Source of the DNA: a virus
DNA length: 64,000 bases
Strand: one strand, 5' to 3'
Virus record (IMG/VR): IMGVR_UViG_3300031963_000026
Location: 62,001-126,000 of that record
Shown piece after piece: positions 1-64,000 of the stretch. The notes below the pieces were generated by a model. The model was not told the DNA's origin. It saw only the letters and a list, made by a program, of their open reading frames with translations, and searched no databases. Position 1 is the first letter of the stretch. The number at the start of each line of letters is the position of its first letter. Made by a program: the position numbers and the translations under genes.

Positions 1-76
1 TGATATCTCGATACAATTCGTGATCCTTAAACAACCTAATGTGTAAGTCTGAAAAATGTACTAACTTCTTAATCAT
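1..76 (-). CDS. SbcD/gp47-like exonuclease subunit, N-terminal fragment
   Basis: The first 25 codons of a minus-strand gene run off the left edge. The peptide starts MIKKLVHFSDLHIRLFKDHE, with the Asp-x-His first metal-binding motif (SDLHI) of calcineurin-type phosphoesterases at the position expected for the SbcD/Mre11/T4 gp47 family. In T4, gp47 pairs with the ATPase gp46 as a recombination nuclease. The ATG overlaps the end of the upstream zinc-ribbon gene by 8 nt, suggesting translational coupling. Only motif I is visible, so another metallophosphoesterase remains possible, but the replication/recombination context favours gp47. Confidence 0.65.
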   Translation of the reverse strand, partial: MIKKLVHFSDLHIRLFKDHELYRDI

Positions 77-278
77 CCCCTAAAATTTTGAAATCCTCAT
101 TCATAAAACCGCAACCATCACATACATAAGTCGGAAACGGAACTAATGTGTCTTCTGAAGACCCTGTTAATAATTTACTAACCTTTTTAATAAGAGTAAC
201 TTCTCTGAATATTACTCCTCCACAACTCTCACACTTAACCGTGGGTTGGTCTTTTAACGAAATTTTTACATCACTCAT
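69..278 (-). CDS. small zinc-ribbon protein
   Basis: A 69-residue protein with two Cys-x2-Cys pairs (CESC near residue 16 and CDGC near residue 53) separated by about 35 residues. This is the layout of a zinc ribbon that could bind nucleic acid or protein. The function is unknown. It overlaps the KWCT-motif gene upstream by 8 nt and the gp47-like gene downstream by 8 nt, so the three are probably co-translated. No promoter motif precedes it, so it is likely read from an upstream promoter. Confidence 0.7.
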   Translation of the reverse strand: MSDVKISLKDQPTVKCESCGGVIFREVTLIKKVSKLLTGSSEDTLVPFPTYVCDGCGFMNEDFKILGDD

Positions 279-1137
279 GACTTGAATATTTTTCTTTAAT
301 CATATTAACAAAATTGGATAAAATCAATGAACTCTCCATCATTTCATCACCATAACGGTCTTTCAATACTTTAATACTTGAATAAAGTTCGTTAAGATTA
401 ATCTCACTTAATTTTTTAACCTGTGATTCAACTTTTTTACGATATGTTTCATAATACCATAAATCAAACGCCTCAAGTCGGAAAGTATTCAATAGTTCAG
501 ACAATTCTAAAATATCCCAACCATTATTAACACAATGAACTACCTCAATTTCAGAATCAGCGGCATTAAAAATTTGAAGACCATTTTCCATAGGACAAAA
601 ATTGTTTGTCATATAGAACGCAATCTTTTGATAATTCTTATGAAGTTTGGGATCATTGTTAATTACATAGACAAGATACCCATCTCTAGTATAACTATTA
701 AAATGATTATTAGTATCTCTAGATGCCGTACACCACTTGGTGGATGCTCCATATTTCAAGGACGCTTCATACGTTAATGGACGACACATAAAAATAGTAT
801 CTTCATTTTTAAGAATTTTAACCTTGTTCTCAATGTTTTTTTGGAAGTCAGCGTCTTCTTTTTTAGTTACCGCATTTCGGATTACTTCATTAATATATTC
901 AAAATCTTTATAATCAGAATGATAAATGTCTTTATTATCAATGTATGCAATAAATTCGTGAAACTTTGTAACGGTACCCATAATATTTTTAGGTGAAATA
1001 TTTGGATGGTTGGTTTTCATTTGACACATATATTCCAAATATTTCTGCGTCTTGGACATATCGTGATTAACGAACGATTCAAAGGTAGAACTTCTAATTA
1101 CAGGATATTTCTCCCTAATTGTTTCAATTTTTGACAT
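271..1137 (-). CDS. KWCT-motif phage protein of unknown function
   Basis: A 288-residue soluble protein. The centre carries the motif KYGASTKWCTAS (about residues 129-140), preceded by a conserved-looking segment containing RPLTYEASL. From memory, similar 'YG..TKWCT' motifs recur in uncharacterised proteins of large T4-like phages; no activity is established. The N-terminal 100 residues are helical and charged, and the C-terminal 70 residues contain many Lys and Glu. It follows the metallophosphoesterase gene by 28 nt in the same operon. The A-rich leader has no Shine-Dalgarno sequence, as is usual in Bacteroidota. Confidence 0.75.
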   Translation of the reverse strand: MSKIETIREKYPVIRSSTFESFVNHDMSKTQKYLEYMCQMKTNHPNISPKNIMGTVTKFHEFIAYIDNKDIYHSDYKDFEYINEVIRNAVTKKEDADFQKNIENKVKILKNEDTIFMCRPLTYEASLKYGASTKWCTASRDTNNHFNSYTRDGYLVYVINNDPKLHKNYQKIAFYMTNNFCPMENGLQIFNAADSEIEVVHCVNNGWDILELSELLNTFRLEAFDLWYYETYRKKVESQVKKLSEINLNELYSSIKVLKDRYGDEMMESSLILSNFVNMIKEKYSSHE

Positions 1138-1165
1138 AATTTTATTTTTTTATTGTTTTTTCAAA

Positions 1166-1852
1166 TCATATATAGATAACATCAACTAACTCATTTATGT
1201 TCAAACCATAGAACTTGAAGTTATCAACCTCGTGTTGGTATGTCTTATGAAAATGACCATAAACCCATTTAATTTGTTTTTCACCCTTGAACTTGTCATA
1301 GACCTTGGTAATCATTTGTCGGTCCAACTGAAGATCCGAGTATAAATTACTATCATTCATCGCATAATGATGAACCAGACTATCAAATCCAAATGGTGGT
1401 GTGGTTATCGGTGCTGTATGGGTAACAATCACATCAACATCCAACCCATCAAACCTAACAGGATCAATAAATGGAACCCCTTCGTTATCCCAATAACTGT
1501 ACCCCAACGTACGATGCTTACGATCAATACTAATCGCACCACCAATAAATAAATGAACCAAACCATCTATCGTTAAGACATCAAAATCTTTAACAAAAAC
1601 GATGTTTGAATATTTTGGTGGATTGTCCCACACATTAGGATTATCGTGATTACCACGAATAATGTATAGGGTATTATCATTCACAACCAATCGTTCATTT
1701 ACTCGGTCAAGTAATTCTGATTGTTTATTTATCATACCTATTCCAAAATCACCAACTTGGACAATACTAAAATTATCCAAGCGGTCACTTGCTTTAACAA
1801 CCACGTTTAGGTCACCGTGAATGTCTCCCAAATATGCTATTTTGTTTCCCAT
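1166..1852 (-). CDS. calcineurin-like metallophosphoesterase
   Basis: A 228-residue protein with the full set of metallophosphoesterase motifs in order: YLGDIHGD (D-x-H near residue 9), VGDFG (second metal Asp), IRGNHDNP (GNHD), VTHTAP (His) and YGHFHK (GHxH) near the C-terminus. The family includes Ser/Thr phosphatases, cyclic-nucleotide phosphodiesterases and Ap4A hydrolases; the substrate cannot be read from sequence. It lacks the extra domains of SbcD. A Bacteroidota-type promoter (TTTG-N20-TACCTTTG) ends 5 nt before the ATG, so this gene probably opens the operon that continues through the KWCT protein, zinc ribbon and gp47-like gene. Confidence 0.9.
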   Translation of the reverse strand: MGNKIAYLGDIHGDLNVVVKASDRLDNFSIVQVGDFGIGMINKQSELLDRVNERLVVNDNTLYIIRGNHDNPNVWDNPPKYSNIVFVKDFDVLTIDGLVHLFIGGAISIDRKHRTLGYSYWDNEGVPFIDPVRFDGLDVDVIVTHTAPITTPPFGFDSLVHHYAMNDSNLYSDLQLDRQMITKVYDKFKGEKQIKWVYGHFHKTYQHEVDNFKFYGLNINELVDVIYI

Positions 1853-1857
1853 AACAA

Positions 1858-1889
1858 CAAAGGTAATAAGAAAAAATTAAACCATCAAA
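1858..1889 (-). promoter_or_regulatory. Bacteroidota-type promoter for the phosphoesterase operon
   Basis: On the minus strand TTTG (1886-1889) is followed after 20 nt by TACCTTTG (1858-1865), matching the Bacteroidota sigma consensus (-33 TTTG, -7 TAnnTTTG). The -7 box ends 5 nt before the ATG at 1852, so transcription would start at or within one or two bases of the start codon. Confidence 0.7.
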
Positions 1890-2649
1890 CTTTTTCCAAC
1901 ATAATTTTTACCTCAGCCATTAAGTCCTTGGTTTCAATTACCTTATAATCATCAATCGCTTCGTTAATCCAAACCAAATAACACTTACCAATCTTAATGT
2001 TGGTATTCTTCTCAATCAAATGTTTATACAAATTCAACTGAAGAGAATAAGTATTCAATTCACACTCTTCCAAATGAGAGATGGGGTCTTTCATCTTGTT
2101 ACCATAGTTATTACCAGTCTTAATCTCCTTATTGGTCTTGTAATCCCAAATCTGATATTCACCGGCTTTCTTGTTGTAAAACAATGCGTCAATCTGACCA
2201 GCAATACCATATTCCATATCACCAACAACCAATTCCATTTTAACCGGAATTAAGTTAGCCTTGGCCTGATGATAAAACTTTTCAACCATTTTAACACACT
2301 TATCAAACGGTTCTCTAATCGGATCCAAACCAAATCGTTTAACCACAGGAACCGGATCATAAGGAAAGATCTTGTTGTTCCATAAGTTTTCAGCATACAA
2401 ATGGACAGCACTTCCTTTTACCGTAGAGAAGTCACGTTTGTAATCCCAATCCGAGATAACATCCTCAACCTTCAACCCCCTCTTACTAGCATAACTCTCA
2501 GCCATACCTTGGGTATCAAACTTATCCTTAAACTTACCAATGAAGGTTGTTACGGATGTTAGTTTTTTACCGTCACAATAATACTCGTGTGGTTCATCGT
2601 AATACGTGATACCATTGAACTTAGATAGTTCCAAAAAAATATTTTCCAT
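1885..2649 (-). CDS. PD-(D/E)XK nuclease, RecB/Cas4-like
   Basis: A 254-residue nuclease of the PD-(D/E)XK superfamily. The motifs appear in family order: KGSAVHLYAE (the G..H...E motif of RecB-like nucleases, about residues 78-87), an acidic residue in MELVVGD, GQIDALF (catalytic Asp near 153), IWDYKTNKE (D-x-K core near 168-170) and QLNLYK (the RecB-family QxxxY motif). It lacks the four cysteines of an Fe-S cluster as in Cas4. It sits immediately downstream of the primase gene (2-nt gap), so a role in recombination or DNA processing during replication is likely. Confidence 0.85.
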   Translation of the reverse strand: MENIFLELSKFNGITYYDEPHEYYCDGKKLTSVTTFIGKFKDKFDTQGMAESYASKRGLKVEDVISDWDYKRDFSTVKGSAVHLYAENLWNNKIFPYDPVPVVKRFGLDPIREPFDKCVKMVEKFYHQAKANLIPVKMELVVGDMEYGIAGQIDALFYNKKAGEYQIWDYKTNKEIKTGNNYGNKMKDPISHLEECELNTYSLQLNLYKHLIEKNTNIKIGKCYLVWINEAIDDYKVIETKDLMAEVKIMLEKV

Positions 2650-2651
2650 AT

Positions 2652-3551
2652 TTACTTAATTTCATAATAATACTCATCAATCTTACCCTGAAGTTCGGCG
2701 ATGTCCTTATCATCGGGTAATCTCAATATTTCAATACGACCGAATAACCTACCGCCATTCAATTCGTGATACAAAGATAATGCATTTTTCCAAGCATCGC
2801 CATCCAATGCAATAATTATTTTTCCTTTTGCATCATTATATAACTTATCCATCAGTTTTTGAGATAAATGTTTTCCCAACATAACCACAGGATTATCCAA
2901 GAACAACGCATCAAATACACCCTCAACCAAAAAGATATCCTTATTCCAATCAACTCTACTCTCGTTGAAAATAATCTCGTCTTTCGGATAATCAGGATTT
3001 CTGTATTTACTCTTTGAGTGTTTGTTCCACGATCTTGCAATATAATAATTCAACTGACCTTCTTGGTCATACGAAGGAATAATAATACGACCCATAAAAT
3101 CACCCTTATCACAAAATCCAATGTCGTATTTTTCAATCATCTCATCGGTAATGAAACGACTTTTCAAATAATTCATCGCTTCTTTATAAACCGGATATCT
3201 CGGATTTGAATCCTTAAACTTCGTATAACTTGGTGGTAATTTAATCTTCGGAACTTTCGGTCTATCAGGTTTCACCTCTTCGGGTGCCAAAATAGAATAA
3301 GTCCTCTTTTGTTTCTTCGTTCCCCAAGTATCAAATAATTTACCCAATGGTCCGTGAGTTCCATTATCATCCGAACAACTCCAACACTTATAAACGTGTC
3401 GGAAATAATTAACCTCAAAATTCCCTTTATTCCTACCCTCATCACACGCGGGGCAGTTAAACGAGATCTGTCCTTTACTCTCGTAATGAGCACGATACTT
3501 ACCAAGTACCTCTTCCAATAACTCAACTAACAACTCTGACTCGTCATTCAT
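2652..3551 (-). CDS. DNA primase with zinc finger and Toprim domain
   Basis: A 299-residue primase. The N-terminus has a zinc-binding motif, CPAC (near residue 34) and CWSC (near residue 56), as in DnaG and T7 gp4. The middle segment RIIIPSYDQEGQLNYYIARS is typical of phage primase catalytic cores, and the Toprim residues follow: FLVEGVFDAL (Glu) and IIALDGDAW (DxD). It would make RNA primers for the gp41-type helicase encoded at 32086-33480. The length is close to T4 gp61 (about 340). A Bacteroidota-type promoter ends 5 nt before the ATG, predicting a nearly leaderless mRNA. Confidence 0.88.
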   Translation of the reverse strand: MNDESELLVELLEEVLGKYRAHYESKGQISFNCPACDEGRNKGNFEVNYFRHVYKCWSCSDDNGTHGPLGKLFDTWGTKKQKRTYSILAPEEVKPDRPKVPKIKLPPSYTKFKDSNPRYPVYKEAMNYLKSRFITDEMIEKYDIGFCDKGDFMGRIIIPSYDQEGQLNYYIARSWNKHSKSKYRNPDYPKDEIIFNESRVDWNKDIFLVEGVFDALFLDNPVVMLGKHLSQKLMDKLYNDAKGKIIIALDGDAWKNALSLYHELNGGRLFGRIEILRLPDDKDIAELQGKIDEYYYEIK

Positions 3552-3556
3552 ACGAG

Positions 3557-3588
3557 CAAAGATAATTCACTTTTTTGACTTTACCAAA
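3557..3588 (-). promoter_or_regulatory. Bacteroidota-type promoter for the primase operon
   Basis: Minus strand TTTG (3585-3588), 20-nt spacer, TATCTTTG (3557-3564), then 5 nt to the ATG at 3551. Same spacer and same distance to ATG as the promoter at 1858-1889. A second TATCTTTG lies at 3625-3632 but has no TTTG at the right distance. Confidence 0.72.
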
Positions 3589-3655
3589 TTTTTTATGAAT
3601 TTTGTTATTTTGTGTGGTATATAACAAAGATAGAGTAGTGGAATTATCACCCACA

Positions 3656-4258
3656 TTACGACCAAATACCCTCCTGTTTCATATAACCCAAAACACAACA
3701 ATAAGCATCACTCATATCATAAACTTCCTTTTTCAAAGTATTGTTTTTGGTGTATTGCCAAGTTATCTGAGGTTCTCTTTTTGCCACCAATTCCCAAATG
3801 ATATGTTTCTTATCAATATCTTTTGGAAGACCACCGAATAAAACAAATTTCTTCTTATCATTTTCTTTAACTAATTCGGGAAACGCACATTTTCTTGAGT
3901 TGTAGGTTGTTATATAGTCGGGAACCAACCCAAGAGTATCATAAATTAGTTTCGTAATAAATGAATTAAACCTCAATAAAGTTCCAACAGTGTAGATGTT
4001 ATTACTATTCAACAAAGGTTCTTCAATTATAACTTTAGTAATACCCAAATCTTTATAATCATTTAACTTAGTTTGAAAGGTCTCCGCCTTATCCAAAAGT
4101 TCGTGAATTTTATTTTCTCTTTTTACTTTTGTTTTCGGTGAAACATGTGTCAATTCTAATAACTCGCTCGTTTTAATATCAAAAAGTGCCCACCCAATTG
4201 TGCTAGTAGAAATATCCAAACCAAGAACTTTTGGTGAATTCTTTAAATCTTTTCCCAT
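3656..4258 (-). CDS. RuvC-like Holliday junction resolvase
   Basis: A 200-residue protein with an RNase H-fold resolvase pattern: KVLGLDISTSTIGWALFD near residue 12 (first catalytic Asp, beta1-beta2), VIIEEPLL near residue 97 (catalytic Glu), and DMSDAYCCVLG near the C-terminus (the paired acidic residues of the last helix). This is the RuvC/poxvirus A22-type architecture. T4 uses endonuclease VII (gp49) instead, so this phage probably resolves recombination junctions before packaging with a RuvC-type enzyme. It is 104 nt upstream of the primase and is transcribed in the same direction. Confidence 0.8.
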   Translation of the reverse strand: MGKDLKNSPKVLGLDISTSTIGWALFDIKTSELLELTHVSPKTKVKRENKIHELLDKAETFQTKLNDYKDLGITKVIIEEPLLNSNNIYTVGTLLRFNSFITKLIYDTLGLVPDYITTYNSRKCAFPELVKENDKKKFVLFGGLPKDIDKKHIIWELVAKREPQITWQYTKNNTLKKEVYDMSDAYCCVLGYMKQEGIWS

Positions 4259-4294
4259 AAAATAGTTTTATAACTTAAAAATGTTAAATTTTCA

Positions 4295-6433
4295 TTAAAA
4301 ATCAAGCTTAATTACAAATTGTTGTAATCCTGTTCTTTTTGTTGGTGATTGTAGCTTAGATATTAACATTAAATCTTTGTTAGAATCATACAATCCGATC
4401 TCGGTGACATAAGGTGTGTATGTCGTATTCCAAGTTGGATTAGAACTCTTTTGGAATTGTTCTTGTGTTAAATTAACCTCATACTTCATTTCATATATTG
4501 TTGCGGCAATATCGGTTTTAATTGTACCGTAGAAGAAAATCTCATCACCAAATTGAATACCTTGCTGTGTTGGTGATGGGTTTGTCATATAATCCGACAA
4601 ATAATATGATGGTGCATTATTATATGATGTTTCATCAATAACAAACGTTGTTCCTGTAATACCCGCAGGTGTTAAATAAATACCATTCTTTGTAATTCCC
4701 GAAGTAACGTCTATATATCTCCAATTTGTCGGTGTTGGTAACGCACCATTTGATGTCTTTTGGACCAACAGATACATTTGATTAGCATTAAACCCTGAAC
4801 AAGATGATGTTGGGCTTCCATTCATAAATGGGAACTCATTACCAAATCTTACAGATACGTTAGCAACATCGTTCTCGGGATCACCACTGACTTTGGAATA
4901 GATATTACAATGTAATGAATTGGTAAAAGTTCCACCCGTAGAGTTAAATCTATACGTCACATACATCGTATCGGAACTTGATGTTAAAACACCCGTAGAA
5001 CCTTGTCCTCCACCCGCACAAACGTTAGGAACTATTCTTGATACTTTGGGTACCGGTAGTGTCCAAGACCTGTTAGAAGCATAAGACATCGCAGCAATAA
5101 TCTCTTGATCATCAAATACAACCATCTTATGATCGGGAAATACCTTACCAACACGATTAGGAATACCATTACTATTTGGTTTATTATCCCACAAATCGTA
5201 ATATCTAATACCGGGATTATTCATGTCGGTATTTTTAATAGATGTTAAATATTTTACCTCGGCAAGATTAGCTGATGTAAAACCTGTAGGATCAATATAG
5301 AAAGTTTGACCGATCGTTCCACCACTATTTTTATGCCACATCAACCAAGGAATTTCAACACTAAAGTTTCTTGCTAACCCTGTTGGATCTGCATCAACAT
5401 CATAAGGTTCTGTTGCAAACTTCTCACCATAAAAATTATCAATAGATTGATTAGTATAATGAACAATAGCGATTGCTCTTTGCATTTCGGGATCAACATT
5501 AATTTTTTCCGAGAATGAATTATAGTATGATGTTCCAGTATTGACTGTTTGTCCCGATGATGATTGATATCCTAAATATTCTTTTGTTCCTAAATAACCA
5601 ACAGTTCCATAATTCTCATAACTATTATTAAAACCATTGATATATCCTGCAAAATTCTCACTCCAAACTATAGACATATTCCAAACCTTTGGATAATCCT
5701 GAGAAATATCACAAGGTGTTTCAAAATTAATAGCGTCCGTACTCCAATAATATGATGGTGTTTCTGAATCGTAGAACGGTGTAAAAGTAGATGGGTAATT
5801 TATCATTCTACTTGATGAGCAAGTGAATGCTGTATAATTTGGTAATGTTCTATCTACCACAACGTTTCCTGTACTCGCACTTTGAACACGATAAACAAAC
5901 ATGGGTGATCTTCCTGTAATTGTTCCACAACCCGAATTGTTGGTGAATAAGAATAAGAATGTTCCCGCAGAAATCGTACTTGTTGTTCCACAACCATCAC
6001 TAACACCACGTAATGTTGTTCCACCACTTAATGTTGATGCGCGATATTGTGAATTAATCGTATATGAACTTGTTGTAAAAGCACTTGATCCACTGAAAAA
6101 CCCTAATGGTTCTGCAGTATTAAAAACTTGTGTTGATTGTGAAGCGTTAAACGGTATTCCATATGTCAATCCACTACTTCCCGCCAAATAGAAAGGATAT
6201 TTAACATAGTTTTTTGTGCTTTGAGGCGATCCTGTATTATTTTGGTCATTAAAGTTTGGTTGTAATACGTTACCATTCTTTTGGTTAAACCCTGTGGCAC
6301 AACCATAACACACTTCGGAATCTCCGACTTGAAAATAACTAATGTTAAAATTACCTTGTGATAATTTATTTCTACCAGCATCCGTTAAGATACTCGTAAT
6401 TAAAGCTGAAGTTGATTTTATTATATACGACAT
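4295..6433 (-). CDS. tail fibre-like protein with collar-type N-terminus
   Basis: A 712-residue virion protein. The N-terminus, with ALITSILTDAGRNKLSQ followed by ISYFQVGDSE, matches the 'L T.aGr..La.g...I..f.vGD' pattern of tail-collar/fibre proteins such as P2 gpH. The end, with YVTEIGLYDSNKDLMLIS, resembles the EiGlyD segment of the same type of domain. The middle is Ser/Thr/Gly/Asn-rich beta structure without a recognised enzyme motif. It is the last gene of the adhesin cassette. Probably an attachment or fibre subunit; the exact role is inferred. Confidence 0.5.
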   Translation of the reverse strand: MSYIIKSTSALITSILTDAGRNKLSQGNFNISYFQVGDSEVCYGCATGFNQKNGNVLQPNFNDQNNTGSPQSTKNYVKYPFYLAGSSGLTYGIPFNASQSTQVFNTAEPLGFFSGSSAFTTSSYTINSQYRASTLSGGTTLRGVSDGCGTTSTISAGTFLFLFTNNSGCGTITGRSPMFVYRVQSASTGNVVVDRTLPNYTAFTCSSSRMINYPSTFTPFYDSETPSYYWSTDAINFETPCDISQDYPKVWNMSIVWSENFAGYINGFNNSYENYGTVGYLGTKEYLGYQSSSGQTVNTGTSYYNSFSEKINVDPEMQRAIAIVHYTNQSIDNFYGEKFATEPYDVDADPTGLARNFSVEIPWLMWHKNSGGTIGQTFYIDPTGFTSANLAEVKYLTSIKNTDMNNPGIRYYDLWDNKPNSNGIPNRVGKVFPDHKMVVFDDQEIIAAMSYASNRSWTLPVPKVSRIVPNVCAGGGQGSTGVLTSSSDTMYVTYRFNSTGGTFTNSLHCNIYSKVSGDPENDVANVSVRFGNEFPFMNGSPTSSCSGFNANQMYLLVQKTSNGALPTPTNWRYIDVTSGITKNGIYLTPAGITGTTFVIDETSYNNAPSYYLSDYMTNPSPTQQGIQFGDEIFFYGTIKTDIAATIYEMKYEVNLTQEQFQKSSNPTWNTTYTPYVTEIGLYDSNKDLMLISKLQSPTKRTGLQQFVIKLDF

Positions 6434-6451
6434 ATCTATAATTATTATGAA

Positions 6452-8716
6452 TTAGTAATTTGAAATTTGAGCACCGAATGGATTAGAAATTGCAATACCC
6501 ATTCCAATTACTTTACAATCTATTATTCTTCTTTGAGTAAATCTTACATCCACATTTACATTAACATTTATGTTATTCCTACAAGTTGTAGAAATATAAC
6601 CATCTCTTGTTATTGTTGCGTTATAGTTAGCATTATATTCAATAGTAACAACATCGTCCTTTTGAATATTAAATGAGGATCTTATATATGTTAAATCACC
6701 CTTAAATTCTCTATTCGTTAAATTACAATAAGAAGGCATCGGGAAATTAGTTGTAGGATCTGTAGTAATTGTTTGTGCAACACCATTTACCTTAACCACC
6801 GGAGTTACATTAAATGTATAAGCAAATCCTGTTTGAACGTTTTGATATGTGAATGATTTTTGAATAGTCAAACCAACCGGTATTGTCGCACCTACAGGAA
6901 TCTGATCGGTACCTAAAATGGTATATTTACGATACCCACTACCTTGTTGAACAAAAGAATTACCAGGTCCAATTGGTGGGAAATTATTTTGTTGTGAATC
7001 CAACCTTGCCGTTAATTCATAGGTCGTTAATGGCTGACTACCAACAACCGCAGTTGTACTAACAACATTGTTATCATCATCCTTCAATCTAACTTGATAG
7101 GTACCATTTGAAAGCCCTGAGAAATACGGTGATGCTTGATAAGTTAAACCACCATTTACTGAATATAAATAAGGTTGTGTTCCACCATTTCCAATCACCA
7201 AGATTGCACCATAATGTGTTGATGGTGTAGCATAACAAGTGTCATCGGTAATATTCACACTAACCGTTGGTGTTGATGCCGTACATGTTCCCGTAACAAC
7301 AACAGCAGTACTGAAAACAGGATAACCACCAACAATCCAACCACTTGTTGGAACGATAGAGGTTGATGTTGAATATATTTGTGTCGATAAATATGTGTTT
7401 TGAACCAAATCCCATCTAGTACCTGACCATCTAATATTCCACGTTCCTCCACCTGTAGACGCACTCCACGATTGTCTTCCATTTACGAAATAAGTAGAGT
7501 TAAACGTCACAGCCGAAGTAATAGCATCACTTTGTAATGTTAAACAAATGGTCGGTACCACTGCAGGTGTTGTGCTAGGTGTAATTGTTGGGGTAGGCGT
7601 AACTGTTGGTGTTGGTGTTAAACTAATGATCGTACAAGTTGTTACCGCAGTATAATCACCATAATAATCTACCGTAGTCGCAACATAATCACCCGGTAAC
7701 AATCCAACTCTATACGTTCCCGTACCACCATCGGACCAAGTTGTGGTATATGGTGCCGTTCCACCATAAATGGTTAAAGTAATTGTTCCATCGGGTGTTG
7801 TTGATGACGATGCACTAGTACCCGAACAAGATACCGTTAAATCCACAACATTATTAACCTTACAATCTGATATGATTGAAGGTCTTAATGGTCTTGTACC
7901 CGTAGCACTTAACGTATTAGTTGTTGATGGTGTGTTAGACGGTGTTGTATTAGGTCTTCTCGTATTAGAAGGGGTAATACTCGGTGTTGGTGTCATAGTC
8001 GGTGACGTTGTTGGTGTTGGTGTTGGTGTAGGACAAGCAATTGCGGTTACCTCACCACCACCATTATAACAAGATTGACAATTAGAATATAATCCCGATA
8101 AATAACCTTGTATTGTTCCAATAGTTCCCGAAGGATAATATTGATAACAAGAACCCGAATACCTATAAACGGGTGTTGGGTATTCTGAAAGATCCAAAAC
8201 TTTAACATTAAATGTTTTTACATCGGACGCATTACAACAATTTACAAAAGTAGTTGCTGTATAAACAACCGTTTGTGATGCAGCATACTCATTACACGCA
8301 ACACAACTATTAAATGATGTATAACTTAAAGTATCATTTGCCGAAGTATTTGTTGAAATACTATTAGCCGAGTAACATAGATTATCATCACCCGTTCCAT
8401 TAAAGAACGCAACAACACCTGTCGGAAATGTTGAAGATTCAATGAACCCTTCTCTAATTGCTGTTCCGTTACACTGAACAAACTTAACTCTAACTCTTCC
8501 CGATGAGTTACAATCCGTACAATTATTAAAATATGGTGTAGAAGGAAAAAATAATTGTGGTTGAGTGTTAGTAACATCCCAAGAACCACCATCCGTCCAA
8601 CAACCAGTTCCAAGTCTTATAACCTGACCGGGAACAAACACTTGGTCATTAACCACCGCATACAGTTGGGCTGAGGGGTTACTACAAAAATTAAATAATC
8701 TATTTCTAAATGCCAT
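6452..8716 (-). CDS. adhesin with SprB-like repeat and Thr/Pro linkers
   Basis: A 754-residue modular protein. Residues 1-228 form a Cys-rich beta region. Residues about 229-268 are a Thr/Pro-rich linker, 290-360 a SprB-type repeat (CSGT...GTITLTIYGGTAPYTTTW...GDYVATTVD), about 365-387 a second Thr/Pro linker, and about 480-560 another repeat-like unit (GGTQPYLYSVNGG...GLSNGTYQVRLKD). The C-terminal 190 residues are a different beta domain. SprB repeats belong to gliding adhesins of Bacteroidota, so this is probably a receptor-binding tail protein built from host-like modules. A TATTTAT motif lies 4 nt before the ATG. Confidence 0.65.
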   Translation of the reverse strand: MAFRNRLFNFCSNPSAQLYAVVNDQVFVPGQVIRLGTGCWTDGGSWDVTNTQPQLFFPSTPYFNNCTDCNSSGRVRVKFVQCNGTAIREGFIESSTFPTGVVAFFNGTGDDNLCYSANSISTNTSANDTLSYTSFNSCVACNEYAASQTVVYTATTFVNCCNASDVKTFNVKVLDLSEYPTPVYRYSGSCYQYYPSGTIGTIQGYLSGLYSNCQSCYNGGGEVTAIACPTPTPTPTTSPTMTPTPSITPSNTRRPNTTPSNTPSTTNTLSATGTRPLRPSIISDCKVNNVVDLTVSCSGTSASSSTTPDGTITLTIYGGTAPYTTTWSDGGTGTYRVGLLPGDYVATTVDYYGDYTAVTTCTIISLTPTPTVTPTPTITPSTTPAVVPTICLTLQSDAITSAVTFNSTYFVNGRQSWSASTGGGTWNIRWSGTRWDLVQNTYLSTQIYSTSTSIVPTSGWIVGGYPVFSTAVVVTGTCTASTPTVSVNITDDTCYATPSTHYGAILVIGNGGTQPYLYSVNGGLTYQASPYFSGLSNGTYQVRLKDDDNNVVSTTAVVGSQPLTTYELTARLDSQQNNFPPIGPGNSFVQQGSGYRKYTILGTDQIPVGATIPVGLTIQKSFTYQNVQTGFAYTFNVTPVVKVNGVAQTITTDPTTNFPMPSYCNLTNREFKGDLTYIRSSFNIQKDDVVTIEYNANYNATITRDGYISTTCRNNINVNVNVDVRFTQRRIIDCKVIGMGIAISNPFGAQISNY
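7555..7620 (-). repeat. Thr/Pro-codon microsatellite
   Basis: Short-period repeat of ACACC/ACAACA-like units encoding a Thr/Pro linker (about residues 365-387) in the SprB-repeat adhesin. Confidence 0.7.
7910..8035 (-). repeat. Thr/Pro-codon microsatellite
   Basis: Degenerate hexamer-like repeat encoding a Thr/Pro/Ser linker (about residues 229-268) in the same adhesin. Related repeats occur in the two genes upstream. Confidence 0.7.
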
Positions 8717-8720
8717 ACTA

Positions 8721-8727
8721 ATAAATA
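8721..8727 (-). promoter_or_regulatory. TATTTAT motif before adhesin gene
   Basis: TATTTAT on the coding strand, ending 4 nt before the ATG at 8716. Member of the window-wide motif set; promoter role is inferred. Confidence 0.45.
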
Positions 8728-8747
8728 ATCATTAAGTCGTTTTTTTT

Positions 8748-9791
8748 TTATGGACATGAAGGATCTCCACAACCACCACCAATAAGAGTTATTGTCTCAC
8801 CACCAATGTCAATAGCCTGATTTGCGGAAGTTAAAGTGTCATCAAATTGGTAACATTCCGGACCTAATACTGTAATTTGAATAACATCACCATTATTATA
8901 TGATGATAGATCTTGATTATAAATTAATCTAGTTTCTGCAGGATTGTTACATTGTTTCACAATTCTTGGTTGATATGGTGTTGATGCTGTAAACCAAATA
9001 TTAGTCGTTCCGGGATATGTGGTGTTGTAAGGATATTCAATCGACGTTCCTTGATCCAATTGATAATAATCATTCTTATTTGTAGATATACTATTACCCG
9101 TCCAAACCCATTCATTACTGTTTGAGGTAACACCACTCGCAGTTATACCATACAATGAAATTAAAGTTCCGCCATAATTCTTTAATTGATGTATGTGAAC
9201 ACCCGAACCCGTTTCAACATCATATTGTTCATTAGGCGAATAAATAGTTCTGATTTTAAATTCATTTGCCTCAACTGCAGTGATTATTAATTTATTTTGT
9301 GCTGGAGGACCTTGATTTTGAGTATCATATAAATTATCAGTTCTAACATTTTCTCCTTGAACTAAATAAAGATTTGAAAATGAAGCATTGATTATTGATC
9401 CATTATAAAATTGACCCTCACCTATTTCATTAGAATCAAACTTCAGAATATTAATCTGTTGTGTTGGATTAGTAGGTGATGGTGTCATTGTATTTGTTGG
9501 TGTCATTGTATTTGTTGGTGTATTCGTAGGTGTTTGAGATGGTGAAGCGGTGATTGACGCTGTTGGTGTTTGAGATGGTGGAATTTCATTTTGTATTCCA
9601 ACACTCCCAAGAGAATCCACTATTTTAACACCAAGCAATGATAATGTATCATATGGTGCGGGAACATTTATTGTAAAATTATTAGTGGTCGTTGATGTTG
9701 AATAATAAACAAACGACCCGTAAGCATCTCCTACGTAAATGTCAATCGGTGGAACCGCTGTTATTGAAGTAACTGATATTGTTGTTGCCAT
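8748..9791 (-). CDS. virion protein with Thr/Pro linker
   Basis: A 347-residue protein. Residues 1-65 form a small beta domain (ISVTSITAVPPIDIYVGDA). Residues about 69-112 are a Thr/Pro/Ser/Met-rich linker containing a direct TPTNTM repeat. The rest is a beta-rich domain with a C-terminal Cys-containing tail (GGGCGDPSCP). It has no enzyme motif. It lies between two larger adhesins with the same linker type (gaps of 31 and 7 nt), so it is probably an accessory adhesin or fibre subunit. No close family is recognised. Confidence 0.55.
   Translation of the reverse strand: MATTISVTSITAVPPIDIYVGDAYGSFVYYSTSTTTNNFTINVPAPYDTLSLLGVKIVDSLGSVGIQNEIPPSQTPTASITASPSQTPTNTPTNTMTPTNTMTPSPTNPTQQINILKFDSNEIGEGQFYNGSIINASFSNLYLVQGENVRTDNLYDTQNQGPPAQNKLIITAVEANEFKIRTIYSPNEQYDVETGSGVHIHQLKNYGGTLISLYGITASGVTSNSNEWVWTGNSISTNKNDYYQLDQGTSIEYPYNTTYPGTTNIWFTASTPYQPRIVKQCNNPAETRLIYNQDLSSYNNGDVIQITVLGPECYQFDDTLTSANQAIDIGGETITLIGGGCGDPSCP
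9455..9590 (-). repeat. Thr/Pro-codon microsatellite
   Basis: Short tandem repeats, including two near-identical consecutive copies of a 21-nt unit at about 9480-9520, encode the linker of the 347-residue protein. Confidence 0.7.
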
Positions 9792-9798
9792 ATTTTTT

Positions 9799-12700
9799 TT
9801 ATGTTACAGTATAAGTAAAGAATTGTTGAGTGGGTGATGTAATTATTTTAGTTCCTGAAATAGTCGCACATTGACCACTCCAACTAACAAACGTATTATT
9901 ATTACTAGGTACACCCGCACCAGTTGTGAAATATGCTGCTAAGATGTTTGAACTAACCGTTAGAGTTTGAGAACATCCTCCCGGTAAATTAGGTACCGAC
10001 AATACTGTACCCGAATATGTCAATTGAAGTGTTATGGTATCGCCGTTTTGGAATGTGAAGGGTAAAAATCCTCCCGCACTAACAGATGTTGGTGCCAAGT
10101 TTGAAAGTCTCCAACCTGAACCACTCAGATAATTACCGGTACTAGCTCTTCTAACTTGATTAAATATTGTTGATCCACTATCTGTACAGGTACCTCCTGA
10201 TGGATTCACACCTGAAGCTGTCGCCAAGGTTCTTGTTGTCGCCGTAACCAAACTTCCGTTCTTAATAATATTCGCCGTAACCTGCCATGGTTGTGTTGTC
10301 ATACCTGAGAAGAAACCTGTTTGAGTGTTAAAACTCATACCCCACTGATCGTTAAATGATCCATTCCAAGTTGCTCCCGTAGGTACGTTAGTTAAACCAC
10401 TCAATACTGCAGTTCCCGAATACACTACCGTAATCGCACTTCCCGGATATGTCGTACCTGTAATATCAACGGAGTATGCTGTTGCCGCTGACGATACAAA
10501 TATCGGTGTTCTACTCCAAACAAATGATGTAATCGCACTAAATGTATTCGCCGAACTTGGTCTTGTAATAGTTACCGGTGTTACGGATGTTTGAGCATTA
10601 GTAATATTATCTCTAACAACAATTCCATATGTACTACTTGATAAACCCGAGAATAATGTGCTAGACGAGAATGTAACACCACTATTGATTGAGTATATAT
10701 AGTTAGAACCCGTCGCACCTGATCCTGTAACATTAATAATTCCGAAGAACCTATTCGCAGTTATTGCACTATTTGTATAACTTTCACAAGTATCATTTGA
10801 TGATGCCAAACTTAAAATACCGATTGCCGGTAAAGTAGGTGTTGGTGTTTGTGTTGGTGTTGCAGTATTTGTCGGTGTTACCGTTGGTGTAGGAGTAGGT
10901 GTTGATGGTGTTAAACAATCAACACAAGATGAGAATGACGCAATAGCACCTCCATAAACAACATTTGATGAGTTGTCAGTATAATCTGTTAAAGTAACAC
11001 AAGTAGATATACCATCAATATAAGCACTAAAAATACTACCTCTTGTAATTGTCGTACCCGTTATAGAAATATTTTCAGAAACAATGTATTCATCACCCGT
11101 CGAACAATCAGTAAGAACTTTATTTCCACCGGGACAAATAAATGGTGAATTTACAATTTCATATATTGAAGTACCACTTGAAGAAACCGATCTTGTTGGA
11201 ATAGGTGTATTTGTTGGTGTTTGTGTTGGTGTAGGACTCGGACTTGTTCTTGTTACAGATATTGTAAATGTAACCGCAGCGGGTGAAGTCGTAGAAGGTG
11301 TTGGTGTAAATGTTGGTGTCGTAGTAGGTGTCGCTGTTGGTGTTGCAGTATTCGTCGTCGTTATTGACGGAGTTGGTGTTGTAGTTGGAGTTGGTGTCGG
11401 TGTTTTGGTTGGTGTTGGAGTTGGACAACTACTAACATCAAAAACACTATCACATATGTCGGGACAATCTGTCGAACATGGTTGCTTACCACTTAAAATA
11501 CAAGAACCACCTAAAGATGTTGATAAACACCATTTATTACCATCATAAAACACTGTAGCGGCAGATATTGTCCCACCACTATAAATATTTTTACCATTGT
11601 AATATGTTATGCTTTTTGTATAATTCCCACTATACGCCGATAATGACGGAAATGAAGTATTGAAACAAAAATTATCATCGGTACAACCTGTAACAACTGG
11701 TGGTAAATTCGCAAAAAGCGGAATGTTTGGTAATCCATAATTAAAATTAACACCACCACCCGTACTAGCATTAAAATTAGAAATAGTTACTGCCGATAAT
11801 CGGTCATTAGGATTATCAATATAATATAACTCAGTGGTACCTCTATTTGTGAAATATATTTTTTCATCAACCGCTAAGTGTAAAGTACCTAAACTATTAC
11901 CACCCGTTTGAACAAATGTTGCATAATTTGTTGATGCAGTAACGGTTGTCGCACTTACAGGTGGTGTTGTATTAAGATTAAATTGTAGTATCTTCCCACC
12001 CGCAGACGTTTGAAATTCGGAAACATATAAATAATTACCATCGGGTGAGAATTCACATCCTAAAACATCACCAACATCAAAAACCTCGGGATTAGCACCA
12101 TTGATATCATATATCGTATAACCCGTATTTCCCAATAAAACTTTTTCATTAGTTAAAGCACCGGTTGATCTATCAAAATCAAAAATACTTACAGCAGGTC
12201 TGTAAGCCGTGTATGATGGTACCGCCAAAGAATCACCAAGAACCATCGCAACTTTACTATAATCGGGTGATGGTTTTATTTGACCATAATTATTATACCC
12301 CTGTAAAACTTGAGCGGTGGTTGAGGTATATGGTGTTCCCGAAATACCTATATTATTAATTAGAAATGAATGTATTTGATTTCTACCCCAATTAGGTGTT
12401 ATTACCCATAGATCTTGACCATTTTGATGTAAGGCAGTTGTTAATACCTCAGCATAACCATATCCGTTATTAGAACCTAACGGATAATTAGCTTCACCCC
12501 CCGTTGTTGATCTATTACCTAATTCAACATTTGTATTTATAACTTGGAAAAATGGTGATGTTCCACCAGTATATTTGAGTGTATTATACGTTAATGCTTG
12601 ACTTGAGTTACCATAACCATTTTCAGTGAACGCCGCACCCACACCAACTGTTAGAACATAATACGTATCCGAACTATATGGTGATTGTAAAATAGTTGCC

Positions 12701-12963
12701 GATTGCATCGAAAAAGCACTTCCCGATAAACCTGTTGCAATGTCCGTTCCTCCCGATGTTTTGATTGTAACACCATCAGAAACAAGTAATAATTTACCAT
12801 TATCGTCAGAAAAACTGGTCCCACTCTCACCATTAGTTGCAAAAAAATCAATGGAACTTGTTACAATTTCGGGTGACCCACCACTAAATGTAATCCATAT
12901 ATTATTACCAGTCGTTTCGTGTGACGCAATCCAGTTCCAACCTTGTTTTGTATTTAATGCCAT
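9799..12963 (-). CDS. large adhesin with Bacteroidota surface-protein-like N-terminal domain
   Basis: A 1054-residue modular protein. Residues about 1-430 resemble the N-terminal propeller-like domain of large secreted Bacteroidota gliding/T9SS proteins: SSIDFFATNGESGTSFSDDNG (split here by function: 'dataset text then TDG'-type repeat), LLLVSDGV, a YYVLTVG strand, PSPDYSKVAMV, and LGCEFSPDGNYLYVSE. Then come a Cys-rich segment, a Thr/Pro linker at about 511-584, a small Cys domain, a second linker at about 686-711, a SprB-like repeat at about 715-800 and a 250-residue C-terminal beta domain. Probably a receptor-binding tail adhesin. The propeller assignment rests on pattern recognition and needs structure prediction. 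Confidence 0.6.
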   Translation of the reverse strand: MALNTKQGWNWIASHETTGNNIWITFSGGSPEIVTSSIDFFATNGESGTSFSDDNGKLLLVSDGVTIKTSGGTDIATGLSGSAFSMQSATILQSPYSSDTYYVLTVGVGAAFTENGYGNSSQALTYNTLKYTGGTSPFFQVINTNVELGNRSTTGGEANYPLGSNNGYGYAEVLTTALHQNGQDLWVITPNWGRNQIHSFLINNIGISGTPYTSTTAQVLQGYNNYGQIKPSPDYSKVAMVLGDSLAVPSYTAYRPAVSIFDFDRSTGALTNEKVLLGNTGYTIYDINGANPEVFDVGDVLGCEFSPDGNYLYVSEFQTSAGGKILQFNLNTTPPVSATTVTASTNYATFVQTGGNSLGTLHLAVDEKIYFTNRGTTELYYIDNPNDRLSAVTISNFNASTGGGVNFNYGLPNIPLFANLPPVVTGCTDDNFCFNTSFPSLSAYSGNYTKSITYYNGKNIYSGGTISAATVFYDGNKWCLSTSLGGSCILSGKQPCSTDCPDICDSVFDVSSCPTPTPTKTPTPTPTTTPTPSITTTNTATPTATPTTTPTFTPTPSTTSPAAVTFTISVTRTSPSPTPTQTPTNTPIPTRSVSSSGTSIYEIVNSPFICPGGNKVLTDCSTGDEYIVSENISITGTTITRGSIFSAYIDGISTCVTLTDYTDNSSNVVYGGAIASFSSCVDCLTPSTPTPTPTVTPTNTATPTQTPTPTLPAIGILSLASSNDTCESYTNSAITANRFFGIINVTGSGATGSNYIYSINSGVTFSSSTLFSGLSSSTYGIVVRDNITNAQTSVTPVTITRPSSANTFSAITSFVWSRTPIFVSSAATAYSVDITGTTYPGSAITVVYSGTAVLSGLTNVPTGATWNGSFNDQWGMSFNTQTGFFSGMTTQPWQVTANIIKNGSLVTATTRTLATASGVNPSGGTCTDSGSTIFNQVRRASTGNYLSGSGWRLSNLAPTSVSAGGFLPFTFQNGDTITLQLTYSGTVLSVPNLPGGCSQTLTVSSNILAAYFTTGAGVPSNNNTFVSWSGQCATISGTKIITSPTQQFFTYTVT
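10830..10905 (-). repeat. Thr/Pro-codon microsatellite
   Basis: Short-period repeat encoding the second linker (about residues 686-711) of the 1054-residue adhesin. Confidence 0.7.
11205..11430 (-). repeat. long Thr/Pro-codon microsatellite
   Basis: About 225 nt of imperfect ACACC/ACAAC-type repeats encoding the first linker (about residues 511-584) of the 1054-residue adhesin. The repeat also keeps other frames open, producing false Val-Gly and Asn-Thr ORFs. Confidence 0.8.
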
Positions 12964-12964
12964 G

Positions 12965-15106
12965 TTATGTTAAACAATTTATATCGAAATCAATTATTAA
13001 ATTGATAACTAAATCTTTATTAAAATAAGTATCAACACCCGAAGAACTTGTAACAACTATTTGTCCTGTATTTTGATCAACATTAACCGAAGCAATATCA
13101 GGAAAACCATCTAACAGATTTGAAACAGTATCATACCATAGAGTATCCGAAGGAACTTGTGAAAGTGTATATCCCGTATAAAACGTAGAACTTGATGATG
13201 TTGTACCTGCACTTATTTCCGCAGTAAATACCGATGAATTAAATACACAATAAGTATTTCCCGATGTTAAAGCACTATACGCTTCATACACCATACTTAA
13301 CATATCTCTTTTTTGTCCAACCTGTACTATCATGTCGGAATCACACACACTATATGTTTGGAATGACGCTCTTAAAACACTACAAGAAACATCAGTAGAT
13401 CTTGTTAAGGTACATCCATTAGAACCCGAAACTGTTAAGGTGTATGTCCCTGCAGTTAATCCTGTGGCAACTAATCCACCCGTAGTTGTTCCCGAAACAT
13501 TTGATGACCATGTATATGTAAATGGTGGTAACCCTTGCGTAATTAACGCAGTAACCGTTCCACCACTTCCGGTGTCACCACAAGTTTGAGAATATAATGT
13601 AAAATTCAATCCCGAATCACTACCAATTGTAAATCCCGATGAAATAGTACAACCTGTACTATCAGTAACAGAAATAGTATAATTACCCGACACTAAATTA
13701 CTAAAGGTTGTTGATGATAATGAGGTTCCCAATAAACTTTGTCCGTTACTTAAAACATAATTAAATGGTGCCAAACCTCCCGATGTTTTTTCAACATAAA
13801 CTTGTCCAACACCACTATTACACGTATCACCCGTTGCACTAACATTTATACCGAATGAAACATTATTACTAATTGTTGTTGTTCCCGTATAACCACAAGA
13901 ACTATTATCGTTAAAAATTATTGTATATGTTCCCGATGTTAAATCTTCAAAAGTATATTGTGTGGAATTAGTAACTTGTGATAAAATAGTGATCCCACTT
14001 AATTTTAATGTATATGTGTAAGCAGGACTTCCTCCATCCACACTAACCTTTATTGACCCATCACTAGCACCACAGTTAGAGTTAGTTGGAACAATACTTA
14101 CAGAACTAATTGACCCAGGTGAAACCAATGTGGTTGATAATGTGGCAACACATAATCCCGCATCTGTGATATTAACACTAAAGGTTCCGGGACTCAAAGC
14201 CGAAAATGATAAACTTGTCGCAGTAGTGGATGATATTGTTCCATTACTAGCCGAAAATTGATATGGTGCAGATCCTCCCGATATTGTCAATGTTGCCTGA
14301 CCATTAGATTGTAAGCAAGTTGGTTGGATTATTGAACTAAACACACCACCAACAACACTTACGGTTCCTACGGTAGCGTCCTGTGTTAATGAACACCCAC
14401 TACCATCCGTAACGGTTACAGAATAAGTTCCCGCTGATAATCCTGTTCTTGTGGATCCCGTAGATCCATTATCTTCCCAAAGATAAGTGAAGGGTTCCGT
14501 ACCTGTCTCACCAGTTATAGAAATCGTTCCTGTTGATGTAATACATTGAGAACTATCCGTTATTACAAATCCGTAAGAAATACTCGGACTATCTTCTATG
14601 ATACACGTTTCTGTGGTTGCAGTACAACCCGCACTCCAACCCGACACATAATAAATCCCTGTCCCTAAATTAGTAAATGTGTATGTTGAATTATCCGTTG
14701 TTTTGGAATCAAAAACCGCACTCCCTTTATATAAAACAAAATCAACATCCGAGATATTTGTTGTTGCTGTAACCGTTAATATACCATTCGCTTCACCACA
14801 TGTAGAAGCACTAACCGTACTAAACGATAAACAAAGTCCCGAAGATATATTAACATTAATATCTAAGAATTGATTTGTGGGACTTTGAGCATCCGTGGCT
14901 CTAACATAATATGTTCCTGCCGATAAACCCGTTCTTAATGAAGAATTTAACGGTGAAAATGGAACGGTATATTGACTATCGTAATACCAATTAAACGTAA
15001 ATGGTGGAACCCCCGAACCGGGAACCACATTTATTTTTGCCGCACCGAAATTAGTATTACTACAATCACCCGTTACGCTTAAATAATAATTAAAATTTGC
15101 ACTCAT
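12965..15106 (-). CDS. seven-repeat SprB-like adhesin
   Basis: A 713-residue protein made of about seven consecutive SprB-type repeats of about 80 residues, followed by a 140-residue C-terminal domain. Each repeat has an initial Cys (for example SQCITSTG, SNCGASDG, DTCNSGVG), a G.PPFTY.W or APY.F strand, a TGLSAGTYSVTVTD-like turn and a second Cys (GSGCSL). In Flavobacterium, SprB is the cell-surface gliding adhesin. The C-terminus ends in a strand like that of the next gene upstream (IDFDINC versus IDFSIFC). Its first base overlaps the stop codon of the 979-residue gene. Probably displayed at the tail tip or fibre. Confidence 0.72.
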   Translation of the reverse strand: MSANFNYYLSVTGDCSNTNFGAAKINVVPGSGVPPFTFNWYYDSQYTVPFSPLNSSLRTGLSAGTYYVRATDAQSPTNQFLDINVNISSGLCLSFSTVSASTCGEANGILTVTATTNISDVDFVLYKGSAVFDSKTTDNSTYTFTNLGTGIYYVSGWSAGCTATTETCIIEDSPSISYGFVITDSSQCITSTGTISITGETGTEPFTYLWEDNGSTGSTRTGLSAGTYSVTVTDGSGCSLTQDATVGTVSVVGGVFSSIIQPTCLQSNGQATLTISGGSAPYQFSASNGTISSTTATSLSFSALSPGTFSVNITDAGLCVATLSTTLVSPGSISSVSIVPTNSNCGASDGSIKVSVDGGSPAYTYTLKLSGITILSQVTNSTQYTFEDLTSGTYTIIFNDNSSCGYTGTTTISNNVSFGINVSATGDTCNSGVGQVYVEKTSGGLAPFNYVLSNGQSLLGTSLSSTTFSNLVSGNYTISVTDSTGCTISSGFTIGSDSGLNFTLYSQTCGDTGSGGTVTALITQGLPPFTYTWSSNVSGTTTGGLVATGLTAGTYTLTVSGSNGCTLTRSTDVSCSVLRASFQTYSVCDSDMIVQVGQKRDMLSMVYEAYSALTSGNTYCVFNSSVFTAEISAGTTSSSSTFYTGYTLSQVPSDTLWYDTVSNLLDGFPDIASVNVDQNTGQIVVTSSSGVDTYFNKDLVINLIIDFDINCLT

Positions 15107-18045
15107 TAGTTACAGAAAATACTGAAGTCAATACCAACATTAACTTTTAAGTTTATGGTTTCATCTTCACATGTTAATCTCCTAATTGTTAGAGTTGTAC
15201 CTTCAGTAGAGAAAGTATAATAATAACCATCATCAATTAAAGTATTAAGAGTGTTTGTTAGTGCATTTTTCCAATCTGTGTTAGTTGGAGCATCACTTAT
15301 ACCCGTTGTTGTATAAAATTTATCATTAGCAATTGTTGTTCCATTTTCTTGGATATTAACATACCAACCAACAGAAACCGTTGTTGTAATACAATCTGTT
15401 AAAGTTTTACCCAATGTTGCAACATAATTGTTTAATGTTTCATATAATATCGCCGAAAACGCTTCAGTTGGATATGTGTTACATGTTGATGTCTTAGTAA
15501 TACAATCATACCCAAATAATGTTCCAATCGCACGACATCCCGCTTTAGTTACAGGAACCAATTGACAACCTCTTTGTCTTCTATATACAAACTTTTGTCT
15601 GTGAAAGATTGAGTTTTCAAATTTAGTACCTGTATTCCACAAGGTAGATGCCGGTATAAATTGTTCTACCATTCGTATCCAATAAGAACCAATACCATCA
15701 ACATAATCAGATAAACTTTGATATGTAAAATTATCATTAGATACTCCAACATTTTCAGATTGTAACCAATTCCAAAAAACTTGTGATAATGTAGGATATG
15801 CGTTGGTATTACCCCCCGTGATCCATTGTCTATTTCTAGTATTAATCATGGTACGCCAAAAAGATTGAGCGAACTCAAAAAATGTTTTTGTTTGTGGTTG
15901 TGGATTTACAAAAGTCCAATCCATATTACCCGGTGTCGGATATGGTGAGCTCAATCCCGATGATGGTATAGGATAATTAAACTTGTTTGACATTTTCCAA
16001 ACATCATAAACTATACCCTGTGATGGGTTCATAAATAAATCAACGTTCTTAACATTAATTGCTAATTTATCATTAGATATATTATAATAAGCATTATACC
16101 CACCTTGATCACCAACCCTTAATCCAAGATCATCAACACTCCAACTTTTCCTATTATCAGTTACTTTTCTCAACGTAAAACCTAAATGCATATTAGGGAA
16201 TGTTCTATATTGATTCAAATAATCTTGACCATATGTAAATGGCGATAATGATGTTTGAATGTTAGGGTTTGTCCCACTAAACACCGATAAAGTATTATTA
16301 ACAACTTCAGGACTTCTATGTGATGGTGTAGATTCAAACCACCCACTTCCTTTTTGGAAGAAAAATGTTGATCCCGTAGCATTAAAATATGGATAACCTT
16401 CGTTATCTATCGGATAATCATTCCTACTTTCGGTTGCAAAACTAAGTGATGTTGTAGATGTAAATGCAGAATATGTTGTACCCTTAATTGTATATGTATT
16501 ACCCTCAATAAATTGAGGAAAATCTTGTTCAAAAAATCCTGTTTCAATTTCAGCATATTGTGTGTCAAATTGTGACATATTGATTTTTTGATCCGCCAAG
16601 TAAATATTCTCGTTAAATTCAACTAGAAAATCAGGTGCCCCTACTAACTTCATAATCCCTTCAATAGCCTTTCTTGTTCCTTTTGATTTGAAAAGATATG
16701 CCGCATTTAATATTAAATTCCTGTAGAATTGAAAATTTAATTCGGTTGGTGTTAAGTTTCTACTATACCCACTATATTGTATAGCTCCATTAGTATTAAA
16801 CACACTACTTAGAAAATCAGAACTCGAAATTGGTGAAACATTTATATTATATCCAAGTGTTTGTGCTAAGTTTTTTAATAGTGCGGAAGGTATGTCGTTA
16901 CCTGGATTGTATGAAACGTTATTCATATATGCCAAAGCATCAATGAATTTTTTAACTTCATCAAAACCTCTACCATAAATTTGTAAAACCTTCTCAACTT
17001 TTTGTTCTGAAGTATCAAACTCTTTTAATGATTCGGTAACAAAGAATCTTGAAATCAAATTTGTTTTTTGACTATCAAAACTTTCAGCAATTTCTGATAT
17101 TGCAAGAACATAGTCGTCAAAAACACTAGTTCTAATATCTAAGTTCCACGATCCGTCCAACGGCCAAGTAACATTTTGTCCTTGAACATACAGAACCCCG
17201 TCATCGGATTCTCTCGGAACGTTAAATGTTGCAGTATATGGTGGATTTGATAATCTATTTAACAAGAATCTCTCAACCTCATCAAACGCCTCCGAAAATG
17301 TCATTTCGGTATAATAGGAGCTCAATCTTATTTTCAAAGAATCCGTAGTCGTTGTGCTTGTAAATGCTTGTCCGCTAACGACAATCTGTAAGGTCCCCGC
17401 AGAAATACTTGTAGTAGGAACAATATAGGTTATGGGATATTCATATCCATTAGCATATAATGAATATTTTCTATAATTGTTTGTAAAATCCCTTAAAGGT
17501 GATGTTGGTGTTTCTTTAGCCGCAAGATTGTTTAATGAATTTGTTGTAAAATCAATATCAAAAGGGTTTTTTATAATACTAGCATCAATACTCATTGTCG
17601 TTTCAACGTCCTGAGAATCATACGACATATCAAATGCTGTCGTTCCTGTTGATAAATCATATCTTGTTTGATCAATATCCATAGATGCGGGAAAATAACC
17701 TAAAATCTTAGTTATTGAAACCGCCAACCTTTTAGTTAATGACCCATATATTGTGAAGTTAGTAACCTCGGACAAATCAAAATTTGGATAAACTCTAAAT
17801 TCTTTCGCCAACAACATTCTTGACTCTTCCGTATTTTGAACAGATAAAGTTTCAAGTGATATAGGTTCTGAAAACGTTCCAATATTAAACGTCCTACTAC
17901 TTTTTTGTTTTACCGATGTTGTAAAAGTAAAATTACCCGAAGTTAAACCACCCCCATCTACCAATTGCACACCAACCAGATTATCAAAAGTGTTATCCGC
18001 TCCTGATCCTGTTTGTGGTGGTGTTATTATTTTATTAACTGCCAT
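15106..18045 (-). CDS. baseplate/tail protein with gpI-like segment
   Basis: A 979-residue virion protein. The N-terminal 270 residues are beta-rich. Residues about 330-530 contain DEVKKFIDALAYM and a LFKSKGTRKAIEGIMKLVGAP segment, which resembles the 'sKGT...I..ll..lG' region of phage tail protein I/baseplate-periphery proteins. The C-terminal 120 residues are Cys-rich and end in a beta domain similar to the end of the seven-repeat adhesin. It likely anchors the adhesins to the baseplate. It overlaps both neighbours by one base (TAATG type), indicating tight translational coupling. Confidence 0.55.
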   Translation of the reverse strand: MAVNKIITPPQTGSGADNTFDNLVGVQLVDGGGLTSGNFTFTTSVKQKSSRTFNIGTFSEPISLETLSVQNTEESRMLLAKEFRVYPNFDLSEVTNFTIYGSLTKRLAVSITKILGYFPASMDIDQTRYDLSTGTTAFDMSYDSQDVETTMSIDASIIKNPFDIDFTTNSLNNLAAKETPTSPLRDFTNNYRKYSLYANGYEYPITYIVPTTSISAGTLQIVVSGQAFTSTTTTDSLKIRLSSYYTEMTFSEAFDEVERFLLNRLSNPPYTATFNVPRESDDGVLYVQGQNVTWPLDGSWNLDIRTSVFDDYVLAISEIAESFDSQKTNLISRFFVTESLKEFDTSEQKVEKVLQIYGRGFDEVKKFIDALAYMNNVSYNPGNDIPSALLKNLAQTLGYNINVSPISSSDFLSSVFNTNGAIQYSGYSRNLTPTELNFQFYRNLILNAAYLFKSKGTRKAIEGIMKLVGAPDFLVEFNENIYLADQKINMSQFDTQYAEIETGFFEQDFPQFIEGNTYTIKGTTYSAFTSTTSLSFATESRNDYPIDNEGYPYFNATGSTFFFQKGSGWFESTPSHRSPEVVNNTLSVFSGTNPNIQTSLSPFTYGQDYLNQYRTFPNMHLGFTLRKVTDNRKSWSVDDLGLRVGDQGGYNAYYNISNDKLAINVKNVDLFMNPSQGIVYDVWKMSNKFNYPIPSSGLSSPYPTPGNMDWTFVNPQPQTKTFFEFAQSFWRTMINTRNRQWITGGNTNAYPTLSQVFWNWLQSENVGVSNDNFTYQSLSDYVDGIGSYWIRMVEQFIPASTLWNTGTKFENSIFHRQKFVYRRQRGCQLVPVTKAGCRAIGTLFGYDCITKTSTCNTYPTEAFSAILYETLNNYVATLGKTLTDCITTTVSVGWYVNIQENGTTIANDKFYTTTGISDAPTNTDWKNALTNTLNTLIDDGYYYTFSTEGTTLTIRRLTCEDETINLKVNVGIDFSIFCN

Positions 18046-18950
18046 TAGGTTGTTATATTACTAAAGTTTTTACTAAAATCTATGTTATTATTTCTATTTT
18101 CACGAACTTCATATAATAAATTATTAAAGTCATCCTTAACCTCATAAAGGTTGTATTGTCTGAAGATATTATCCGATCTATCATAAATCGTGTAAATACC
18201 ATCTTCCAAAGATTTTGTTTGATTACCATAAAGAGCAATCGCCAATGTTTTAATATCGTCTTCAACAATTTCAACGTCTAATGTCACAGGATTGAAAAAT
18301 GTATTTGAAAAGATAATACTTTGACCCGGTTGTCCGATAAATGGAATCGCGTTTGGTTTGTTTGTTGGTTGTGATGATGGTGAAAGTGTGCAAAACATCA
18401 AATTTGTTGCACCATCCACATATCTATATCTTGTTGCTGTGATTGAACTATTTCCAATATTTTGAACGATCGGCTCACAAAAAAAGTTAGAAGTTACTAT
18501 TCTAAAAAAATTAGGAATTTTACTTCCATCATTATTCAAATACTCAACTCTAAACCCAACCAAACCTTGTGATACAAATTTACTTCTATATTGAACAGGA
18601 ACGTTATTAAGGTCAATGATTATCCCCTTTACGTTAGGAAGTGCCGCCAAAACCGAACAATCAGTGATTGATGTTCTAATTTGAGCGGGTCGGATATATA
18701 AAGTATAAATCCCGATTGAATTAAATTGATCTGCCGGTAATCTTAAATTATACAAACCACCTAATATCTCATTACTACTACCCCCAATAGCGCTATTACT
18801 AAAATAAGGTCTTAAGATACTAGCCGCATCTAACTTAGTTATTGTAAAATTATCTGTAGTGTCCCTACTCGGTGTATAATTCATAATAATTTCTACATCC
18901 TCGGGGCTCACATCAGCGGATCTTAAAGTTCCATAAACTCCTGTTGCCAT
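18045..18950 (-). CDS. virion protein of the baseplate-periphery cassette
   Basis: A 301-residue protein rich in beta strands (for example GLYNLRLPADQFNSIGIYTL and IYTIYDRSDNIFRQYNLYEV). No enzyme motif, signal peptide or membrane segment is visible. The repeated use of 'YTLYIRPAQI' and 'IYDRSDN' style strands suggests an immunoglobulin-like fold. It is co-transcribed with the 979-residue protein (1-nt overlap) and is preceded by a TATTTAT motif 20 nt upstream. It is probably an adaptor or structural component of the tail tip; I do not recognise a named family. Confidence 0.5.
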   Translation of the reverse strand: MATGVYGTLRSADVSPEDVEIIMNYTPSRDTTDNFTITKLDAASILRPYFSNSAIGGSSNEILGGLYNLRLPADQFNSIGIYTLYIRPAQIRTSITDCSVLAALPNVKGIIIDLNNVPVQYRSKFVSQGLVGFRVEYLNNDGSKIPNFFRIVTSNFFCEPIVQNIGNSSITATRYRYVDGATNLMFCTLSPSSQPTNKPNAIPFIGQPGQSIIFSNTFFNPVTLDVEIVEDDIKTLAIALYGNQTKSLEDGIYTIYDRSDNIFRQYNLYEVKDDFNNLLYEVRENRNNNIDFSKNFSNITT

Positions 18951-18970
18951 TATATTGTTTTTACTATTTT

Positions 18971-18977
18971 ATAAATA
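18971..18977 (-). promoter_or_regulatory. TATTTAT motif
   Basis: GTATTTATA context on the coding strand, 20 nt before the ATG at 18950; candidate late promoter core. Confidence 0.4.
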
Positions 18978-18979
18978 CA

Positions 18980-20062
18980 TTATTGGTCGGTTTTTACATT
19001 AAAAAAACCATATCCATATTTCTCTAAATCACCAACGTTATCCACCTCGGCAATTCTTAATATTGTTTGGAATGGGCTGGACTTACCCCTATCCACAATT
19101 ATTGAACTACTAACCACGGGTTCCCCCCATGTTTTTAGTAAAAGTTCGTCTTTAACAATAGGTCTTGCTTGTAACCAATCCGATGTTAATCCCGAAGAAA
19201 CCGCAACATAAATTGTCGTACCATCAAGATAATCAATATAATTAGTTCCTTGTATAGTGTATGCTGTATAGCCAGGTGTTATCTCAGTTATTGACCCATA
19301 TTCCGAACCATTCTTAATCACAGGAACATTTTCTAAATAAGGTTGTGGTCCATACAACTTCAAAGAACGTAATTCCGATTTTGAAAAACCCGAAACAACA
19401 TTAGGAATACCATTTGTTAATACCGTAGTTTGTGCCTCAACACTATTTTCAGAATCCCCCGAGAATACAAACGCATAAGATACGGGTGTTGCAGACCAAG
19501 ACCCAACATTAGACGTGAAATAAGCAATACCCGTAGGATCCGGATCATACGCTAACGTATATGGAACTTGGATTTGTTTTTCCACGCTAATACTACCCCA
19601 TTGATTGTTTTGTGTTAATGTGATTGTATAAAACGCAGGTGTTTGTGGATAATCGTGTGATATAGGTTCGGGATAAAATGTAGATATTGTCTGTGAGCTA
19701 CCGTCACCCCAATCAACACTGTATGATGAATTTTCAATAAACGATCTTAATCCCGATTGTGATGTATTGTAAAAGAAATAGGTGTATGGGTTTCCGGTCG
19801 TTGCTGAAAATAAAAAGTTAGTAACCGTATCACGTTGTAATAAGTTACCATCAAAAACCGAATAAAAACCACAATCAACCGCAGTTTGAGTTAATAATAC
19901 AGGAATTGTCATTCCCGTGAATAATGAAGTCCCACTAGTTCCACCCGACATCATCGCAGTTACCGATGAATAATACCCCACACTTGTTCCACTATAATTC
20001 ACGTAATGAACTAATGTATCCAAAACTTGAGGACCAATCTGTATTTTATAATAATTTTCCAT
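18980..20062 (-). CDS. virion protein with PKD-like domain
   Basis: A 360-residue protein. Residues about 110-165 look like a PKD domain: SVDWGDGSSQTIS, then SHDYPQTPAFYTITLT, matching the WGDG...H.Y...G.Y.vtl pattern. The rest is beta-rich with no catalytic motif. PKD domains occur in surface adhesins and phage tail proteins and mediate protein or carbohydrate contact. It overlaps the 272-residue gene upstream by one base. A role at the baseplate periphery is inferred from position. Confidence 0.55.
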   Translation of the reverse strand: MENYYKIQIGPQVLDTLVHYVNYSGTSVGYYSSVTAMMSGGTSGTSLFTGMTIPVLLTQTAVDCGFYSVFDGNLLQRDTVTNFLFSATTGNPYTYFFYNTSQSGLRSFIENSSYSVDWGDGSSQTISTFYPEPISHDYPQTPAFYTITLTQNNQWGSISVEKQIQVPYTLAYDPDPTGIAYFTSNVGSWSATPVSYAFVFSGDSENSVEAQTTVLTNGIPNVVSGFSKSELRSLKLYGPQPYLENVPVIKNGSEYGSITEITPGYTAYTIQGTNYIDYLDGTTIYVAVSSGLTSDWLQARPIVKDELLLKTWGEPVVSSSIIVDRGKSSPFQTILRIAEVDNVGDLEKYGYGFFNVKTDQ

Positions 20063-20880
20063 TATGGATTAATATATTCATACCATTTTATCGGTGAAGA
20101 ACTACTACCCACCTCATTTTCAACAGGATAACCATACGCCTTATACGTTTGGTCATCATAATTTAATACGTATTTATAATAAAAATAGTTTGTACTATCG
20201 AAATTAAACTTCACAGGTCCCGGAATATTACTCTGTGGTGTATTCATAAACCTAATAAACTGTCCAATATCCGCATTATAAAACTTAGCACTAACATAAA
20301 ACGTATCAACATTTACATATAATCTCTTCTTTAACCAATAAAGGAAAAACCCCTCTTTATCACCAATATAATCTAAAGAAAAATAAGGTTTTCTTATATC
20401 CAATGTTTTTGAATTAAATAATATTGCGGATTGTGTCTCACCTTGTTGTGTTGGTATTATTACAGAAAAATATAATTTTTGATCAGTTGTTGATGGACTA
20501 TCATAAAAATCTAACTTGAAGAAACTTTTATCAAACGCTGGTGAAACATTATAAATGTTATATGCAGTAAAATAAGTTTGATAAGTATTAACCCATAAAT
20601 TAGAATCCGAAGAAGTGGTTGCTGTAACACTTGTTCCTCCACTAAAGAAATTAAATTCATAATCAATACTTGTTGTCCCATTTGGATTTTCACCATGACA
20701 AAAACGATTAACCTCGAAATCATCATCCGATCTTAATAATTGAGATAATACACTATCTTCAAATTCCTGATAAGCCTCATTAATACCATAATAATCAAAA
20801 TCATTAGATATCGGTAATATTATTTCCCTATCAGTAGGAACCACATTTCTATTAAAAGTAAAATTATTCACAATCATCAT
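20062..20880 (-). CDS. virion protein, unknown family
   Basis: A 272-residue protein, rich in Tyr, Phe and Asn, with predicted beta strands throughout and no recognised motif. The start region has two consecutive ATGs (20880 and 20877). The gene overlaps the end of the 567-residue gene by 17 nt and the start of the 360-residue gene by one base, so it is translated as part of a coupled set. It is probably a structural subunit of the tail-tip cassette. No function can be assigned from sequence. Confidence 0.5.
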   Translation of the reverse strand: MMIVNNFTFNRNVVPTDREIILPISNDFDYYGINEAYQEFEDSVLSQLLRSDDDFEVNRFCHGENPNGTTSIDYEFNFFSGGTSVTATTSSDSNLWVNTYQTYFTAYNIYNVSPAFDKSFFKLDFYDSPSTTDQKLYFSVIIPTQQGETQSAILFNSKTLDIRKPYFSLDYIGDKEGFFLYWLKKRLYVNVDTFYVSAKFYNADIGQFIRFMNTPQSNIPGPVKFNFDSTNYFYYKYVLNYDDQTYKAYGYPVENEVGSSSSPIKWYEYINP

Positions 20881-22567
20881 TTAAGGGTTGGGTTATTAGG
20901 TCGGAAACTACCATTTCAAAGTTTCCACCTTCGGGTATTAATCTAAATATTCCTACATTTGTGGGATAATGAGATTGATTTAAGAACGGAAAATCAACAC
21001 CATTATTTTCATTATCTATGAACCCATAATCATATATTTCTCTAAAACTTAAATTACCATTAGTGTTGGAATAATAAGCGTAGTTAGGAACCCCAAAAGT
21101 TCCCGTAGAGTCACTAGATTCAATGTAAGATGATAATTCCCTTATCTTCAATGGTTGATGTACCGAATAATAATAACCACTAGGATTTGTTGTTTGGGTT
21201 GAACTCACATCAAATAAATCAGGATTAAAATTTAATTTGTGAAAATAGTTTGATCTAACTATTTCAACCAATTCGGTGTTATTATATTCACAAATGTCAC
21301 CATGAATTATATCACCTTCAGATAACTCCGATAGATAATAAAAATCATAATTGGTACCACCCGTAGTAACTCTATATGAATTCAATGAAATATCTTCAAC
21401 ATTACTATTGTTGGTATCATCCCACCATCTTGACGTATTACCCGAAAAAATACTGTAACCCCATCCTTTCTTTAATCCAAAATTACCAAATCTTGGTTTA
21501 TTGAACCAACCCATATAACCTTTAAACGTTGTTGATAAGTATAATTCTGTAATCGGTATTTGATGATTATCCACTAGCCCTAAAGTATCAACATCGCTTT
21601 TCGGTGTAACCACATAAGAGTTTGTGAATTGTCGTGTAGATATTCTTCCAACCCCATTTGGTGTTAATGCGGAAAATTCATATTTCTGTTTTTTATTAAA
21701 CGGGTTCTCCTCAAATCCTGCCTTTGTTATTTGCATTTGAGAAGGTGTTTTTAATATTTTGTGTAATCTAATGTAATAATTAGATGTGGAATCTTGTGGG
21801 TTTTCAGAATTTATAACACGTTTGAAAGTTCCTTTAGCACCATTTGAGAATGTAAATCCTGTATAACCAACATCAATAATGTTGAAAACATATTTATCAC
21901 TACCATATTGTTCATTACCCAATAGATCCACTTGAAAAGTGCTAACGTCATCATAAGTAAGAGATAATTTAACCGACTCCCCAACACTTAATCCGTGTGG
22001 CATTGGACAATTAAACGAAATATATTGTAATCCATTGTAAATATTTGTTGTTATTTTGAATGGTAATCCATCCGAAATATTCCAAGTAACCAAGTCATCA
22101 TCACCAAAATAATGTGTTAAATTATAATTAGTTAAAGATGAAAAAACATAGGAAATATAAAAATTCCAATTATATGATGTCGCACTTACCGGTTTATATG
22201 TTACGTGTTGATTGTCTGTATCATATCTTATAACATCAAACTCTGAATGACTAGGATATCCACTCCATTGACCATTCAATAAGGATTGTGTTTGATTAAC
22301 ATAACCCAAACTATCCCTAAACGGGTTATACTTAGCATAACCAACCAAGTTGTTGTCGTATATAAACGAGAACTTATAAGTCGGTCTAAATATTGTGCAA
22401 GTTTGACGTTCATTATTATAAAGTTCTTGTAAATTAACATAAGTATTCCTGTCGGATTCATTAATCTCCCTCTGAGAACTTTCTAAATTTATCGGAACTA
22501 AGATATCTGTCTCGGGTGCCGATGCAAAGTTAGAACTTGGTTGTAATATGGTATAATTATTAATCAT
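20864..22567 (-). CDS. virion protein, unknown family
   Basis: A 567-residue beta-rich protein. Aromatic-rich segments (for example WGYSIFSGNTSRWWDD) and many Asn and Tyr residues are typical of fibre or carbohydrate-binding virion proteins. There is no signal peptide, membrane helix or catalytic motif. Overlaps of 8 nt with the 1612-residue gene upstream and 17 nt with the gene downstream place it firmly in the tail cassette. Function is inferred only from position. Confidence 0.5.
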   Translation of the reverse strand: MINNYTILQPSSNFASAPETDILVPINLESSQREINESDRNTYVNLQELYNNERQTCTIFRPTYKFSFIYDNNLVGYAKYNPFRDSLGYVNQTQSLLNGQWSGYPSHSEFDVIRYDTDNQHVTYKPVSATSYNWNFYISYVFSSLTNYNLTHYFGDDDLVTWNISDGLPFKITTNIYNGLQYISFNCPMPHGLSVGESVKLSLTYDDVSTFQVDLLGNEQYGSDKYVFNIIDVGYTGFTFSNGAKGTFKRVINSENPQDSTSNYYIRLHKILKTPSQMQITKAGFEENPFNKKQKYEFSALTPNGVGRISTRQFTNSYVVTPKSDVDTLGLVDNHQIPITELYLSTTFKGYMGWFNKPRFGNFGLKKGWGYSIFSGNTSRWWDDTNNSNVEDISLNSYRVTTGGTNYDFYYLSELSEGDIIHGDICEYNNTELVEIVRSNYFHKLNFNPDLFDVSSTQTTNPSGYYYSVHQPLKIRELSSYIESSDSTGTFGVPNYAYYSNTNGNLSFREIYDYGFIDNENNGVDFPFLNQSHYPTNVGIFRLIPEGGNFEMVVSDLITQPLNDDCE

Positions 22568-25500
22568 TATCTATTTCACCTGTTACGTATAATGCGAAAA
22601 ATCTATCCAAAGAAGTTTTTCCCTTTTTTAACCCAAAATAAAAATACCAAGGGTTACCCTGAATTATTTTAGAATTATTGGAACCGGGAACAACTCTTGC
22701 GAAGTAATTACCGTTATTATCCTTTTGATAAATATACCCTCTTCTATCTTCATAGTTGTTTGGACTCGGTTGAAAATAAGGTGCGTTCGTTCTATCTAAT
22801 TGTTGGTACTTTTTACTATAAAATGTCGCCGAATCTGTCACCCATGTATTATCTTCACTACCGAAAATAACACCATCCTCTAAATCTAAAGTCCAATAGT
22901 AAAATGGAACCTCTTGTGAGTTAGTCGGTATATAATCGGCGAAGATCTGAGATGGCGTTTGTAATCTAACCAATCTTTTTGGACTTACCAAATCTCTTGT
23001 TTCCGTTTCACTATCATAAAACACGCCAAACACATTAGTATCAACATAAATCGGACTGTCACTCGAATCTTGATAAGCATCAAAATCAAACGGTTTAATA
23101 CCAAACGTGCTATTAGTTTGCAACATTTGAGCATAATCACCATTTACCTTTTCCTGTCGGTTAAAGAACGCTTCAATACTACCGGCACCTAATCCAAACG
23201 CTTTACCAAAGAACGTGCTGTTCATTAATCTTGACGATAAAAACAAAAACAATAAATCATCAATACTTGAGAATGATGTTGTTTGTAACCTATTGGCAAT
23301 ATACCCTTCATATTGTGGTCCCAAATTTATTTGACTACTCCAAGAAAATTTAGGTCCTAAATCCAATATAGTTGTAGGTGACATCAAATTTTTAGTATTA
23401 GAACCTCTATTATAATCCGTCTCCCTACCTATAAATTTATTAGTATTATCATTATAAGGTGATGATCTATAATAGAAAGATCTCTTGGTTGTAGATCCAC
23501 TATATTGGAATATAGTGTCGGTACAATACCTAAAATAAGGATTATTATTACCATCAAAAAATCTGTCGTTCTTGTATGGATACATAAACAATGTTCCATT
23601 TACCCAAGAATTAAAGAAACTATGTGCAAACGCCCCTTGACACGCAGCGTTTGTTATTCTAAACCTACTTAACCATTCGGTTGCCAATTTAATATCATTA
23701 TTTCTACCAAACAATGAAACAATAGGTGCCGTAACCAATCTATAACATCCCTGAGTAACCACCAACTTGTTTCTAACATTCGTATTACACTCACCCGAAG
23801 AAGGAAGTAATGTGAATTCACCATTCACCGATGTTAAACAATCCATAGCAGTCATACCTTCACAAGAATACGCCGCTGTAGTTGCAGTAATGATTTGAAT
23901 ATCATCGGGACTATCATCCTTATCTTCTGTCGGATTATATAAAATTTGATCGGCAGATGATCCCGGATTTGGAACCGCACTTCCATCCTCATTAAAGATT
24001 TGAATAAAGAAGTTTCTGTTTTGCATCAACGCATACCCATTATTACCATAAGTTTCAACATTTGATGATGTAGGTAACCTATCCGTTCTTAAAACTAAAT
24101 AAGATTGTGATGAAACGGTGGTTGTTAGAGTTCCGTATGTCGGTGCCCAATATTGTGCTGTATTATCATAAAATTGATAACCACCACCATCAACATATTC
24201 ATCCTGAATATACCCTCTATAACTATTACCATTATTAACTAATTTGTTTTTCCTAGTATTAGGTGCTGTCAAATAAAAATAAGCCAAGTTATAATTAATT
24301 TCACCCGTTGTTAAGTTTGTATTACTTAAAGAATTATCAATCAAATAACCATTAGTTATCGTATTAATATCCAATGCTGAATAATATTTAAGATTACCCG
24401 TTTGATATGGTATGAACGTTGTCGCCGAAATTGAGAATGAGGGAAAGAATACTCGTTGTCCGTTACTAACCGTACTATTTGTCGTTATTGAATCATGGTT
24501 AGGTAATCTTAATGAAGAACCGGCATTTACCTGTCTGTTTCTAATCGGATGGTTAAGTTTATAATCACCCGTTACAACAACAGTTCCATATGGTTTAGAA
24601 AACATTCTTGATAAATCATAGGACACTTTCATTTTTTGAGAGTTCGGATCAACACCCCTTACCAAAAATAATACTACATAATCTTGGTAATTTTGAATTT
24701 GCATCATAGGATTCAAAATTATAGGATTGTTAGTATCTGAACCCCTAAAAACTTTGGATGAGTTATAAACATACTCCCAAAAGAATCCGTGTCTATTGTT
24801 AATATCGCTAACGTTAAATGACGTATTAAGATTAGGATTATTTAATATATCCGAAATCTTATATCCTTGTATCACTTGGAAATATTCAATGTCAGCGGCA
24901 AATCTCAAATGCCTTGTTTCATCGGTTTGAGTTACCGCATATGTTGTTGTTAATTCGGGCGCAGTGTCCGATGCAGGATTAGCATAACTTATTGTTAATT
25001 GTGTCTTATTAACAGTTCTACCACTCGTACCCGTTTGAGTTGTACCCGTATATGTTACCATAGGATTTGGGTCATTACTTAATGTAGGATCAACGAATGA
25101 TAATATAGTTCCGGGAACATAGTTATCCAACGCGCCAGGATTAACCATAACTGCAATTACATTGTCATAGTGGAATTTACCTGTGTTCGCAGTTAAGTCG
25201 GGTCTAATCGTAACTTTAATTTGATTCAAACCCTTTACACCATCACCAAAATTAAATGCAGCAACATCATTATTAAAAAATTTAGATTTCGTATTAAATA
25301 AATTAATTCTTTCTGCCAATGTTAAATCCCTACTTCTCCAATCATTAATATTTTCCCAACCATCGGGTAATGAAACAGGAACTTTCAAACCAGGTGATAC
25401 CTCTTGGTTACCCGCAATTATGTTTGATACTTTGTTTTTCTGACTATCATCGGCAAGTCCCAAATTATTAACATCGTATATAGAAATGTCTGATAATTGA

Positions 25501-27398
25501 GCAATGTCCGAAACAACATTACCCTCGGTCCAATTAGATGTGCTTGAATCGGAATATTCATCCTGATCGGTTTGACTACAATCGCACGATTCACAATCGG
25601 GATATGATAGGTTGGAAAGTGCTAACCCTTTTGTTAATACATTAATATTTGGACAATCAACTCTATCTAATTTTTTAGTGCTAAATCCTAATTTTTGTAA
25701 AAAACCAATTAATATATTAATAACATTCACAATACCCTTAACAAAGTTACACAACAACCATTGAACAAAATAAAATATAGGAACCAAAATATGTAATGCA
25801 ATAGTTAAAGGAACAATTAATAAACCAAGTATTGTTAAAAAGAAATTTACAATAATAATTTGGAAATTATTATCTCTAAACGCATCGGTCACAGGAAACT
25901 TATTAACCTCACCTTCACACGTCGGATCGGTAACTTGTTTAATACCAATAAATCTTTGTCTGTTTGCACCTTTTCTATAATAATCAATGAATTGAGAAAT
26001 AGTATAAATTTTATTATATTCAAATTTATAAAAAGTGTCCTCACAATTTATAGCAGCATCAACATCATAATAATCATCCCAATCCAAACTAAAAGCATAT
26101 GATTTTTTTACCGCCAAAAACGCAGCAGGATCGTCGGGAACATTATTTTGGTTACTTGTATATTTTGCAGGATCCACACTTGAACTTGTCCAACCATGTT
26201 CTTTAATGTTTGGAACTAAGAAATTTGCTCGTTTAATACCCACTTCAAAACCCCTTGGTTGATCCCAAGATACCTTAAATCTATATTTCGCACTTGTGGG
26301 AATACCAACTGTAGGATCTTTACTTATCACTCTTTCACCAAATTCATTTGTGGTAACATAGTCCATATTCATAGGAATCTCAATTAACCACGTTCCGTTT
26401 TCATCAATAACTTTTCCGTTGTTTTCTAAATTGAATTGTTCTAAAACAGGAAACCCATTCACGTCTAATCCAACAGTTTGACGAATTGATAGTATTTGAC
26501 CCGGACCTACTGTCGCATTACACAACTTACCTAATCTTTTACCCGTTTTACATCCATTACTGTCTCCCGAATTATTTCTTTTACTTCTATTGATAGCATC
26601 CTCATCATTGTTGGAAAAGATTGACCCCATAAAGGTCGCGGTTGGATTTATATTCAACCCAAATTCTTTTCTTAAATCAAAATCTTTTCTTGTAATACTA
26701 ATATTACAAACTTCACTATCACCCCAAAATGGTTCTACTTGAATATTTTTTGCTAATGTAATTATTTGAGGTAATTCCGATAAATTTGTCGAACTCTTAA
26801 ATTTGATACCATCCAATTGTTCGGGCGTTGCTTTTCCTGCTCGGATTAAATCTTGTGGTGATAATGAAAACTCACCAATGTCGGACACATCCATATCCAT
26901 AAACAAAACGTAATCACCAATAGGAACACCAAAAATCATAAAGTCCCCACTCTCGTTTGTCTTTACCACATATTTGTAATAGGTATCATATACTTGAATA
27001 ACCGTTTGATCGGTTAATGCGTCAGTTTCCGATGGAAAAGTTCCGGTCGGTGTGTGACCTTCATACGACTGAATATAAGGTAATAGATTGTATCTATAAC
27101 CATCTTCATTAATATCCGATACTTGAGTATATGGATAAAGAGCGGAAATAACAGGATCTTGAGTATCCGCCTCAGTAATCGGAATAAATACAGATATTCT
27201 AACATTAGGTATCCCTAATCCTCCGTTGGCAATCACCCTACCAACAACAACCCCATAATCAGCACAGGATCTCGTATAATCATTTGCTTGTTGAATTTTC
27301 AAAGAAAGTATCTCCAAAAACTCATAATCCTGTTCTAAATTGATTTTAATATTTTGATCAATTCCTACTTCAGTACGAATCCTATATGTATTTGACAT
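22560..27398 (-). CDS. giant tail protein with carboxypeptidase-regulatory-like domain and membrane-like helices
   Basis: A 1612-residue protein. Near residue 50, GRVIANGGLGIPNVRISVF and, near residue 145, TNESGDFMIFGVPIGDYVLF match a carboxypeptidase-regulatory/Cna-B-like fold. Residues about 510-566 form a long strongly hydrophobic stretch (FFLTILGLLIVPLTIALHIL continuing for two or three helices), followed by a Cys cluster (CESCDC). The rest is beta-rich virion sequence. It opens the adhesin cassette and has two TATTTAT motifs upstream. It may be a baseplate or fibre scaffold that contacts or enters the host membrane; that idea is inference. Confidence 0.6.
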   Translation of the reverse strand: MSNTYRIRTEVGIDQNIKINLEQDYEFLEILSLKIQQANDYTRSCADYGVVVGRVIANGGLGIPNVRISVFIPITEADTQDPVISALYPYTQVSDINEDGYRYNLLPYIQSYEGHTPTGTFPSETDALTDQTVIQVYDTYYKYVVKTNESGDFMIFGVPIGDYVLFMDMDVSDIGEFSLSPQDLIRAGKATPEQLDGIKFKSSTNLSELPQIITLAKNIQVEPFWGDSEVCNISITRKDFDLRKEFGLNINPTATFMGSIFSNNDEDAINRSKRNNSGDSNGCKTGKRLGKLCNATVGPGQILSIRQTVGLDVNGFPVLEQFNLENNGKVIDENGTWLIEIPMNMDYVTTNEFGERVISKDPTVGIPTSAKYRFKVSWDQPRGFEVGIKRANFLVPNIKEHGWTSSSVDPAKYTSNQNNVPDDPAAFLAVKKSYAFSLDWDDYYDVDAAINCEDTFYKFEYNKIYTISQFIDYYRKGANRQRFIGIKQVTDPTCEGEVNKFPVTDAFRDNNFQIIIVNFFLTILGLLIVPLTIALHILVPIFYFVQWLLCNFVKGIVNVINILIGFLQKLGFSTKKLDRVDCPNINVLTKGLALSNLSYPDCESCDCSQTDQDEYSDSSTSNWTEGNVVSDIAQLSDISIYDVNNLGLADDSQKNKVSNIIAGNQEVSPGLKVPVSLPDGWENINDWRSRDLTLAERINLFNTKSKFFNNDVAAFNFGDGVKGLNQIKVTIRPDLTANTGKFHYDNVIAVMVNPGALDNYVPGTILSFVDPTLSNDPNPMVTYTGTTQTGTSGRTVNKTQLTISYANPASDTAPELTTTYAVTQTDETRHLRFAADIEYFQVIQGYKISDILNNPNLNTSFNVSDINNRHGFFWEYVYNSSKVFRGSDTNNPIILNPMMQIQNYQDYVVLFLVRGVDPNSQKMKVSYDLSRMFSKPYGTVVVTGDYKLNHPIRNRQVNAGSSLRLPNHDSITTNSTVSNGQRVFFPSFSISATTFIPYQTGNLKYYSALDINTITNGYLIDNSLSNTNLTTGEINYNLAYFYLTAPNTRKNKLVNNGNSYRGYIQDEYVDGGGYQFYDNTAQYWAPTYGTLTTTVSSQSYLVLRTDRLPTSSNVETYGNNGYALMQNRNFFIQIFNEDGSAVPNPGSSADQILYNPTEDKDDSPDDIQIITATTAAYSCEGMTAMDCLTSVNGEFTLLPSSGECNTNVRNKLVVTQGCYRLVTAPIVSLFGRNNDIKLATEWLSRFRITNAACQGAFAHSFFNSWVNGTLFMYPYKNDRFFDGNNNPYFRYCTDTIFQYSGSTTKRSFYYRSSPYNDNTNKFIGRETDYNRGSNTKNLMSPTTILDLGPKFSWSSQINLGPQYEGYIANRLQTTSFSSIDDLLFLFLSSRLMNSTFFGKAFGLGAGSIEAFFNRQEKVNGDYAQMLQTNSTFGIKPFDFDAYQDSSDSPIYVDTNVFGVFYDSETETRDLVSPKRLVRLQTPSQIFADYIPTNSQEVPFYYWTLDLEDGVIFGSEDNTWVTDSATFYSKKYQQLDRTNAPYFQPSPNNYEDRRGYIYQKDNNGNYFARVVPGSNNSKIIQGNPWYFYFGLKKGKTSLDRFFALYVTGEIDND

Positions 27399-27413
27399 TA
27401 AATCTCTTTTTGA

Positions 27414-27420
27414 ATAAATA
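27414..27420 (-). promoter_or_regulatory. TATTTAT motif
   Basis: Coding-strand TATTTAT 15 nt before the ATG at 27398. Confidence 0.4.
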
Positions 27421-27450
27421 GTTTATACACCATTTTCAAAAAATAATTTA

Positions 27451-27457
27451 ATAAATA
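27451..27457 (-). promoter_or_regulatory. second TATTTAT motif
   Basis: A second copy, 52 nt before the same ATG, lying between the gp6-like stop codon and the 1612-residue gene. Confidence 0.3.
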
Positions 27458-27469
27458 TAAAAGTGTATC

Positions 27470-29308
27470 TTATGAAAAACTTACCTGAGTTAAATTCTTA
27501 ACCCTAACCGTAATGTCTTTATTCGGATATCTAACTTGATAAATTTGTGATGGTGTTGCAAATATTGTTTGATCAACCAATCCAATTTTTTTGGTAGTAT
27601 CATCCTCATACGGTTGTGATGTTTCGGATGAACTGTATTCACCACCAACCTTACCATAGAAACTAATATCCGATACAGAAATAACCCCGTTTTGGGCTTG
27701 GACTAACCTATTAATATCCGAAGCAAACACATTTTGACCTAATTGTCTTGTAAGTGGGTTCATATATGTGGATATTAAATCAATGATAGATGAAACCACA
27801 ACACCTTGGTTTTGTGCCCCATCCAAAACAACTGATAAATCAACCGCTAAATCTAAAACCTCGGCAACATCAATTTGAACATAATCATTCATCATTCTAT
27901 AGTTTGATAGATATGTTGCCAAATTATTTTTCAATGTGTTTGATACTGTTTGCGTTAATTTACCTGTAGTATCATAAGATAATATTTGTATTTTAATTTT
28001 ATTATCTTCTTCAACTATTGCCACTTTTGCCGGTGCACCAAATTTAGATGGCATTTTTCTAATTATTGCTTCATAATCATTAACTGTTACCGCTCTATTT
28101 TGTGCCGCAAAGTTATATGAAACAAAATTTCTAACTTCTTCAATATTTGGTTGGTTAGCACCACCCACCGCAGCGGTAACATTATTAACCCTCAATGAAT
28201 TAACAACACTCGTATTAATATCTTGTGATGGACCAACCACACTAAAATCAATAGTTCCAAGTGTATTAATAGCACTCACACCTATGTTTGATGATAAACC
28301 ACCACCTATTCTATATTGAATAAAAAATGTTGTATTTACCGTCGGTGCATTACCCAACGCCAAAGTATTTTGATAGTTTGATAAATTAATCGGTACCCCC
28401 AATCTTGTAAATTCTCTTAATTGATCTTCTGCAGAATTAGTTCCACCACCAAAAGTTAGTTTGAAATACCCTTCGGGTGTATATTCTGTAATAAATCTAT
28501 TATCCGTTTGAATATATTGCCCAACTTTAACACCGGGATTGTCAGATGTTTTTGTGGGATCCTCAATAAACACTCTATCTTGGATTAACGCATCAACCTC
28601 ATACCATTTTCCCTCTAAAGTTAAAAAGTCTTGATTTGATGGTGTATTAACATAAGATGTACCATCTTTTTGAATGATTGCAGTGACTCCCAAAACATTT
28701 TTCTCGGGAAGAAATACCTCCAAAAATGGTCTAACGTCCGATGTATTAATAACCTTCTTTAATACCTTAGTAATACCATTCACAATTACTTCACGTTTTG
28801 TGATTGTATAGTTAATTAAATTTCCATTAGCATCAAAGTTTGGAATCTTTAATCGGTTTGGATACCCCTCATTATTGAAGGGTGATGAAAAATCACAATC
28901 ATTAACCAATTCAAAAACTTGTCCCGAACCAACCGCCTGTGATCCCGCTCTTAACATACCCAAATATCTAGTGTCTTCCTTATCACCAAACGCAGGAACC
29001 GTAATTGAAAAATCAGCCAAGGCAACAGATGGTCTCTGCCCCGGAATCTTTAAACCATACGTCCTTGCAATATTATATATTGACGTTTTTTGTTGAGCAT
29101 ATTGAAGAACTGTTTCTTGAATACTTCTGTCAATGTGATAATGTAAATTATCCGCAACCGCAGCGTTTAGGTCCAAAAAAACCGAAAATAACGCAGCGTC
29201 ATTAACGTTTTGAATTAATTCGGGGTAATATGTGCTAACATATCCAACCAACTCATCTCTTAACTCTTGAAAGTCGCGAGGAACATATGATATTTTTTTA
29301 TTTGCCAT
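27470..29308 (-). CDS. baseplate wedge protein, gp6-like (baseplate J family)
   Basis: A 612-residue protein matching the baseplate J/T4 gp6 family (T4 gp6 is 660 residues). Evidence: N-terminal SYVPRDFQELRDELVGYVST, FLDLNAAVADNLHYHIDRSI (the family's conserved helical region), an internal beta domain, and AAQNRAVTVNDYEAIIRKMP with a following KIKIQILS strand, as in the C-terminal core. gp6 forms the ring of the baseplate wedges that transmits the sheath-contraction signal. It lies 4 nt downstream of gp25, the same functional pair as in other contractile systems. Confidence 0.88.
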   Translation of the reverse strand: MANKKISYVPRDFQELRDELVGYVSTYYPELIQNVNDAALFSVFLDLNAAVADNLHYHIDRSIQETVLQYAQQKTSIYNIARTYGLKIPGQRPSVALADFSITVPAFGDKEDTRYLGMLRAGSQAVGSGQVFELVNDCDFSSPFNNEGYPNRLKIPNFDANGNLINYTITKREVIVNGITKVLKKVINTSDVRPFLEVFLPEKNVLGVTAIIQKDGTSYVNTPSNQDFLTLEGKWYEVDALIQDRVFIEDPTKTSDNPGVKVGQYIQTDNRFITEYTPEGYFKLTFGGGTNSAEDQLREFTRLGVPINLSNYQNTLALGNAPTVNTTFFIQYRIGGGLSSNIGVSAINTLGTIDFSVVGPSQDINTSVVNSLRVNNVTAAVGGANQPNIEEVRNFVSYNFAAQNRAVTVNDYEAIIRKMPSKFGAPAKVAIVEEDNKIKIQILSYDTTGKLTQTVSNTLKNNLATYLSNYRMMNDYVQIDVAEVLDLAVDLSVVLDGAQNQGVVVSSIIDLISTYMNPLTRQLGQNVFASDINRLVQAQNGVISVSDISFYGKVGGEYSSSETSQPYEDDTTKKIGLVDQTIFATPSQIYQVRYPNKDITVRVKNLTQVSFS

Positions 29309-29312
29309 AATA

Positions 29313-29774
29313 TTAAATATTGATAATTACAAAATCACTAGGACTAAACACATCAGATGTAATAGTATAATCTATTCTAACTCTAGCAGTATATTCCGAT
29401 GTTGCTTGATTAGGTATATACAACTCCTGATTAAATGTATTCCCAATATTTGACACCAATAAAGTTTCCTCTTCATCCGATGCCGCAGTTATGGTGATTT
29501 TGTTAATTCTTAAATTCGGTATAAATTGTTCAACAGATTTTCTAATCTCATCTTCAATACTCGCAAATGTTGGACCATCCATAGGTTCAAATATCAACTC
29601 ATATAAACGAGTTCCAAATTCAGGTAAAAAATACCTACTACCCTTACGGGTTAGCAATAAATGAATTAAATCACTTCTAATTTCTTCATTACTAGTATCC
29701 GATAAATCAAGATACTTACCATTAAACGAATCCCTAAAAGGAAAGTTTATACCATATGTTATACCATTTGCCAT
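29313..29774 (-). CDS. baseplate wedge protein gp25-like
   Basis: A 153-residue protein with the gp25/lysozyme-like wedge pattern: YGINFPFRDS near the start, EEIRSDLIHLLLTRKGSRYFLPEFGTRL (the EPR-like core region), LIFEPMD and IEDEIRKSVEQFIP. T4 gp25 is 132 residues. The family forms the sheath-initiator in the baseplate wedge and is structural, not enzymatic. A TATTTAT motif ends 5 nt before its ATG, suggesting it starts a late transcript that continues into the gp6-like gene. Confidence 0.9.
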   Translation of the reverse strand: MANGITYGINFPFRDSFNGKYLDLSDTSNEEIRSDLIHLLLTRKGSRYFLPEFGTRLYELIFEPMDGPTFASIEDEIRKSVEQFIPNLRINKITITAASDEEETLLVSNIGNTFNQELYIPNQATSEYTARVRIDYTITSDVFSPSDFVIINI

Positions 29775-29779
29775 ATTTT

Positions 29780-29786
29780 ATAAATA
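29780..29786 (-). promoter_or_regulatory. TATTTAT motif before gp25
   Basis: Coding-strand TTGTATTTATA context, ending 5 nt before the ATG at 29774. Confidence 0.5.
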
Positions 29787-29804
29787 CAACATACTAGAAA
29801 AGTA

Positions 29805-30020
29805 TTATTGACCCATCTCCTTTTTTATTTCTTGGATTTTATCATACGTTGTTGTAACAACTTTTCTTTTGTTTATCATCTCTTGTCTCGTCTCCTCATC
29901 ATAAGGACAATGACGACAACCGGATCCACAACAGGATCCCCGATCCAAATGATACTGTTCAGTGAATACTACTTTTCCACCATCCAGATAATAATGTTTT
30001 CCTTCTATAAATTCCTTCAT
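29805..30020 (-). CDS. DUF5522-like Cys-rich small protein
   Basis: A 71-residue protein with YYLDGGKVVFTEQYHLDRGSC then CGSGCRHCPYD, which matches my memory of DUF5522, a short family common in Bacteroidota. The four Cys and nearby His could bind zinc or another metal; no function is known. Unusually for this window it has a strong Shine-Dalgarno sequence. It is 31 nt upstream of gp25 and downstream of the RNR terminator. Acquisition from a host is likely. Confidence 0.75.
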   Translation of the reverse strand: MKEFIEGKHYYLDGGKVVFTEQYHLDRGSCCGSGCRHCPYDEETRQEMINKRKVVTTTYDKIQEIKKEMGQ

Positions 30021-30156
30021 AAATCACACCTCCCAAATAAAACCATTCATGGGTTATACAATTAAAGTTTAGATAAACGGCAACATGCCAGTTATATAAA
30101 TAATACAAAATAAACGGTAAGAGTAAAACTCTAAAAATCGTACCTATCATAAACAT
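29959..30156 (-). CDS. possible small membrane protein
   Basis: An open frame of 63-65 codons upstream of, and overlapping by 62 nt, the DUF5522-like gene. The preferred start is the ATG at 30150, which lies 4 nt after a TATTTAT motif, the same spacing as in confirmed genes. The N-terminus (TIFRVLLLPFILYYLYNW) looks like one membrane helix. Its codons also contain the Shine-Dalgarno of the next gene. It could be a real small membrane protein or merely the leader of the DUF5522-like gene. Confidence 0.25.
   Translation of the reverse strand: MFMIGTIFRVLLLPFILYYLYNWHVAVYLNFNCITHEWFYLGGVIYEGIYRRKTLLSGWWKSSIH
30027..30034 (-). promoter_or_regulatory. strong Shine-Dalgarno sequence
   Basis: GGGAGGTG on the minus strand, 6 nt before the ATG of the DUF5522-like gene. 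It is the only strong Shine-Dalgarno at a proper distance that I noticed among the gene starts here. Confidence 0.6.
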
Positions 30157-30161
30157 AAATA
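30155..30161 (-). promoter_or_regulatory. TATTTAT motif
   Basis: Coding-strand TATTTAT just downstream of the RNR terminator and 4 nt before an ATG at 30150; about 134 nt before the DUF5522-like start. Confidence 0.4.
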
Positions 30162-30172
30162 TTTTAGATAAA

Positions 30173-30196
30173 AAAGGGGTGGAATCCCACCCCTTT
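30173..30196 (-). terminator. intrinsic terminator after RNR gene
   Basis: A perfect 10-bp stem (AAAGGGGTGG with its complement) and 4-nt loop, followed on the minus strand by TTTTTT, 18 nt past the stop codon of the ribonucleotide reductase. Confidence 0.88.
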
Positions 30197-30214
30197 GTTA
30201 GACAGTTTAATCAT

Positions 30215-32074
30215 TTATTTAATCTCACAAGCACCACCAGCACAAGCTAACTCACCACTCAAATCAGTATTATCTTGGGTTTCAACAACCTTTGATAAAT
30301 CAATAGAGTGAAGTTTTTCAAACATCTCATAATACCTTTCTTCAGTAATATCTTCAAAAGGTGCCTGAATGTAACTGCCCCCATCGTAAGGTAAAACCGA
30401 TAATCCATTATAGAAGTTTCTATTATTCCACATCCATTCACCCGCCAATTCCCATTCATCTTCTTTCAAAGAAATGGTTGCTGATACGTTATGTGAATTA
30501 GAACCTGTTCTGTGACCTGGTTTAATCCATTCTTGTGATACACGTTTTACACGATCCAAGATTTGGAATGGACTTTCAGTTCTCAAAATAGCACCTTCAG
30601 GTGATTTTTGTGGAACGGAAATAACCGCAGTGTCGTGAGGACGGAAATACTCATCTTCCACTAACTCGGGGTGATTCTCTACCAAGTAAGAATAAATTGG
30701 TTCATTCTTACCCACACGAACACGACGAACATAATAATCGTTGTGCCAAGCGTGAATACCCGATGAAGTTCCAAGAGTTAATGATGTAGTTCCCGCAGGT
30801 TTTACTGTTGTAGATCTCGCCGCAGGATTGATACCAATGATTTTCGCAACTCGCTCATTCTCTTCATTAGCCATAGTAGCCGCTTGTGTCATATCATAAC
30901 CTAACACAGTTCCTGATCCAATACCCGTCATTGATACACCGATCAACGCATCTTTTTCAGTTGTTTTCTTCCAAATATCTCGTAGATAGTGAAAATCAGT
31001 ATAACCCGCTTGTAATGTTCCAATGAACGCCGCCGCTTTTACTCGGGTGTTGAAGTCTTCTTGTGATTCAATATCTGATACATTTACCTCACATAAGTTA
31101 CAAAACTGATATGGTCTCAAAGCGATCTCACAACACGGGTTGGTTCCCCAATCTTTATCGTTTGTAAAGTAGATACCGGGTTCTCCCGCACCTGACAACT
31201 CAACTCGTTTCCAAAGTTCCATAAAGAATTCTTTGGTGATTTTGTGACGAAGAAGAACTGCCGAGTTATTTGCTCTACCACGTTGTGGATTGTTTTCCCA
31301 CCAAGAACCTGATTTACAAGCAATCATCTCATCATCATCAGCACTAAACAAGGAAATCAAAGCTGCCCTACGAATCCCACCTGCTAGTACCGCATCCGCA
31401 ATATGACAAACAATATCATGAACCTCAATCGGACTTAATCTATCACCATCTTCTTTTGAATCTAATACCTTTGTGATATTATGAACACAATCTTTTAATG
31501 GTTGGGGACCCGGTGCTTTACCACCCGATGTTACCAATGCAGCACCTTTTGGTCGGATATCTGAAAAATCAAAATCAGGTGTTGATGTGTTTTGACCAAA
31601 ATATGACTTCATCAATACTTTAATCGCATCCGCCCATCCTTCAATACTATCACCAACCAAGTATCTTCTTTTTCTTGTTGCCGATGGTTTTCTAATTTCA
31701 GGTAATTTATCTACGTGATGTTTCTGAACAGAATAACCAACACCTGTACCACCTAACAATAAGAACATACACTCAGCAAAACTATCCAAGTGGTCTATCG
31801 GTAAGTAAGAACAGTTATAAATTCTGTTTGGTGATATTTCAATTGGTCTTCCCCCAAATTGAAGTGATCTCATTGAAGGTAACACTTTTTTGTTGTAAAC
31901 CAACTTATATACTTCTCTAATCTCTGATTCTAAGGATGGATATTTCTTAATGTGCATATCCATATTTCTTGTAACCAGTTCGTCCCATGTTTCTCTTCTA
32001 TTTAACTCGGGAACATATTTGGCGTATTTCATATACACCGTTAAATCTGACAAAATCTTCTGTGAAGCGTCCAT
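30215..32074 (-). CDS. nrdJ: class II (adenosylcobalamin-dependent) ribonucleotide reductase
   Basis: A 619-residue ribonucleoside-triphosphate reductase of the monomeric class II type. Visible features: NCSYLPIDHLDSFAECMFLL with a GGTGVGYSV nucleotide-site loop (about residues 87-118), the active-site segment NPCCEIALRPYQFCNLCEVN (the Asn, Cys-x-Glu and the second Cys 11 residues on), PAGTTSLTLGTSSGIH, and a C-terminal CAGGAC redox pair. It makes deoxynucleotides without oxygen or a small subunit but requires cobalamin from the host. T4 instead encodes class I and class III enzymes. It lies 11 nt downstream of the helicase and ends at a strong terminator. Confidence 0.92.
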   Translation of the reverse strand: MDASQKILSDLTVYMKYAKYVPELNRRETWDELVTRNMDMHIKKYPSLESEIREVYKLVYNKKVLPSMRSLQFGGRPIEISPNRIYNCSYLPIDHLDSFAECMFLLLGGTGVGYSVQKHHVDKLPEIRKPSATRKRRYLVGDSIEGWADAIKVLMKSYFGQNTSTPDFDFSDIRPKGAALVTSGGKAPGPQPLKDCVHNITKVLDSKEDGDRLSPIEVHDIVCHIADAVLAGGIRRAALISLFSADDDEMIACKSGSWWENNPQRGRANNSAVLLRHKITKEFFMELWKRVELSGAGEPGIYFTNDKDWGTNPCCEIALRPYQFCNLCEVNVSDIESQEDFNTRVKAAAFIGTLQAGYTDFHYLRDIWKKTTEKDALIGVSMTGIGSGTVLGYDMTQAATMANEENERVAKIIGINPAARSTTVKPAGTTSLTLGTSSGIHAWHNDYYVRRVRVGKNEPIYSYLVENHPELVEDEYFRPHDTAVISVPQKSPEGAILRTESPFQILDRVKRVSQEWIKPGHRTGSNSHNVSATISLKEDEWELAGEWMWNNRNFYNGLSVLPYDGGSYIQAPFEDITEERYYEMFEKLHSIDLSKVVETQDNTDLSGELACAGGACEIK

Positions 32075-32085
32075 TTTAATTCTTT

Positions 32086-33480
32086 TTAATTGTTACTATT
32101 TTGTTTATTTCCTTCTCGAGACTTACGTTTTTCCATAAGCTCTTTAATTCGGTCTCTTTGCTTTTCTTCTTTCTTTTCCTCAAAGCCTAGGAACGTAACT
32201 GAACTCTCAGTGTCAATCTCCATCATCTTGTTATTGAATTTACAATTCTCAAACACCACACCATCTTTACCCAATCGCGACTTGGTGATAGCAATGGTTG
32301 CCAAATCCATTTCCTTCTGTTGAAGTGTTTTGGCGATAGAGATAATTACGTGACCAACTTGTGCTTTTTTAATGGATCCACCCATTTGGTCTGTCGTAAC
32401 AACCTCTGATGAAATAGATGATCTATTACCTTGTGTTGCTGTCCAACCTGCGATACTCAATTCGTGACACATTGCTTCAAATCCTCTCATCACTGAACCT
32501 TCACTTTTCCATTCATCACCAAGATTCTTGTCCGGAACCACACAATCGATATAATCTAATAATACGATGTCAATTTTTGTTCCGTCAGCAATTAATTTTC
32601 TAACTTGGTTTTTTATTTGGTTCATTGTCATAGTATCAGATGGTAACTTCATCAAAACCAATTCATTTGGCATCGAGTTTTGAATTTCACGTACCTTATC
32701 TAATACCTCATCCTTTTTTTCAGACAATTCATCAGGACTGATGCCGGTCCATATCGTGAAATGTTTTCTCTGAATAATTTTAGGATTATCTTCAAAGAAG
32801 ATTTGTAGAACATTATATCCGTGAGCAAACGCTGTGTTGGCAATTTTAGTTAAGATTGTACTTTTACCCACACCTGTTGGTGCAAGAATCACTCCAATCT
32901 CACCTTTAGCTAATCCTCCATTTAATAAGTTGTCAATACCAGGTATTCCCATCGGAATAGGATGTCTGAAATCATCATTTAGAACCTCATCTAGGTTACC
33001 AAAGACATCTGACATACCATCCTTTCTCTCACCAACTTGTAACGCCTCACGTACAAGTTCTTCCAACTGATCATAGTTTTCAAACTCACCATTATCAATT
33101 ACCTTTTGAGCCTTGGTCATTACTTTCTGTAATTCTTGTTGCTTACAAAACTTCAAAGCCTTTTCCTGAACAAACTGACTTCCTTCAAATGGACTATTTT
33201 TAACTTGGTTAATAGTATCCATAAGGATCTTTAACATCGTTTCATTCGGAAACTCACTCTTAGTTTGTTGCTCCAAAGTATCAAAAGATGGTGTGCAATC
33301 ATACTTCTTATAATATTCTTTTATAAGTTGTATTAACGTCTTGAAATACTTGTTATCAAAATACGAGGGTTCAATTACGTCTAAAATGCTACGAGCGAAA
33401 TCTTTGTCAACGATAATCTGATTTAATAATTGTAACTGAAAAGTTTGACCTAGATACTCGAAATTTTTTACTTTAGACAT
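32086..33480 (-). CDS. replicative DNA helicase (DnaB/gp41-like)
   Basis: A 464-residue hexameric helicase. The N-terminal helical domain (about 1-150) precedes a RecA-like core with Walker A APTGVGKST (near residue 200), Walker B IVLLDYIDCV (near 317) and the arginine/QxGxxR region ATQGNRSS (near 350). The C-terminal 30 residues are highly basic. T4 gp41 is 475 residues. It unwinds the lagging strand template and would act with the Toprim primase. A TATTTAT motif lies 23 nt upstream, inside the end of the preceding gene's region. Confidence 0.93.
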   Translation of the reverse strand: MSKVKNFEYLGQTFQLQLLNQIIVDKDFARSILDVIEPSYFDNKYFKTLIQLIKEYYKKYDCTPSFDTLEQQTKSEFPNETMLKILMDTINQVKNSPFEGSQFVQEKALKFCKQQELQKVMTKAQKVIDNGEFENYDQLEELVREALQVGERKDGMSDVFGNLDEVLNDDFRHPIPMGIPGIDNLLNGGLAKGEIGVILAPTGVGKSTILTKIANTAFAHGYNVLQIFFEDNPKIIQRKHFTIWTGISPDELSEKKDEVLDKVREIQNSMPNELVLMKLPSDTMTMNQIKNQVRKLIADGTKIDIVLLDYIDCVVPDKNLGDEWKSEGSVMRGFEAMCHELSIAGWTATQGNRSSISSEVVTTDQMGGSIKKAQVGHVIISIAKTLQQKEMDLATIAITKSRLGKDGVVFENCKFNNKMMEIDTESSVTFLGFEEKKEEKQRDRIKELMEKRKSREGNKQNSNN

Positions 33481-33503
33481 ACGATTTTTTTTTAGCTGTT
33501 TTG

Positions 33504-33510
33504 ATAAATA
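33504..33510 (-). promoter_or_regulatory. TATTTAT motif
   Basis: Coding-strand TATTTATC, 23 nt before the helicase ATG. Confidence 0.35.
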
Positions 33511-33516
33511 TACAGG

Positions 33517-33969
33517 TTATAGACTAATGTTCAAATATTCTGTTGTTAAATTTTCAGATGAAAAAATGTCAGTTAAGTCTTTTAACACTGCTTTAATTTC
33601 CGGACGTACATCCACAGTATATCTAACCTTGGGTGGATACACTTTGGCATCAAAATTTCTATGACAAATTGTGTGATCGCCCACTTTTACATACATACGG
33701 AACTCCTCAGCACCATCCGTGTAAGATGTATTCATAACATTTGGATCTTCCTCAATAATATGTTTATTATCCAATAGGTAGATTACACTTTTCATCTTCA
33801 AATCATATTGAAGTTTTTCACCTAAACCTTTGAAATAATCATAAAACTCCATCGAATTTTTTGCCTTCGGATTGTAGTTTCTTACATTGAAAAATCGTTG
33901 AACTACGATGTTATCATTCAATGTCATTAGAAATTCCATTTTGGTAATTTCTTGTTCTTTTGTACTCAT
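33517..33969 (-). CDS. unknown replication-cluster protein
   Basis: A 150-residue protein with mixed alpha/beta character and no motif I recognise. It contains a segment VRNYNPKAKNSMEFYDYF and a later RMYVKVGDHTICHRNFDAKVYPPK. It lies between the 5' nuclease (4-nt ATGA-type overlap) and the helicase, so it may be a helicase- or recombination-associated factor. T4 gp59 (helicase loader) sits in similar company but is longer; I see no convincing sequence similarity. Confidence 0.7.
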   Translation of the reverse strand: MSTKEQEITKMEFLMTLNDNIVVQRFFNVRNYNPKAKNSMEFYDYFKGLGEKLQYDLKMKSVIYLLDNKHIIEEDPNVMNTSYTDGAEEFRMYVKVGDHTICHRNFDAKVYPPKVRYTVDVRPEIKAVLKDLTDIFSSENLTTEYLNISL

Positions 33970-34976
33970 TTTGTTTGATTTTTTTTGTGATACATTTTTT
34001 CTTTTCTCGTAAGTTTCATAAAGGGTCTTACGAAATCAACCCACGCCTCGTCCTTTTTGGGTAAGAACTTGAAAAACCCATCTTCCGTCATCATTCGGAT
34101 TAAATTCCTGTAACCCCTATCCTCGGGATCCAAGGATTCTTCGTAATAATCTCGTACTAATTCTTTCGCATCTTCTGTAATTAAAGGGTTTGACAAATCT
34201 ATTATCTGTTCATTGATTTGATAATACTCTTCCCCAAAGATACCTAATTTTGTCTTACCAGTCAAAATATTTTTTAATGTATTGTTATCCTTAAATTCCT
34301 TTAACAATTCCTCACTTTTTTCTAAAATATACTTGACACTAACAATTTCAGTTTGAACTTCAGGGAAGAATTTTACCAACGTTTTTTCACCAAGTCCGTA
34401 AATACCATTGATATTGTCCGACTTGTCTCCCATCAAAATTTTTAGAGTTTTTGTGTTTTCTACAGGAACTTTGATCTCTTGTAAGCTTACCCTATCATTT
34501 TTCACAAAAAATTTTCGGTGTGAAGGATTATAAACCCTTACTTTATCATTAACTAATTGTAAATAATCTTTATCTGCCGAAAATATTGTCTTATCCTCAT
34601 TCTCTGAAATCAAACAATAATACGCAATCAAATCGTCCGATTCATTGTTAGGAACCTCTAACTGACGAACAAAGATCTCCTCCAAATAAGACCTAACTCT
34701 TGTCTTCTGATCATCATATGACTGATACTTTTCATCAGTCATTGTATTACGTCTGTTTTCCTTATACTGTGGATATATTTTCTTACGAGTTGATGAATTA
34801 TTCTCCCCGTCCCAAAACACAATTACTTTGTCGTAATTATTATCCTCCAAAAATTTTCTGATAGTATTCAAAAAGTGAAAAACCCCACCAATGTGCTTAC
34901 CATTATGATAAAATTCTCGAACTCCGTGAAATCCAATCTTGAATAGATTGTTGCCATCAATAAGTAGGGTTTTCAC
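33966..34976 (-). CDS. 5'-3' exonuclease / RNase H (FEN family)
   Basis: A 336-residue flap-nuclease-type enzyme. The acidic metal-binding motifs appear in order: LLIDGNNLF (residue 5), IVFWDGEN (residue 53), NESDDLIAYY (residue 113), FSADKDYLQL (residue 134) and the helix-hairpin MGDKSDNINGIYGLGEKT (about residues 180-197). T4 RNase H is 305 residues and removes RNA primers from lagging-strand fragments. It is 7 nt downstream of uvsX and overlaps the next gene by 4 nt. Confidence 0.92.
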   Translation of the reverse strand: MKTLLIDGNNLFKIGFHGVREFYHNGKHIGGVFHFLNTIRKFLEDNNYDKVIVFWDGENNSSTRKKIYPQYKENRRNTMTDEKYQSYDDQKTRVRSYLEEIFVRQLEVPNNESDDLIAYYCLISENEDKTIFSADKDYLQLVNDKVRVYNPSHRKFFVKNDRVSLQEIKVPVENTKTLKILMGDKSDNINGIYGLGEKTLVKFFPEVQTEIVSVKYILEKSEELLKEFKDNNTLKNILTGKTKLGIFGEEYYQINEQIIDLSNPLITEDAKELVRDYYEESLDPEDRGYRNLIRMMTEDGFFKFLPKKDEAWVDFVRPFMKLTRKEKMYHKKNQTK

Positions 34977-34983
34977 AATTAAA

Positions 34984-35991
34984 TTAGTTTAAGGATTCTT
35001 TCTCTTCTTTCAAATCAAAGTCACCATCAGATCCGATAACATCTTTCCAATACTCAGCATATTCTTTCTTATACCTTTCAACCGATGCCTTTTCTTCTGT
35101 GCTATCCTTACCCGATAAGAATCCGTGGGGTGTAACAATAATCTTACCATCATCATATCCTAATCCGTTGATGTGGTTCTTCAATACAGAAATCTTACTA
35201 CGAATTGCGAACTTAACCGTTCTTTTGTCTTTGGTCGCTGTGATCTTAGTGGTTCCCGCACCTTTTTGATTACCAAACAAAAATACCAATGATGAATTCA
35301 ACCATACCGCGTTTCCACCTTTAGCCATAATTTTTGGTTGTCCAAAAGGATTATCCGGTAACTCAACCCAAGGTTGGTTAACAATCACCAAAGAGTTTTG
35401 ATAATTTGAATCTGTCTTTCTTGATCCTGAAATTCTTTGGTTAATACCCATACCAATTTTGTCAGATAATACCGAAGCGTTGTGTTGCTTACCACCCTTA
35501 CCATCAAAGGTCATTTTACACGGCACAGAACCCACAGAATCCCACAAGAATAGAAGATCATACTCAATCTCACCTTTCTCTTGTGCGTCCAACATATCGT
35601 TGATATAGTCGGTTATTTGCTCAATATACTCAAAGTTATTATTGAAGATGAAAAATCCATCCCAATCAACCTCACCTGTAGTTTCGTCAATAACCTCTTC
35701 ACATTCAAATCCCATCAAACGAGCGTGTTCAAACGACCACTTTTGTTCGGTGATAATGAATACAGGAAGAATACCCTTTCTCTGAGCATCAACCGCAGTT
35801 TTAACCAACGCTGTTGTTTTACCCGTATCTGAGTGACCCAAAAACATATTAATATGTCCCATCGCAGGACCAGGAACACCAACCGCATCCAAAAAATCAG
35901 GACCCAAGTCAAAATAACTTTGTGGTTTGTACTTCGCTGACGTAGAAAATTTCTCTTTTACTTTTTTGAAATCCGCTTTCTTAATCGCCAT
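34984..35991 (-). CDS. uvsX: RecA/UvsX-like recombinase
   Basis: A 335-residue recombinase with Walker A GHSDTGKTT near residue 50, a catalytic Glu in ITEQKW near residue 80, Walker B LLFLWDSVGSVPC near residue 150 and an L2-type loop region followed by GGNAVWLNSS. The size and position beside gp32 and RNase H fit UvsX. It would form presynaptic filaments for recombination-dependent replication. The C-terminus is acidic (DLKEEKESLN), as in RecA proteins. A terminator separates it from gp32, presumably lowering its expression. Confidence 0.9.
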   Translation of the reverse strand: MAIKKADFKKVKEKFSTSAKYKPQSYFDLGPDFLDAVGVPGPAMGHINMFLGHSDTGKTTALVKTAVDAQRKGILPVFIITEQKWSFEHARLMGFECEEVIDETTGEVDWDGFFIFNNNFEYIEQITDYINDMLDAQEKGEIEYDLLFLWDSVGSVPCKMTFDGKGGKQHNASVLSDKIGMGINQRISGSRKTDSNYQNSLVIVNQPWVELPDNPFGQPKIMAKGGNAVWLNSSLVFLFGNQKGAGTTKITATKDKRTVKFAIRSKISVLKNHINGLGYDDGKIIVTPHGFLSGKDSTEEKASVERYKKEYAEYWKDVIGSDGDFDLKEEKESLN

Positions 35992-36022
35992 TTTTTTCTT
36001 TTTTACTTATTAAACAAAAAGA

Positions 36023-36055
36023 ACTTGGATACCCAATTTATTCAAGTATCCAAGT
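36023..36055 (-). terminator. intrinsic terminator between gp32 and uvsX
   Basis: A 10-bp stem (ACTTGGATAC and its complement) with a 13-nt AT-rich loop. On the minus strand it is followed by TTCTTTTTGTTT. It starts 10 nt beyond the gp32 stop codon. Confidence 0.8.
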
Positions 36056-36064
36056 CCCATTAAA

Positions 36065-36904
36065 TTAGAACGGCATATCTCCGCTCGCGTCATCAAATGC
36101 TTGTGGATCTGAATATGATTTACCACCCATAGATGTGGTAGATTCAGTTGAGTCTCCATAAACATACTTACCCAAATCGTTGTCCCAACGTGGGGTTTCG
36201 CCATTGGCAATCGCCTCTAAATATTCCGCTGGTTTTTTGGAATAAACATTAGACCATACCAACTCATCATCCAACCACTCTTTTGCTGTCACAGCATTTT
36301 CGTGTAATGGTGTTGGATCATCATACATAATGGTCTGAACATTCGTATATTCTTTACCATTACCCGTCTTAGCCTTGTTCATTTGGATAATTAAGTCACG
36401 ACCTTTCTCAGCGTCGGTGATATCACCTTTTGCTCTCCAAATAGGAATAATCTTATCCAAGATACCCTCATTCTTAAAGTTGTGTTTGAATCTCCAAAAC
36501 TTAACCCCATCTTCTTCGTGATCACGATCTACAACTTTTACAATGTAAAATTTACGTGAACGATACTGTTTAGCCAATTCCTTGTCAGAATCTTTACCCG
36601 TCGCCATTAATTCTTCGTACAACTCGTTCAACGGGGAACGTTCGTTGTCGTTTTTACCAGGATCAAAAAACTTTTGCCATTTTCCACCAACTTGGATCTC
36701 ATGGAACCATACTTCCTTAAAAGGTGATGAACCATCAGGTGTTGGTAGAATACGGATTCTAGCTTGACCTTCTTTTGATTTTTCAGGAAGAAGACATGTG
36801 AAATACTTCTTCATTCGCTCTTCCTGCGACATCCCAGAACTAGAGGATGTTCCCGTTTGCGTGTTTTTTTCGTATTGTGACAATACTGCGTCTAATGAAC
36901 TCAT
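36065..36904 (-). CDS. single-stranded DNA-binding protein, gp32-like
   Basis: A 279-residue gp32-type protein. An N-terminal region containing EERMKKYF precedes the OB-fold core (RIRILPTPDGSSPFKEVWFHEI near residue 48, FYIVKVVDRDHEEDGVKFW near 118). A Ser-rich flexible tail ends in DDASGDMPF. T4 gp32 is 301 residues and coats ssDNA and recruits replication proteins through its acidic tail. The zinc-binding His/Cys set of T4 gp32 is not evident. The extreme C-terminus resembles the DDDIPF tip of bacterial SSB more than the T4 tail. Confidence 0.88.
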   Translation of the reverse strand: MSSLDAVLSQYEKNTQTGTSSSSGMSQEERMKKYFTCLLPEKSKEGQARIRILPTPDGSSPFKEVWFHEIQVGGKWQKFFDPGKNDNERSPLNELYEELMATGKDSDKELAKQYRSRKFYIVKVVDRDHEEDGVKFWRFKHNFKNEGILDKIIPIWRAKGDITDAEKGRDLIIQMNKAKTGNGKEYTNVQTIMYDDPTPLHENAVTAKEWLDDELVWSNVYSKKPAEYLEAIANGETPRWDNDLGKYVYGDSTESTTSMGGKSYSDPQAFDDASGDMPF

Positions 36905-36968
36905 ATAAAAAAAATTTAGTGTTTACAATTCAATAATAAAACAAAAATGAACATAGTCAAATTAAAAA

Positions 36969-36986
36969 AGGGGTCCGAAGACCCCT
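36969..36986 (-). terminator. UUCG-loop terminator, possibly bidirectional
   Basis: A 7-bp stem AGGGGTC/GACCCCT. On the minus strand the loop is TTCG closed by C-G, the extra-stable tetraloop, followed by TTTTTT. On the plus strand a nine-T run follows after 4 nt, so it could work both ways. It lies just past the 219-residue gene. Confidence 0.85.
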
Positions 36987-36996
36987 ATATTTTTTT

Positions 36997-37656
36997 TTAA
37001 GGATACTTAAATTGATTTTGTTGTCCGTAATACATGTCATCTGTATATGAATCAAAGGTATCTCTAACTTCAGAATCTGTAAAATCTGAAATCTCATCAG
37101 ATGTTAAAACATATTCTTTACCTGTTTTTTCAAAATCTTCCTCCTTTTCTTGGAAGAAATCGGTAAGTTTTTGGTTGAATGGTCCCGAATCTAAACTTCT
37201 TAACTCTAATTTCTCCTCGGGAGTTCTTGGACGGTATTTTTCTATCTTATTTTCAATTTGATTTAACTTATCCGTTAAGTTACTCATCTCAGAAACTTTT
37301 GTCTGTAAATCTTCTAATTGTTTAAACAAATCTTCAAAATAATCTTTTTGTTTTTTCTCAATAGATTCCTGAGATTTTACTAGGTCCGTAACATCCAATT
37401 CTTCAGTTCCGTCTTTTTCTTCTTTTTTCTCGTCACCAATCTTTTGAACATCTTTATCCACATCAACATCGATCACTTCAGCAGGAGGACCTACTTCACC
37501 ACCAACAGGTGGGGGTGCAATAGAACCTTCGGGTTCTGCAGGTGGTGGAGGTGGAACATCTCCTGGAGGAGGTGGAACCGCCTCTTGTTCCATTATGTAT
37601 TTGTTAATACGATTGTATCTTGACAATTCTTCCAATATTTTTTTCTCTACCGACAT
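36997..37656 (-). CDS. acidic Pro-rich coiled-coil protein
   Basis: A 219-residue protein in three parts: a short helical N-terminus, a Pro-rich segment (runs of PPPPG and PPPPPAE at about 27-62), a very acidic/basic segment (KKEEKDG) and a coiled coil at about 95-140 with heptad-like Leu/Ile (LFKQLEDLQTKVSEM). The C-terminal region is acidic with DSYTDDMYYG. No family is recognised. It follows the 74-residue gene by 4 nt at the end of the hub operon and precedes a strong terminator. It may be a structural or assembly protein. Confidence 0.6.
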   Translation of the reverse strand: MSVEKKILEELSRYNRINKYIMEQEAVPPPPGDVPPPPPAEPEGSIAPPPVGGEVGPPAEVIDVDVDKDVQKIGDEKKEEKDGTEELDVTDLVKSQESIEKKQKDYFEDLFKQLEDLQTKVSEMSNLTDKLNQIENKIEKYRPRTPEEKLELRSLDSGPFNQKLTDFFQEKEEDFEKTGKEYVLTSDEISDFTDSEVRDTFDSYTDDMYYGQQNQFKYP

Positions 37657-37660
37657 CTTA

Positions 37661-37885
37661 TTATCCGTTTAATAATTGTTTATAACCTGTTGGTGTTTCG
37701 ACTTGGATTTTTCTAGAAGCGTTCTTCACGTTATCCACTCTTTCAATTAAACCATCTCTCATACTTATTTGATAACAATCACCTGTGTCTAAATCACACA
37801 CCTCAGTATAACCATTATCTAAAGTTTTTTGTGAAATCCTTGTATTCTTACCAAGGTATCTATCTAAATGTTCTTTAATATTCAT
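37661..37885 (-). CDS. small unknown protein
   Basis: A 74-residue protein with sequence features NGYTEVCDLDTGDCYQISMRDG, suggesting a small beta fold with two Cys. No domain is recognised. It starts the two-gene unit 37885-36997 and has a TATTTAT motif 17 nt upstream, so it probably heads its own late transcript. Confidence 0.65.
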   Translation of the reverse strand: MNIKEHLDRYLGKNTRISQKTLDNGYTEVCDLDTGDCYQISMRDGLIERVDNVKNASRKIQVETPTGYKQLLNG

Positions 37886-37902
37886 AATATTATCTTTGTT
37901 TA

Positions 37903-37909
37903 ATAAATA
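37903..37909 (-). promoter_or_regulatory. TATTTAT motif
   Basis: Coding-strand ATATTTATT, 17 nt before the ATG at 37885, in the gap after the hub gene. Confidence 0.4.
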
Positions 37910-37928
37910 TCTAGTTTTTTCGTTAGTT

Positions 37929-40900
37929 TCAAATCTTTATGTTTAATGATGGAACTAATCCTAATTTTTTTGCAAGAACCACCCCTTCATAAATATTTTT
38001 AGCCCAAGAACTATATTGTGTTTCATTACGTGATATGAAACTTAATAGTTGTGATTCTGTTAAATTGTTCGCCCAATATAGTAACCAAACGTCAGTAACT
38101 TGGAATGATATTAAAGCGGAATCAGTTGCTGTCAATCCACTATAATTCAAAACCCCTTTTGATTGGTTCAGAGAAATCCTCTTAGATGGTTTTTCAAAAT
38201 AATTAACCAACATGTTAATATTGTTACTATCAGATGCAAAAGAAACAAAAGGTAAGCTATTACCGTTTGAATTTGTCAAACAGAAGTATTGATTTTTAAA
38301 GTAGGTGGGTATGTTTCCACCGTACTTTTTATCTAAGGTAACTCCCGCAAAATTATAATCATAACCTGTTAATTTTTCAGTATTAGAACTTGACATATAT
38401 AACGTACAAAAAGTTAATAATCTATTAGCCTCATTTGCTGTCGCTTGTGAAATATATCTAGCCGCTTGTTTAAAACTTAACTCACTTATCAATGCATCGG
38501 AAGGTTGATAAGATACATATGACGGATCAAGTTTATTAACACATGATGCGTTAGAACCTAACGTAAATGATGTTTTGTTGGTAACGTTACTTCCAACATT
38601 AGTTATATTAACAGTGGTTGGTGTTTGATTATTTTCATCCTCCCTCTTTTTCTTCAATTTACTTAATAACCCGCTTAAGACCACTTGGTTTAACGATGTA
38701 ATTTGTTTGTCCAATTGTGGCATAGAATAAATAGGTATTCTAACACCTTTAAATTGTGTTGTAAATTGTCCCGGTGCTATTTGGTGTGTTACCGACTGTA
38801 TATGATAAGGACCATTAAACATCGGAACGTTTTTCAAATTAAAATACATCGTTGGTTGTATCATTGAATTACCCAATGATGTTATTTCAACTTCATAAGA
38901 TCTATTTTTGTATAGATTATATAGCGATAAACTCTGTGCAATCCCTCTTTTACCTCCCGCAGCACTTGCCGTATCAGCAATTACTTTATTAGCTTCCGTT
39001 GTTGCAAGAGAATTGGTTTGAGATAGGTTAATGTTATAAAACATACCTTGTGATCTTGTTCCAAAATCCACGTTAAATCCAACAACTTTATTTGAAAGGT
39101 GATAATCATTTTTATTAACCGGTGTTTGAAATAACAAAGCATTCTCGGAAGTTCTTGTAATATCAAAACTATCATTTCCAAATCTATAATCATCAGATCT
39201 TCTCATATCCAAATGTTCTGATACTTTACCACCATATATGCAAACAATTTTTGATCGAGCTTGTCTATAATCGACGTTAAGGTGGGTACCAAATAATGTT
39301 TGTGCCAAATCTTGACTGTTTTCAGGATTTGGTTGTCCGTCAGCATCAATCAATTCTTTACTCCAAAAATTCATGTAAGCCCCCATAGGCATCATCATAA
39401 ACTTATTATCACTCAAAATTTTACTAAAAAAGTCCAACACTCTCATATTAAGAGGATTGTTATTTAATAACGTCTTAAAACTAAAAATGTCAATCAACGC
39501 GGTTCTACCAATATCTCTATTTGCTCTATCCAAAAATACAACATCTTGGAACAGGGTTCTTCCTTTATAGTCGTTACCCGCAATCCACTTATTATCCAAG
39601 GTTTTCATAGTATCCCAAATCTCATATTTTGGTGCGTTACCGTCAATAATACTATTAATTTTTTGTGATGAATTAACCGTAACTATTGGAAGTTGTTTTC
39701 CTAATTGATTAAACAATATCGTAAAAATATTTGTTTGTAACTCCGTTGCAGAATTAACATAATCATCAATTAATGTTGTGAAAATATCTTTTGTCATTAC
39801 ACCATTTGCCAAGTATTTTTGGGTAGCATACACCTTAATTAATGGGGCACAAGTAATAACATTTGCTTCCGTAAATGCAATATTATTATCAACAAAAAAA
39901 TCTGTAATATAAGAACCATCACTAGAATAATAGAACCCATAAGGTACCGTAGTTCCCGATGAATATAAACCCACATATGTCTTTAACGCTTTCCAAGCCA
40001 AAGGATTTGAATTCTCTGACTGTTCCAAAGTTACCGTTCCACTACTTGTGGGTAATGAACCATTAACATACGGACTAAATACAATAGGATCGGTTATCTT
40101 ATTTGTTTGGAATGAGCCATACAATCTTCTATTAAAGTTTGATGGGTTTCCATTTACAAATAACACGTTTTGATCCAAAAATAACCTACAATTATTTGAT
40201 AATTTATCTTGTTGAGCATTTGCAACTTTAGCAATAAACACATCATTAGATATCGCACCGTTAAATCGGTCAATAAACATCATGTCAGTCATTAATGCTT
40301 GAAAATTACCGAAGGTCACATCACTAACATATGGGTTTTGGAAATTACTTTTTGGACGACAAAAATCTAAAAACATTGTTTCAAAATCATCTAACACTTC
40401 CTTAGAGAATGTTGCAAACATCTCATCAATTCTTGTATATTCAAAATCCGTTTCAAAAGAAAACGCATCTTGCTTATTAACATCACTTTTGACTTTCTTG
40501 ATGTATTCATAATAATCGGGTTTTGTAAACGCCGCACTAGAAAAATAACCAAAAGGACCCGAACCCCAAATGAAATTAGTCGTTGCATTATAAATTGACG
40601 GATTATTCTCAACTTGATTGTATTGATTTAAGTTACTATAACTACTTAAATTGTTTTGAGTAAATAAGAAATTAGATACCTCATTAACCGGCGATCCGAA
40701 ACTTGGATATACTAAAATACTTTGTTGGTATTTTCTTGGGAATGAAGTATTATTATTTACGTCAAATGTAATGGCGTATGGTGTATAATTTAAGAATTTA
40801 ACACCACCATCATTGTATGGTTGATTTACATTATTATCAACATTATTTCGTATTTCAAGTTGATTACCACAAGTTGAACCAACATAATCAGAATCTGTAT

Positions 40901-43900
40901 ATCCTGTTAATAAATCAAAACCTGTTGTAAAGTAAGTAAAATCATTTATTAATTTAGGGTAAAATCCAGCAGTAATATTAGTTAATGTAACCGTATCAGT
41001 AATTGAATTTTGTAACGTGATAGTATTATCACTTCTTGAACCATTAACAAATGTTTTCGTATTGTAACTTCTAGTAGTTGATGAAGTTGTTGGATCGTAA
41101 TTTGCCGAATAATCAAAGTTTTTCCAAACACCATCCAAAATATCAACACCTTCATTTACTTGTTTCTTATATCTGTACCAAATTGAACCGTACTTAATAA
41201 TCCAAGAATAAGGTAATGATTGAACCGAACCATATTTATTTAAAACCGAAGCGATATATTCACCATACGTCCCACCACTAACGAATTTTTCTCTCAAAGT
41301 CGCCAAAGGTAATGAATTTAAGAATAAATACGCAGATTGGACATACGGATATGTTTCATTACTTCTTTCACTTTGAACTCCGGATAAAATAGAATTTGTA
41401 AAAAATGGTGTATTCATCATAGATATTACCCTATCACCCCACACACCCTCGGTTGCTAATCTATCGCCCGCCAATTTTGTTGCATATATTTGTAACGGTG
41501 TTAGAATACCGCTACTATCGTATTGAATGGGTTTAAACGCCGTATAATCCAATACAGTAAAGGGTTTTGGCGCGTTTTTAGGATCTGCAGTGGCAAAATT
41601 AGTTATATAATTTATTCTATCATTAAACACTAACGTTTGTGTTGTTTTGTAGAATCTAAGTCCGTCCGTTGCTCCGTTTTGTAACGAATTAGTATTAAAT
41701 GTATCCGAAACAAATGGGTATAAATCCGTAAATCCTTTTCCCGTTTCTACCTTCAATAGATCCGAAACTCTCTTTTTAGATGGCGCACTAATATTTGGTA
41801 AAACTGTTTCAATTAATGTCGTATTTCCCGATAAAACTTGAAATGGTTTGTCCGTTTTTCCAACCAAATATTTATTTGTATAATAACCTCTAATGAATTG
41901 ATTCCACGAAATACCTTTACCTTCATTAGATATGTGTCTCATCAAATCAGTAATATTTCCCGGTTGTATTGAAAAATCTTTCAAGATTTTAATTAGTTCG
42001 GGATTATCATTTGCTAATGCTTTTAATATATTCTCAGTTTCAAAATCAGCAATCGTTTTATAAACCTCCTTCTTATTTGAAACATCCGTATTTAATTTAT
42101 CATAAAATGACGCAGTGAAAACCCTTTCATAAATTTCATAAATAAATGAAACAACCTCTGTTATTGAATAGGTTCTATTTGTTGTTGGGTAATCAAAAGC
42201 GTTTAACGTAACTCTATTTATAGTTTTTTCTTCGTTGGTGGAACTTGTTGGATTTTGTAGAATCTCAAGATCTCTAACCGCCAAACCTTTCATATATTCT
42301 TCAACAAATTCTACTTCAGGCCAAATATCATACCTGTAAGCCTGTGTTTGATTAATCACCGATGGATCACCAGGATATCTTAACTCAAACTTTCCACCAT
42401 CTGTGGTGTTTTGTGTTTCAACAAAATATTGTGGCCAAGGATAAACAGGAATATCACCCGCAGCCGTGGTATCTATATTATTTTTATTCTCGTTGTTCAG
42501 GATTGCCGACTTTCTAATAGGATCAAACCTAACATCCCAAGCCTTAGTATGAACATCATCCAACAATCGTAAGAACGCCTCTAACGATGCGAATAAAACC
42601 GCACATACATTTCTCATTGTTGGTTTAAATCCTAACCCATTGTTACCCTCAATCTTTTTTTGTAATTCAGATGTTAAGGTATCTTCAATTTGTGTTCTTA
42701 CTTTGGTTGCGTTGGTATCTAACTTTTGAATCAAATCAACAAAAGTACCTTCACCTTCAAAATACATTACCTTTTGAGGTAATTTTACAGGACCCGCTTC
42801 CGAATCCGTCGTATTATCGGGTTGGTTATTGACAATACCATTTATCTTTATACTTGTATTAGAAAATTTAAGTTTATTTAATTCAATTCTAAAATTTTCT
42901 GTTTCAGCACTTGTTGGTATTCTTTTTAACCTTTCTTGTAATGTTTTTTGTTCGTCAATCATTCCCAAGTCACGAATAATCGTTCCAACGGTGATATCAT
43001 TATTAAGACCTGTTATTAGTTTTTTTATATTATTAATAGTTGCCGATCCACCACTACCTAACGTTTTGTTTTCAGATAATAATTTATTATATTCCTTTAC
43101 TATTTTATCAAGTATAACCTCAGCATCTTTCATACTTTGTTGAGATTGTCTAACATTCTCTTTATAGAGATAAAACTTTTTACCTGTATTATCATAATAA
43201 AACAATGATGTATCAACATACTTAGATGACCACGAATTGAGATCGGTAGAATAAACAGAATTTTGATAGTTTATTAGATTTTTCTTATAAGAATCAACGT
43301 CAGATAATGAAGAGAAATCTTGTTTCCCAAATGTGGCCAATAAATTTTCTTCAAGTTTTTCTAATTTAATCTGTAATTGATTAAGTGTCATCTCGGGGAA
43401 ATTCTCATCAACCAATCTTTGAGATTTATAATCTTGATAAACTTCTTTTAATTTTTGTAATCCTCTTGACGTTACAACTTGATTGACATCTGTATTAGTA
43501 TTTCCATTAGTGAATAACGCAGCGTTTTGAGCCTGTGTATTAGATGGTGGTGAAATGTTATAAGTTGTATTATACATATGTGGTAATGCAAACAAATATG
43601 CCACCGAAGTTTCGGCTAAAACAGAGTATTTGTAAGCAACAAACTTAAGATTAACAGTATAATCACCCGTGGATCCTTGGAATGACGCTTCAAAATTTTG
43701 TAATATTAATTCATATCTTATAGCTTTACCATAATAACCCTTCATTGTTAAATAAAATGTTGGGTATGGTAAGTTAAAAAATGCAGCATATGGTGAATTA
43801 TCACCTTTTTCAAATAACGCTCTACCCTGCACGTCAATTAACCTAACATTAACTACCGGTGTAAAACTCCTATCATTAGTTACCGTTATACTTTCAATAC

Positions 43901-44318
43901 CTAATAGTTCAGTGTCCTGTATATTACCCGTTGTTTGATACCTTTCAATAGTGTTATTACCTTGTGGGTCTTGGAAAACTCTACCTTTTTGAAAGTTTTG
44001 ATTAATTCCTTGACCTTTCAAACTATTTTTTCCTGTAATCTCATCGGTATATTCGTTACTAAAGTATCCTTTACCACCAGGATTTAAGAAATTAATTTGT
44101 GCGATTTTTACGTTTCGGATAGAATCGTCTAATGTGGAACCTTGAACAAGTTTTGTTCCCGGTATTACACGGGCTTCCAAATTAGCATACATGACAAGTT
44201 CTTCATGATTTACCAATCGTTCATCATAACTATTCCCATTAGTTCCAACCGTTTTATTAGGATCAATAATAACTATGTTGTCGTAGTCAAAATCTACTAG
44301 TATTTTTTTATCTGCCAT
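37929..44318 (-). CDS. giant baseplate hub-like protein
   Basis: A 2129-residue virion protein. The first 260 residues include SITVTNDRSFTPVVNVRLID and FYLTMKGYYGKAIRYELIL, a beta-barrel-like region as in hub proteins. Near residue 1833, GPYHIQSVTHQIAPGQFTTQ and KGVRIPIY resemble the end of gp27/gpD-type hub proteins. A linker then leads to a distinct C-terminal domain of about 230 residues (SELSFKQAARYISQATANEA, YDYNFAGVTL, FVSFASDS), which might be a cell-wall-binding or hydrolase-like domain. T4 gp27 is only 391 residues, so large insertions are present. Overlaps the gp53-like gene by 11 nt. Confidence 0.55.
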   Translation of the reverse strand: MADKKILVDFDYDNIVIIDPNKTVGTNGNSYDERLVNHEELVMYANLEARVIPGTKLVQGSTLDDSIRNVKIAQINFLNPGGKGYFSNEYTDEITGKNSLKGQGINQNFQKGRVFQDPQGNNTIERYQTTGNIQDTELLGIESITVTNDRSFTPVVNVRLIDVQGRALFEKGDNSPYAAFFNLPYPTFYLTMKGYYGKAIRYELILQNFEASFQGSTGDYTVNLKFVAYKYSVLAETSVAYLFALPHMYNTTYNISPPSNTQAQNAALFTNGNTNTDVNQVVTSRGLQKLKEVYQDYKSQRLVDENFPEMTLNQLQIKLEKLEENLLATFGKQDFSSLSDVDSYKKNLINYQNSVYSTDLNSWSSKYVDTSLFYYDNTGKKFYLYKENVRQSQQSMKDAEVILDKIVKEYNKLLSENKTLGSGGSATINNIKKLITGLNNDITVGTIIRDLGMIDEQKTLQERLKRIPTSAETENFRIELNKLKFSNTSIKINGIVNNQPDNTTDSEAGPVKLPQKVMYFEGEGTFVDLIQKLDTNATKVRTQIEDTLTSELQKKIEGNNGLGFKPTMRNVCAVLFASLEAFLRLLDDVHTKAWDVRFDPIRKSAILNNENKNNIDTTAAGDIPVYPWPQYFVETQNTTDGGKFELRYPGDPSVINQTQAYRYDIWPEVEFVEEYMKGLAVRDLEILQNPTSSTNEEKTINRVTLNAFDYPTTNRTYSITEVVSFIYEIYERVFTASFYDKLNTDVSNKKEVYKTIADFETENILKALANDNPELIKILKDFSIQPGNITDLMRHISNEGKGISWNQFIRGYYTNKYLVGKTDKPFQVLSGNTTLIETVLPNISAPSKKRVSDLLKVETGKGFTDLYPFVSDTFNTNSLQNGATDGLRFYKTTQTLVFNDRINYITNFATADPKNAPKPFTVLDYTAFKPIQYDSSGILTPLQIYATKLAGDRLATEGVWGDRVISMMNTPFFTNSILSGVQSERSNETYPYVQSAYLFLNSLPLATLREKFVSGGTYGEYIASVLNKYGSVQSLPYSWIIKYGSIWYRYKKQVNEGVDILDGVWKNFDYSANYDPTTSSTTRSYNTKTFVNGSRSDNTITLQNSITDTVTLTNITAGFYPKLINDFTYFTTGFDLLTGYTDSDYVGSTCGNQLEIRNNVDNNVNQPYNDGGVKFLNYTPYAITFDVNNNTSFPRKYQQSILVYPSFGSPVNEVSNFLFTQNNLSSYSNLNQYNQVENNPSIYNATTNFIWGSGPFGYFSSAAFTKPDYYEYIKKVKSDVNKQDAFSFETDFEYTRIDEMFATFSKEVLDDFETMFLDFCRPKSNFQNPYVSDVTFGNFQALMTDMMFIDRFNGAISNDVFIAKVANAQQDKLSNNCRLFLDQNVLFVNGNPSNFNRRLYGSFQTNKITDPIVFSPYVNGSLPTSSGTVTLEQSENSNPLAWKALKTYVGLYSSGTTVPYGFYYSSDGSYITDFFVDNNIAFTEANVITCAPLIKVYATQKYLANGVMTKDIFTTLIDDYVNSATELQTNIFTILFNQLGKQLPIVTVNSSQKINSIIDGNAPKYEIWDTMKTLDNKWIAGNDYKGRTLFQDVVFLDRANRDIGRTALIDIFSFKTLLNNNPLNMRVLDFFSKILSDNKFMMMPMGAYMNFWSKELIDADGQPNPENSQDLAQTLFGTHLNVDYRQARSKIVCIYGGKVSEHLDMRRSDDYRFGNDSFDITRTSENALLFQTPVNKNDYHLSNKVVGFNVDFGTRSQGMFYNINLSQTNSLATTEANKVIADTASAAGGKRGIAQSLSLYNLYKNRSYEVEITSLGNSMIQPTMYFNLKNVPMFNGPYHIQSVTHQIAPGQFTTQFKGVRIPIYSMPQLDKQITSLNQVVLSGLLSKLKKKREDENNQTPTTVNITNVGSNVTNKTSFTLGSNASCVNKLDPSYVSYQPSDALISELSFKQAARYISQATANEANRLLTFCTLYMSSSNTEKLTGYDYNFAGVTLDKKYGGNIPTYFKNQYFCLTNSNGNSLPFVSFASDSNNINMLVNYFEKPSKRISLNQSKGVLNYSGLTATDSALISFQVTDVWLLYWANNLTESQLLSFISRNETQYSSWAKNIYEGVVLAKKLGLVPSLNIKI

Positions 44319-44631
44319 AATAGAAGAAGTAATTATTCAATGCCGCGTTATAATCTTGTAGTGTCGCCACCAATGGAAATGGAACGTTTATTGTCGTACC
44401 ATCGGGTATTGACCATTCTAAACCACCAAATTGTGGATTTGCTTGTAATATTAACCAACCAAAAAAAGGTGTGCCATAATATTCCTGTGATATCTTATCC
44501 ATTCTACTTCTTCCTACACGATAAATGTATCTTTGATCCGAGTTTTTAGGTCTCAAAGGAACAAATGGGACAACGGTTTGACCACCATTTACTTCAAAAT
44601 CCACATATCTATTATAATATTGATAACTCAT
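44308..44631 (-). CDS. gp53-like baseplate wedge protein (LysM-like)
   Basis: A 107-residue protein. YIYRVGRSRMDKISQEYYGT, WLILQANPQFGG and IPDGTTINVPFP form a LysM-like pattern as in T4 gp53 (196 residues), which connects adjacent baseplate wedges. Here the protein is nearly only that domain. Overlaps of 4 nt with the upstream gene and 11 nt with the downstream gene indicate coupled translation of the baseplate set. Confidence 0.75.
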   Translation of the reverse strand: MSYQYYNRYVDFEVNGGQTVVPFVPLRPKNSDQRYIYRVGRSRMDKISQEYYGTPFFGWLILQANPQFGGLEWSIPDGTTINVPFPLVATLQDYNAALNNYFFYYGR

Positions 44632-47600
44632 AGTTTAAACTTCTTTTTAAGATTGTAAGGATTATCAGTATCGGCATCATTATTAGAATTAAACAATTTA
44701 CTCAATCTTGTTTTATCATCACTACTTGGTGTAAAATCAGTCGTATATGAACAAGTCCTATCAACACCAACGTTTATACCAACAACATTTAGAATGTCTT
44801 TATTAATTGTGTTTTTATTATCATCAACAATACTTAATTCCGTATTATAAGCACTTTCAAAGACCGACTTCACCTTACCAAATTCATCATTTATTATTGT
44901 AAGTGAAATAGGATCTGTGATACCGTTAGTGATTGCACTCATAAAATTAGTATAATCATTAATATAAACACCACTCATTAACATATATTCTAACTTAGAT
45001 TCCGGAGTTGTAAACCCAAATTTAGTAACAGGGAATATTTCAGAGTCAAATTTGAAGCTTTGAGTCACATAAGGTGGGTAATCCCCATCAGTTAAAGTAG
45101 TTATAAATTGATTACAATAGGTTCCTATTGTTGTTAAGTCAGTAGTCATTACCGAAAGAGTTGAACCCGTTATTTTATATAACTTCGGTTCTCCCTTTTC
45201 AATGAAACCATCTCTTTCAGTTAATACATAATTCAATTTATCTATTGTAAATACATAGTCTTGTTCTAACGTATTCAATGATTGAATTGATGTGGTAAGT
45301 TTAGTTAAAAACGTAGGTGCATATCCACTAACATAGTTTATGTAGTTCTGTTTCAAATCTCTAACTACACTATTTTTAACATTTCTGTTTTGTTCTAATG
45401 TGGATATTTGAGATAATGATCCATTATTGATTTTACTTTGTAATTGTGAGAAGAAAGAAACATACCTGGATTGAATATTTACAGGTGATCCAAATAGATT
45501 AACATCTTGTGGTGACGTATATTGATTGAACTTACCTGTGTTATATTTTAGAACATTCGTAACGTTTTGTAATACCCCATAATTATAATTCTTAAGTGTA
45601 TCGTTTAAGAAATTATACACACCATTATAATAATTTTTAGACTGTGTAACAAACCCATCAAACACTTTAGTATATGATATATTACCATAAACCACGGTAG
45701 ATGTTCCCGACGTTGCCGCAGAGGTTGTAGTACTCTTAATTTCACCAATTGTTGCACCACCAAGTGATGTGGAAACCGGAGTTGCTTGTGAAACCGATGT
45801 GGTTGTCTCAGTTTCAGTTAAACCTAATGCACCAATAAATTGTTGATTGAATTGTTCTCTATCTTCCGTTTTTTCAGCTCTTTCATCATACATCTCAGTA
45901 TTTGCATAATAATTAAACGATAATGCGTTTTGTAATTTTTCAATTGGTTCTTTAAGTCCCGAACCACCAATAAAGTTAAAACTTAACGTAACATCACAAA
46001 TCATCGGTTGCATACCAATACCTTCGGGATTCAAATCAAAATTTTCAAATTTGAAACTTAAGTTTGTTGGAATAATTTTAGTATTATAGAAATCACCAAT
46101 TCTTAGCACCAACACAGGTGGGGCACCAAACGCGGTGTTTGTTGCAACATCCGTTACAGGTTTTCCATCCAAACCTATTGTTGGTATCGTATCACCCGGT
46201 CTTACACATTGATTTAAGAATGTCAATCTTGAATTTAATCCTTCAGGTGTCATTGAGTGAAACGTTGGATTAAAATATTTGATCTTGTCTTTGATTGAAT
46301 CAAAAACAACAGGATCAGTACTTTTCAATATATCAAAATAGTTACACTCAGATAATAAAGATCTAACAATTCTCTTACTAACATCATTTTTAATTTTTTG
46401 TTGTATGGTTGTAGTCGTTACAGGTTTTGGTGCTTCCAATGGTAATTGTCCTGTTGTTTGTTCTTGCTTAGGTGGTACCGCACTTATTTGTGGTGGTGGA
46501 GGTGCTTGAGGAATATCACCGGGAACATATTTAATATCCTTAATTGCAACTCTTCTACAAGCAGATGCTTGAACGGAAAATATCTTATTGTATGGTATAT
46601 TTTTAGTATCTAAGTCAGTACAATTATAACCCTGTGATTTAGTCCCTTTATTGAAACTATATAGTGTAGCACTTGATTCTTGCTCACCTCTCGCAGAACC
46701 CGAATCAATTTTCAATCTTCCCGAATCTATGTATGAACCCAAAACATTTTGGAAATAATCTTTAACACTATCAATTCTTCTTTTTGACAAATCAACGTTG
46801 TAACTTATTGTTGCAGGTGCGGACGCAGAACCAATTAAAGTAATTGTTATACTTTTAGCAGTCCCGTCATCCAAAACTTTCTTTATCTCGGGAACCAATT
46901 TATTACCAACAGTTGTGAAGTTATCAATAACAATATCATCAAAGAAATTTTGCATCTCAGTTTGTGTATTATTTCTTGAAGCAACTTCAATGAAGGTTGT
47001 TTCCTTACTTAATAAGAAATTATATTCAACATCATAAGCACTCGTTGTTTGAGTTAATCTCGTATTTGGATCGGGATAATCGTTGTAAAAATAAAAACCT
47101 AAGTTTTTAAACTTATCCCAATTTAATTCAGATGGTTTGGTTTGTTGAGGAATAATTGGTGCCGGTTGTGATTGATTAATCGGTTGTGTAGATTCCTGTG
47201 TTGCAGGATTTTGTGGTGTTGTTGTATTAACAATTGATTGAAAATATACCAAATCCGATGCCGGTATGGTATTATATGTTTGAGCCAATTCATACAAATC
47301 ATATTCTTTACAACCCGCGAAGAAAGAATCAACGATATTATCAGCAGTTTCTCTATCAGTATTCGCCAAAACCTTATTAACAATAAGATTTAATATAGAT
47401 GGGTGATCCACCACAATCTTAAATGATAATTGACCCGATCTTGATGTGTTTTTATAAGTATAAACAGGTTCAGGTCGTCCAATAAATGTATTTTCATTAA
47501 ACGACGGTCTTGAATCCTCACTAAATGTTAAACCATAAGGTGGGAACCACATTATTCTACCCCCATTAGGACCTCTCTCACAAGCAGGAAGGTCCGACAC

Positions 47601-49439
47601 TCTAAAACCTTCTTTATTTGACGTTCTCCAAGCCAAGTTTTCAATACTAAACATGTATTTGGTAACGTTTTTCTCAACTGCAGTTGGATTAACGTTGTTA
47701 CTTGTCGGAACAATATTCAAATTATATGTTGAAGTTATTACAGAATTAACAAATTGATAGATACTACCTTTTTGTTTCTGTAAATTTTCATAATTAATAT
47801 ATGGTTTGTCCTTAGCAAACACCCTACAATATTCTCTACCCGCTTCCGTTCCCGACGCATTAGTGTAAGATATCACCCTAGAACCCTTAGTTAATTCCTT
47901 ATACCCATCACTAAATACTTTAGATACTTGGTCAATTGCGTTACCAACGTGGTTAAGTCTCTTAGCACCATCGGGTTGTGAATCTATTAACCTTTGAGTA
48001 TCATCTAAAATACTACCCGGTCTAAATTCATAATTAGTTGATTTACCCGCATTGAATTTATCACTAATACTATTAAATGTTGGGTTATTTGTGGTATAAT
48101 CACCACCAGGTGCTACATTTTTACCCGCATTTTTACTATATTTCGGTGATACCCATGTGAACCCTCCTTGAATACCCCCCGCATCCTCATAAGATTTACC
48201 CGCAAAACCGTTTTGGATTTGTATATTATTTTCATAATTATTACCCAATACTTCAGGTCCATATACAGGAGCATTAACTTCTCTACCCGTTTCATCTTTT
48301 GGTATAGCACCCGGAGGTGATGTTAAAGATCCCGGATCTTGATCCTTTGAACCAACATAAAAGTTTCCTTTAGTTAAGTTTGATAAATTAAACGAAAATA
48401 TACCACCTACGGCATCATCACTAAACGCGGGTCTAAACTTGTTTTGTTCAATGTTAGATTGTAGTTGGAATTTTTGACCCGATCCTGTATTTTTTAAGAA
48501 TAAATCCGACGGTGTTCTACCTCTTGACCCTCTCGTTCCAAACGCCCCCGCAACCGCAGCACCAACAACCGTTTGTTGTGTTCTACCAAGGTTGTTCTGT
48601 GTCATATCCTCATCAAAATAATCACCCGGTATCGGTGATACAGGATAGTAAGTTCCTGCAATTCTGTTAAGAATATCCGCCATTTTACCAATAGCGTTTG
48701 ACGGAACAGTAATTGTCCAATCTTTTGATACTATAGGTCTTTTACCCGCCAAAACTTGAGCCACCTCAAATGGATCTCTAAGTGACTCTAAGAATGTAAG
48801 TCTTCCGATTGTTTCGGTTCTAACATTTTGATCAACCCTCGCCTTTAAATTAGCCTTTAACGCAACCCCAATATCAAACCTTCTTGGTTCAGAATCCAAA
48901 GATAATGTACCATCCGACCCTTGTGGATTACTTGAAAGTAAAACCGCATATGGTGAATATAATGAGGGTCTAAAACTAGGTGGACCCCAATACGGTGCCA
49001 AAACACCTTTAGACCTTTGTATTAAACCAATATTATACGGATTTTGAAAACCTCCGGGAGGTCCGTATTGGTTGATAATTGACGATGCTTTTTGATAGGA
49101 TATACTATAATTCTCAATAGCATCGATATATGGGGGAAATGGTCCATATTCCCCCTTATTAGGTCCCGAACTTACAACATTATTATAATTTATAGTTTTA
49201 TTAAAACCACCATTAGGACCAAATTCATTAATCTTATATAAATTATCAGAAAAAGGACTGTTATCTATTAAAACATCAGGAGAATCAATTACACTATAAT
49301 CCTGTAATTCGGTTGGGTATGTAACCGCACCACTTGGTGGTGTATATACGCCTGGTTTTCTGTAAGGTTTAAGATTCCTTACAATTAAACTTTTTCTAAT
49401 GATCTCGGTTGCATTAAACGATAACGGACTAGTTCCCAT
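44628..49439 (-). CDS. giant virion protein with OmpA-like domain
   Basis: A protein of 1603 residues starting at the ATG at 49439; an in-frame TTG lies one codon upstream. Residues about 770-960 have an OmpA C-terminal-like pattern: LGFYFYNDYPDPNT, SITITLIGSASAPATISYN then DLSKRRIDSVKDYF, a GE segment, and ACRRVAIKDI. OmpA-like domains bind peptidoglycan; the usual Asp in the G-x-x-D position appears to be replaced. The flanks are beta-rich and disordered virion sequence. It sits between the tape measure and gp53, so it may be a baseplate or hub component that grips the cell wall. Confidence 0.6.
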   Translation of the reverse strand: MGTSPLSFNATEIIRKSLIVRNLKPYRKPGVYTPPSGAVTYPTELQDYSVIDSPDVLIDNSPFSDNLYKINEFGPNGGFNKTINYNNVVSSGPNKGEYGPFPPYIDAIENYSISYQKASSIINQYGPPGGFQNPYNIGLIQRSKGVLAPYWGPPSFRPSLYSPYAVLLSSNPQGSDGTLSLDSEPRRFDIGVALKANLKARVDQNVRTETIGRLTFLESLRDPFEVAQVLAGKRPIVSKDWTITVPSNAIGKMADILNRIAGTYYPVSPIPGDYFDEDMTQNNLGRTQQTVVGAAVAGAFGTRGSRGRTPSDLFLKNTGSGQKFQLQSNIEQNKFRPAFSDDAVGGIFSFNLSNLTKGNFYVGSKDQDPGSLTSPPGAIPKDETGREVNAPVYGPEVLGNNYENNIQIQNGFAGKSYEDAGGIQGGFTWVSPKYSKNAGKNVAPGGDYTTNNPTFNSISDKFNAGKSTNYEFRPGSILDDTQRLIDSQPDGAKRLNHVGNAIDQVSKVFSDGYKELTKGSRVISYTNASGTEAGREYCRVFAKDKPYINYENLQKQKGSIYQFVNSVITSTYNLNIVPTSNNVNPTAVEKNVTKYMFSIENLAWRTSNKEGFRVSDLPACERGPNGGRIMWFPPYGLTFSEDSRPSFNENTFIGRPEPVYTYKNTSRSGQLSFKIVVDHPSILNLIVNKVLANTDRETADNIVDSFFAGCKEYDLYELAQTYNTIPASDLVYFQSIVNTTTPQNPATQESTQPINQSQPAPIIPQQTKPSELNWDKFKNLGFYFYNDYPDPNTRLTQTTSAYDVEYNFLLSKETTFIEVASRNNTQTEMQNFFDDIVIDNFTTVGNKLVPEIKKVLDDGTAKSITITLIGSASAPATISYNVDLSKRRIDSVKDYFQNVLGSYIDSGRLKIDSGSARGEQESSATLYSFNKGTKSQGYNCTDLDTKNIPYNKIFSVQASACRRVAIKDIKYVPGDIPQAPPPPQISAVPPKQEQTTGQLPLEAPKPVTTTTIQQKIKNDVSKRIVRSLLSECNYFDILKSTDPVVFDSIKDKIKYFNPTFHSMTPEGLNSRLTFLNQCVRPGDTIPTIGLDGKPVTDVATNTAFGAPPVLVLRIGDFYNTKIIPTNLSFKFENFDLNPEGIGMQPMICDVTLSFNFIGGSGLKEPIEKLQNALSFNYYANTEMYDERAEKTEDREQFNQQFIGALGLTETETTTSVSQATPVSTSLGGATIGEIKSTTTSAATSGTSTVVYGNISYTKVFDGFVTQSKNYYNGVYNFLNDTLKNYNYGVLQNVTNVLKYNTGKFNQYTSPQDVNLFGSPVNIQSRYVSFFSQLQSKINNGSLSQISTLEQNRNVKNSVVRDLKQNYINYVSGYAPTFLTKLTTSIQSLNTLEQDYVFTIDKLNYVLTERDGFIEKGEPKLYKITGSTLSVMTTDLTTIGTYCNQFITTLTDGDYPPYVTQSFKFDSEIFPVTKFGFTTPESKLEYMLMSGVYINDYTNFMSAITNGITDPISLTIINDEFGKVKSVFESAYNTELSIVDDNKNTINKDILNVVGINVGVDRTCSYTTDFTPSSDDKTRLSKLFNSNNDADTDNPYNLKKKFKL

Positions 49440-49456
49440 CAATAATTCATTTTAAT

Positions 49457-49463
49457 ATAAATA
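49457..49463 (-). promoter_or_regulatory. TATTTAT motif
   Basis: Coding-strand CTATTTATA, 17 nt before the ATG at 49439. Confidence 0.4.
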
Positions 49464-49480
49464 GATTAGTAGCTATTTTT

Positions 49481-51220
49481 TTATTGACCCGGCGCGTTAT
49501 AAACATCAGGTTCTTTTAATACTGCTTTAACTGCGTTTGAAAATTGTAAATTTTTAGCATCTATTTGACCAACAACTCTATTATCTTGCATAATATCCAC
49601 CCTACCCGTTAATTGGACAGTAACGGGATCAACTCTAACAGTTTCCGGTTTCTTAGTTTCTTTAATACCTAATTGTTCTATAAGATCACTAACAATACTT
49701 CCAACCGCAGGAACAACAATATTTTCTTTAGAAATTTGTGTTTGAAATGTGGATGCAAAATCAATTGAGGATATTCTGTCAATACTTTTACTAAAGTTTT
49801 CAGAAAAATCAACAATAAAGTCGTTAAGAGTTGTTCCAAACTTATCGTTAAACCCTTCAAGGTCACCCTTAACTAAATCCTTTATTGCATCAACACCACC
49901 GGTTTCAAATCTATCTACTAATTGTCGTTGATCTCCGGGACGAAATGCCTGTCTAACACCTTCAGAAACAATTCTTTGACCTCCTCTTTGTATTTCAATA
50001 AGATCTTGGAACACTTTACTACTAGCAATCCCCGACACTCCGAAACCAACTTTAATCGCTGTCAAATTATTGTTCATCATTTGTTGTGTTGATAATTGTT
50101 CCGCAGCAAAATCCTCTAAGGTTTTGGCACTTGTTGTTTGTGCTTTTATCTTTTCTAAATCACCTTGTTGTAGTTGTGAAACCAATCTATCTTGACCATC
50201 AACTTTAACCGTAAAACCTCCTTTAATCTTATCAAAATTAGCAACACCCGACAAAAACATTTTTGTTTCTTCGTCAATTCCGGCAACTTTTAATTCTTTT
50301 GATACTTCATTAAGTTGAGCCCTTGCCTTAGCCATTTTAACCATGTTATCATAACTAAGTCCCGTTTCTTCGGAAATTTTCATTAAATCTCGTCTAGCAG
50401 CTGGAGGTATCTCAAATTTACCGGTTTCTTTATTCAAAAAACCCATTCTTTCAACCACACCACCAATAGCTTCTTGTAGTCCTTCAGTGTCTTCTTGTGC
50501 CAAATACATCAACCTAAACGGATCTGCTAAATCACCAACAGCAACCCCTAATCGTTGAAATGTATTTACCGCACTAATAGCACCTTCAGGGTCAAATACT
50601 TTTGACGCAAAATTAAATACGTCGGACATATCAATCTTTAGTAAAGCCGCTTTTGCCGCCATCCTTGCCAAACCATCAACACCCGTTTGAAATCCAAATT
50701 TATTAGCATTTGATAAATTATCACTAACTTGTTGAAATACTTGATTTGTATTTGCTCCGAATTTTCTAGCTTCAGATAATATGGTTAATGTGTTTTCACC
50801 AAAATTATTCATGGATTCACCAAAGTCAGCAAATTTTACAAAACTTTGTGTAATGGATTGAATACCTAAACCGGTTGCTGTCGCTGCCGCTTGGATCTCA
50901 ACCATATTTTTAGCACCAACAACAAAACTATATTCAAGTTCAGAGGCGATATTAGAAATTATGTCAGCCGCTTTTTGTGTTAAATTAGCAACATCGGTAC
51001 CTTGGTCAATAACCAAAGCCAAATCTTTAGATGCGTCGGCAATAGTTTTGGAAACCTCTCTATAAGTTTCCCTATTGGCAGTCATGTTCTTTTGAACGGA
51101 CAGAGATTGCTCATCAAGATTTTCACGAAATTCCTGCAGATTTGCAAAAAATTGTTTGGTAAGAATGTCGGCCAATCCTTGTCCATATTTATTTAAATCG
51201 TCAAAAATATTTTGTGCCAT
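49481..51220 (-). CDS. tail tape measure protein (gp29-like position and length)
   Basis: A 579-residue, strongly helical protein. The first 130 residues are coiled-coil-like (LQEFRENLDEQSLSVQKNMT). Ala/Gly-rich segments such as QAAATATGLGIQSITQSFVK and Phe-Gly motifs (KFGANTN, KFGFQTG) repeat at intervals in the 120-260 region, as in tape measures. T4 gp29 is 590 residues, so a tail of similar length is expected. It directly follows the tube and frameshifted chaperone genes, the conserved order tube-chaperone-tape measure. A TATTTAT motif lies 14 nt before the ATG. Confidence 0.75.
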   Translation of the reverse strand: MAQNIFDDLNKYGQGLADILTKQFFANLQEFRENLDEQSLSVQKNMTANRETYREVSKTIADASKDLALVIDQGTDVANLTQKAADIISNIASELEYSFVVGAKNMVEIQAAATATGLGIQSITQSFVKFADFGESMNNFGENTLTILSEARKFGANTNQVFQQVSDNLSNANKFGFQTGVDGLARMAAKAALLKIDMSDVFNFASKVFDPEGAISAVNTFQRLGVAVGDLADPFRLMYLAQEDTEGLQEAIGGVVERMGFLNKETGKFEIPPAARRDLMKISEETGLSYDNMVKMAKARAQLNEVSKELKVAGIDEETKMFLSGVANFDKIKGGFTVKVDGQDRLVSQLQQGDLEKIKAQTTSAKTLEDFAAEQLSTQQMMNNNLTAIKVGFGVSGIASSKVFQDLIEIQRGGQRIVSEGVRQAFRPGDQRQLVDRFETGGVDAIKDLVKGDLEGFNDKFGTTLNDFIVDFSENFSKSIDRISSIDFASTFQTQISKENIVVPAVGSIVSDLIEQLGIKETKKPETVRVDPVTVQLTGRVDIMQDNRVVGQIDAKNLQFSNAVKAVLKEPDVYNAPGQ

Positions 51221-51234
51221 AAACTTTATTTACA

Positions 51235-51241
51235 ATAAATA
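51235..51241 (-). promoter_or_regulatory. TATTTAT motif before tape measure
   Basis: Coding-strand ATATTTATT, 14 nt before the ATG at 51220; it overlaps the region just after the stop of the frameshift extension. Confidence 0.4.
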
Positions 51242-51245
51242 TTGA

Positions 51246-51431
51246 TTAGTTAGTTTTGGGTGTTAAATCCGTGACCAACTTGTTCATCAAATATTTCCTA
51301 AAATAAGTGGGCATACGATAAAAATCTCCATAAGAAACATGTAGATGCTTCGCCAAATAATAAAATTCGTCAGATAATACTCTGTTATAATCAGAAGAAA
51401 GGGCGAAAAAACTCTGCCCCAAAGGCGATAT
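51246..51431 (-). CDS. frameshift extension of the tail assembly chaperone
   Basis: An open frame of 61 codons in the +1 frame relative to the 247-residue gene, overlapping its last 41 bases and running to a stop at 51246. It has no ATG near its start. The peptide after the overlap includes DEFYYLAKHLHVSYGDFYRM and PTYFRKYLMNKLV, a helical pattern like the 'LA...h.s..e...mp..eR' C-terminal part of tail chaperones. If ribosomes shift +1 at TTT-TTT-C, the product is about 295 residues. The position between tube and tape measure matches lambda G-GT and P2 E-E'. Confidence 0.72.
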   Translation of the reverse strand: MSPLGQSFFALSSDYNRVLSDEFYYLAKHLHVSYGDFYRMPTYFRKYLMNKLVTDLTPKTN

Positions 51432-52134
51432 TCAAATCTACCTTTTTTCCGGATGGGGCGATAACTGTTTTCACAAGATCCAATCTTGGTTCATTTTCAT
51501 TAATGAATTTTTTAATGTATTTAGAATCCATAATAGGCATAGATTCAATAAACTTAATAATATTTTCAGGGCTAGTATCATCATTAATACTAATAATTGA
51601 CTTAGCCAATCTTGTAGTCACCGTAGGTGCTTTACCCACAGGATACATCGCATTCATTCTATCCAACTCTGTCATATCACCCAATGTCAATGGTTTTAAT
51701 TTTACCTTCACTTCACTTCTTGGTAAAGTTGTGGTCCATGTCCCATCCTCATTAGGTAATTGATTTGTTCGTTTAATATTTAACTCATCTAACATCACAT
51801 TACCCTTAAACTCATTACCAGTCTCGGGGTCAATTAATTTGAATGTGTATTCGGGACCAAACGATGTGTTCCTTAAAAAGATAAGAATAGCTTCAATATC
51901 ACCATTTAACAAATCTTCGGGTCTAATTCCCGGTTCATATAATTTTGATCTAATTAGTGTTGTTACTATGGAATCGGAAGGTGCCGACATAATTGTGTTT
52001 TCATCCGAAGCGGTCAAATATCCCACTTTCACAGATTCCTTTTTATTTTTATAAAAAATTCCTCTTGATGGTAAAGGCACCACATCATGTGGTAAATTAA
52101 AATCAATTTGTCCGTATTGTGTTGCGTCTTGCAT
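51391..52134 (-). CDS. tail assembly chaperone / gp26-like protein
   Basis: A 247-residue protein beginning MQDATQYGQIDFNLPHDVVP, with LPSRGIFY, ASDENTIMSAPSD, LIRSKL, GDIEAILIFLRNTSFG and LKPLTLGDMTELDRM. This resembles the T4 gp26 baseplate-hub family of T4-like phages and the N-terminal part of tail assembly chaperones. It lies between tube and tape measure, and a second frame opens at its end, so it is probably the short form of a frameshifted chaperone pair that folds the tape measure. Its ATG directly follows the T-run of a terminator and has no ribosome-binding site. Confidence 0.7.
   Translation of the reverse strand: MQDATQYGQIDFNLPHDVVPLPSRGIFYKNKKESVKVGYLTASDENTIMSAPSDSIVTTLIRSKLYEPGIRPEDLLNGDIEAILIFLRNTSFGPEYTFKLIDPETGNEFKGNVMLDELNIKRTNQLPNEDGTWTTTLPRSEVKVKLKPLTLGDMTELDRMNAMYPVGKAPTVTTRLAKSIISINDDTSPENIIKFIESMPIMDSKYIKKFINENEPRLDLVKTVIAPSGKKVDLNIAFGAEFFRPFF
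51405..51411 (-). promoter_or_regulatory. candidate +1 slippery site TTTTTTC
   Basis: In the chaperone frame this reads TTT TTT CGC. A +1 slip of tRNA-Phe from UUU to UUC would keep pairing and enter the extension frame. It lies 4 sense codons before the stop at 51391. Confidence 0.55.
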
Positions 52135-52139
52135 AAAAA

Positions 52140-52164
52140 AACCGTAGAGTTTGGCTCTACGGTT
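52140..52164 (-). terminator. intrinsic terminator fused to the chaperone start
   Basis: A 10-bp stem AACCGTAGAG/CTCTACGGTT with a 5-nt loop, followed on the minus strand by TTTTTTT and then immediately the ATG at 52134. It is 33 nt past the tube stop codon. Confidence 0.85.
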
Positions 52165-52196
52165 AAATATAGTGTAGTAATATTTTTAGTAAATAA

Positions 52197-52685
52197 TTAA
52201 TATACCAAGATACAACGATCCATACGTAATGAACAAGATAGAGTCGCTAACTTATCATCACTATATGATGCTTGTGACCAAGATACATCAGTCAAGAAAG
52301 TATTTTCAAGTATCCACTTTTCAACAACAACACCCGTTGGATCTAACATCTCTAAGTCAATGTTTTTCTTATAACCCGCAGCATAACCCATACGACCTGT
52401 TACAGATTCAGCGTGCAAACGAACCCACTCCATTAATGCCTGTGTTGCCGATGGCCCAATAGGATCCACAAAATCAACTTTAATCGGGTCCCAATTGAAT
52501 CTACCCGCAACGAATGTACTTGTATTTAAGAACGGTATTTCTGTACTACCTATTTTTATTGCCGGTCTTCCCGAACTCTGAACATACCATTCGTTAATAC
52601 CCAATGAAGAAGGGAATCTTAATATAAATCGGTTATTCCTTTTGGGTTCATAAGGAATAGGCATTTTCATTAACAAATCAGCCAT
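52197..52685 (-). CDS. tail tube protein gp19-like
   Basis: A 162-residue protein (T4 gp19 is 163) with the family pattern: KRNNRFILRFPSSLGINEWY, ARPxxKxGS-type segment (GRPAIKIGSTEIPF), FNWDPIKVDFVDPIGPSA, and WILENTFLTDVSWSQASYSD with a final beta strand. It polymerises into the inner tail tube. A TATTTAT motif lies 33 nt upstream with an A-rich leader, and a strong terminator follows, giving a short abundant transcript. Confidence 0.92.
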   Translation of the reverse strand: MADLLMKMPIPYEPKRNNRFILRFPSSLGINEWYVQSSGRPAIKIGSTEIPFLNTSTFVAGRFNWDPIKVDFVDPIGPSATQALMEWVRLHAESVTGRMGYAAGYKKNIDLEMLDPTGVVVEKWILENTFLTDVSWSQASYSDDKLATLSCSLRMDRCILVY

Positions 52686-52718
52686 ATCTTTAAATTTTAA
52701 TCTTTTTTAGTTTTATAT

Positions 52719-52725
52719 ATAAATA
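52719..52725 (-). promoter_or_regulatory. TATTTAT motif before tube gene
   Basis: Coding-strand GAGTATTTATATA context, 33 nt before the ATG at 52685. Confidence 0.45.
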
Positions 52726-52777
52726 CTCGTCAAAAAGTTTTTCTATTTACTTTTTTTTTTGACAAACTATTCTCATA

Positions 52778-53638
52778 TTAATATTTCTTTTTTATACCTC
52801 CGGTCGTTGAATAAGTTGTTAAATCAACTCCTTCGGGTTTATTTTTTTCAAAATGAGTTTTCATTTTTTCAACGTTTCTAATATCATCATCTGAAAATCC
52901 AATCATAGGTATGAACTTATTAGCAATCTTTTCTTTCATGAAAGCTCTTTTATGAATTTTCTTAGCAATTTTTTTAACGTGATCAATAAAATCATTCATA
53001 GCATCAATTTTACCCTCTTCGGGGTTTGAAGCACTTCCCGAACCATAACTAACTGGTGAAAATTGACACATATCTAAATATTCACGAATAATTTCATCAT
53101 CCGACATATCTTCCATATCATCAATAGATCTGTAATTTCTTAGATTTTTAATCAAAAGTTTTTTATTAATACCATTGTGATTTGATACTATCATATTATA
53201 TACCGATTCTTTCAGAGTATCGGGTTTGTGACCTCTAGCCGTTATAATAGCAAACACCGAACCACCATTAATCGCTTCAATAAAATCATCCCAAGCCGGA
53301 CCAGTATCGGCAACCATTGAATCAATCAAAAAATCCTTATCACCTTCAGTTCTAAAGTTTCTAAATGGGTCATCTGCAAATCCTACAATAGTTCTACCTT
53401 TATATTTAAAGGGTTCTTTACCAATCTCTGTTCGGTACTCAGCAAAATCCTCCGTTCCCATAGGTACTTCATCCCCATCCTCATCTTCTAACATGATTTT
53501 GGTCGGCATATAAAGTAAATTATCATCCCAATCAAAAGCATAATACTTCATGTCAGGAGTTCCTTTGTCACCAATCCCCTCGTTAATGTATGAGGGAATT
53601 AGTGATTTTAGGATTCTATTTTTTAATAGATCTTTCAT
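52778..53638 (-). CDS. HAD-superfamily phosphatase-like protein
   Basis: A 286-residue protein with HAD motifs: AFDWDDNLL (catalytic Asp36 and Asp38), IITARGH near residue 150 (motif II Thr), a Lys-rich segment, and MIGFSDDDIRN near residue 256 (motif III/IV acidic residues). The first 30 residues form a helical extension. It sits between the sheath and tube genes, which are adjacent in T4. The substrate is unknown; nucleotide 3'- or 5'-phosphatase activity is one possibility. Confidence 0.75.
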   Translation of the reverse strand: MKDLLKNRILKSLIPSYINEGIGDKGTPDMKYYAFDWDDNLLYMPTKIMLEDEDGDEVPMGTEDFAEYRTEIGKEPFKYKGRTIVGFADDPFRNFRTEGDKDFLIDSMVADTGPAWDDFIEAINGGSVFAIITARGHKPDTLKESVYNMIVSNHNGINKKLLIKNLRNYRSIDDMEDMSDDEIIREYLDMCQFSPVSYGSGSASNPEEGKIDAMNDFIDHVKKIAKKIHKRAFMKEKIANKFIPMIGFSDDDIRNVEKMKTHFEKNKPEGVDLTTYSTTGGIKKKY

Positions 53639-53641
53639 TTA

Positions 53642-56600
53642 TTAGATATTTTCAAAAGACGCACCTGTTGGTGTAATTAAGAACTCGATATCAATGAATT
53701 CCAAAGATTTAGTTGGTTTAATATAAACTTTACCCACCAATTGGTTTCTATCCAAATCTTCGGGTGAAGAACTTACCGTAACTCTGAAATCATATAGACC
53801 TCTATCTCTTCTAATTGAATCCAAAATAGGATTAACCGCATCTAAGAAATCTTGTCTAACTTTCTCATCGTTTTGTTCAAACAACAATCTAACCGCAACC
53901 GCTGAAATTAATTTACGAGCTTGTAACAACAATCTTCTAACATTTAATCTGTCAAGTGCTGATTGTGCAACTTGTAGTGTTTTATTACCCCAAATTACAG
54001 TTCCAACATCTGAGAAAGTTGCGATAGGATTAATTCTTCCTTGATACAATGTATCTCTATCTGTTTGAGTTAGTTTTCTTCTTGCTTTTACCGAATTAAC
54101 CAAACCTCTAGTATAACCCGCCGATGCGAACCAAGGGAAAGCTATATTATCGGTAAGTGCTAAGTTTCTACAAACCTCACCTGTTGGTGGAAGATAAATT
54201 TGTGTGTTATTAACAGTATCTCTAACTAAAATCCAAGGATAATAAGTTGATGTATAGTTAGAATCAATACCAGTATCATCCAAAGTATTAACAGCTTCAG
54301 TCGGATCAATGAAATCTTGTGAATCCACCGTTGAAACCAATAGGTCAATATCGGGAGTTGTTGTGATATAGATCGAATCCGCTCTATCTTGCTCAACCAT
54401 CTCAATTGCGTTTTCAACTAAGTTACTGTTATTTACATAATCAATACCCGGAGTTGCGAATACGTTAATATTAGTTGCTTCAGGATTTGCGAATGTTTGA
54501 ATACCAATTAAGTAAGCATAATAGTCAGTTGTTGCATAATCGGTAGTGTTATTACCATATGTATATGGTCTAAACGCACCCCAACCAGTTGCCGATGGAT
54601 ATCTTGTATCACAAGTAGATGAAACACCTTTCTGATATCCTGTACCACCTAAAATAAATTCATCACCATTAGATCTTCTTTCTCTATAAATGTCCCAACC
54701 ATCAAAACCACCTTGAACTAAGAATGTGAATTTACGTGATTGTATTTTATAATATGGATTAGCGGGATCTGTTGGGTCTGTTGTGAAACTTGTTGATCCA
54801 ACTTCAAATGCCGATGTTCCTGAAGATAGGTATGAATTTGCGATAGTTACTACCGTAGCACCACTATCCATGTGGAAACCTTTAGTTTGATAAGTCCAAC
54901 TTGATGCCTCATTACAAATACTTGTTGGGTTTTGTTTTCCTTTATATTGGAACAAATCGGAGTCAATACCCAATTGTGATGAAAATCCTAAGTAAGTAGT
55001 TCTAACTTTATCACCACTTGATGTTGTTGAATTATCTGCCGAACCTGTAGCATTTCCAAATGGTGGGTTGTAAATAACTTCACCAGGGAAATCATACTTA
55101 GTTTTATATACAGGTTGTGGTGGTGTGTTTGATGTTGAAGAATAGGTTCTTTCAATTAAACCTTCAAAACCACAAGGAATGGCATCTACAGGTGCATCAT
55201 AATTAAGCTCCAACATAATAAACTTAGAGTTTAATTGGTATTCACCATCAGAGGTACCAACTTTAACACCAATGTAACTATTTTGACTAGGATCCATTGT
55301 ACAGTTTGTGAATTTCTCCAAAATAACAGGATTTGTGTCCGTATCGTAAAAATCCCTAACAGCAATATCAAAAGTTAAATTATTGAACGACATATTCAAT
55401 ATTGAAACTTTAACTTGTGTATTAGCAGCATTACCATCTGAAATTGTAATTACTTTGAAAAGTTCATACACCTGATTACCTCGAAGTTCTGAAACCACCC
55501 AAGGAGAACTTGGTGTTTGGTAAGGATCTAAGAAATAAGCCATAGTTCCTGTTGTGTTAGCAGCTCTCAACCCCGGTAACTGAATTAAACTTGTGCTTAG
55601 TCCTCTAATGTAACCTTTATTATAACCAAAATTCAACAAGTTAGGATAAATTTCTTCTACGAAAAGAGGAACTACTGTTCTGTCTTTACCAAAATTATCT
55701 TTACCCAATACTTTACTCAAATAGTTAGTTCCTGTTTGTTGCATTGACGCAGTTAGTGTGAATGGTGTGGAATTTGAAGTTGTTAAACCTGAAATTTGGA
55801 ATTCTGTGTATGGATTTTTAGTTACACCGCTATTTACATCTACCAAATTAACATTTGATTGAGCACTTACAACAAAATCGGGTCCCGCAACTCCGGAACC
55901 GTAATTAGAAACACCTCTTGATCTCAATGTTGCAACCACCATATTATTATATGCTGAATATGCAGTACCTGACCAACCAAAAGTTTGTCCCGAAATCGTT
56001 CCCGTGTATGATGTGTAAGATCCAGCACTTAAACCTCCCGACAATGAACTTAAGAAAGTTACAAAAGAACGACCAACATACGCATTGCCCGAACTGATAT
56101 TAAACAATGAATAATACCAAGGATCATTTAAATAAGATGTGTAATCCTGAGATGATGCGTTTGTGTTATAAACACCTAAAACGTTTGTTGAAGCCGTGTA
56201 AGCACCTGATGTATATGTTGTGTTAGTTGCCGATGGTAAACTACCAAAAATATATGATGTTGCACCTGAATTAACTTGAACAACCGCAGCGGTATCATTA
56301 CCAAAAACCGTTAATAATAAATTTTGTAAATCTGTTGTAAATGTTGAAGTACTACCATCTATTTTAGTATATGACGCATTTACGTCTGTATATGCTGACA
56401 ATCCGTTTGTTAAAATATTTACAGTTCCCGTTGAGTTAGCACTAAATGTAACTGTGAATCCAACAGGTGTATTACCTGTAATACCAATTGTTGATGTATT
56501 TGGATTTGCAATCGTTTTGATAGTCCAAGATGGTCCTGCATCATATCCTGATAGACCTAATATTCTTGATACAAATAACTGATTTGATTGTTGTAAATAT

Positions 56601-56848
56601 GATTTTGCAATATATGCCATTTCATATTTAGGAATTTGTGTGTTCACAAATTTTTCTGTTGAAGTTCCACCGAAATATGTTTCATACTCATCAAAACTAG
56701 TGATAAAAATTGGTTCGAAAGCGGGACCTTTTAGTGCCTCACCAACCAAACCCAATGTTGTAACACCAACACTTTGAGCAACAAAACTTAAATCCCTTTC
56801 TGAGGTATAAACCCCAGGTGAAACGAATACCTTATTTGCTGTAGCCAT
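53642..56848 (-). CDS. tail sheath protein gp18-like
   Basis: A 1068-residue contractile sheath protein; T4 gp18 is 659. The N-terminus VFVSPGVYTSERDLSFVAQS with VTTLGLVGEALKGPAFEP is the classic sheath start. The C-terminal 200 residues include NLALTDNIAFPWFASAGYTRG, a LTQTDRDTLYQGRINPI segment and LIKP-type final strands (VGKVYIKPTKSLEFIDIEF), the conserved polymerisation domain. The extra 400 residues lie in the middle as surface-exposed beta domains. It starts the tube-sheath operon with a TATTTAT motif 29 nt upstream. Confidence 0.93.
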   Translation of the reverse strand: MATANKVFVSPGVYTSERDLSFVAQSVGVTTLGLVGEALKGPAFEPIFITSFDEYETYFGGTSTEKFVNTQIPKYEMAYIAKSYLQQSNQLFVSRILGLSGYDAGPSWTIKTIANPNTSTIGITGNTPVGFTVTFSANSTGTVNILTNGLSAYTDVNASYTKIDGSTSTFTTDLQNLLLTVFGNDTAAVVQVNSGATSYIFGSLPSATNTTYTSGAYTASTNVLGVYNTNASSQDYTSYLNDPWYYSLFNISSGNAYVGRSFVTFLSSLSGGLSAGSYTSYTGTISGQTFGWSGTAYSAYNNMVVATLRSRGVSNYGSGVAGPDFVVSAQSNVNLVDVNSGVTKNPYTEFQISGLTTSNSTPFTLTASMQQTGTNYLSKVLGKDNFGKDRTVVPLFVEEIYPNLLNFGYNKGYIRGLSTSLIQLPGLRAANTTGTMAYFLDPYQTPSSPWVVSELRGNQVYELFKVITISDGNAANTQVKVSILNMSFNNLTFDIAVRDFYDTDTNPVILEKFTNCTMDPSQNSYIGVKVGTSDGEYQLNSKFIMLELNYDAPVDAIPCGFEGLIERTYSSTSNTPPQPVYKTKYDFPGEVIYNPPFGNATGSADNSTTSSGDKVRTTYLGFSSQLGIDSDLFQYKGKQNPTSICNEASSWTYQTKGFHMDSGATVVTIANSYLSSGTSAFEVGSTSFTTDPTDPANPYYKIQSRKFTFLVQGGFDGWDIYRERRSNGDEFILGGTGYQKGVSSTCDTRYPSATGWGAFRPYTYGNNTTDYATTDYYAYLIGIQTFANPEATNINVFATPGIDYVNNSNLVENAIEMVEQDRADSIYITTTPDIDLLVSTVDSQDFIDPTEAVNTLDDTGIDSNYTSTYYPWILVRDTVNNTQIYLPPTGEVCRNLALTDNIAFPWFASAGYTRGLVNSVKARRKLTQTDRDTLYQGRINPIATFSDVGTVIWGNKTLQVAQSALDRLNVRRLLLQARKLISAVAVRLLFEQNDEKVRQDFLDAVNPILDSIRRDRGLYDFRVTVSSSPEDLDRNQLVGKVYIKPTKSLEFIDIEFLITPTGASFENI

Positions 56849-56877
56849 TATAATAAAAGTTTTTTAATTTATTTACC

Positions 56878-56884
56878 ATAAATA
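56878..56884 (-). promoter_or_regulatory. TATTTAT motif before sheath gene
   Basis: Coding-strand GTATTTATGG, 29 nt before the ATG at 56848. Confidence 0.45.
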
Positions 56885-56970
56885 CTTTACTTTTAACCAA
56901 AAACCGAAGATAATATAAAGTTCATTATCTTTATTTCTACTAAAAATATCTTTTTTTGATATTTAACGAT

Positions 56971-57129
56971 ATGGATACCGAGAAAGTCAAAAACGTTAAA
57001 ATAAGTAAGACCTCACATGATTTATTAAAATCATATTGTGACGACCGTGGATTAAAAATTTATAAGTTTTTGGAAAAACTAATTAAAGATAATTGTAAAT
57101 CTAAAAAAGATTTATACGGTGACAATTAA
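56971..57129 (+). CDS. small ribbon-helix-helix-like protein on the opposite strand
   Basis: A 52-codon plus-strand gene from ATG at 56971 to TAA at 57127-57129. The peptide has a short polar start, VKISKTSHDLLKSYCDDRGL and KIYKFLEKLIKDNC, matching the beta-strand/helix/helix pattern of Arc/MetJ-type ribbon-helix-helix DNA-binding proteins. It fills the gap between the sheath and terminator-like genes, overlapping the latter's stop tail-to-tail by 3 nt. It lies opposite the late operons on either side, so it may be an early regulator. Too short for most ORF cut-offs. Confidence 0.7.
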   Translation: MDTEKVKNVKISKTSHDLLKSYCDDRGLKIYKFLEKLIKDNCKSKKDLYGDN

Positions 57130-58160
57130 ACTAATACTGTTTTATAAACAATAAATCCATTTTGACCCGAATCTGTTAACACAACATCGGTTCTTAGAAC
57201 ATCCCCCGAATTTATCTCAAGAATTGGTGTTGTAATGAGAACATTATTAATGTAAGTTGAATACGATGATATATTACTTGAATCATTAACACTCATATTC
57301 ACTTTATATTGTATGGTTCTTGTATCTGAAGTATAAGATGAATTAAAATTAATAGTAGTTTCAAATGTTTCAGGATTATCGGGATATTTTTTTCTTTTTT
57401 GGTTTGGTTTTTTACCATCCAACTCAAACATAGTGAATTGTCTTGAAATTGCCGGTTTTACTTGGAACTCGTTTTCGTCCAAAAGGAACCCTTGTAGTGT
57501 AAAACTGTATTTTTGTAAGTAGAATTTTCTTTTCTCAACATCCATAACCGATTCATCAACAATATCACCCCTTAATATGGGAATATAATGTCCTTTTATT
57601 ACGGTATAAGCTTGTCGAGATGCGAATTTTTCTATAATAACTTTATTGAAAGAATTAACTTCTCTCATTCTGTTACATATAATATAAACGTTATATGTTA
57701 TATCAATCGGAACGGGTTGTGGTATGGAATAAACATCAACACCTTTTCTAGTTCCATCCCATGTTGGAACCGCAACGTATTGATATTGTCTTCTATTAGG
57801 AATATTGAACATTCCACCATATGTTTGTCCAAATTGTACCTCGGGAACTCTAACCACAGTAACAAATGGTAATGAAACGTTTTTATCCAAGTCCTGCGTA
57901 TCCCAAGTTTGTGTAAATTGTGCCCAATTTTGAGTTGTAATAATAAGATCTAAAGTAGGAACAATTTTTCCTTCACTTATAATTTGTAATTCATCCTTAA
58001 CAAAATCCAAAAATCCTCTATCTAAGTCCGCATGAAGTATAGATTTTGGTAAATATGTCCCATCCTCATTGATTTTATCAAGAAGTTCTTGCCTTCTAGC
58101 CGGTCCAAATTTGGGTTCAACTAAAGGTAATGTTGGTATTATTTTCTTAGGTAACGCCAT
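57126..58160 (-). CDS. tail terminator/sheath stabiliser-like protein
   Basis: A 344-residue protein. A helical N-terminus (RRQELLDKINEDGTYLPKSI) precedes a beta-rich core with PVPIDITYNVYIICNRMREV and KFYLQKYSFTLQGFLLDENE, a pattern like the tail-terminator fold of T4 gp15/gp3. It lies between the sheath and the neck-like gene, the place where gp15 (sheath stabiliser, 272 residues) or gp3 would be expected. The C-terminal 90 residues look like an added immunoglobulin-like domain. Identification is by position and fold pattern. Confidence 0.5.
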   Translation of the reverse strand: MALPKKIIPTLPLVEPKFGPARRQELLDKINEDGTYLPKSILHADLDRGFLDFVKDELQIISEGKIVPTLDLIITTQNWAQFTQTWDTQDLDKNVSLPFVTVVRVPEVQFGQTYGGMFNIPNRRQYQYVAVPTWDGTRKGVDVYSIPQPVPIDITYNVYIICNRMREVNSFNKVIIEKFASRQAYTVIKGHYIPILRGDIVDESVMDVEKRKFYLQKYSFTLQGFLLDENEFQVKPAISRQFTMFELDGKKPNQKRKKYPDNPETFETTINFNSSYTSDTRTIQYKVNMSVNDSSNISSYSTYINNVLITTPILEINSGDVLRTDVVLTDSGQNGFIVYKTVLV

Positions 58161-58162
58161 TA

Positions 58163-58678
58163 TTATATTCCATTAAATTCATTTCTATTAACAGGTACCG
58201 CCACGAATGTTCTATAAAAAGGTTTATATCCGCCATAAGTATGTTTCAAATCTGAAGTAACACGACCATCATTAGCTACACTATAATACCTTACTTTTGA
58301 TTCCGTTTCATAATATGCAATATAATCACCGTATTCTATATCAATACTTAATTCATCCAATTCTTTTTGATACACCGAAAACGTCATGTTACCTGGTTCC
58401 ATTTGATCTAACTTACTGTTTCCAATAAATTTGTTTTCAGGTGCAACAATCTTAACATACGCTTTGAACTCCACAGGGGGTTGATAGGTAATACCACCTT
58501 CGGGTGCTTCACCATAAACATCGTCTTTTTTGGTTTTACTTTTATCCACTTTATATAAAACCAAAGTAAAGTTCATATCACCTTCCAACCATTCACGACC
58601 CATCTCAATATCTAAGTCGTAGTCTTCAGCTCCAAAAAACTTTCCTAATCTTGTTATCGGTACTTTACGCTCTGCCAT
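58163..58678 (-). CDS. neck protein, gp14-like candidate
   Basis: A 171-residue protein with conserved-looking segments RLGKFFGAEDYDLDIEMGRE and IEYGDYIAYYETESKVRYYS and a C-terminus VPVNRNEFNGI. Size, position next to the terminator-like gene and beta-rich character fit the T4 gp14 neck protein family (T4 gp14 is 256). It begins the leftward late block; a TATTTAT motif ends 4 nt before its ATG. Assignment is moderate because the sequence itself gives no decisive motif. Confidence 0.45.
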   Translation of the reverse strand: MAERKVPITRLGKFFGAEDYDLDIEMGREWLEGDMNFTLVLYKVDKSKTKKDDVYGEAPEGGITYQPPVEFKAYVKIVAPENKFIGNSKLDQMEPGNMTFSVYQKELDELSIDIEYGDYIAYYETESKVRYYSVANDGRVTSDLKHTYGGYKPFYRTFVAVPVNRNEFNGI

Positions 58679-58682
58679 ATTG

Positions 58683-58689
58683 ATAAATA
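58683..58689 (-). promoter_or_regulatory. TATTTAT motif in the divergent region
   Basis: TATTTAT-CAAT-ATG on the minus strand, identical to the arrangement before the third array copy at 61191. It lies in the 42-nt gap between the divergent late block and the SNF2 gene. Confidence 0.5.
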
Positions 58690-58720
58690 CTTGATTGTTT
58701 ATTATATTTACCTTTTAAGT

Positions 58721-60475
58721 ATGAATGAAATAAAAATCAATCAACCGCTTGAAATCAGAGCACTTGATGTCCTTGATAGTTATTCAGGGGCAAACAATTA
58801 TATTATTAAATTAAAAATCAAAAAAGATACCAATAAAAAGTTCTATCCAACAAGAAACCAAGCGGAATATATCTTGGCTTATAAAGATTCCGTTCCAAAA
58901 GTTGCAAGAAAATGGGTGGAACTTGATATGTATTTTGCCAATAAATTTGCTGATGAAAAATTATTAACCGAAGTTCCAACCAAAATATGGGTTGAGAAGT
59001 TATTGGTTGAAAAAGATACGTCTTATCACATTTGGGGTAAGTATTTTGAACACGAGGAATTATATGATTTTTGGATTCCTAAATCAGGAATTATTAAAGA
59101 TACTTCTGTTAAGGTTGTTATTGACTATGAAAAGTATTCACATAGACCGCCTCTTTCACACCAAAAAGAAGGTATTGAGAAATTAGTTGGAAATAAAAAA
59201 TACATTCTTGCCGATGATATGGGTTTGGGGAAGACAACACAAACAATTATTGCTGCGTTGGAGACAGGGGTTGAGAAGGTTTTAATTATTAGTCCTGCAT
59301 CATTGAAGATCAACTGGCAACGTGAGATTGAAAATTACACGGATAGATCGGTTGTAATTATTGATGGGAAGAAATGGGAATCCGCCGATTTTGTTATCGT
59401 AAATTATGACATTTTGAAAAACTTTCATGATCCAAAAAATCGGGAAGAAAGTCAAATATTGAATGAAGGATTTGGGTTGGTCATTATTGATGAAGCACAT
59501 TATATTCAAAACACACAAGCACAAAGAACAAAACTTATTAACGATTTTGTTAAAAAAATTGATAGATTATGGTTATTAACCGGAACACCAATGACATCAA
59601 GACCAATAAACTATTATAACTTATTAAGTTTGATTGATTCACCCGTTGCAATGAATTGGATGGCTTATGTTATGAGATATTGTGAAGGTTATCAATTCAA
59701 GGTAGGGAATAGAAAAGTTTGGAATGTTAATGGTGCGTCAAATCTTGAAGAATTAAGAGATAGAACATCTCGTCAAGTATTAAGAAGATTAAAAACCGAC
59801 GTATTGGATCTTCCTGAAAAAATCATCACACCCGTTTATCTTAAATTGAAATCTTATGAATATGAACGATTGATGGGTGAATATTATGATTGGTATGATA
59901 ACTCTAAAGAATCTACCTCATTAACCGTACAATTCACTAAATTAATGAAGGTTAGACAGGTTATATCGGAAGAAAAAGTAAAATCAACAATTGAATTATG
60001 TGAAAACATTATTGAACAAGGAAAGAAAGTAATTGTTTTTACCAATTTTACCAACTCGTTAAACTCTATCTTATCTCACTTCGGAAAAAAAGCGGTTGGT
60101 CTTGATGGTAGTATGCCTCAAGGTATGAGACAAGATAACGTTGATAAATTCCAAAATGATGAAAATATTATGGTGTTTGTTGGGAACATTAAAGCAGCTG
60201 GGGTTGGTATCACATTAACATCTGCGGAAGTTGTTGTTATGAATGACCTGTCATTTGTACCGTCAGATCACTCACAAGCCGAGGATCGTGCTTATCGTTA
60301 TGGTCAAAAAAATAACGTTTTGGTATATTATCCTATTTTTGATAACACGATTGAGGGTATTATTTATAACATTCTACAAAAGAAGAAAAACATCTTTGAA
60401 ACCGTTATGGGGGATAATTTAAGTAAGGGTGATATGGTGGAGGAAATCATGAATATGATTAACACAAAAAGATAA
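58721..60475 (+). CDS. SNF2-family helicase
   Basis: A 584-residue superfamily 2 ATPase starting at the ATG at 58721 (a TTG start at 58691 would add ten hydrophobic residues and is less likely). Motifs: LADDMGLGKTTQT (Walker A, near residue 170), IIDEAHYIQN (DEAH box), LLTGTPMTSR (motif III), and AGVGITLTSAEVVVMNDLSF with SQAEDRAYRYGQ (motifs V and VI, SNF2 signature). The N-terminal 150 residues resemble the extra domain of SMARCAL1-like annealing helicases. It probably remodels replication or recombination intermediates, as UvsW does in T4. Confidence 0.88.
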   Translation: MNEIKINQPLEIRALDVLDSYSGANNYIIKLKIKKDTNKKFYPTRNQAEYILAYKDSVPKVARKWVELDMYFANKFADEKLLTEVPTKIWVEKLLVEKDTSYHIWGKYFEHEELYDFWIPKSGIIKDTSVKVVIDYEKYSHRPPLSHQKEGIEKLVGNKKYILADDMGLGKTTQTIIAALETGVEKVLIISPASLKINWQREIENYTDRSVVIIDGKKWESADFVIVNYDILKNFHDPKNREESQILNEGFGLVIIDEAHYIQNTQAQRTKLINDFVKKIDRLWLLTGTPMTSRPINYYNLLSLIDSPVAMNWMAYVMRYCEGYQFKVGNRKVWNVNGASNLEELRDRTSRQVLRRLKTDVLDLPEKIITPVYLKLKSYEYERLMGEYYDWYDNSKESTSLTVQFTKLMKVRQVISEEKVKSTIELCENIIEQGKKVIVFTNFTNSLNSILSHFGKKAVGLDGSMPQGMRQDNVDKFQNDENIMVFVGNIKAAGVGITLTSAEVVVMNDLSFVPSDHSQAEDRAYRYGQKNNVLVYYPIFDNTIEGIIYNILQKKKNIFETVMGDNLSKGDMVEEIMNMINTKR

Positions 60476-60480
60476 TGATA

Positions 60481-60487
60481 TATTTAT
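60481..60487 (+). promoter_or_regulatory. TATTTAT motif before array copy 1
   Basis: TATTTAT-CATT-ATG; 4-nt gap. Confidence 0.5.
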
Positions 60488-60491
60488 CATT

Positions 60492-60815
60492 ATGAAAGTT
60501 AAAGTAACAGAAGATAAGTTATACCCTGTTTTCAAAAAATTTATGGAAACTCAGTTTAAGAATTATGAATGGATCGAAGATAATTATGATGTTGTTTTGT
60601 TTATGAGTCCCGGAGGAGATTCTTATTTGGCGTTGAGTAAAGATAAAACTTTATTAATTTATGCTAAAACCGCAAAAAAAATCCTTAATTACCTTCCTAT
60701 GGAACGATCTATGTTCCTATCACTTATGACTAGATGGGTAGGAGAGACCTTAAATATTAAGGGTATAACCCTCTCGCAGTTTCAACAGTTGGTTTTGATT
60801 AGCCTTAATAGATAA
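60492..60815 (+). CDS. tandem array protein, copy 1
   Basis: A 107-residue member of a five-copy family of unknown function. It shares the N-terminus MKVKVTEDKLYPVFKKFMET and the later block ILNYLPMERSMFLSLM...W with the others, but the middle (VVLFMSPGGDSYLALSKDK) and the C-terminus (LSQFQQLVLISLNR) are the most divergent. It lacks the 24-bp trailing block of the other copies. It is a small soluble alpha/beta protein with a helical start and no recognised domain. It lies 16 nt after the SNF2 gene. Confidence 0.75.
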   Translation: MKVKVTEDKLYPVFKKFMETQFKNYEWIEDNYDVVLFMSPGGDSYLALSKDKTLLIYAKTAKKILNYLPMERSMFLSLMTRWVGETLNIKGITLSQFQQLVLISLNR

Positions 60816-60823
60816 TAATAATA

Positions 60824-60830
60824 TATTTAT
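60824..60830 (+). promoter_or_regulatory. TATTTAT motif before array copy 2
   Basis: TATTTAT-CATT-ATG; 4-nt gap. Confidence 0.5.
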
Positions 60831-60834
60831 CATT

Positions 60835-61176
60835 ATGAAAGTTAAAGTAACAGAAGAAAAGTTATATCCATTATTCAAAAAATTCATGGAAACTCAGTTT
60901 AAGAAATATGAATGGAGAAAAGGTAAATTTGATTCCATTTGGTTCATAGACCCTGAAGGATATGGTCACATGGGATTGTTGAAAAATAAAGAGTTATTAA
61001 TCTATCGTGAGATTAAAGATCAAATTCTTCGCTACATTCCTATGGAAAAATCTATGTTACAAACACTTATGAGTAAGTGGGTAGAAGAAACCCTTCAAGT
61101 TGAAGGGTTAACCGTTCCCACTGTACCCCAATTTACAATACCGCGTTTTTATGATGGTGATACCTTTCCATTATAA
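60835..61176 (+). CDS. tandem array protein, copy 2
   Basis: A 113-residue paralogue. Central segment SIWFIDPEGYGHMGLLKNKE and the block ILRYIPMEKSMLQTLMSKW are shared with copies 3-5. The C-terminus is the longest of the array (VEGLTVPTVPQFTIPRFYD) and ends FPL, encoded by the 24-bp block that also carries the promoter of copy 3. Function unknown. Confidence 0.78.
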   Translation: MKVKVTEEKLYPLFKKFMETQFKKYEWRKGKFDSIWFIDPEGYGHMGLLKNKELLIYREIKDQILRYIPMEKSMLQTLMSKWVEETLQVEGLTVPTVPQFTIPRFYDGDTFPL

Positions 61177-61186
61177 GAATATTTAT
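61163..61186 (+). repeat. 24-bp inter-gene block, copy 1 of 4
   Basis: Begins CCTTTCCATTATAAG and ends in ATATTTAT. It encodes the Phe-Pro-Leu-stop end of copy 2 and supplies the TATTTAT motif of copy 3. Confidence 0.85.
61180..61186 (+). promoter_or_regulatory. TATTTAT motif before array copy 3
   Basis: TATTTAT-CAAT-ATG; 4-nt gap. Confidence 0.5.
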
Positions 61187-61190
61187 CAAT

Positions 61191-61526
61191 ATGAAAGTTA
61201 AAGTAACAGAAGATAAGTTATACCCTGTTTTCAAAAAATTTATGGAAACTCAGTTTAAGAATTATGAATGGAGAAAAGATCGGAATGATGACATTTGGTT
61301 TTCAGATCCTAAAGGGTATGGTCATTTGGGATTGGTACACATTAAGGATTTATTGATCTATCGTGATATTAGAAAAAAAATACTTCGTTATCTTCCTATG
61401 GAACAATCTATGTTAAACTCACTTATGAGTAAGTGGGTAGAAGAGACCCTTCAAGTTAAGGGGTTAGCCCCCACTTTGGCAAGACACGAATCCTATCCAT
61501 TAGTTGATGGATCCTTTCCATTATAA
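61191..61526 (+). CDS. tandem array protein, copy 3
   Basis: A 111-residue paralogue. The first 27 residues are identical or nearly identical to copy 1, while the middle (DIWFSDPKGYGHLGLVHIKD) and the block ILRYLPMEQSMLNSLMSKW follow copy 2, giving a mosaic look. The C-terminus ends DGSFPL, encoded by the 24-bp block. Function unknown. Confidence 0.78.
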   Translation: MKVKVTEDKLYPVFKKFMETQFKNYEWRKDRNDDIWFSDPKGYGHLGLVHIKDLLIYRDIRKKILRYLPMEQSMLNSLMSKWVEETLQVKGLAPTLARHESYPLVDGSFPL

Positions 61527-61536
61527 GAATATTTAT
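61513..61536 (+). repeat. 24-bp inter-gene block, copy 2 of 4
   Basis: Same sequence as at 61163-61186, spaced exactly 350 bp from it. It encodes FPL-stop of copy 3 and the motif before copy 4. Confidence 0.85.
61530..61536 (+). promoter_or_regulatory. TATTTAT motif before array copy 4
   Basis: TATTTAT-CATT-ATG; 4-nt gap. Confidence 0.5.
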
Positions 61537-61540
61537 CATT

Positions 61541-61849
61541 ATGAAAGTTAAAGTAACAGAAGAAAAGTTATATCCAGTATTCAAAAAATTTATGGAAACT
61601 CAGTTTAAGAATTATGAATGGACAAAAGATGAATATGGGTGTATTGATTTTGTGGATCCTGAAGGATTTGGTCATTTGGAATTGGAAAACAATGAAGATT
61701 TATGGGTTTATGGTGATATTAAAGATCAAATTCTTCGCTACATTCCTATGGAAGAATATATGTTAGAATCACTTATGGGTAGATGGGTTGGAGATACCTT
61801 TCAAATTGAGGGTATAAACACCAGTATAGAATCGTTTCCAAATTTTTAA
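61541..61849 (+). CDS. tandem array protein, copy 4, shortened
   Basis: A 102-residue paralogue with CIDFVDPEGFGHLELENNED in the middle and ILRYIPMEEYMLESLMGRW later. An in-frame TAA at 61847-61849 ends it early: reading on in frame gives eight more codons ending in Phe-Pro-Leu-stop (to 61876), as in copies 2 and 3. So this copy lost its ancestral C-terminus by a nonsense change. Function unknown. Confidence 0.78.
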   Translation: MKVKVTEEKLYPVFKKFMETQFKNYEWTKDEYGCIDFVDPEGFGHLELENNEDLWVYGDIKDQILRYIPMEEYMLESLMGRWVGDTFQIEGINTSIESFPNF

Positions 61850-61862
61850 ATCGTTGAAAATG

Positions 61863-61886
61863 CCTTTCCATTGTAAGAATATTTAT
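61863..61886 (+). repeat. 24-bp inter-gene block, copy 3 of 4
   Basis: One-base variant (TTGTAAG for TTATAAG), 350 bp after the previous block. Confidence 0.85.
61880..61886 (+). promoter_or_regulatory. TATTTAT motif before array copy 5
   Basis: TATTTAT-ATGGT-ATG; 5-nt gap, same as before the superoxide dismutase gene. Confidence 0.5.
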
Positions 61887-61891
61887 ATGGT

Positions 61892-62182
61892 ATGAAAGTC
61901 AAGGTAACAGAAGAAAAGTTATATCCAGTTTTCAAAAAATTCATGGAAACTCAGTTTAAGAAATATGAATGGAGAAAAGATGAACTTGGGACTATTTGGT
62001 TTATGGATCCTGAAGGATTTGGTGATCTGGAATTGGGAGATAAAAATTTATGGGTTCATCGTGATATTAAAAATAAAATTCTTCGTTATCTTCCTATGGA
62101 AGAATCTATGTTAGACTCGCTTATATCTAGATGGGTTGGAGATACTTTTCAAATTGAGGGTATAAACATCCTCGAGATGTGA
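61892..62182 (+). CDS. tandem array protein, copy 5, shortened
   Basis: A 96-residue paralogue with TIWFMDPEGFGDLELGDKN and ILRYLPMEESMLDSLISRW. It ends at TGA (62180-62182); the remnant of the ancestral C-terminus (encoding GDTFPL-stop) is still readable about 25-50 nt downstream but in another frame. So the end decayed by a frameshift or small indel. Function unknown. Confidence 0.78.
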   Translation: MKVKVTEEKLYPVFKKFMETQFKKYEWRKDELGTIWFMDPEGFGDLELGDKNLWVHRDIKNKILRYLPMEESMLDSLISRWVGDTFQIEGINILEM

Positions 62183-62210
62183 TTGCCATGGTAGGAGGAA
62201 GTTGGTGATA

Positions 62211-62234
62211 CCTTTCCATTATAAGAATATTTAT
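62211..62234 (+). repeat. 24-bp inter-gene block, copy 4 of 4
   Basis: Identical to the first block, 348 bp after the third; it lies directly before the superoxide dismutase gene. Confidence 0.85.
62228..62234 (+). promoter_or_regulatory. TATTTAT motif before superoxide dismutase
   Basis: TATTTAT-ATGGT-ATG; 5-nt gap. Confidence 0.5.
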
Positions 62235-62239
62235 ATGGT

Positions 62240-62914
62240 ATGAAACTACTTGAGAGAAAAATACATTTACTAGAATCTTTATTGGATGGTAAGAATATTT
62301 TTGAAGCCAATTATAAAGCACAAAAATTAGATTATAACTTAAATTCATTATCAGATTTTATCGGTAAAGATACTATGGATGTTCATTATAATGGACATTA
62401 TAAAACTTACCTTAAAAAATTAAATGAACTTCTACCGGATGAAAAAATGATCCCAATAGAAGATTTAATTAAAAAAATATCAAGGTATAACAAGAAAATT
62501 AGGAATAATGCTGGTGGTGTATATAACCACCAACTATTTTGGAAAATGTTATCACCAAACAAAACAAAACCATCTAAAGAACTATTAGAAAAAATTAACA
62601 AAGATTTTGGTTCTTATGATGAGTTCAAACAAAAGTTTGAAAAAGTGGCATTAGACAGGTTTGGTTCAGGATGGGTTTGGTTAATTATGGGTAAAAGTGG
62701 TAGGTTACGTGTCGTATCTACACCCAATCAGGACAACCCCGAGATGAATATTATTAGAAATGGAGGAAAAATTTTATTGGGGCTTGACATTTGGGAACAT
62801 GCGTATTATCTTAGCTACCGAAATGAGAGAGACCGATATATCAAAAACTTTTGGAAAGTGGTAAATTGGGATTTCGTAAGTTCAGAATATCAGAAACTTA
62901 AACCAACTAAATAA
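62240..62914 (+). CDS. Fe/Mn superoxide dismutase
   Basis: A 224-residue Fe/Mn-type superoxide dismutase converting superoxide to O2 and H2O2. All four metal ligands appear conserved: His in TMDVHYNGHY (near residue 49), His in GGVYNHQLFW (near residue 97), and Asp and His in LGLDIWEHAYYL (near residues 183-187). Gly in NNAGG and Gln in STPNQDNP favour a Mn or cambialistic enzyme. The second His of the usual HH pair is Tyr. An N-terminal extension of about 25 residues (MKLLERKIHLLESLLDGKN) replaces the normal start. No signal peptide is seen. It shares a promoter block with the array and overlaps the next gene (TAATG). Confidence 0.93.
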   Translation: MKLLERKIHLLESLLDGKNIFEANYKAQKLDYNLNSLSDFIGKDTMDVHYNGHYKTYLKKLNELLPDEKMIPIEDLIKKISRYNKKIRNNAGGVYNHQLFWKMLSPNKTKPSKELLEKINKDFGSYDEFKQKFEKVALDRFGSGWVWLIMGKSGRLRVVSTPNQDNPEMNIIRNGGKILLGLDIWEHAYYLSYRNERDRYIKNFWKVVNWDFVSSEYQKLKPTK

Positions 62915-63729
62915 TGAAAAACTCATTTGTTCTCAACGAAGAAAAAGTAACAAAATGTTCCTATTCCGAAGTTAGTAAGTACAAAGATTTGTTTAACCGT
63001 AATCCTAAAGTAAAGTGGATTTATCGTGAAGCAATTGACAAAGCACTCGAAGTGGTGTTTAAAGATTTATGGCAAACTCACCCAAAAGGTTCCGAAACTG
63101 TTTCAGGAGTTTTTAATTTAGAAGGACCCGGTAGATCGGTTTTGAATAAGTTAAATACCAATTATAGTGCATTCGCCATATTAGTTAGAGATATCAATAA
63201 GGTATTAAAATCAAGAGGTATCCAACTTTTGAATTTTAATGGAACACAAGACGACCAACTTTTTGAAGCAAGAAAAATGGCTAAGGTGATTGACACATTC
63301 AAAGAACGAATATTCAACACCGAATCATCCACATTTAATAGTATTATGGCAACACTTAATCGCACACATAAATTAGGTGAGAATAGAGAAGATAGTGTTG
63401 TTAATTTTTTGAAAAGGATCTATGGTGACGATAATGTTTCAAAGATTGGTGGGTTAAATAGTTCTGAAGATATGACATCGGGTGTTGATGTTTTAATTAA
63501 AACTGAGGGTAATACTAAAACCGCTCAAGTTAAACCTTTCTACAAAACATTAAATGATGGTGTGACTATTAGGTTCGCAGATACTGGTAACGTTAAAAAA
63601 TACGAGACAGATTACCTGATTTTTGACGGTACTAAAGAAATCTACATTATGAATAACAATCAAACCGTTATTGTTGAAGGTGAATATTCTTTTCCGAGTG
63701 AGTCAGTAATTCATATATTATCAAAGTAA
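62914..63729 (+). CDS. possible PD-(D/E)XK nuclease-like protein
   Basis: A 271-residue protein. The C-terminal half has KLGENREDSVVNFLKRIYGD, then SGVDVLIKTEGNTKTAQVKP and a YETDYLIFDGT strand: a helix with Glu, a beta hairpin with Asp and a (Q)xK motif, as in PD-(D/E)XK enzymes where Gln replaces the second acidic residue. The N-terminal half is helical with no known domain. It is translationally coupled to the superoxide dismutase (1-nt overlap). The nuclease call is a pattern-based inference. Confidence 0.45.
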   Translation: MKNSFVLNEEKVTKCSYSEVSKYKDLFNRNPKVKWIYREAIDKALEVVFKDLWQTHPKGSETVSGVFNLEGPGRSVLNKLNTNYSAFAILVRDINKVLKSRGIQLLNFNGTQDDQLFEARKMAKVIDTFKERIFNTESSTFNSIMATLNRTHKLGENREDSVVNFLKRIYGDDNVSKIGGLNSSEDMTSGVDVLIKTEGNTKTAQVKPFYKTLNDGVTIRFADTGNVKKYETDYLIFDGTKEIYIMNNNQTVIVEGEYSFPSESVIHILSK

Positions 63730-63733
63730 TTGA

Positions 63734-63740
63734 TATTTAT
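63734..63740 (+). promoter_or_regulatory. TATTTAT motif
   Basis: Coding-strand GATATTTAT, 13 nt before the ATG at 63754. A nearer ATG at 63741 opens a frame that stops after nine codons. Confidence 0.4.
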
Positions 63741-63753
63741 ATGAAAAAAGACT

Positions 63754-64000
63754 ATGGCAATTATCCCTGAACCAGAAAGAAGTCAATTATACAAAAGAAT
63801 TAAAAATCTTTTAGGTGCCCCAATCCGATCAGTAGAGATTGAGGATGAAATGATGGATTCACTTATGGAATTATCCATTGGTGATTATAGCCAATACGTG
63901 TTAGATTGGTTGATAGAATCTCAATGGACATCTCTTTATGGATTGAATTTAGATGAGAAATCCGTTGCAAACGCACTTGTTAGAAGAACTTTAGATTGGG
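63754..64000 (+). CDS. probable neck/head-tail connector protein, N-terminal part
   Basis: The first 82 codons of a plus-strand gene that runs off the right edge. The start region LYKRIKNLLGAPIRSVEIED with EMMDSLMELSIGDYSQYV resembles the 'LGaP...vdD...d.i.eal..y..Y' start of T4-like neck proteins (gp13-type). If so, late head-tail genes continue rightward. The start at 63754 was chosen because the frame of the ATG at 63741 closes at once. Identification is tentative because only a fragment is present. Confidence 0.5.
   Translation, partial: MAIIPEPERSQLYKRIKNLLGAPIRSVEIEDEMMDSLMELSIGDYSQYVLDWLIESQWTSLYGLNLDEKSVANALVRRTLDW

Follow-up and report, generated by a model that had tools for sequence, protein, structure and literature searches.

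The tail chaperones lambda G/GT and P2 E-E' each comprise two forms that share an N-terminus and are read from one gene by a frameshift near its 3' end, and both genes are placed just before the tape measure position. In lambda, many G and few GT proteins assemble on the tape measure protein, T binds the tube subunit, and neither protein is found in the virion, according to the cited portions of a review (PMC5009743) that call the frameshift widely conserved "except T4". The same portions describe +1 frameshifts in tailed viruses, namely in Listeria phages and in HSTV-2, the latter in the G-T counterpart of a myovirus. For T4, the cited portions of a tail review (PMC3004832) list gp26 and gp51 as hub assembly chaperones, describe gp51 as an essential protein without a known function that is not part of the particle, and give the mechanism of tube length determination as unknown. 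According to the excerpt used here of a 2010 comparison, the gp51 of cyanophages and marine vibriophages is missing its first ~200 residues, and Aeh1 alone has no gp51 (PMC3037559). A UUU_CGN class of +1 sites has been proposed from influenza PA-X (UCC_UUU_CGU) and candidates in other viruses of eukaryotes, with a P-site move from UUU to UUC and CGN in the A site; the cited excerpt leaves the role of the A-site codon at these sites uncertain (PMC3498833).

We analyzed a stretch of 64,000 nucleotides from the IMG/VR virus record IMGVR_UViG_3300031963_000026 (positions 62,001 to 126,000, hereafter the window), in which a gene of the T4 gp26 family carries an open +1 frame across its 3' end. Like lambda G/GT and P2 E-E', this gene would give two forms with a common N-terminus and lies just before a putative tape measure gene, but it belongs to PF12322, the family of T4 gp26, and its shift would be +1 rather than the -1 of lambda. 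T4 gp26 and gp51 are of the same family, with gp26 as the short form and gp51 carrying a C-terminal gp51-family domain; unlike the window, T4 has two paralogous genes on opposite strands and no overlapping extension. The site resembles that of PA-X in its probable P-site move and its A-site CGN, but it lies in a bacteriophage gene, has TTT in place of UCC and has an invariant GGG codon upstream. It shares its proposed +1 direction with HSTV-2 and the Listeria phages, whose sites differ from it (CCC_UGA in the Listeria tail genes; PMC5009743, cited portions). The "short gp51" of cyanophages resembles the extension in having the same C-terminal domain directly after gp26; where the excerpt of PMC3037559 reads a gp51 without its first ~200 residues, we read a probable frameshift extension of gp26. 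No earlier report of frameshifting in the gp26/gp51 family was found among the titles and abstract beginnings listed in searches of open-licence PubMed Central.

The gp26-type gene and its overlapping frame

The gene is part of a tail module on the minus strand, in the order sheath (53642-56848), a 286-residue gene (52778-53638), tail tube (gp19-like, 52197-52685; PHROG 4542, E 1.4e-20), gp26-type gene (51391-52134) and a 579-residue gene (49481-51220). As the earlier note on this DNA had stated, the gp26-type gene is a frame of 247 codons ending at 51391, with its TGA stop at 51393-51391. Its protein, the putative short, G-like form, matches PF12322 "T4_baseplate" (E 9.5e-12; 45.5 bits against a curated cut-off of 24.5) and PHROG 150 (E 8.9e-16), which places it in the T4 gp26 family. 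In the window's own 129 kb record, which may be incomplete, it is the only PF12322 match, and no second copy of the extension was found. The 579-residue gene is placed in the tape-measure position by its location only; it had no convincing family match in PHROGs or Pfam and no BLASTP match to the tape measure protein of phage immuto. The annotation of Listeria phage LIS04 gives the order tube, hub, tape measure. Among named phages, no DNA-level relatives of window positions 50001-53000 were found.

The end of the gp26-type gene reads TTT GGG GCA GAG TTT TTT CGC CCT TTC TTC TGA. The slippery run TTT-TTT-C lies where it had been placed in the overlap of the two frames, at 51405-51411 (six T at 51411-51406, then C at 51405), and occurs in frame once in the 30 other ORFs of the window. 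The proposed P-site codon is the second TTT (51408-51406), which would re-pair at TTC (51407-51405); the A-site codon is CGC (51403-51405), and the TGA is the fifth codon past the P-site TTT. Entered at the second TTT, the +1 frame begins TTC GCC CTT TCT TCT GAT and comprises 53 codons (51249-51407) up to a TAA at 51248-51246, leaving a gap of 25 bases before the next gene start. This frame had been described as open from 51431 and without an ATG. It is open, but ATGs stand at residues 32 and 41 of the 53, both too late for starting the domain (locus L313, whose junction is identical to the window's). When TTTC is read as one step, the fusion has 295 residues with the junction AEFF-ALSS, in agreement with the length of about 295 that had been proposed. 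The extension, a putative T-like domain, was modeled with AlphaFold2 (pLDDT 89) as helices at residues 2-22, 26-31 and 34-48. It matched no PHROG or Pfam profile, and the other members of its set, A3, gave scattered matches only (best E 0.012).

Other minus-strand proteins of the window were noted in passing. The 286-residue protein between sheath and tube (best PHROG E 0.013) has an N-terminal YAFDWDDNLLYMPTK stretch that we take to resemble a HAD-type phosphatase motif. The sheath has 1068 residues, of which the best sheath match covers 745-1066; a second matching stretch was also counted, and the protein may hold a large extra domain. A 1604-residue tail-module protein (44628-49442) has an OmpA-like segment (residues 849-922; E 5.4e-5, short of the curated cut-off), and a 713-residue protein (12965-15106) matches Hoc-like head decoration (PHROG 2973, E 2.5e-14). 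No tRNA genes were found in the window.

Conservation and anatomy of the proposed slip site

Relatives were gathered in searches whose loci overlap in part. A first protein search gave 21 loci; all 19 that include the gene end keep site and frame, in five lineages, with the partial loci L009 and L021 left out of the count. The exact junction pattern occurs in at least 120 stretches in viral contigs, and the 80 loci taken from these all have a gp26-type frame and an open +1 extension, three of them ending at contig ends; since the pattern itself fixes the site, this search is partly circular and its loci support only the extension beyond the site. The main sample was found by peptide patterns, one of which, [ED]FFRPFF, fixes the amino acids at the site and not the codons, and consists of the best 80 of 575 confirmed relatives. 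This sample and the two 80-locus samples described below (best of 436 and of 598) represent the closest relatives of each query. One of the 80 main-sample loci lacks the gene end. Across the samples, identical junctions were counted once and L330 and L306 were dropped for lack of a stop in the locus; the main sample gave 66 distinct junctions, one of them the window's.

Among the best 80 of 575, the arrangement GGG-NNN-GAN-TTT-TTT-CGN, and with it the TTTTTTC run and the +1 frame, is kept in 66/66 distinct junctions. The extension is 47 to 55 residues long in 64 of these, and the other two run off contig ends. Past the site, the 0 frame is variable (FFRPFF, FFRVFF, FFRAFF or FFRPFY), and 4 of the 55 FFRPFF junctions have no stop directly afterwards, which puts the 0-frame stop codon outside the signal. 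Selection on the extension was estimated over its codons 9 to 44 (245 pairs, 70-98% identical): pN/pS is 0.24, compared with 0.88 and 2.09 for the other two frames over nearly the same bases. Of the 53 complete extensions in the FFRPFF subset (best 80 of 575), 51 are free of ATG, GTG and TTG over codons 1 to 13. Together, the pN/pS values and the missing starts indicate that the extension is a selected protein that could hardly start on its own in the window clade. All 66 junctions thus show the arrangement of G/GT, in which a second, conserved coding frame overlaps the 3' end of the gene. A conserved, coding +1 extension is confirmed here as more than chance, and the programmed frameshift that the earlier note had proposed gains support from both the conserved site and selection at the protein level.

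The bases of the site match the UUU_CGN class, with UUU then C in the P site and CGN in the A site in 66/66 junctions (best 80 of 575); the Arg codon is CGG in 28, CGT in 21, CGC in 16 and CGA in 1. Because codon counts from gene bodies include near-identical loci and the Fisher tests ignore relatedness, the following comparisons with clade gp26 bodies are descriptive only: GGG makes up 9.8% of Gly codons in the bodies and 66/66 at the site, TTT 69% of Phe codons and 66/66 at both site positions, and CGG plus CGC 12/706 Arg codons and 44/66 at the site (best 80 of 575). In 30 ORFs of the window (17,811 codons), CGC occurs 3 times and CGG never, a count of the phage's own usage. The choice of Arg codon is constrained in part: a C has to follow TTT for a TTT_C site, and the resulting +1 codon, GNC, has to be one that the extension can use. 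The invariant GGG (51418-51420), by comparison, sits 5' of the slip, outside the reach of any coding demand from the extension, and starts nine bases 5' of the first TTT. With the next base it forms GGGG, a possible stimulator that lies eight bases 5' of the P-site codon and may act like an upstream Shine-Dalgarno stretch, although in prfB the Shine-Dalgarno-like stretch is three bases before the P-site codon. We found no conserved RNA structure around the site or downstream of it (for 28 sequences, -0.24 kcal/mol and not one pair with changes on both sides), and no Rfam match.

Related putative frameshift sites and the link to T4 gp51

A second +1 clade was found with A1, a profile of six distant gp26-type proteins that aligns with the window clade gp26 (hhalign 99.9%, E 5e-38), and the best 80 of 436 loci were kept. 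In these, the +1 extension is the longer one in 74 and the -1 extension in 3, while 3 are ended by the contig; L189 and L199, two of the loci with a longer -1 frame, also have TTT_TTT_TGG followed by a +1 extension, of 70 and 68 residues respectively. The extensions of the second clade and the window clade are homologous (hhalign 98.7%, E 4e-16). YTT_Y sites, that is, a Phe codon, TTT or CTT, then T or C, account for 77 of 78 distinct junctions (best 80 of 436). The commonest is TTT_TTT_TGG, and TTT_TTT_TAC, TTC_TTT_TGG, TTT_CTT_TGG, TTC_TTT_CGT and TTT_TTT_CCC also occur. A simple slip does not fit the junction of the exception, L178. This locus (positions 2132-2179) has TTC_TTC_TGG and a long extension in the -1 frame where other second-clade genes have +1, possibly a change of frameshift direction.

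In the collection of named phages, the +1 arrangement is present in SagM-GXN1, immuto, Mel-JY01, SP-15, LIS04 and the metagenome record LR756508. The site of LIS04, TTT_TTT_AGT, makes a UUU to UUC slip impossible. Small annotated "hypothetical protein" genes of Mel-JY01 (L026:3740-3976), SP-15 (L029:3740-3859) and immuto (L025:3872-3982) each correspond to a portion of the extension, read in the +1 frame of gp26. The long form is unannotated in the annotated relatives examined.

Genes of the cyanophage type have the extension in the -1 frame. With gp26 of S-SM2 as query and the best 80 of 598 kept, the gp26 end is present in 79 loci, all 79 with a -1 extension, and the standard -1 heptamer T_TTT_TTC is found in 77/77 distinct junctions. 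This is the T6C run of the window clade in another codon phase, so that each clade has as its main frame the one that serves the other as extension frame. The cyanophage-type extension has a pN/pS of 0.175. Nine further named phages have a -1 extension: it lies behind T_TTT_TTC in V05 and R10Z (Schizotequatrovirus), LPCS28 (Nanhuvirus), P19 (Ceceduovirus), ACP17, S-RIM8 and B23, and behind a single TTC in CBA120 and Vibrio phage D508. T_TTT_TTC is also present in Vibrio phage K567 and Aeh1, and -1 extensions were found in XacN1 (T_TTT_TTT) and LR756511 (T_TTT_TTC).

The link to T4 gp51, which the earlier note had missed, runs through this extension. PHROG 634 "baseplate hub assembly catalyst", the gp51 family, matches 22/22 cyanophage-type extensions (best E 9e-30), and T4 gp51 aligns with the cyanophage extension profile at its C-terminus (hhalign 35%, E 4e-4). 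Second-clade extensions matched PHROG 634 weakly in 6/45 (best E 0.0015) and PHROG 20255, of unknown function, in 9/45 (best E 0.002); T4 gp51 alone found no match in the second-clade profile (0.1%). The window-clade and cyanophage extensions have no direct match (0.1%) and are linked only via the second clade (98.7% and 88.9%). For the bodies, the window-clade profile found nothing in T4 gp26 alone, and the link between the two rests on PF12322 and PHROG 150.

Within T4, residues 1-201 of gp51 match PF12322 (E 3.9e-52), residues 147-246 match PHROG 634, and PHROG 150 aligns with almost the entire protein. T4 gp26 matches PF12322, and PHROG 150 only up to position 235 of 282. The two proteins share 20% identity over 161 columns in BLASTP (E 2e-6 for the pair). 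They are therefore paralogues, one short and one with an extra domain. Their genes are on opposite strands, and gp51 is encoded as a long form in frame, without an overlapping extension. At the end of T4 gene 26, gene 25 occupies the -1 frame, and the +1 frame soon meets a stop.

Competing explanations and the probable function of the two proposed forms

A start codon of its own for the extension would make it a separate small gene, translated by re-initiation or independently, with no frameshift. Annotators list it as such in several cyanophages and vibriophages, where it starts at an ATG shortly past the gp26 stop (S-SM2, B23) or overlapping that stop as TAATG (V05, R10Z), and the refuting case that the earlier note had named thus gave a mixed answer, though a favorable one; the extension there lies in the -1 frame behind T_TTT_TTC, invariant in 77/77 cyanophage-type junctions (best 80 of 598). 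The window-clade data count for the frameshift, with early start codons missing from the same 51/53 extensions, as does Aeh1, whose extension is unannotated, lies in the -1 frame behind T_TTT_TTC and has no Met in its first 20 residues (Met alone checked). The slip bases are moreover invariant although synonymous codons occur elsewhere, and we consider a separate gene very unlikely. The earlier note had also left the direction as +1 or -2. A -2 shift, in which tRNA-Phe would re-pair backwards from UUU to UUU, is formally allowed by the window's TTT_TTT_C and is known for phage Mu GT (PMC3498833, cited excerpt). It is excluded at TTC_TTT_CGT of phage GXN1 and at second-clade TTC_TTT_T (5), TTC_TTT_C (2) and TTT_CTT_T (4); because -2 re-pairing would mismatch in these 11/78 junctions (best 80 of 436), +1 is favored, and a rare A-site codon fits +1 as well. 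We consider a -2 shift very unlikely.

Slippage of RNA polymerase on the T run, producing mixed mRNAs, could in principle replace ribosomal frameshifting, given the six T of the window and seven in most second-clade sites (best 80 of 436). However, sites with three or four T (TTC_TTT_CGT, TTT_CTT_TGG, TTC_TTT_TGG) keep the extension, the direction of the shift depends on how the codons divide the T6C run that both share (+1 for the window clade, -1 for the cyanophage type), and the invariant GGG and the rare Arg codons would have no role, which makes polymerase slippage highly improbable. A different objection accepts the frameshift and takes its product to be a structural baseplate hub protein rather than a tail assembly chaperone. 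PHROG 150 and many database names read baseplate hub, and some T4 genetic work put gp26 in the hub, as the cited portions of PMC3004832 relate; those portions also list gp26 and gp51 as hub assembly chaperones and state that gp51 is not in the particle. In its position and in its scheme of a short and a long form, the gene is moreover like G/GT. We regard a hub protein as unlikely, though it is the alternative to which we give the most weight.

Our preferred reading, with a probability of roughly 0.86, is that the window encodes a gp26-family tail assembly chaperone in two forms, of 247 residues and, by a +1 slip, of 295 residues, and that T4 makes the same pair from genes 26 and 51. Most ribosomes would stop at the TGA and yield the short form. 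Some would stall while tRNA-Phe occupies UUU in the P site and the very rare Arg codon CGC stands in the A site, where the GGGG and the rare codon are the putative stimulators; the likely slip is that of the UUU_CGN class of influenza PA-X, tRNA-Phe re-pairing +1 from UUU to UUC, its better codon. Translation would then run on into the 53-residue helical domain. By analogy with lambda G/GT, which the two forms likely resemble in role, many short forms may cover the tape measure protein, with a few long forms bringing in tail tube subunits. T4 would encode the short form in gene 26 and the long one, in frame, in its paralogue, gene 51.

Structural comparison shows a weak similarity to a known chaperone fold. 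By sequence, no solved structure was found for the window gp26 or T4 gp51, and Foldseek with the gp26 model (pLDDT 85.5) returned nothing at E <= 0.001. When the model was realigned to 994 PDB chains preselected by Foldseek, 7 reached Z >= 2; the HK97 tail assembly chaperone 2ob9_B shared the top score (Z 5.3, rmsd 3.8, 89 residues), a match possibly due to chance by the tool's warning, with 3fgx_A (Z 5.3) and 5ir0_B (Z 4.6) as the other top chains.

The short cyanophage gp51 and the gap in Aeh1 would then have one answer, namely a domain reached by frameshift from gp26. In T4, gene duplication appears to have taken the place of frameshifting, which would account for both the T4 "exception" and the truncated look of cyanophage gp51. 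We think it rather probable that the frameshifted gene is ancestral in T4-type chaperones across very distant myoviruses, its direction switching between +1 and -1 at one and the same pair of Phe codons; that T4 and its close kin escaped by duplication into 26 (short) and 51 (long); and that gp51, the "hub assembly catalyst", is a GT protein setting up tube growth on gp29. The T4 "exception" would fall, as many T4 relatives appear to frameshift and T4 has the duplicated pair. The locus and its relatives also add a large bacteriophage set of UUU_CGN +1 sites, and they may offer a natural example of gene duplication taking over from frameshifting.
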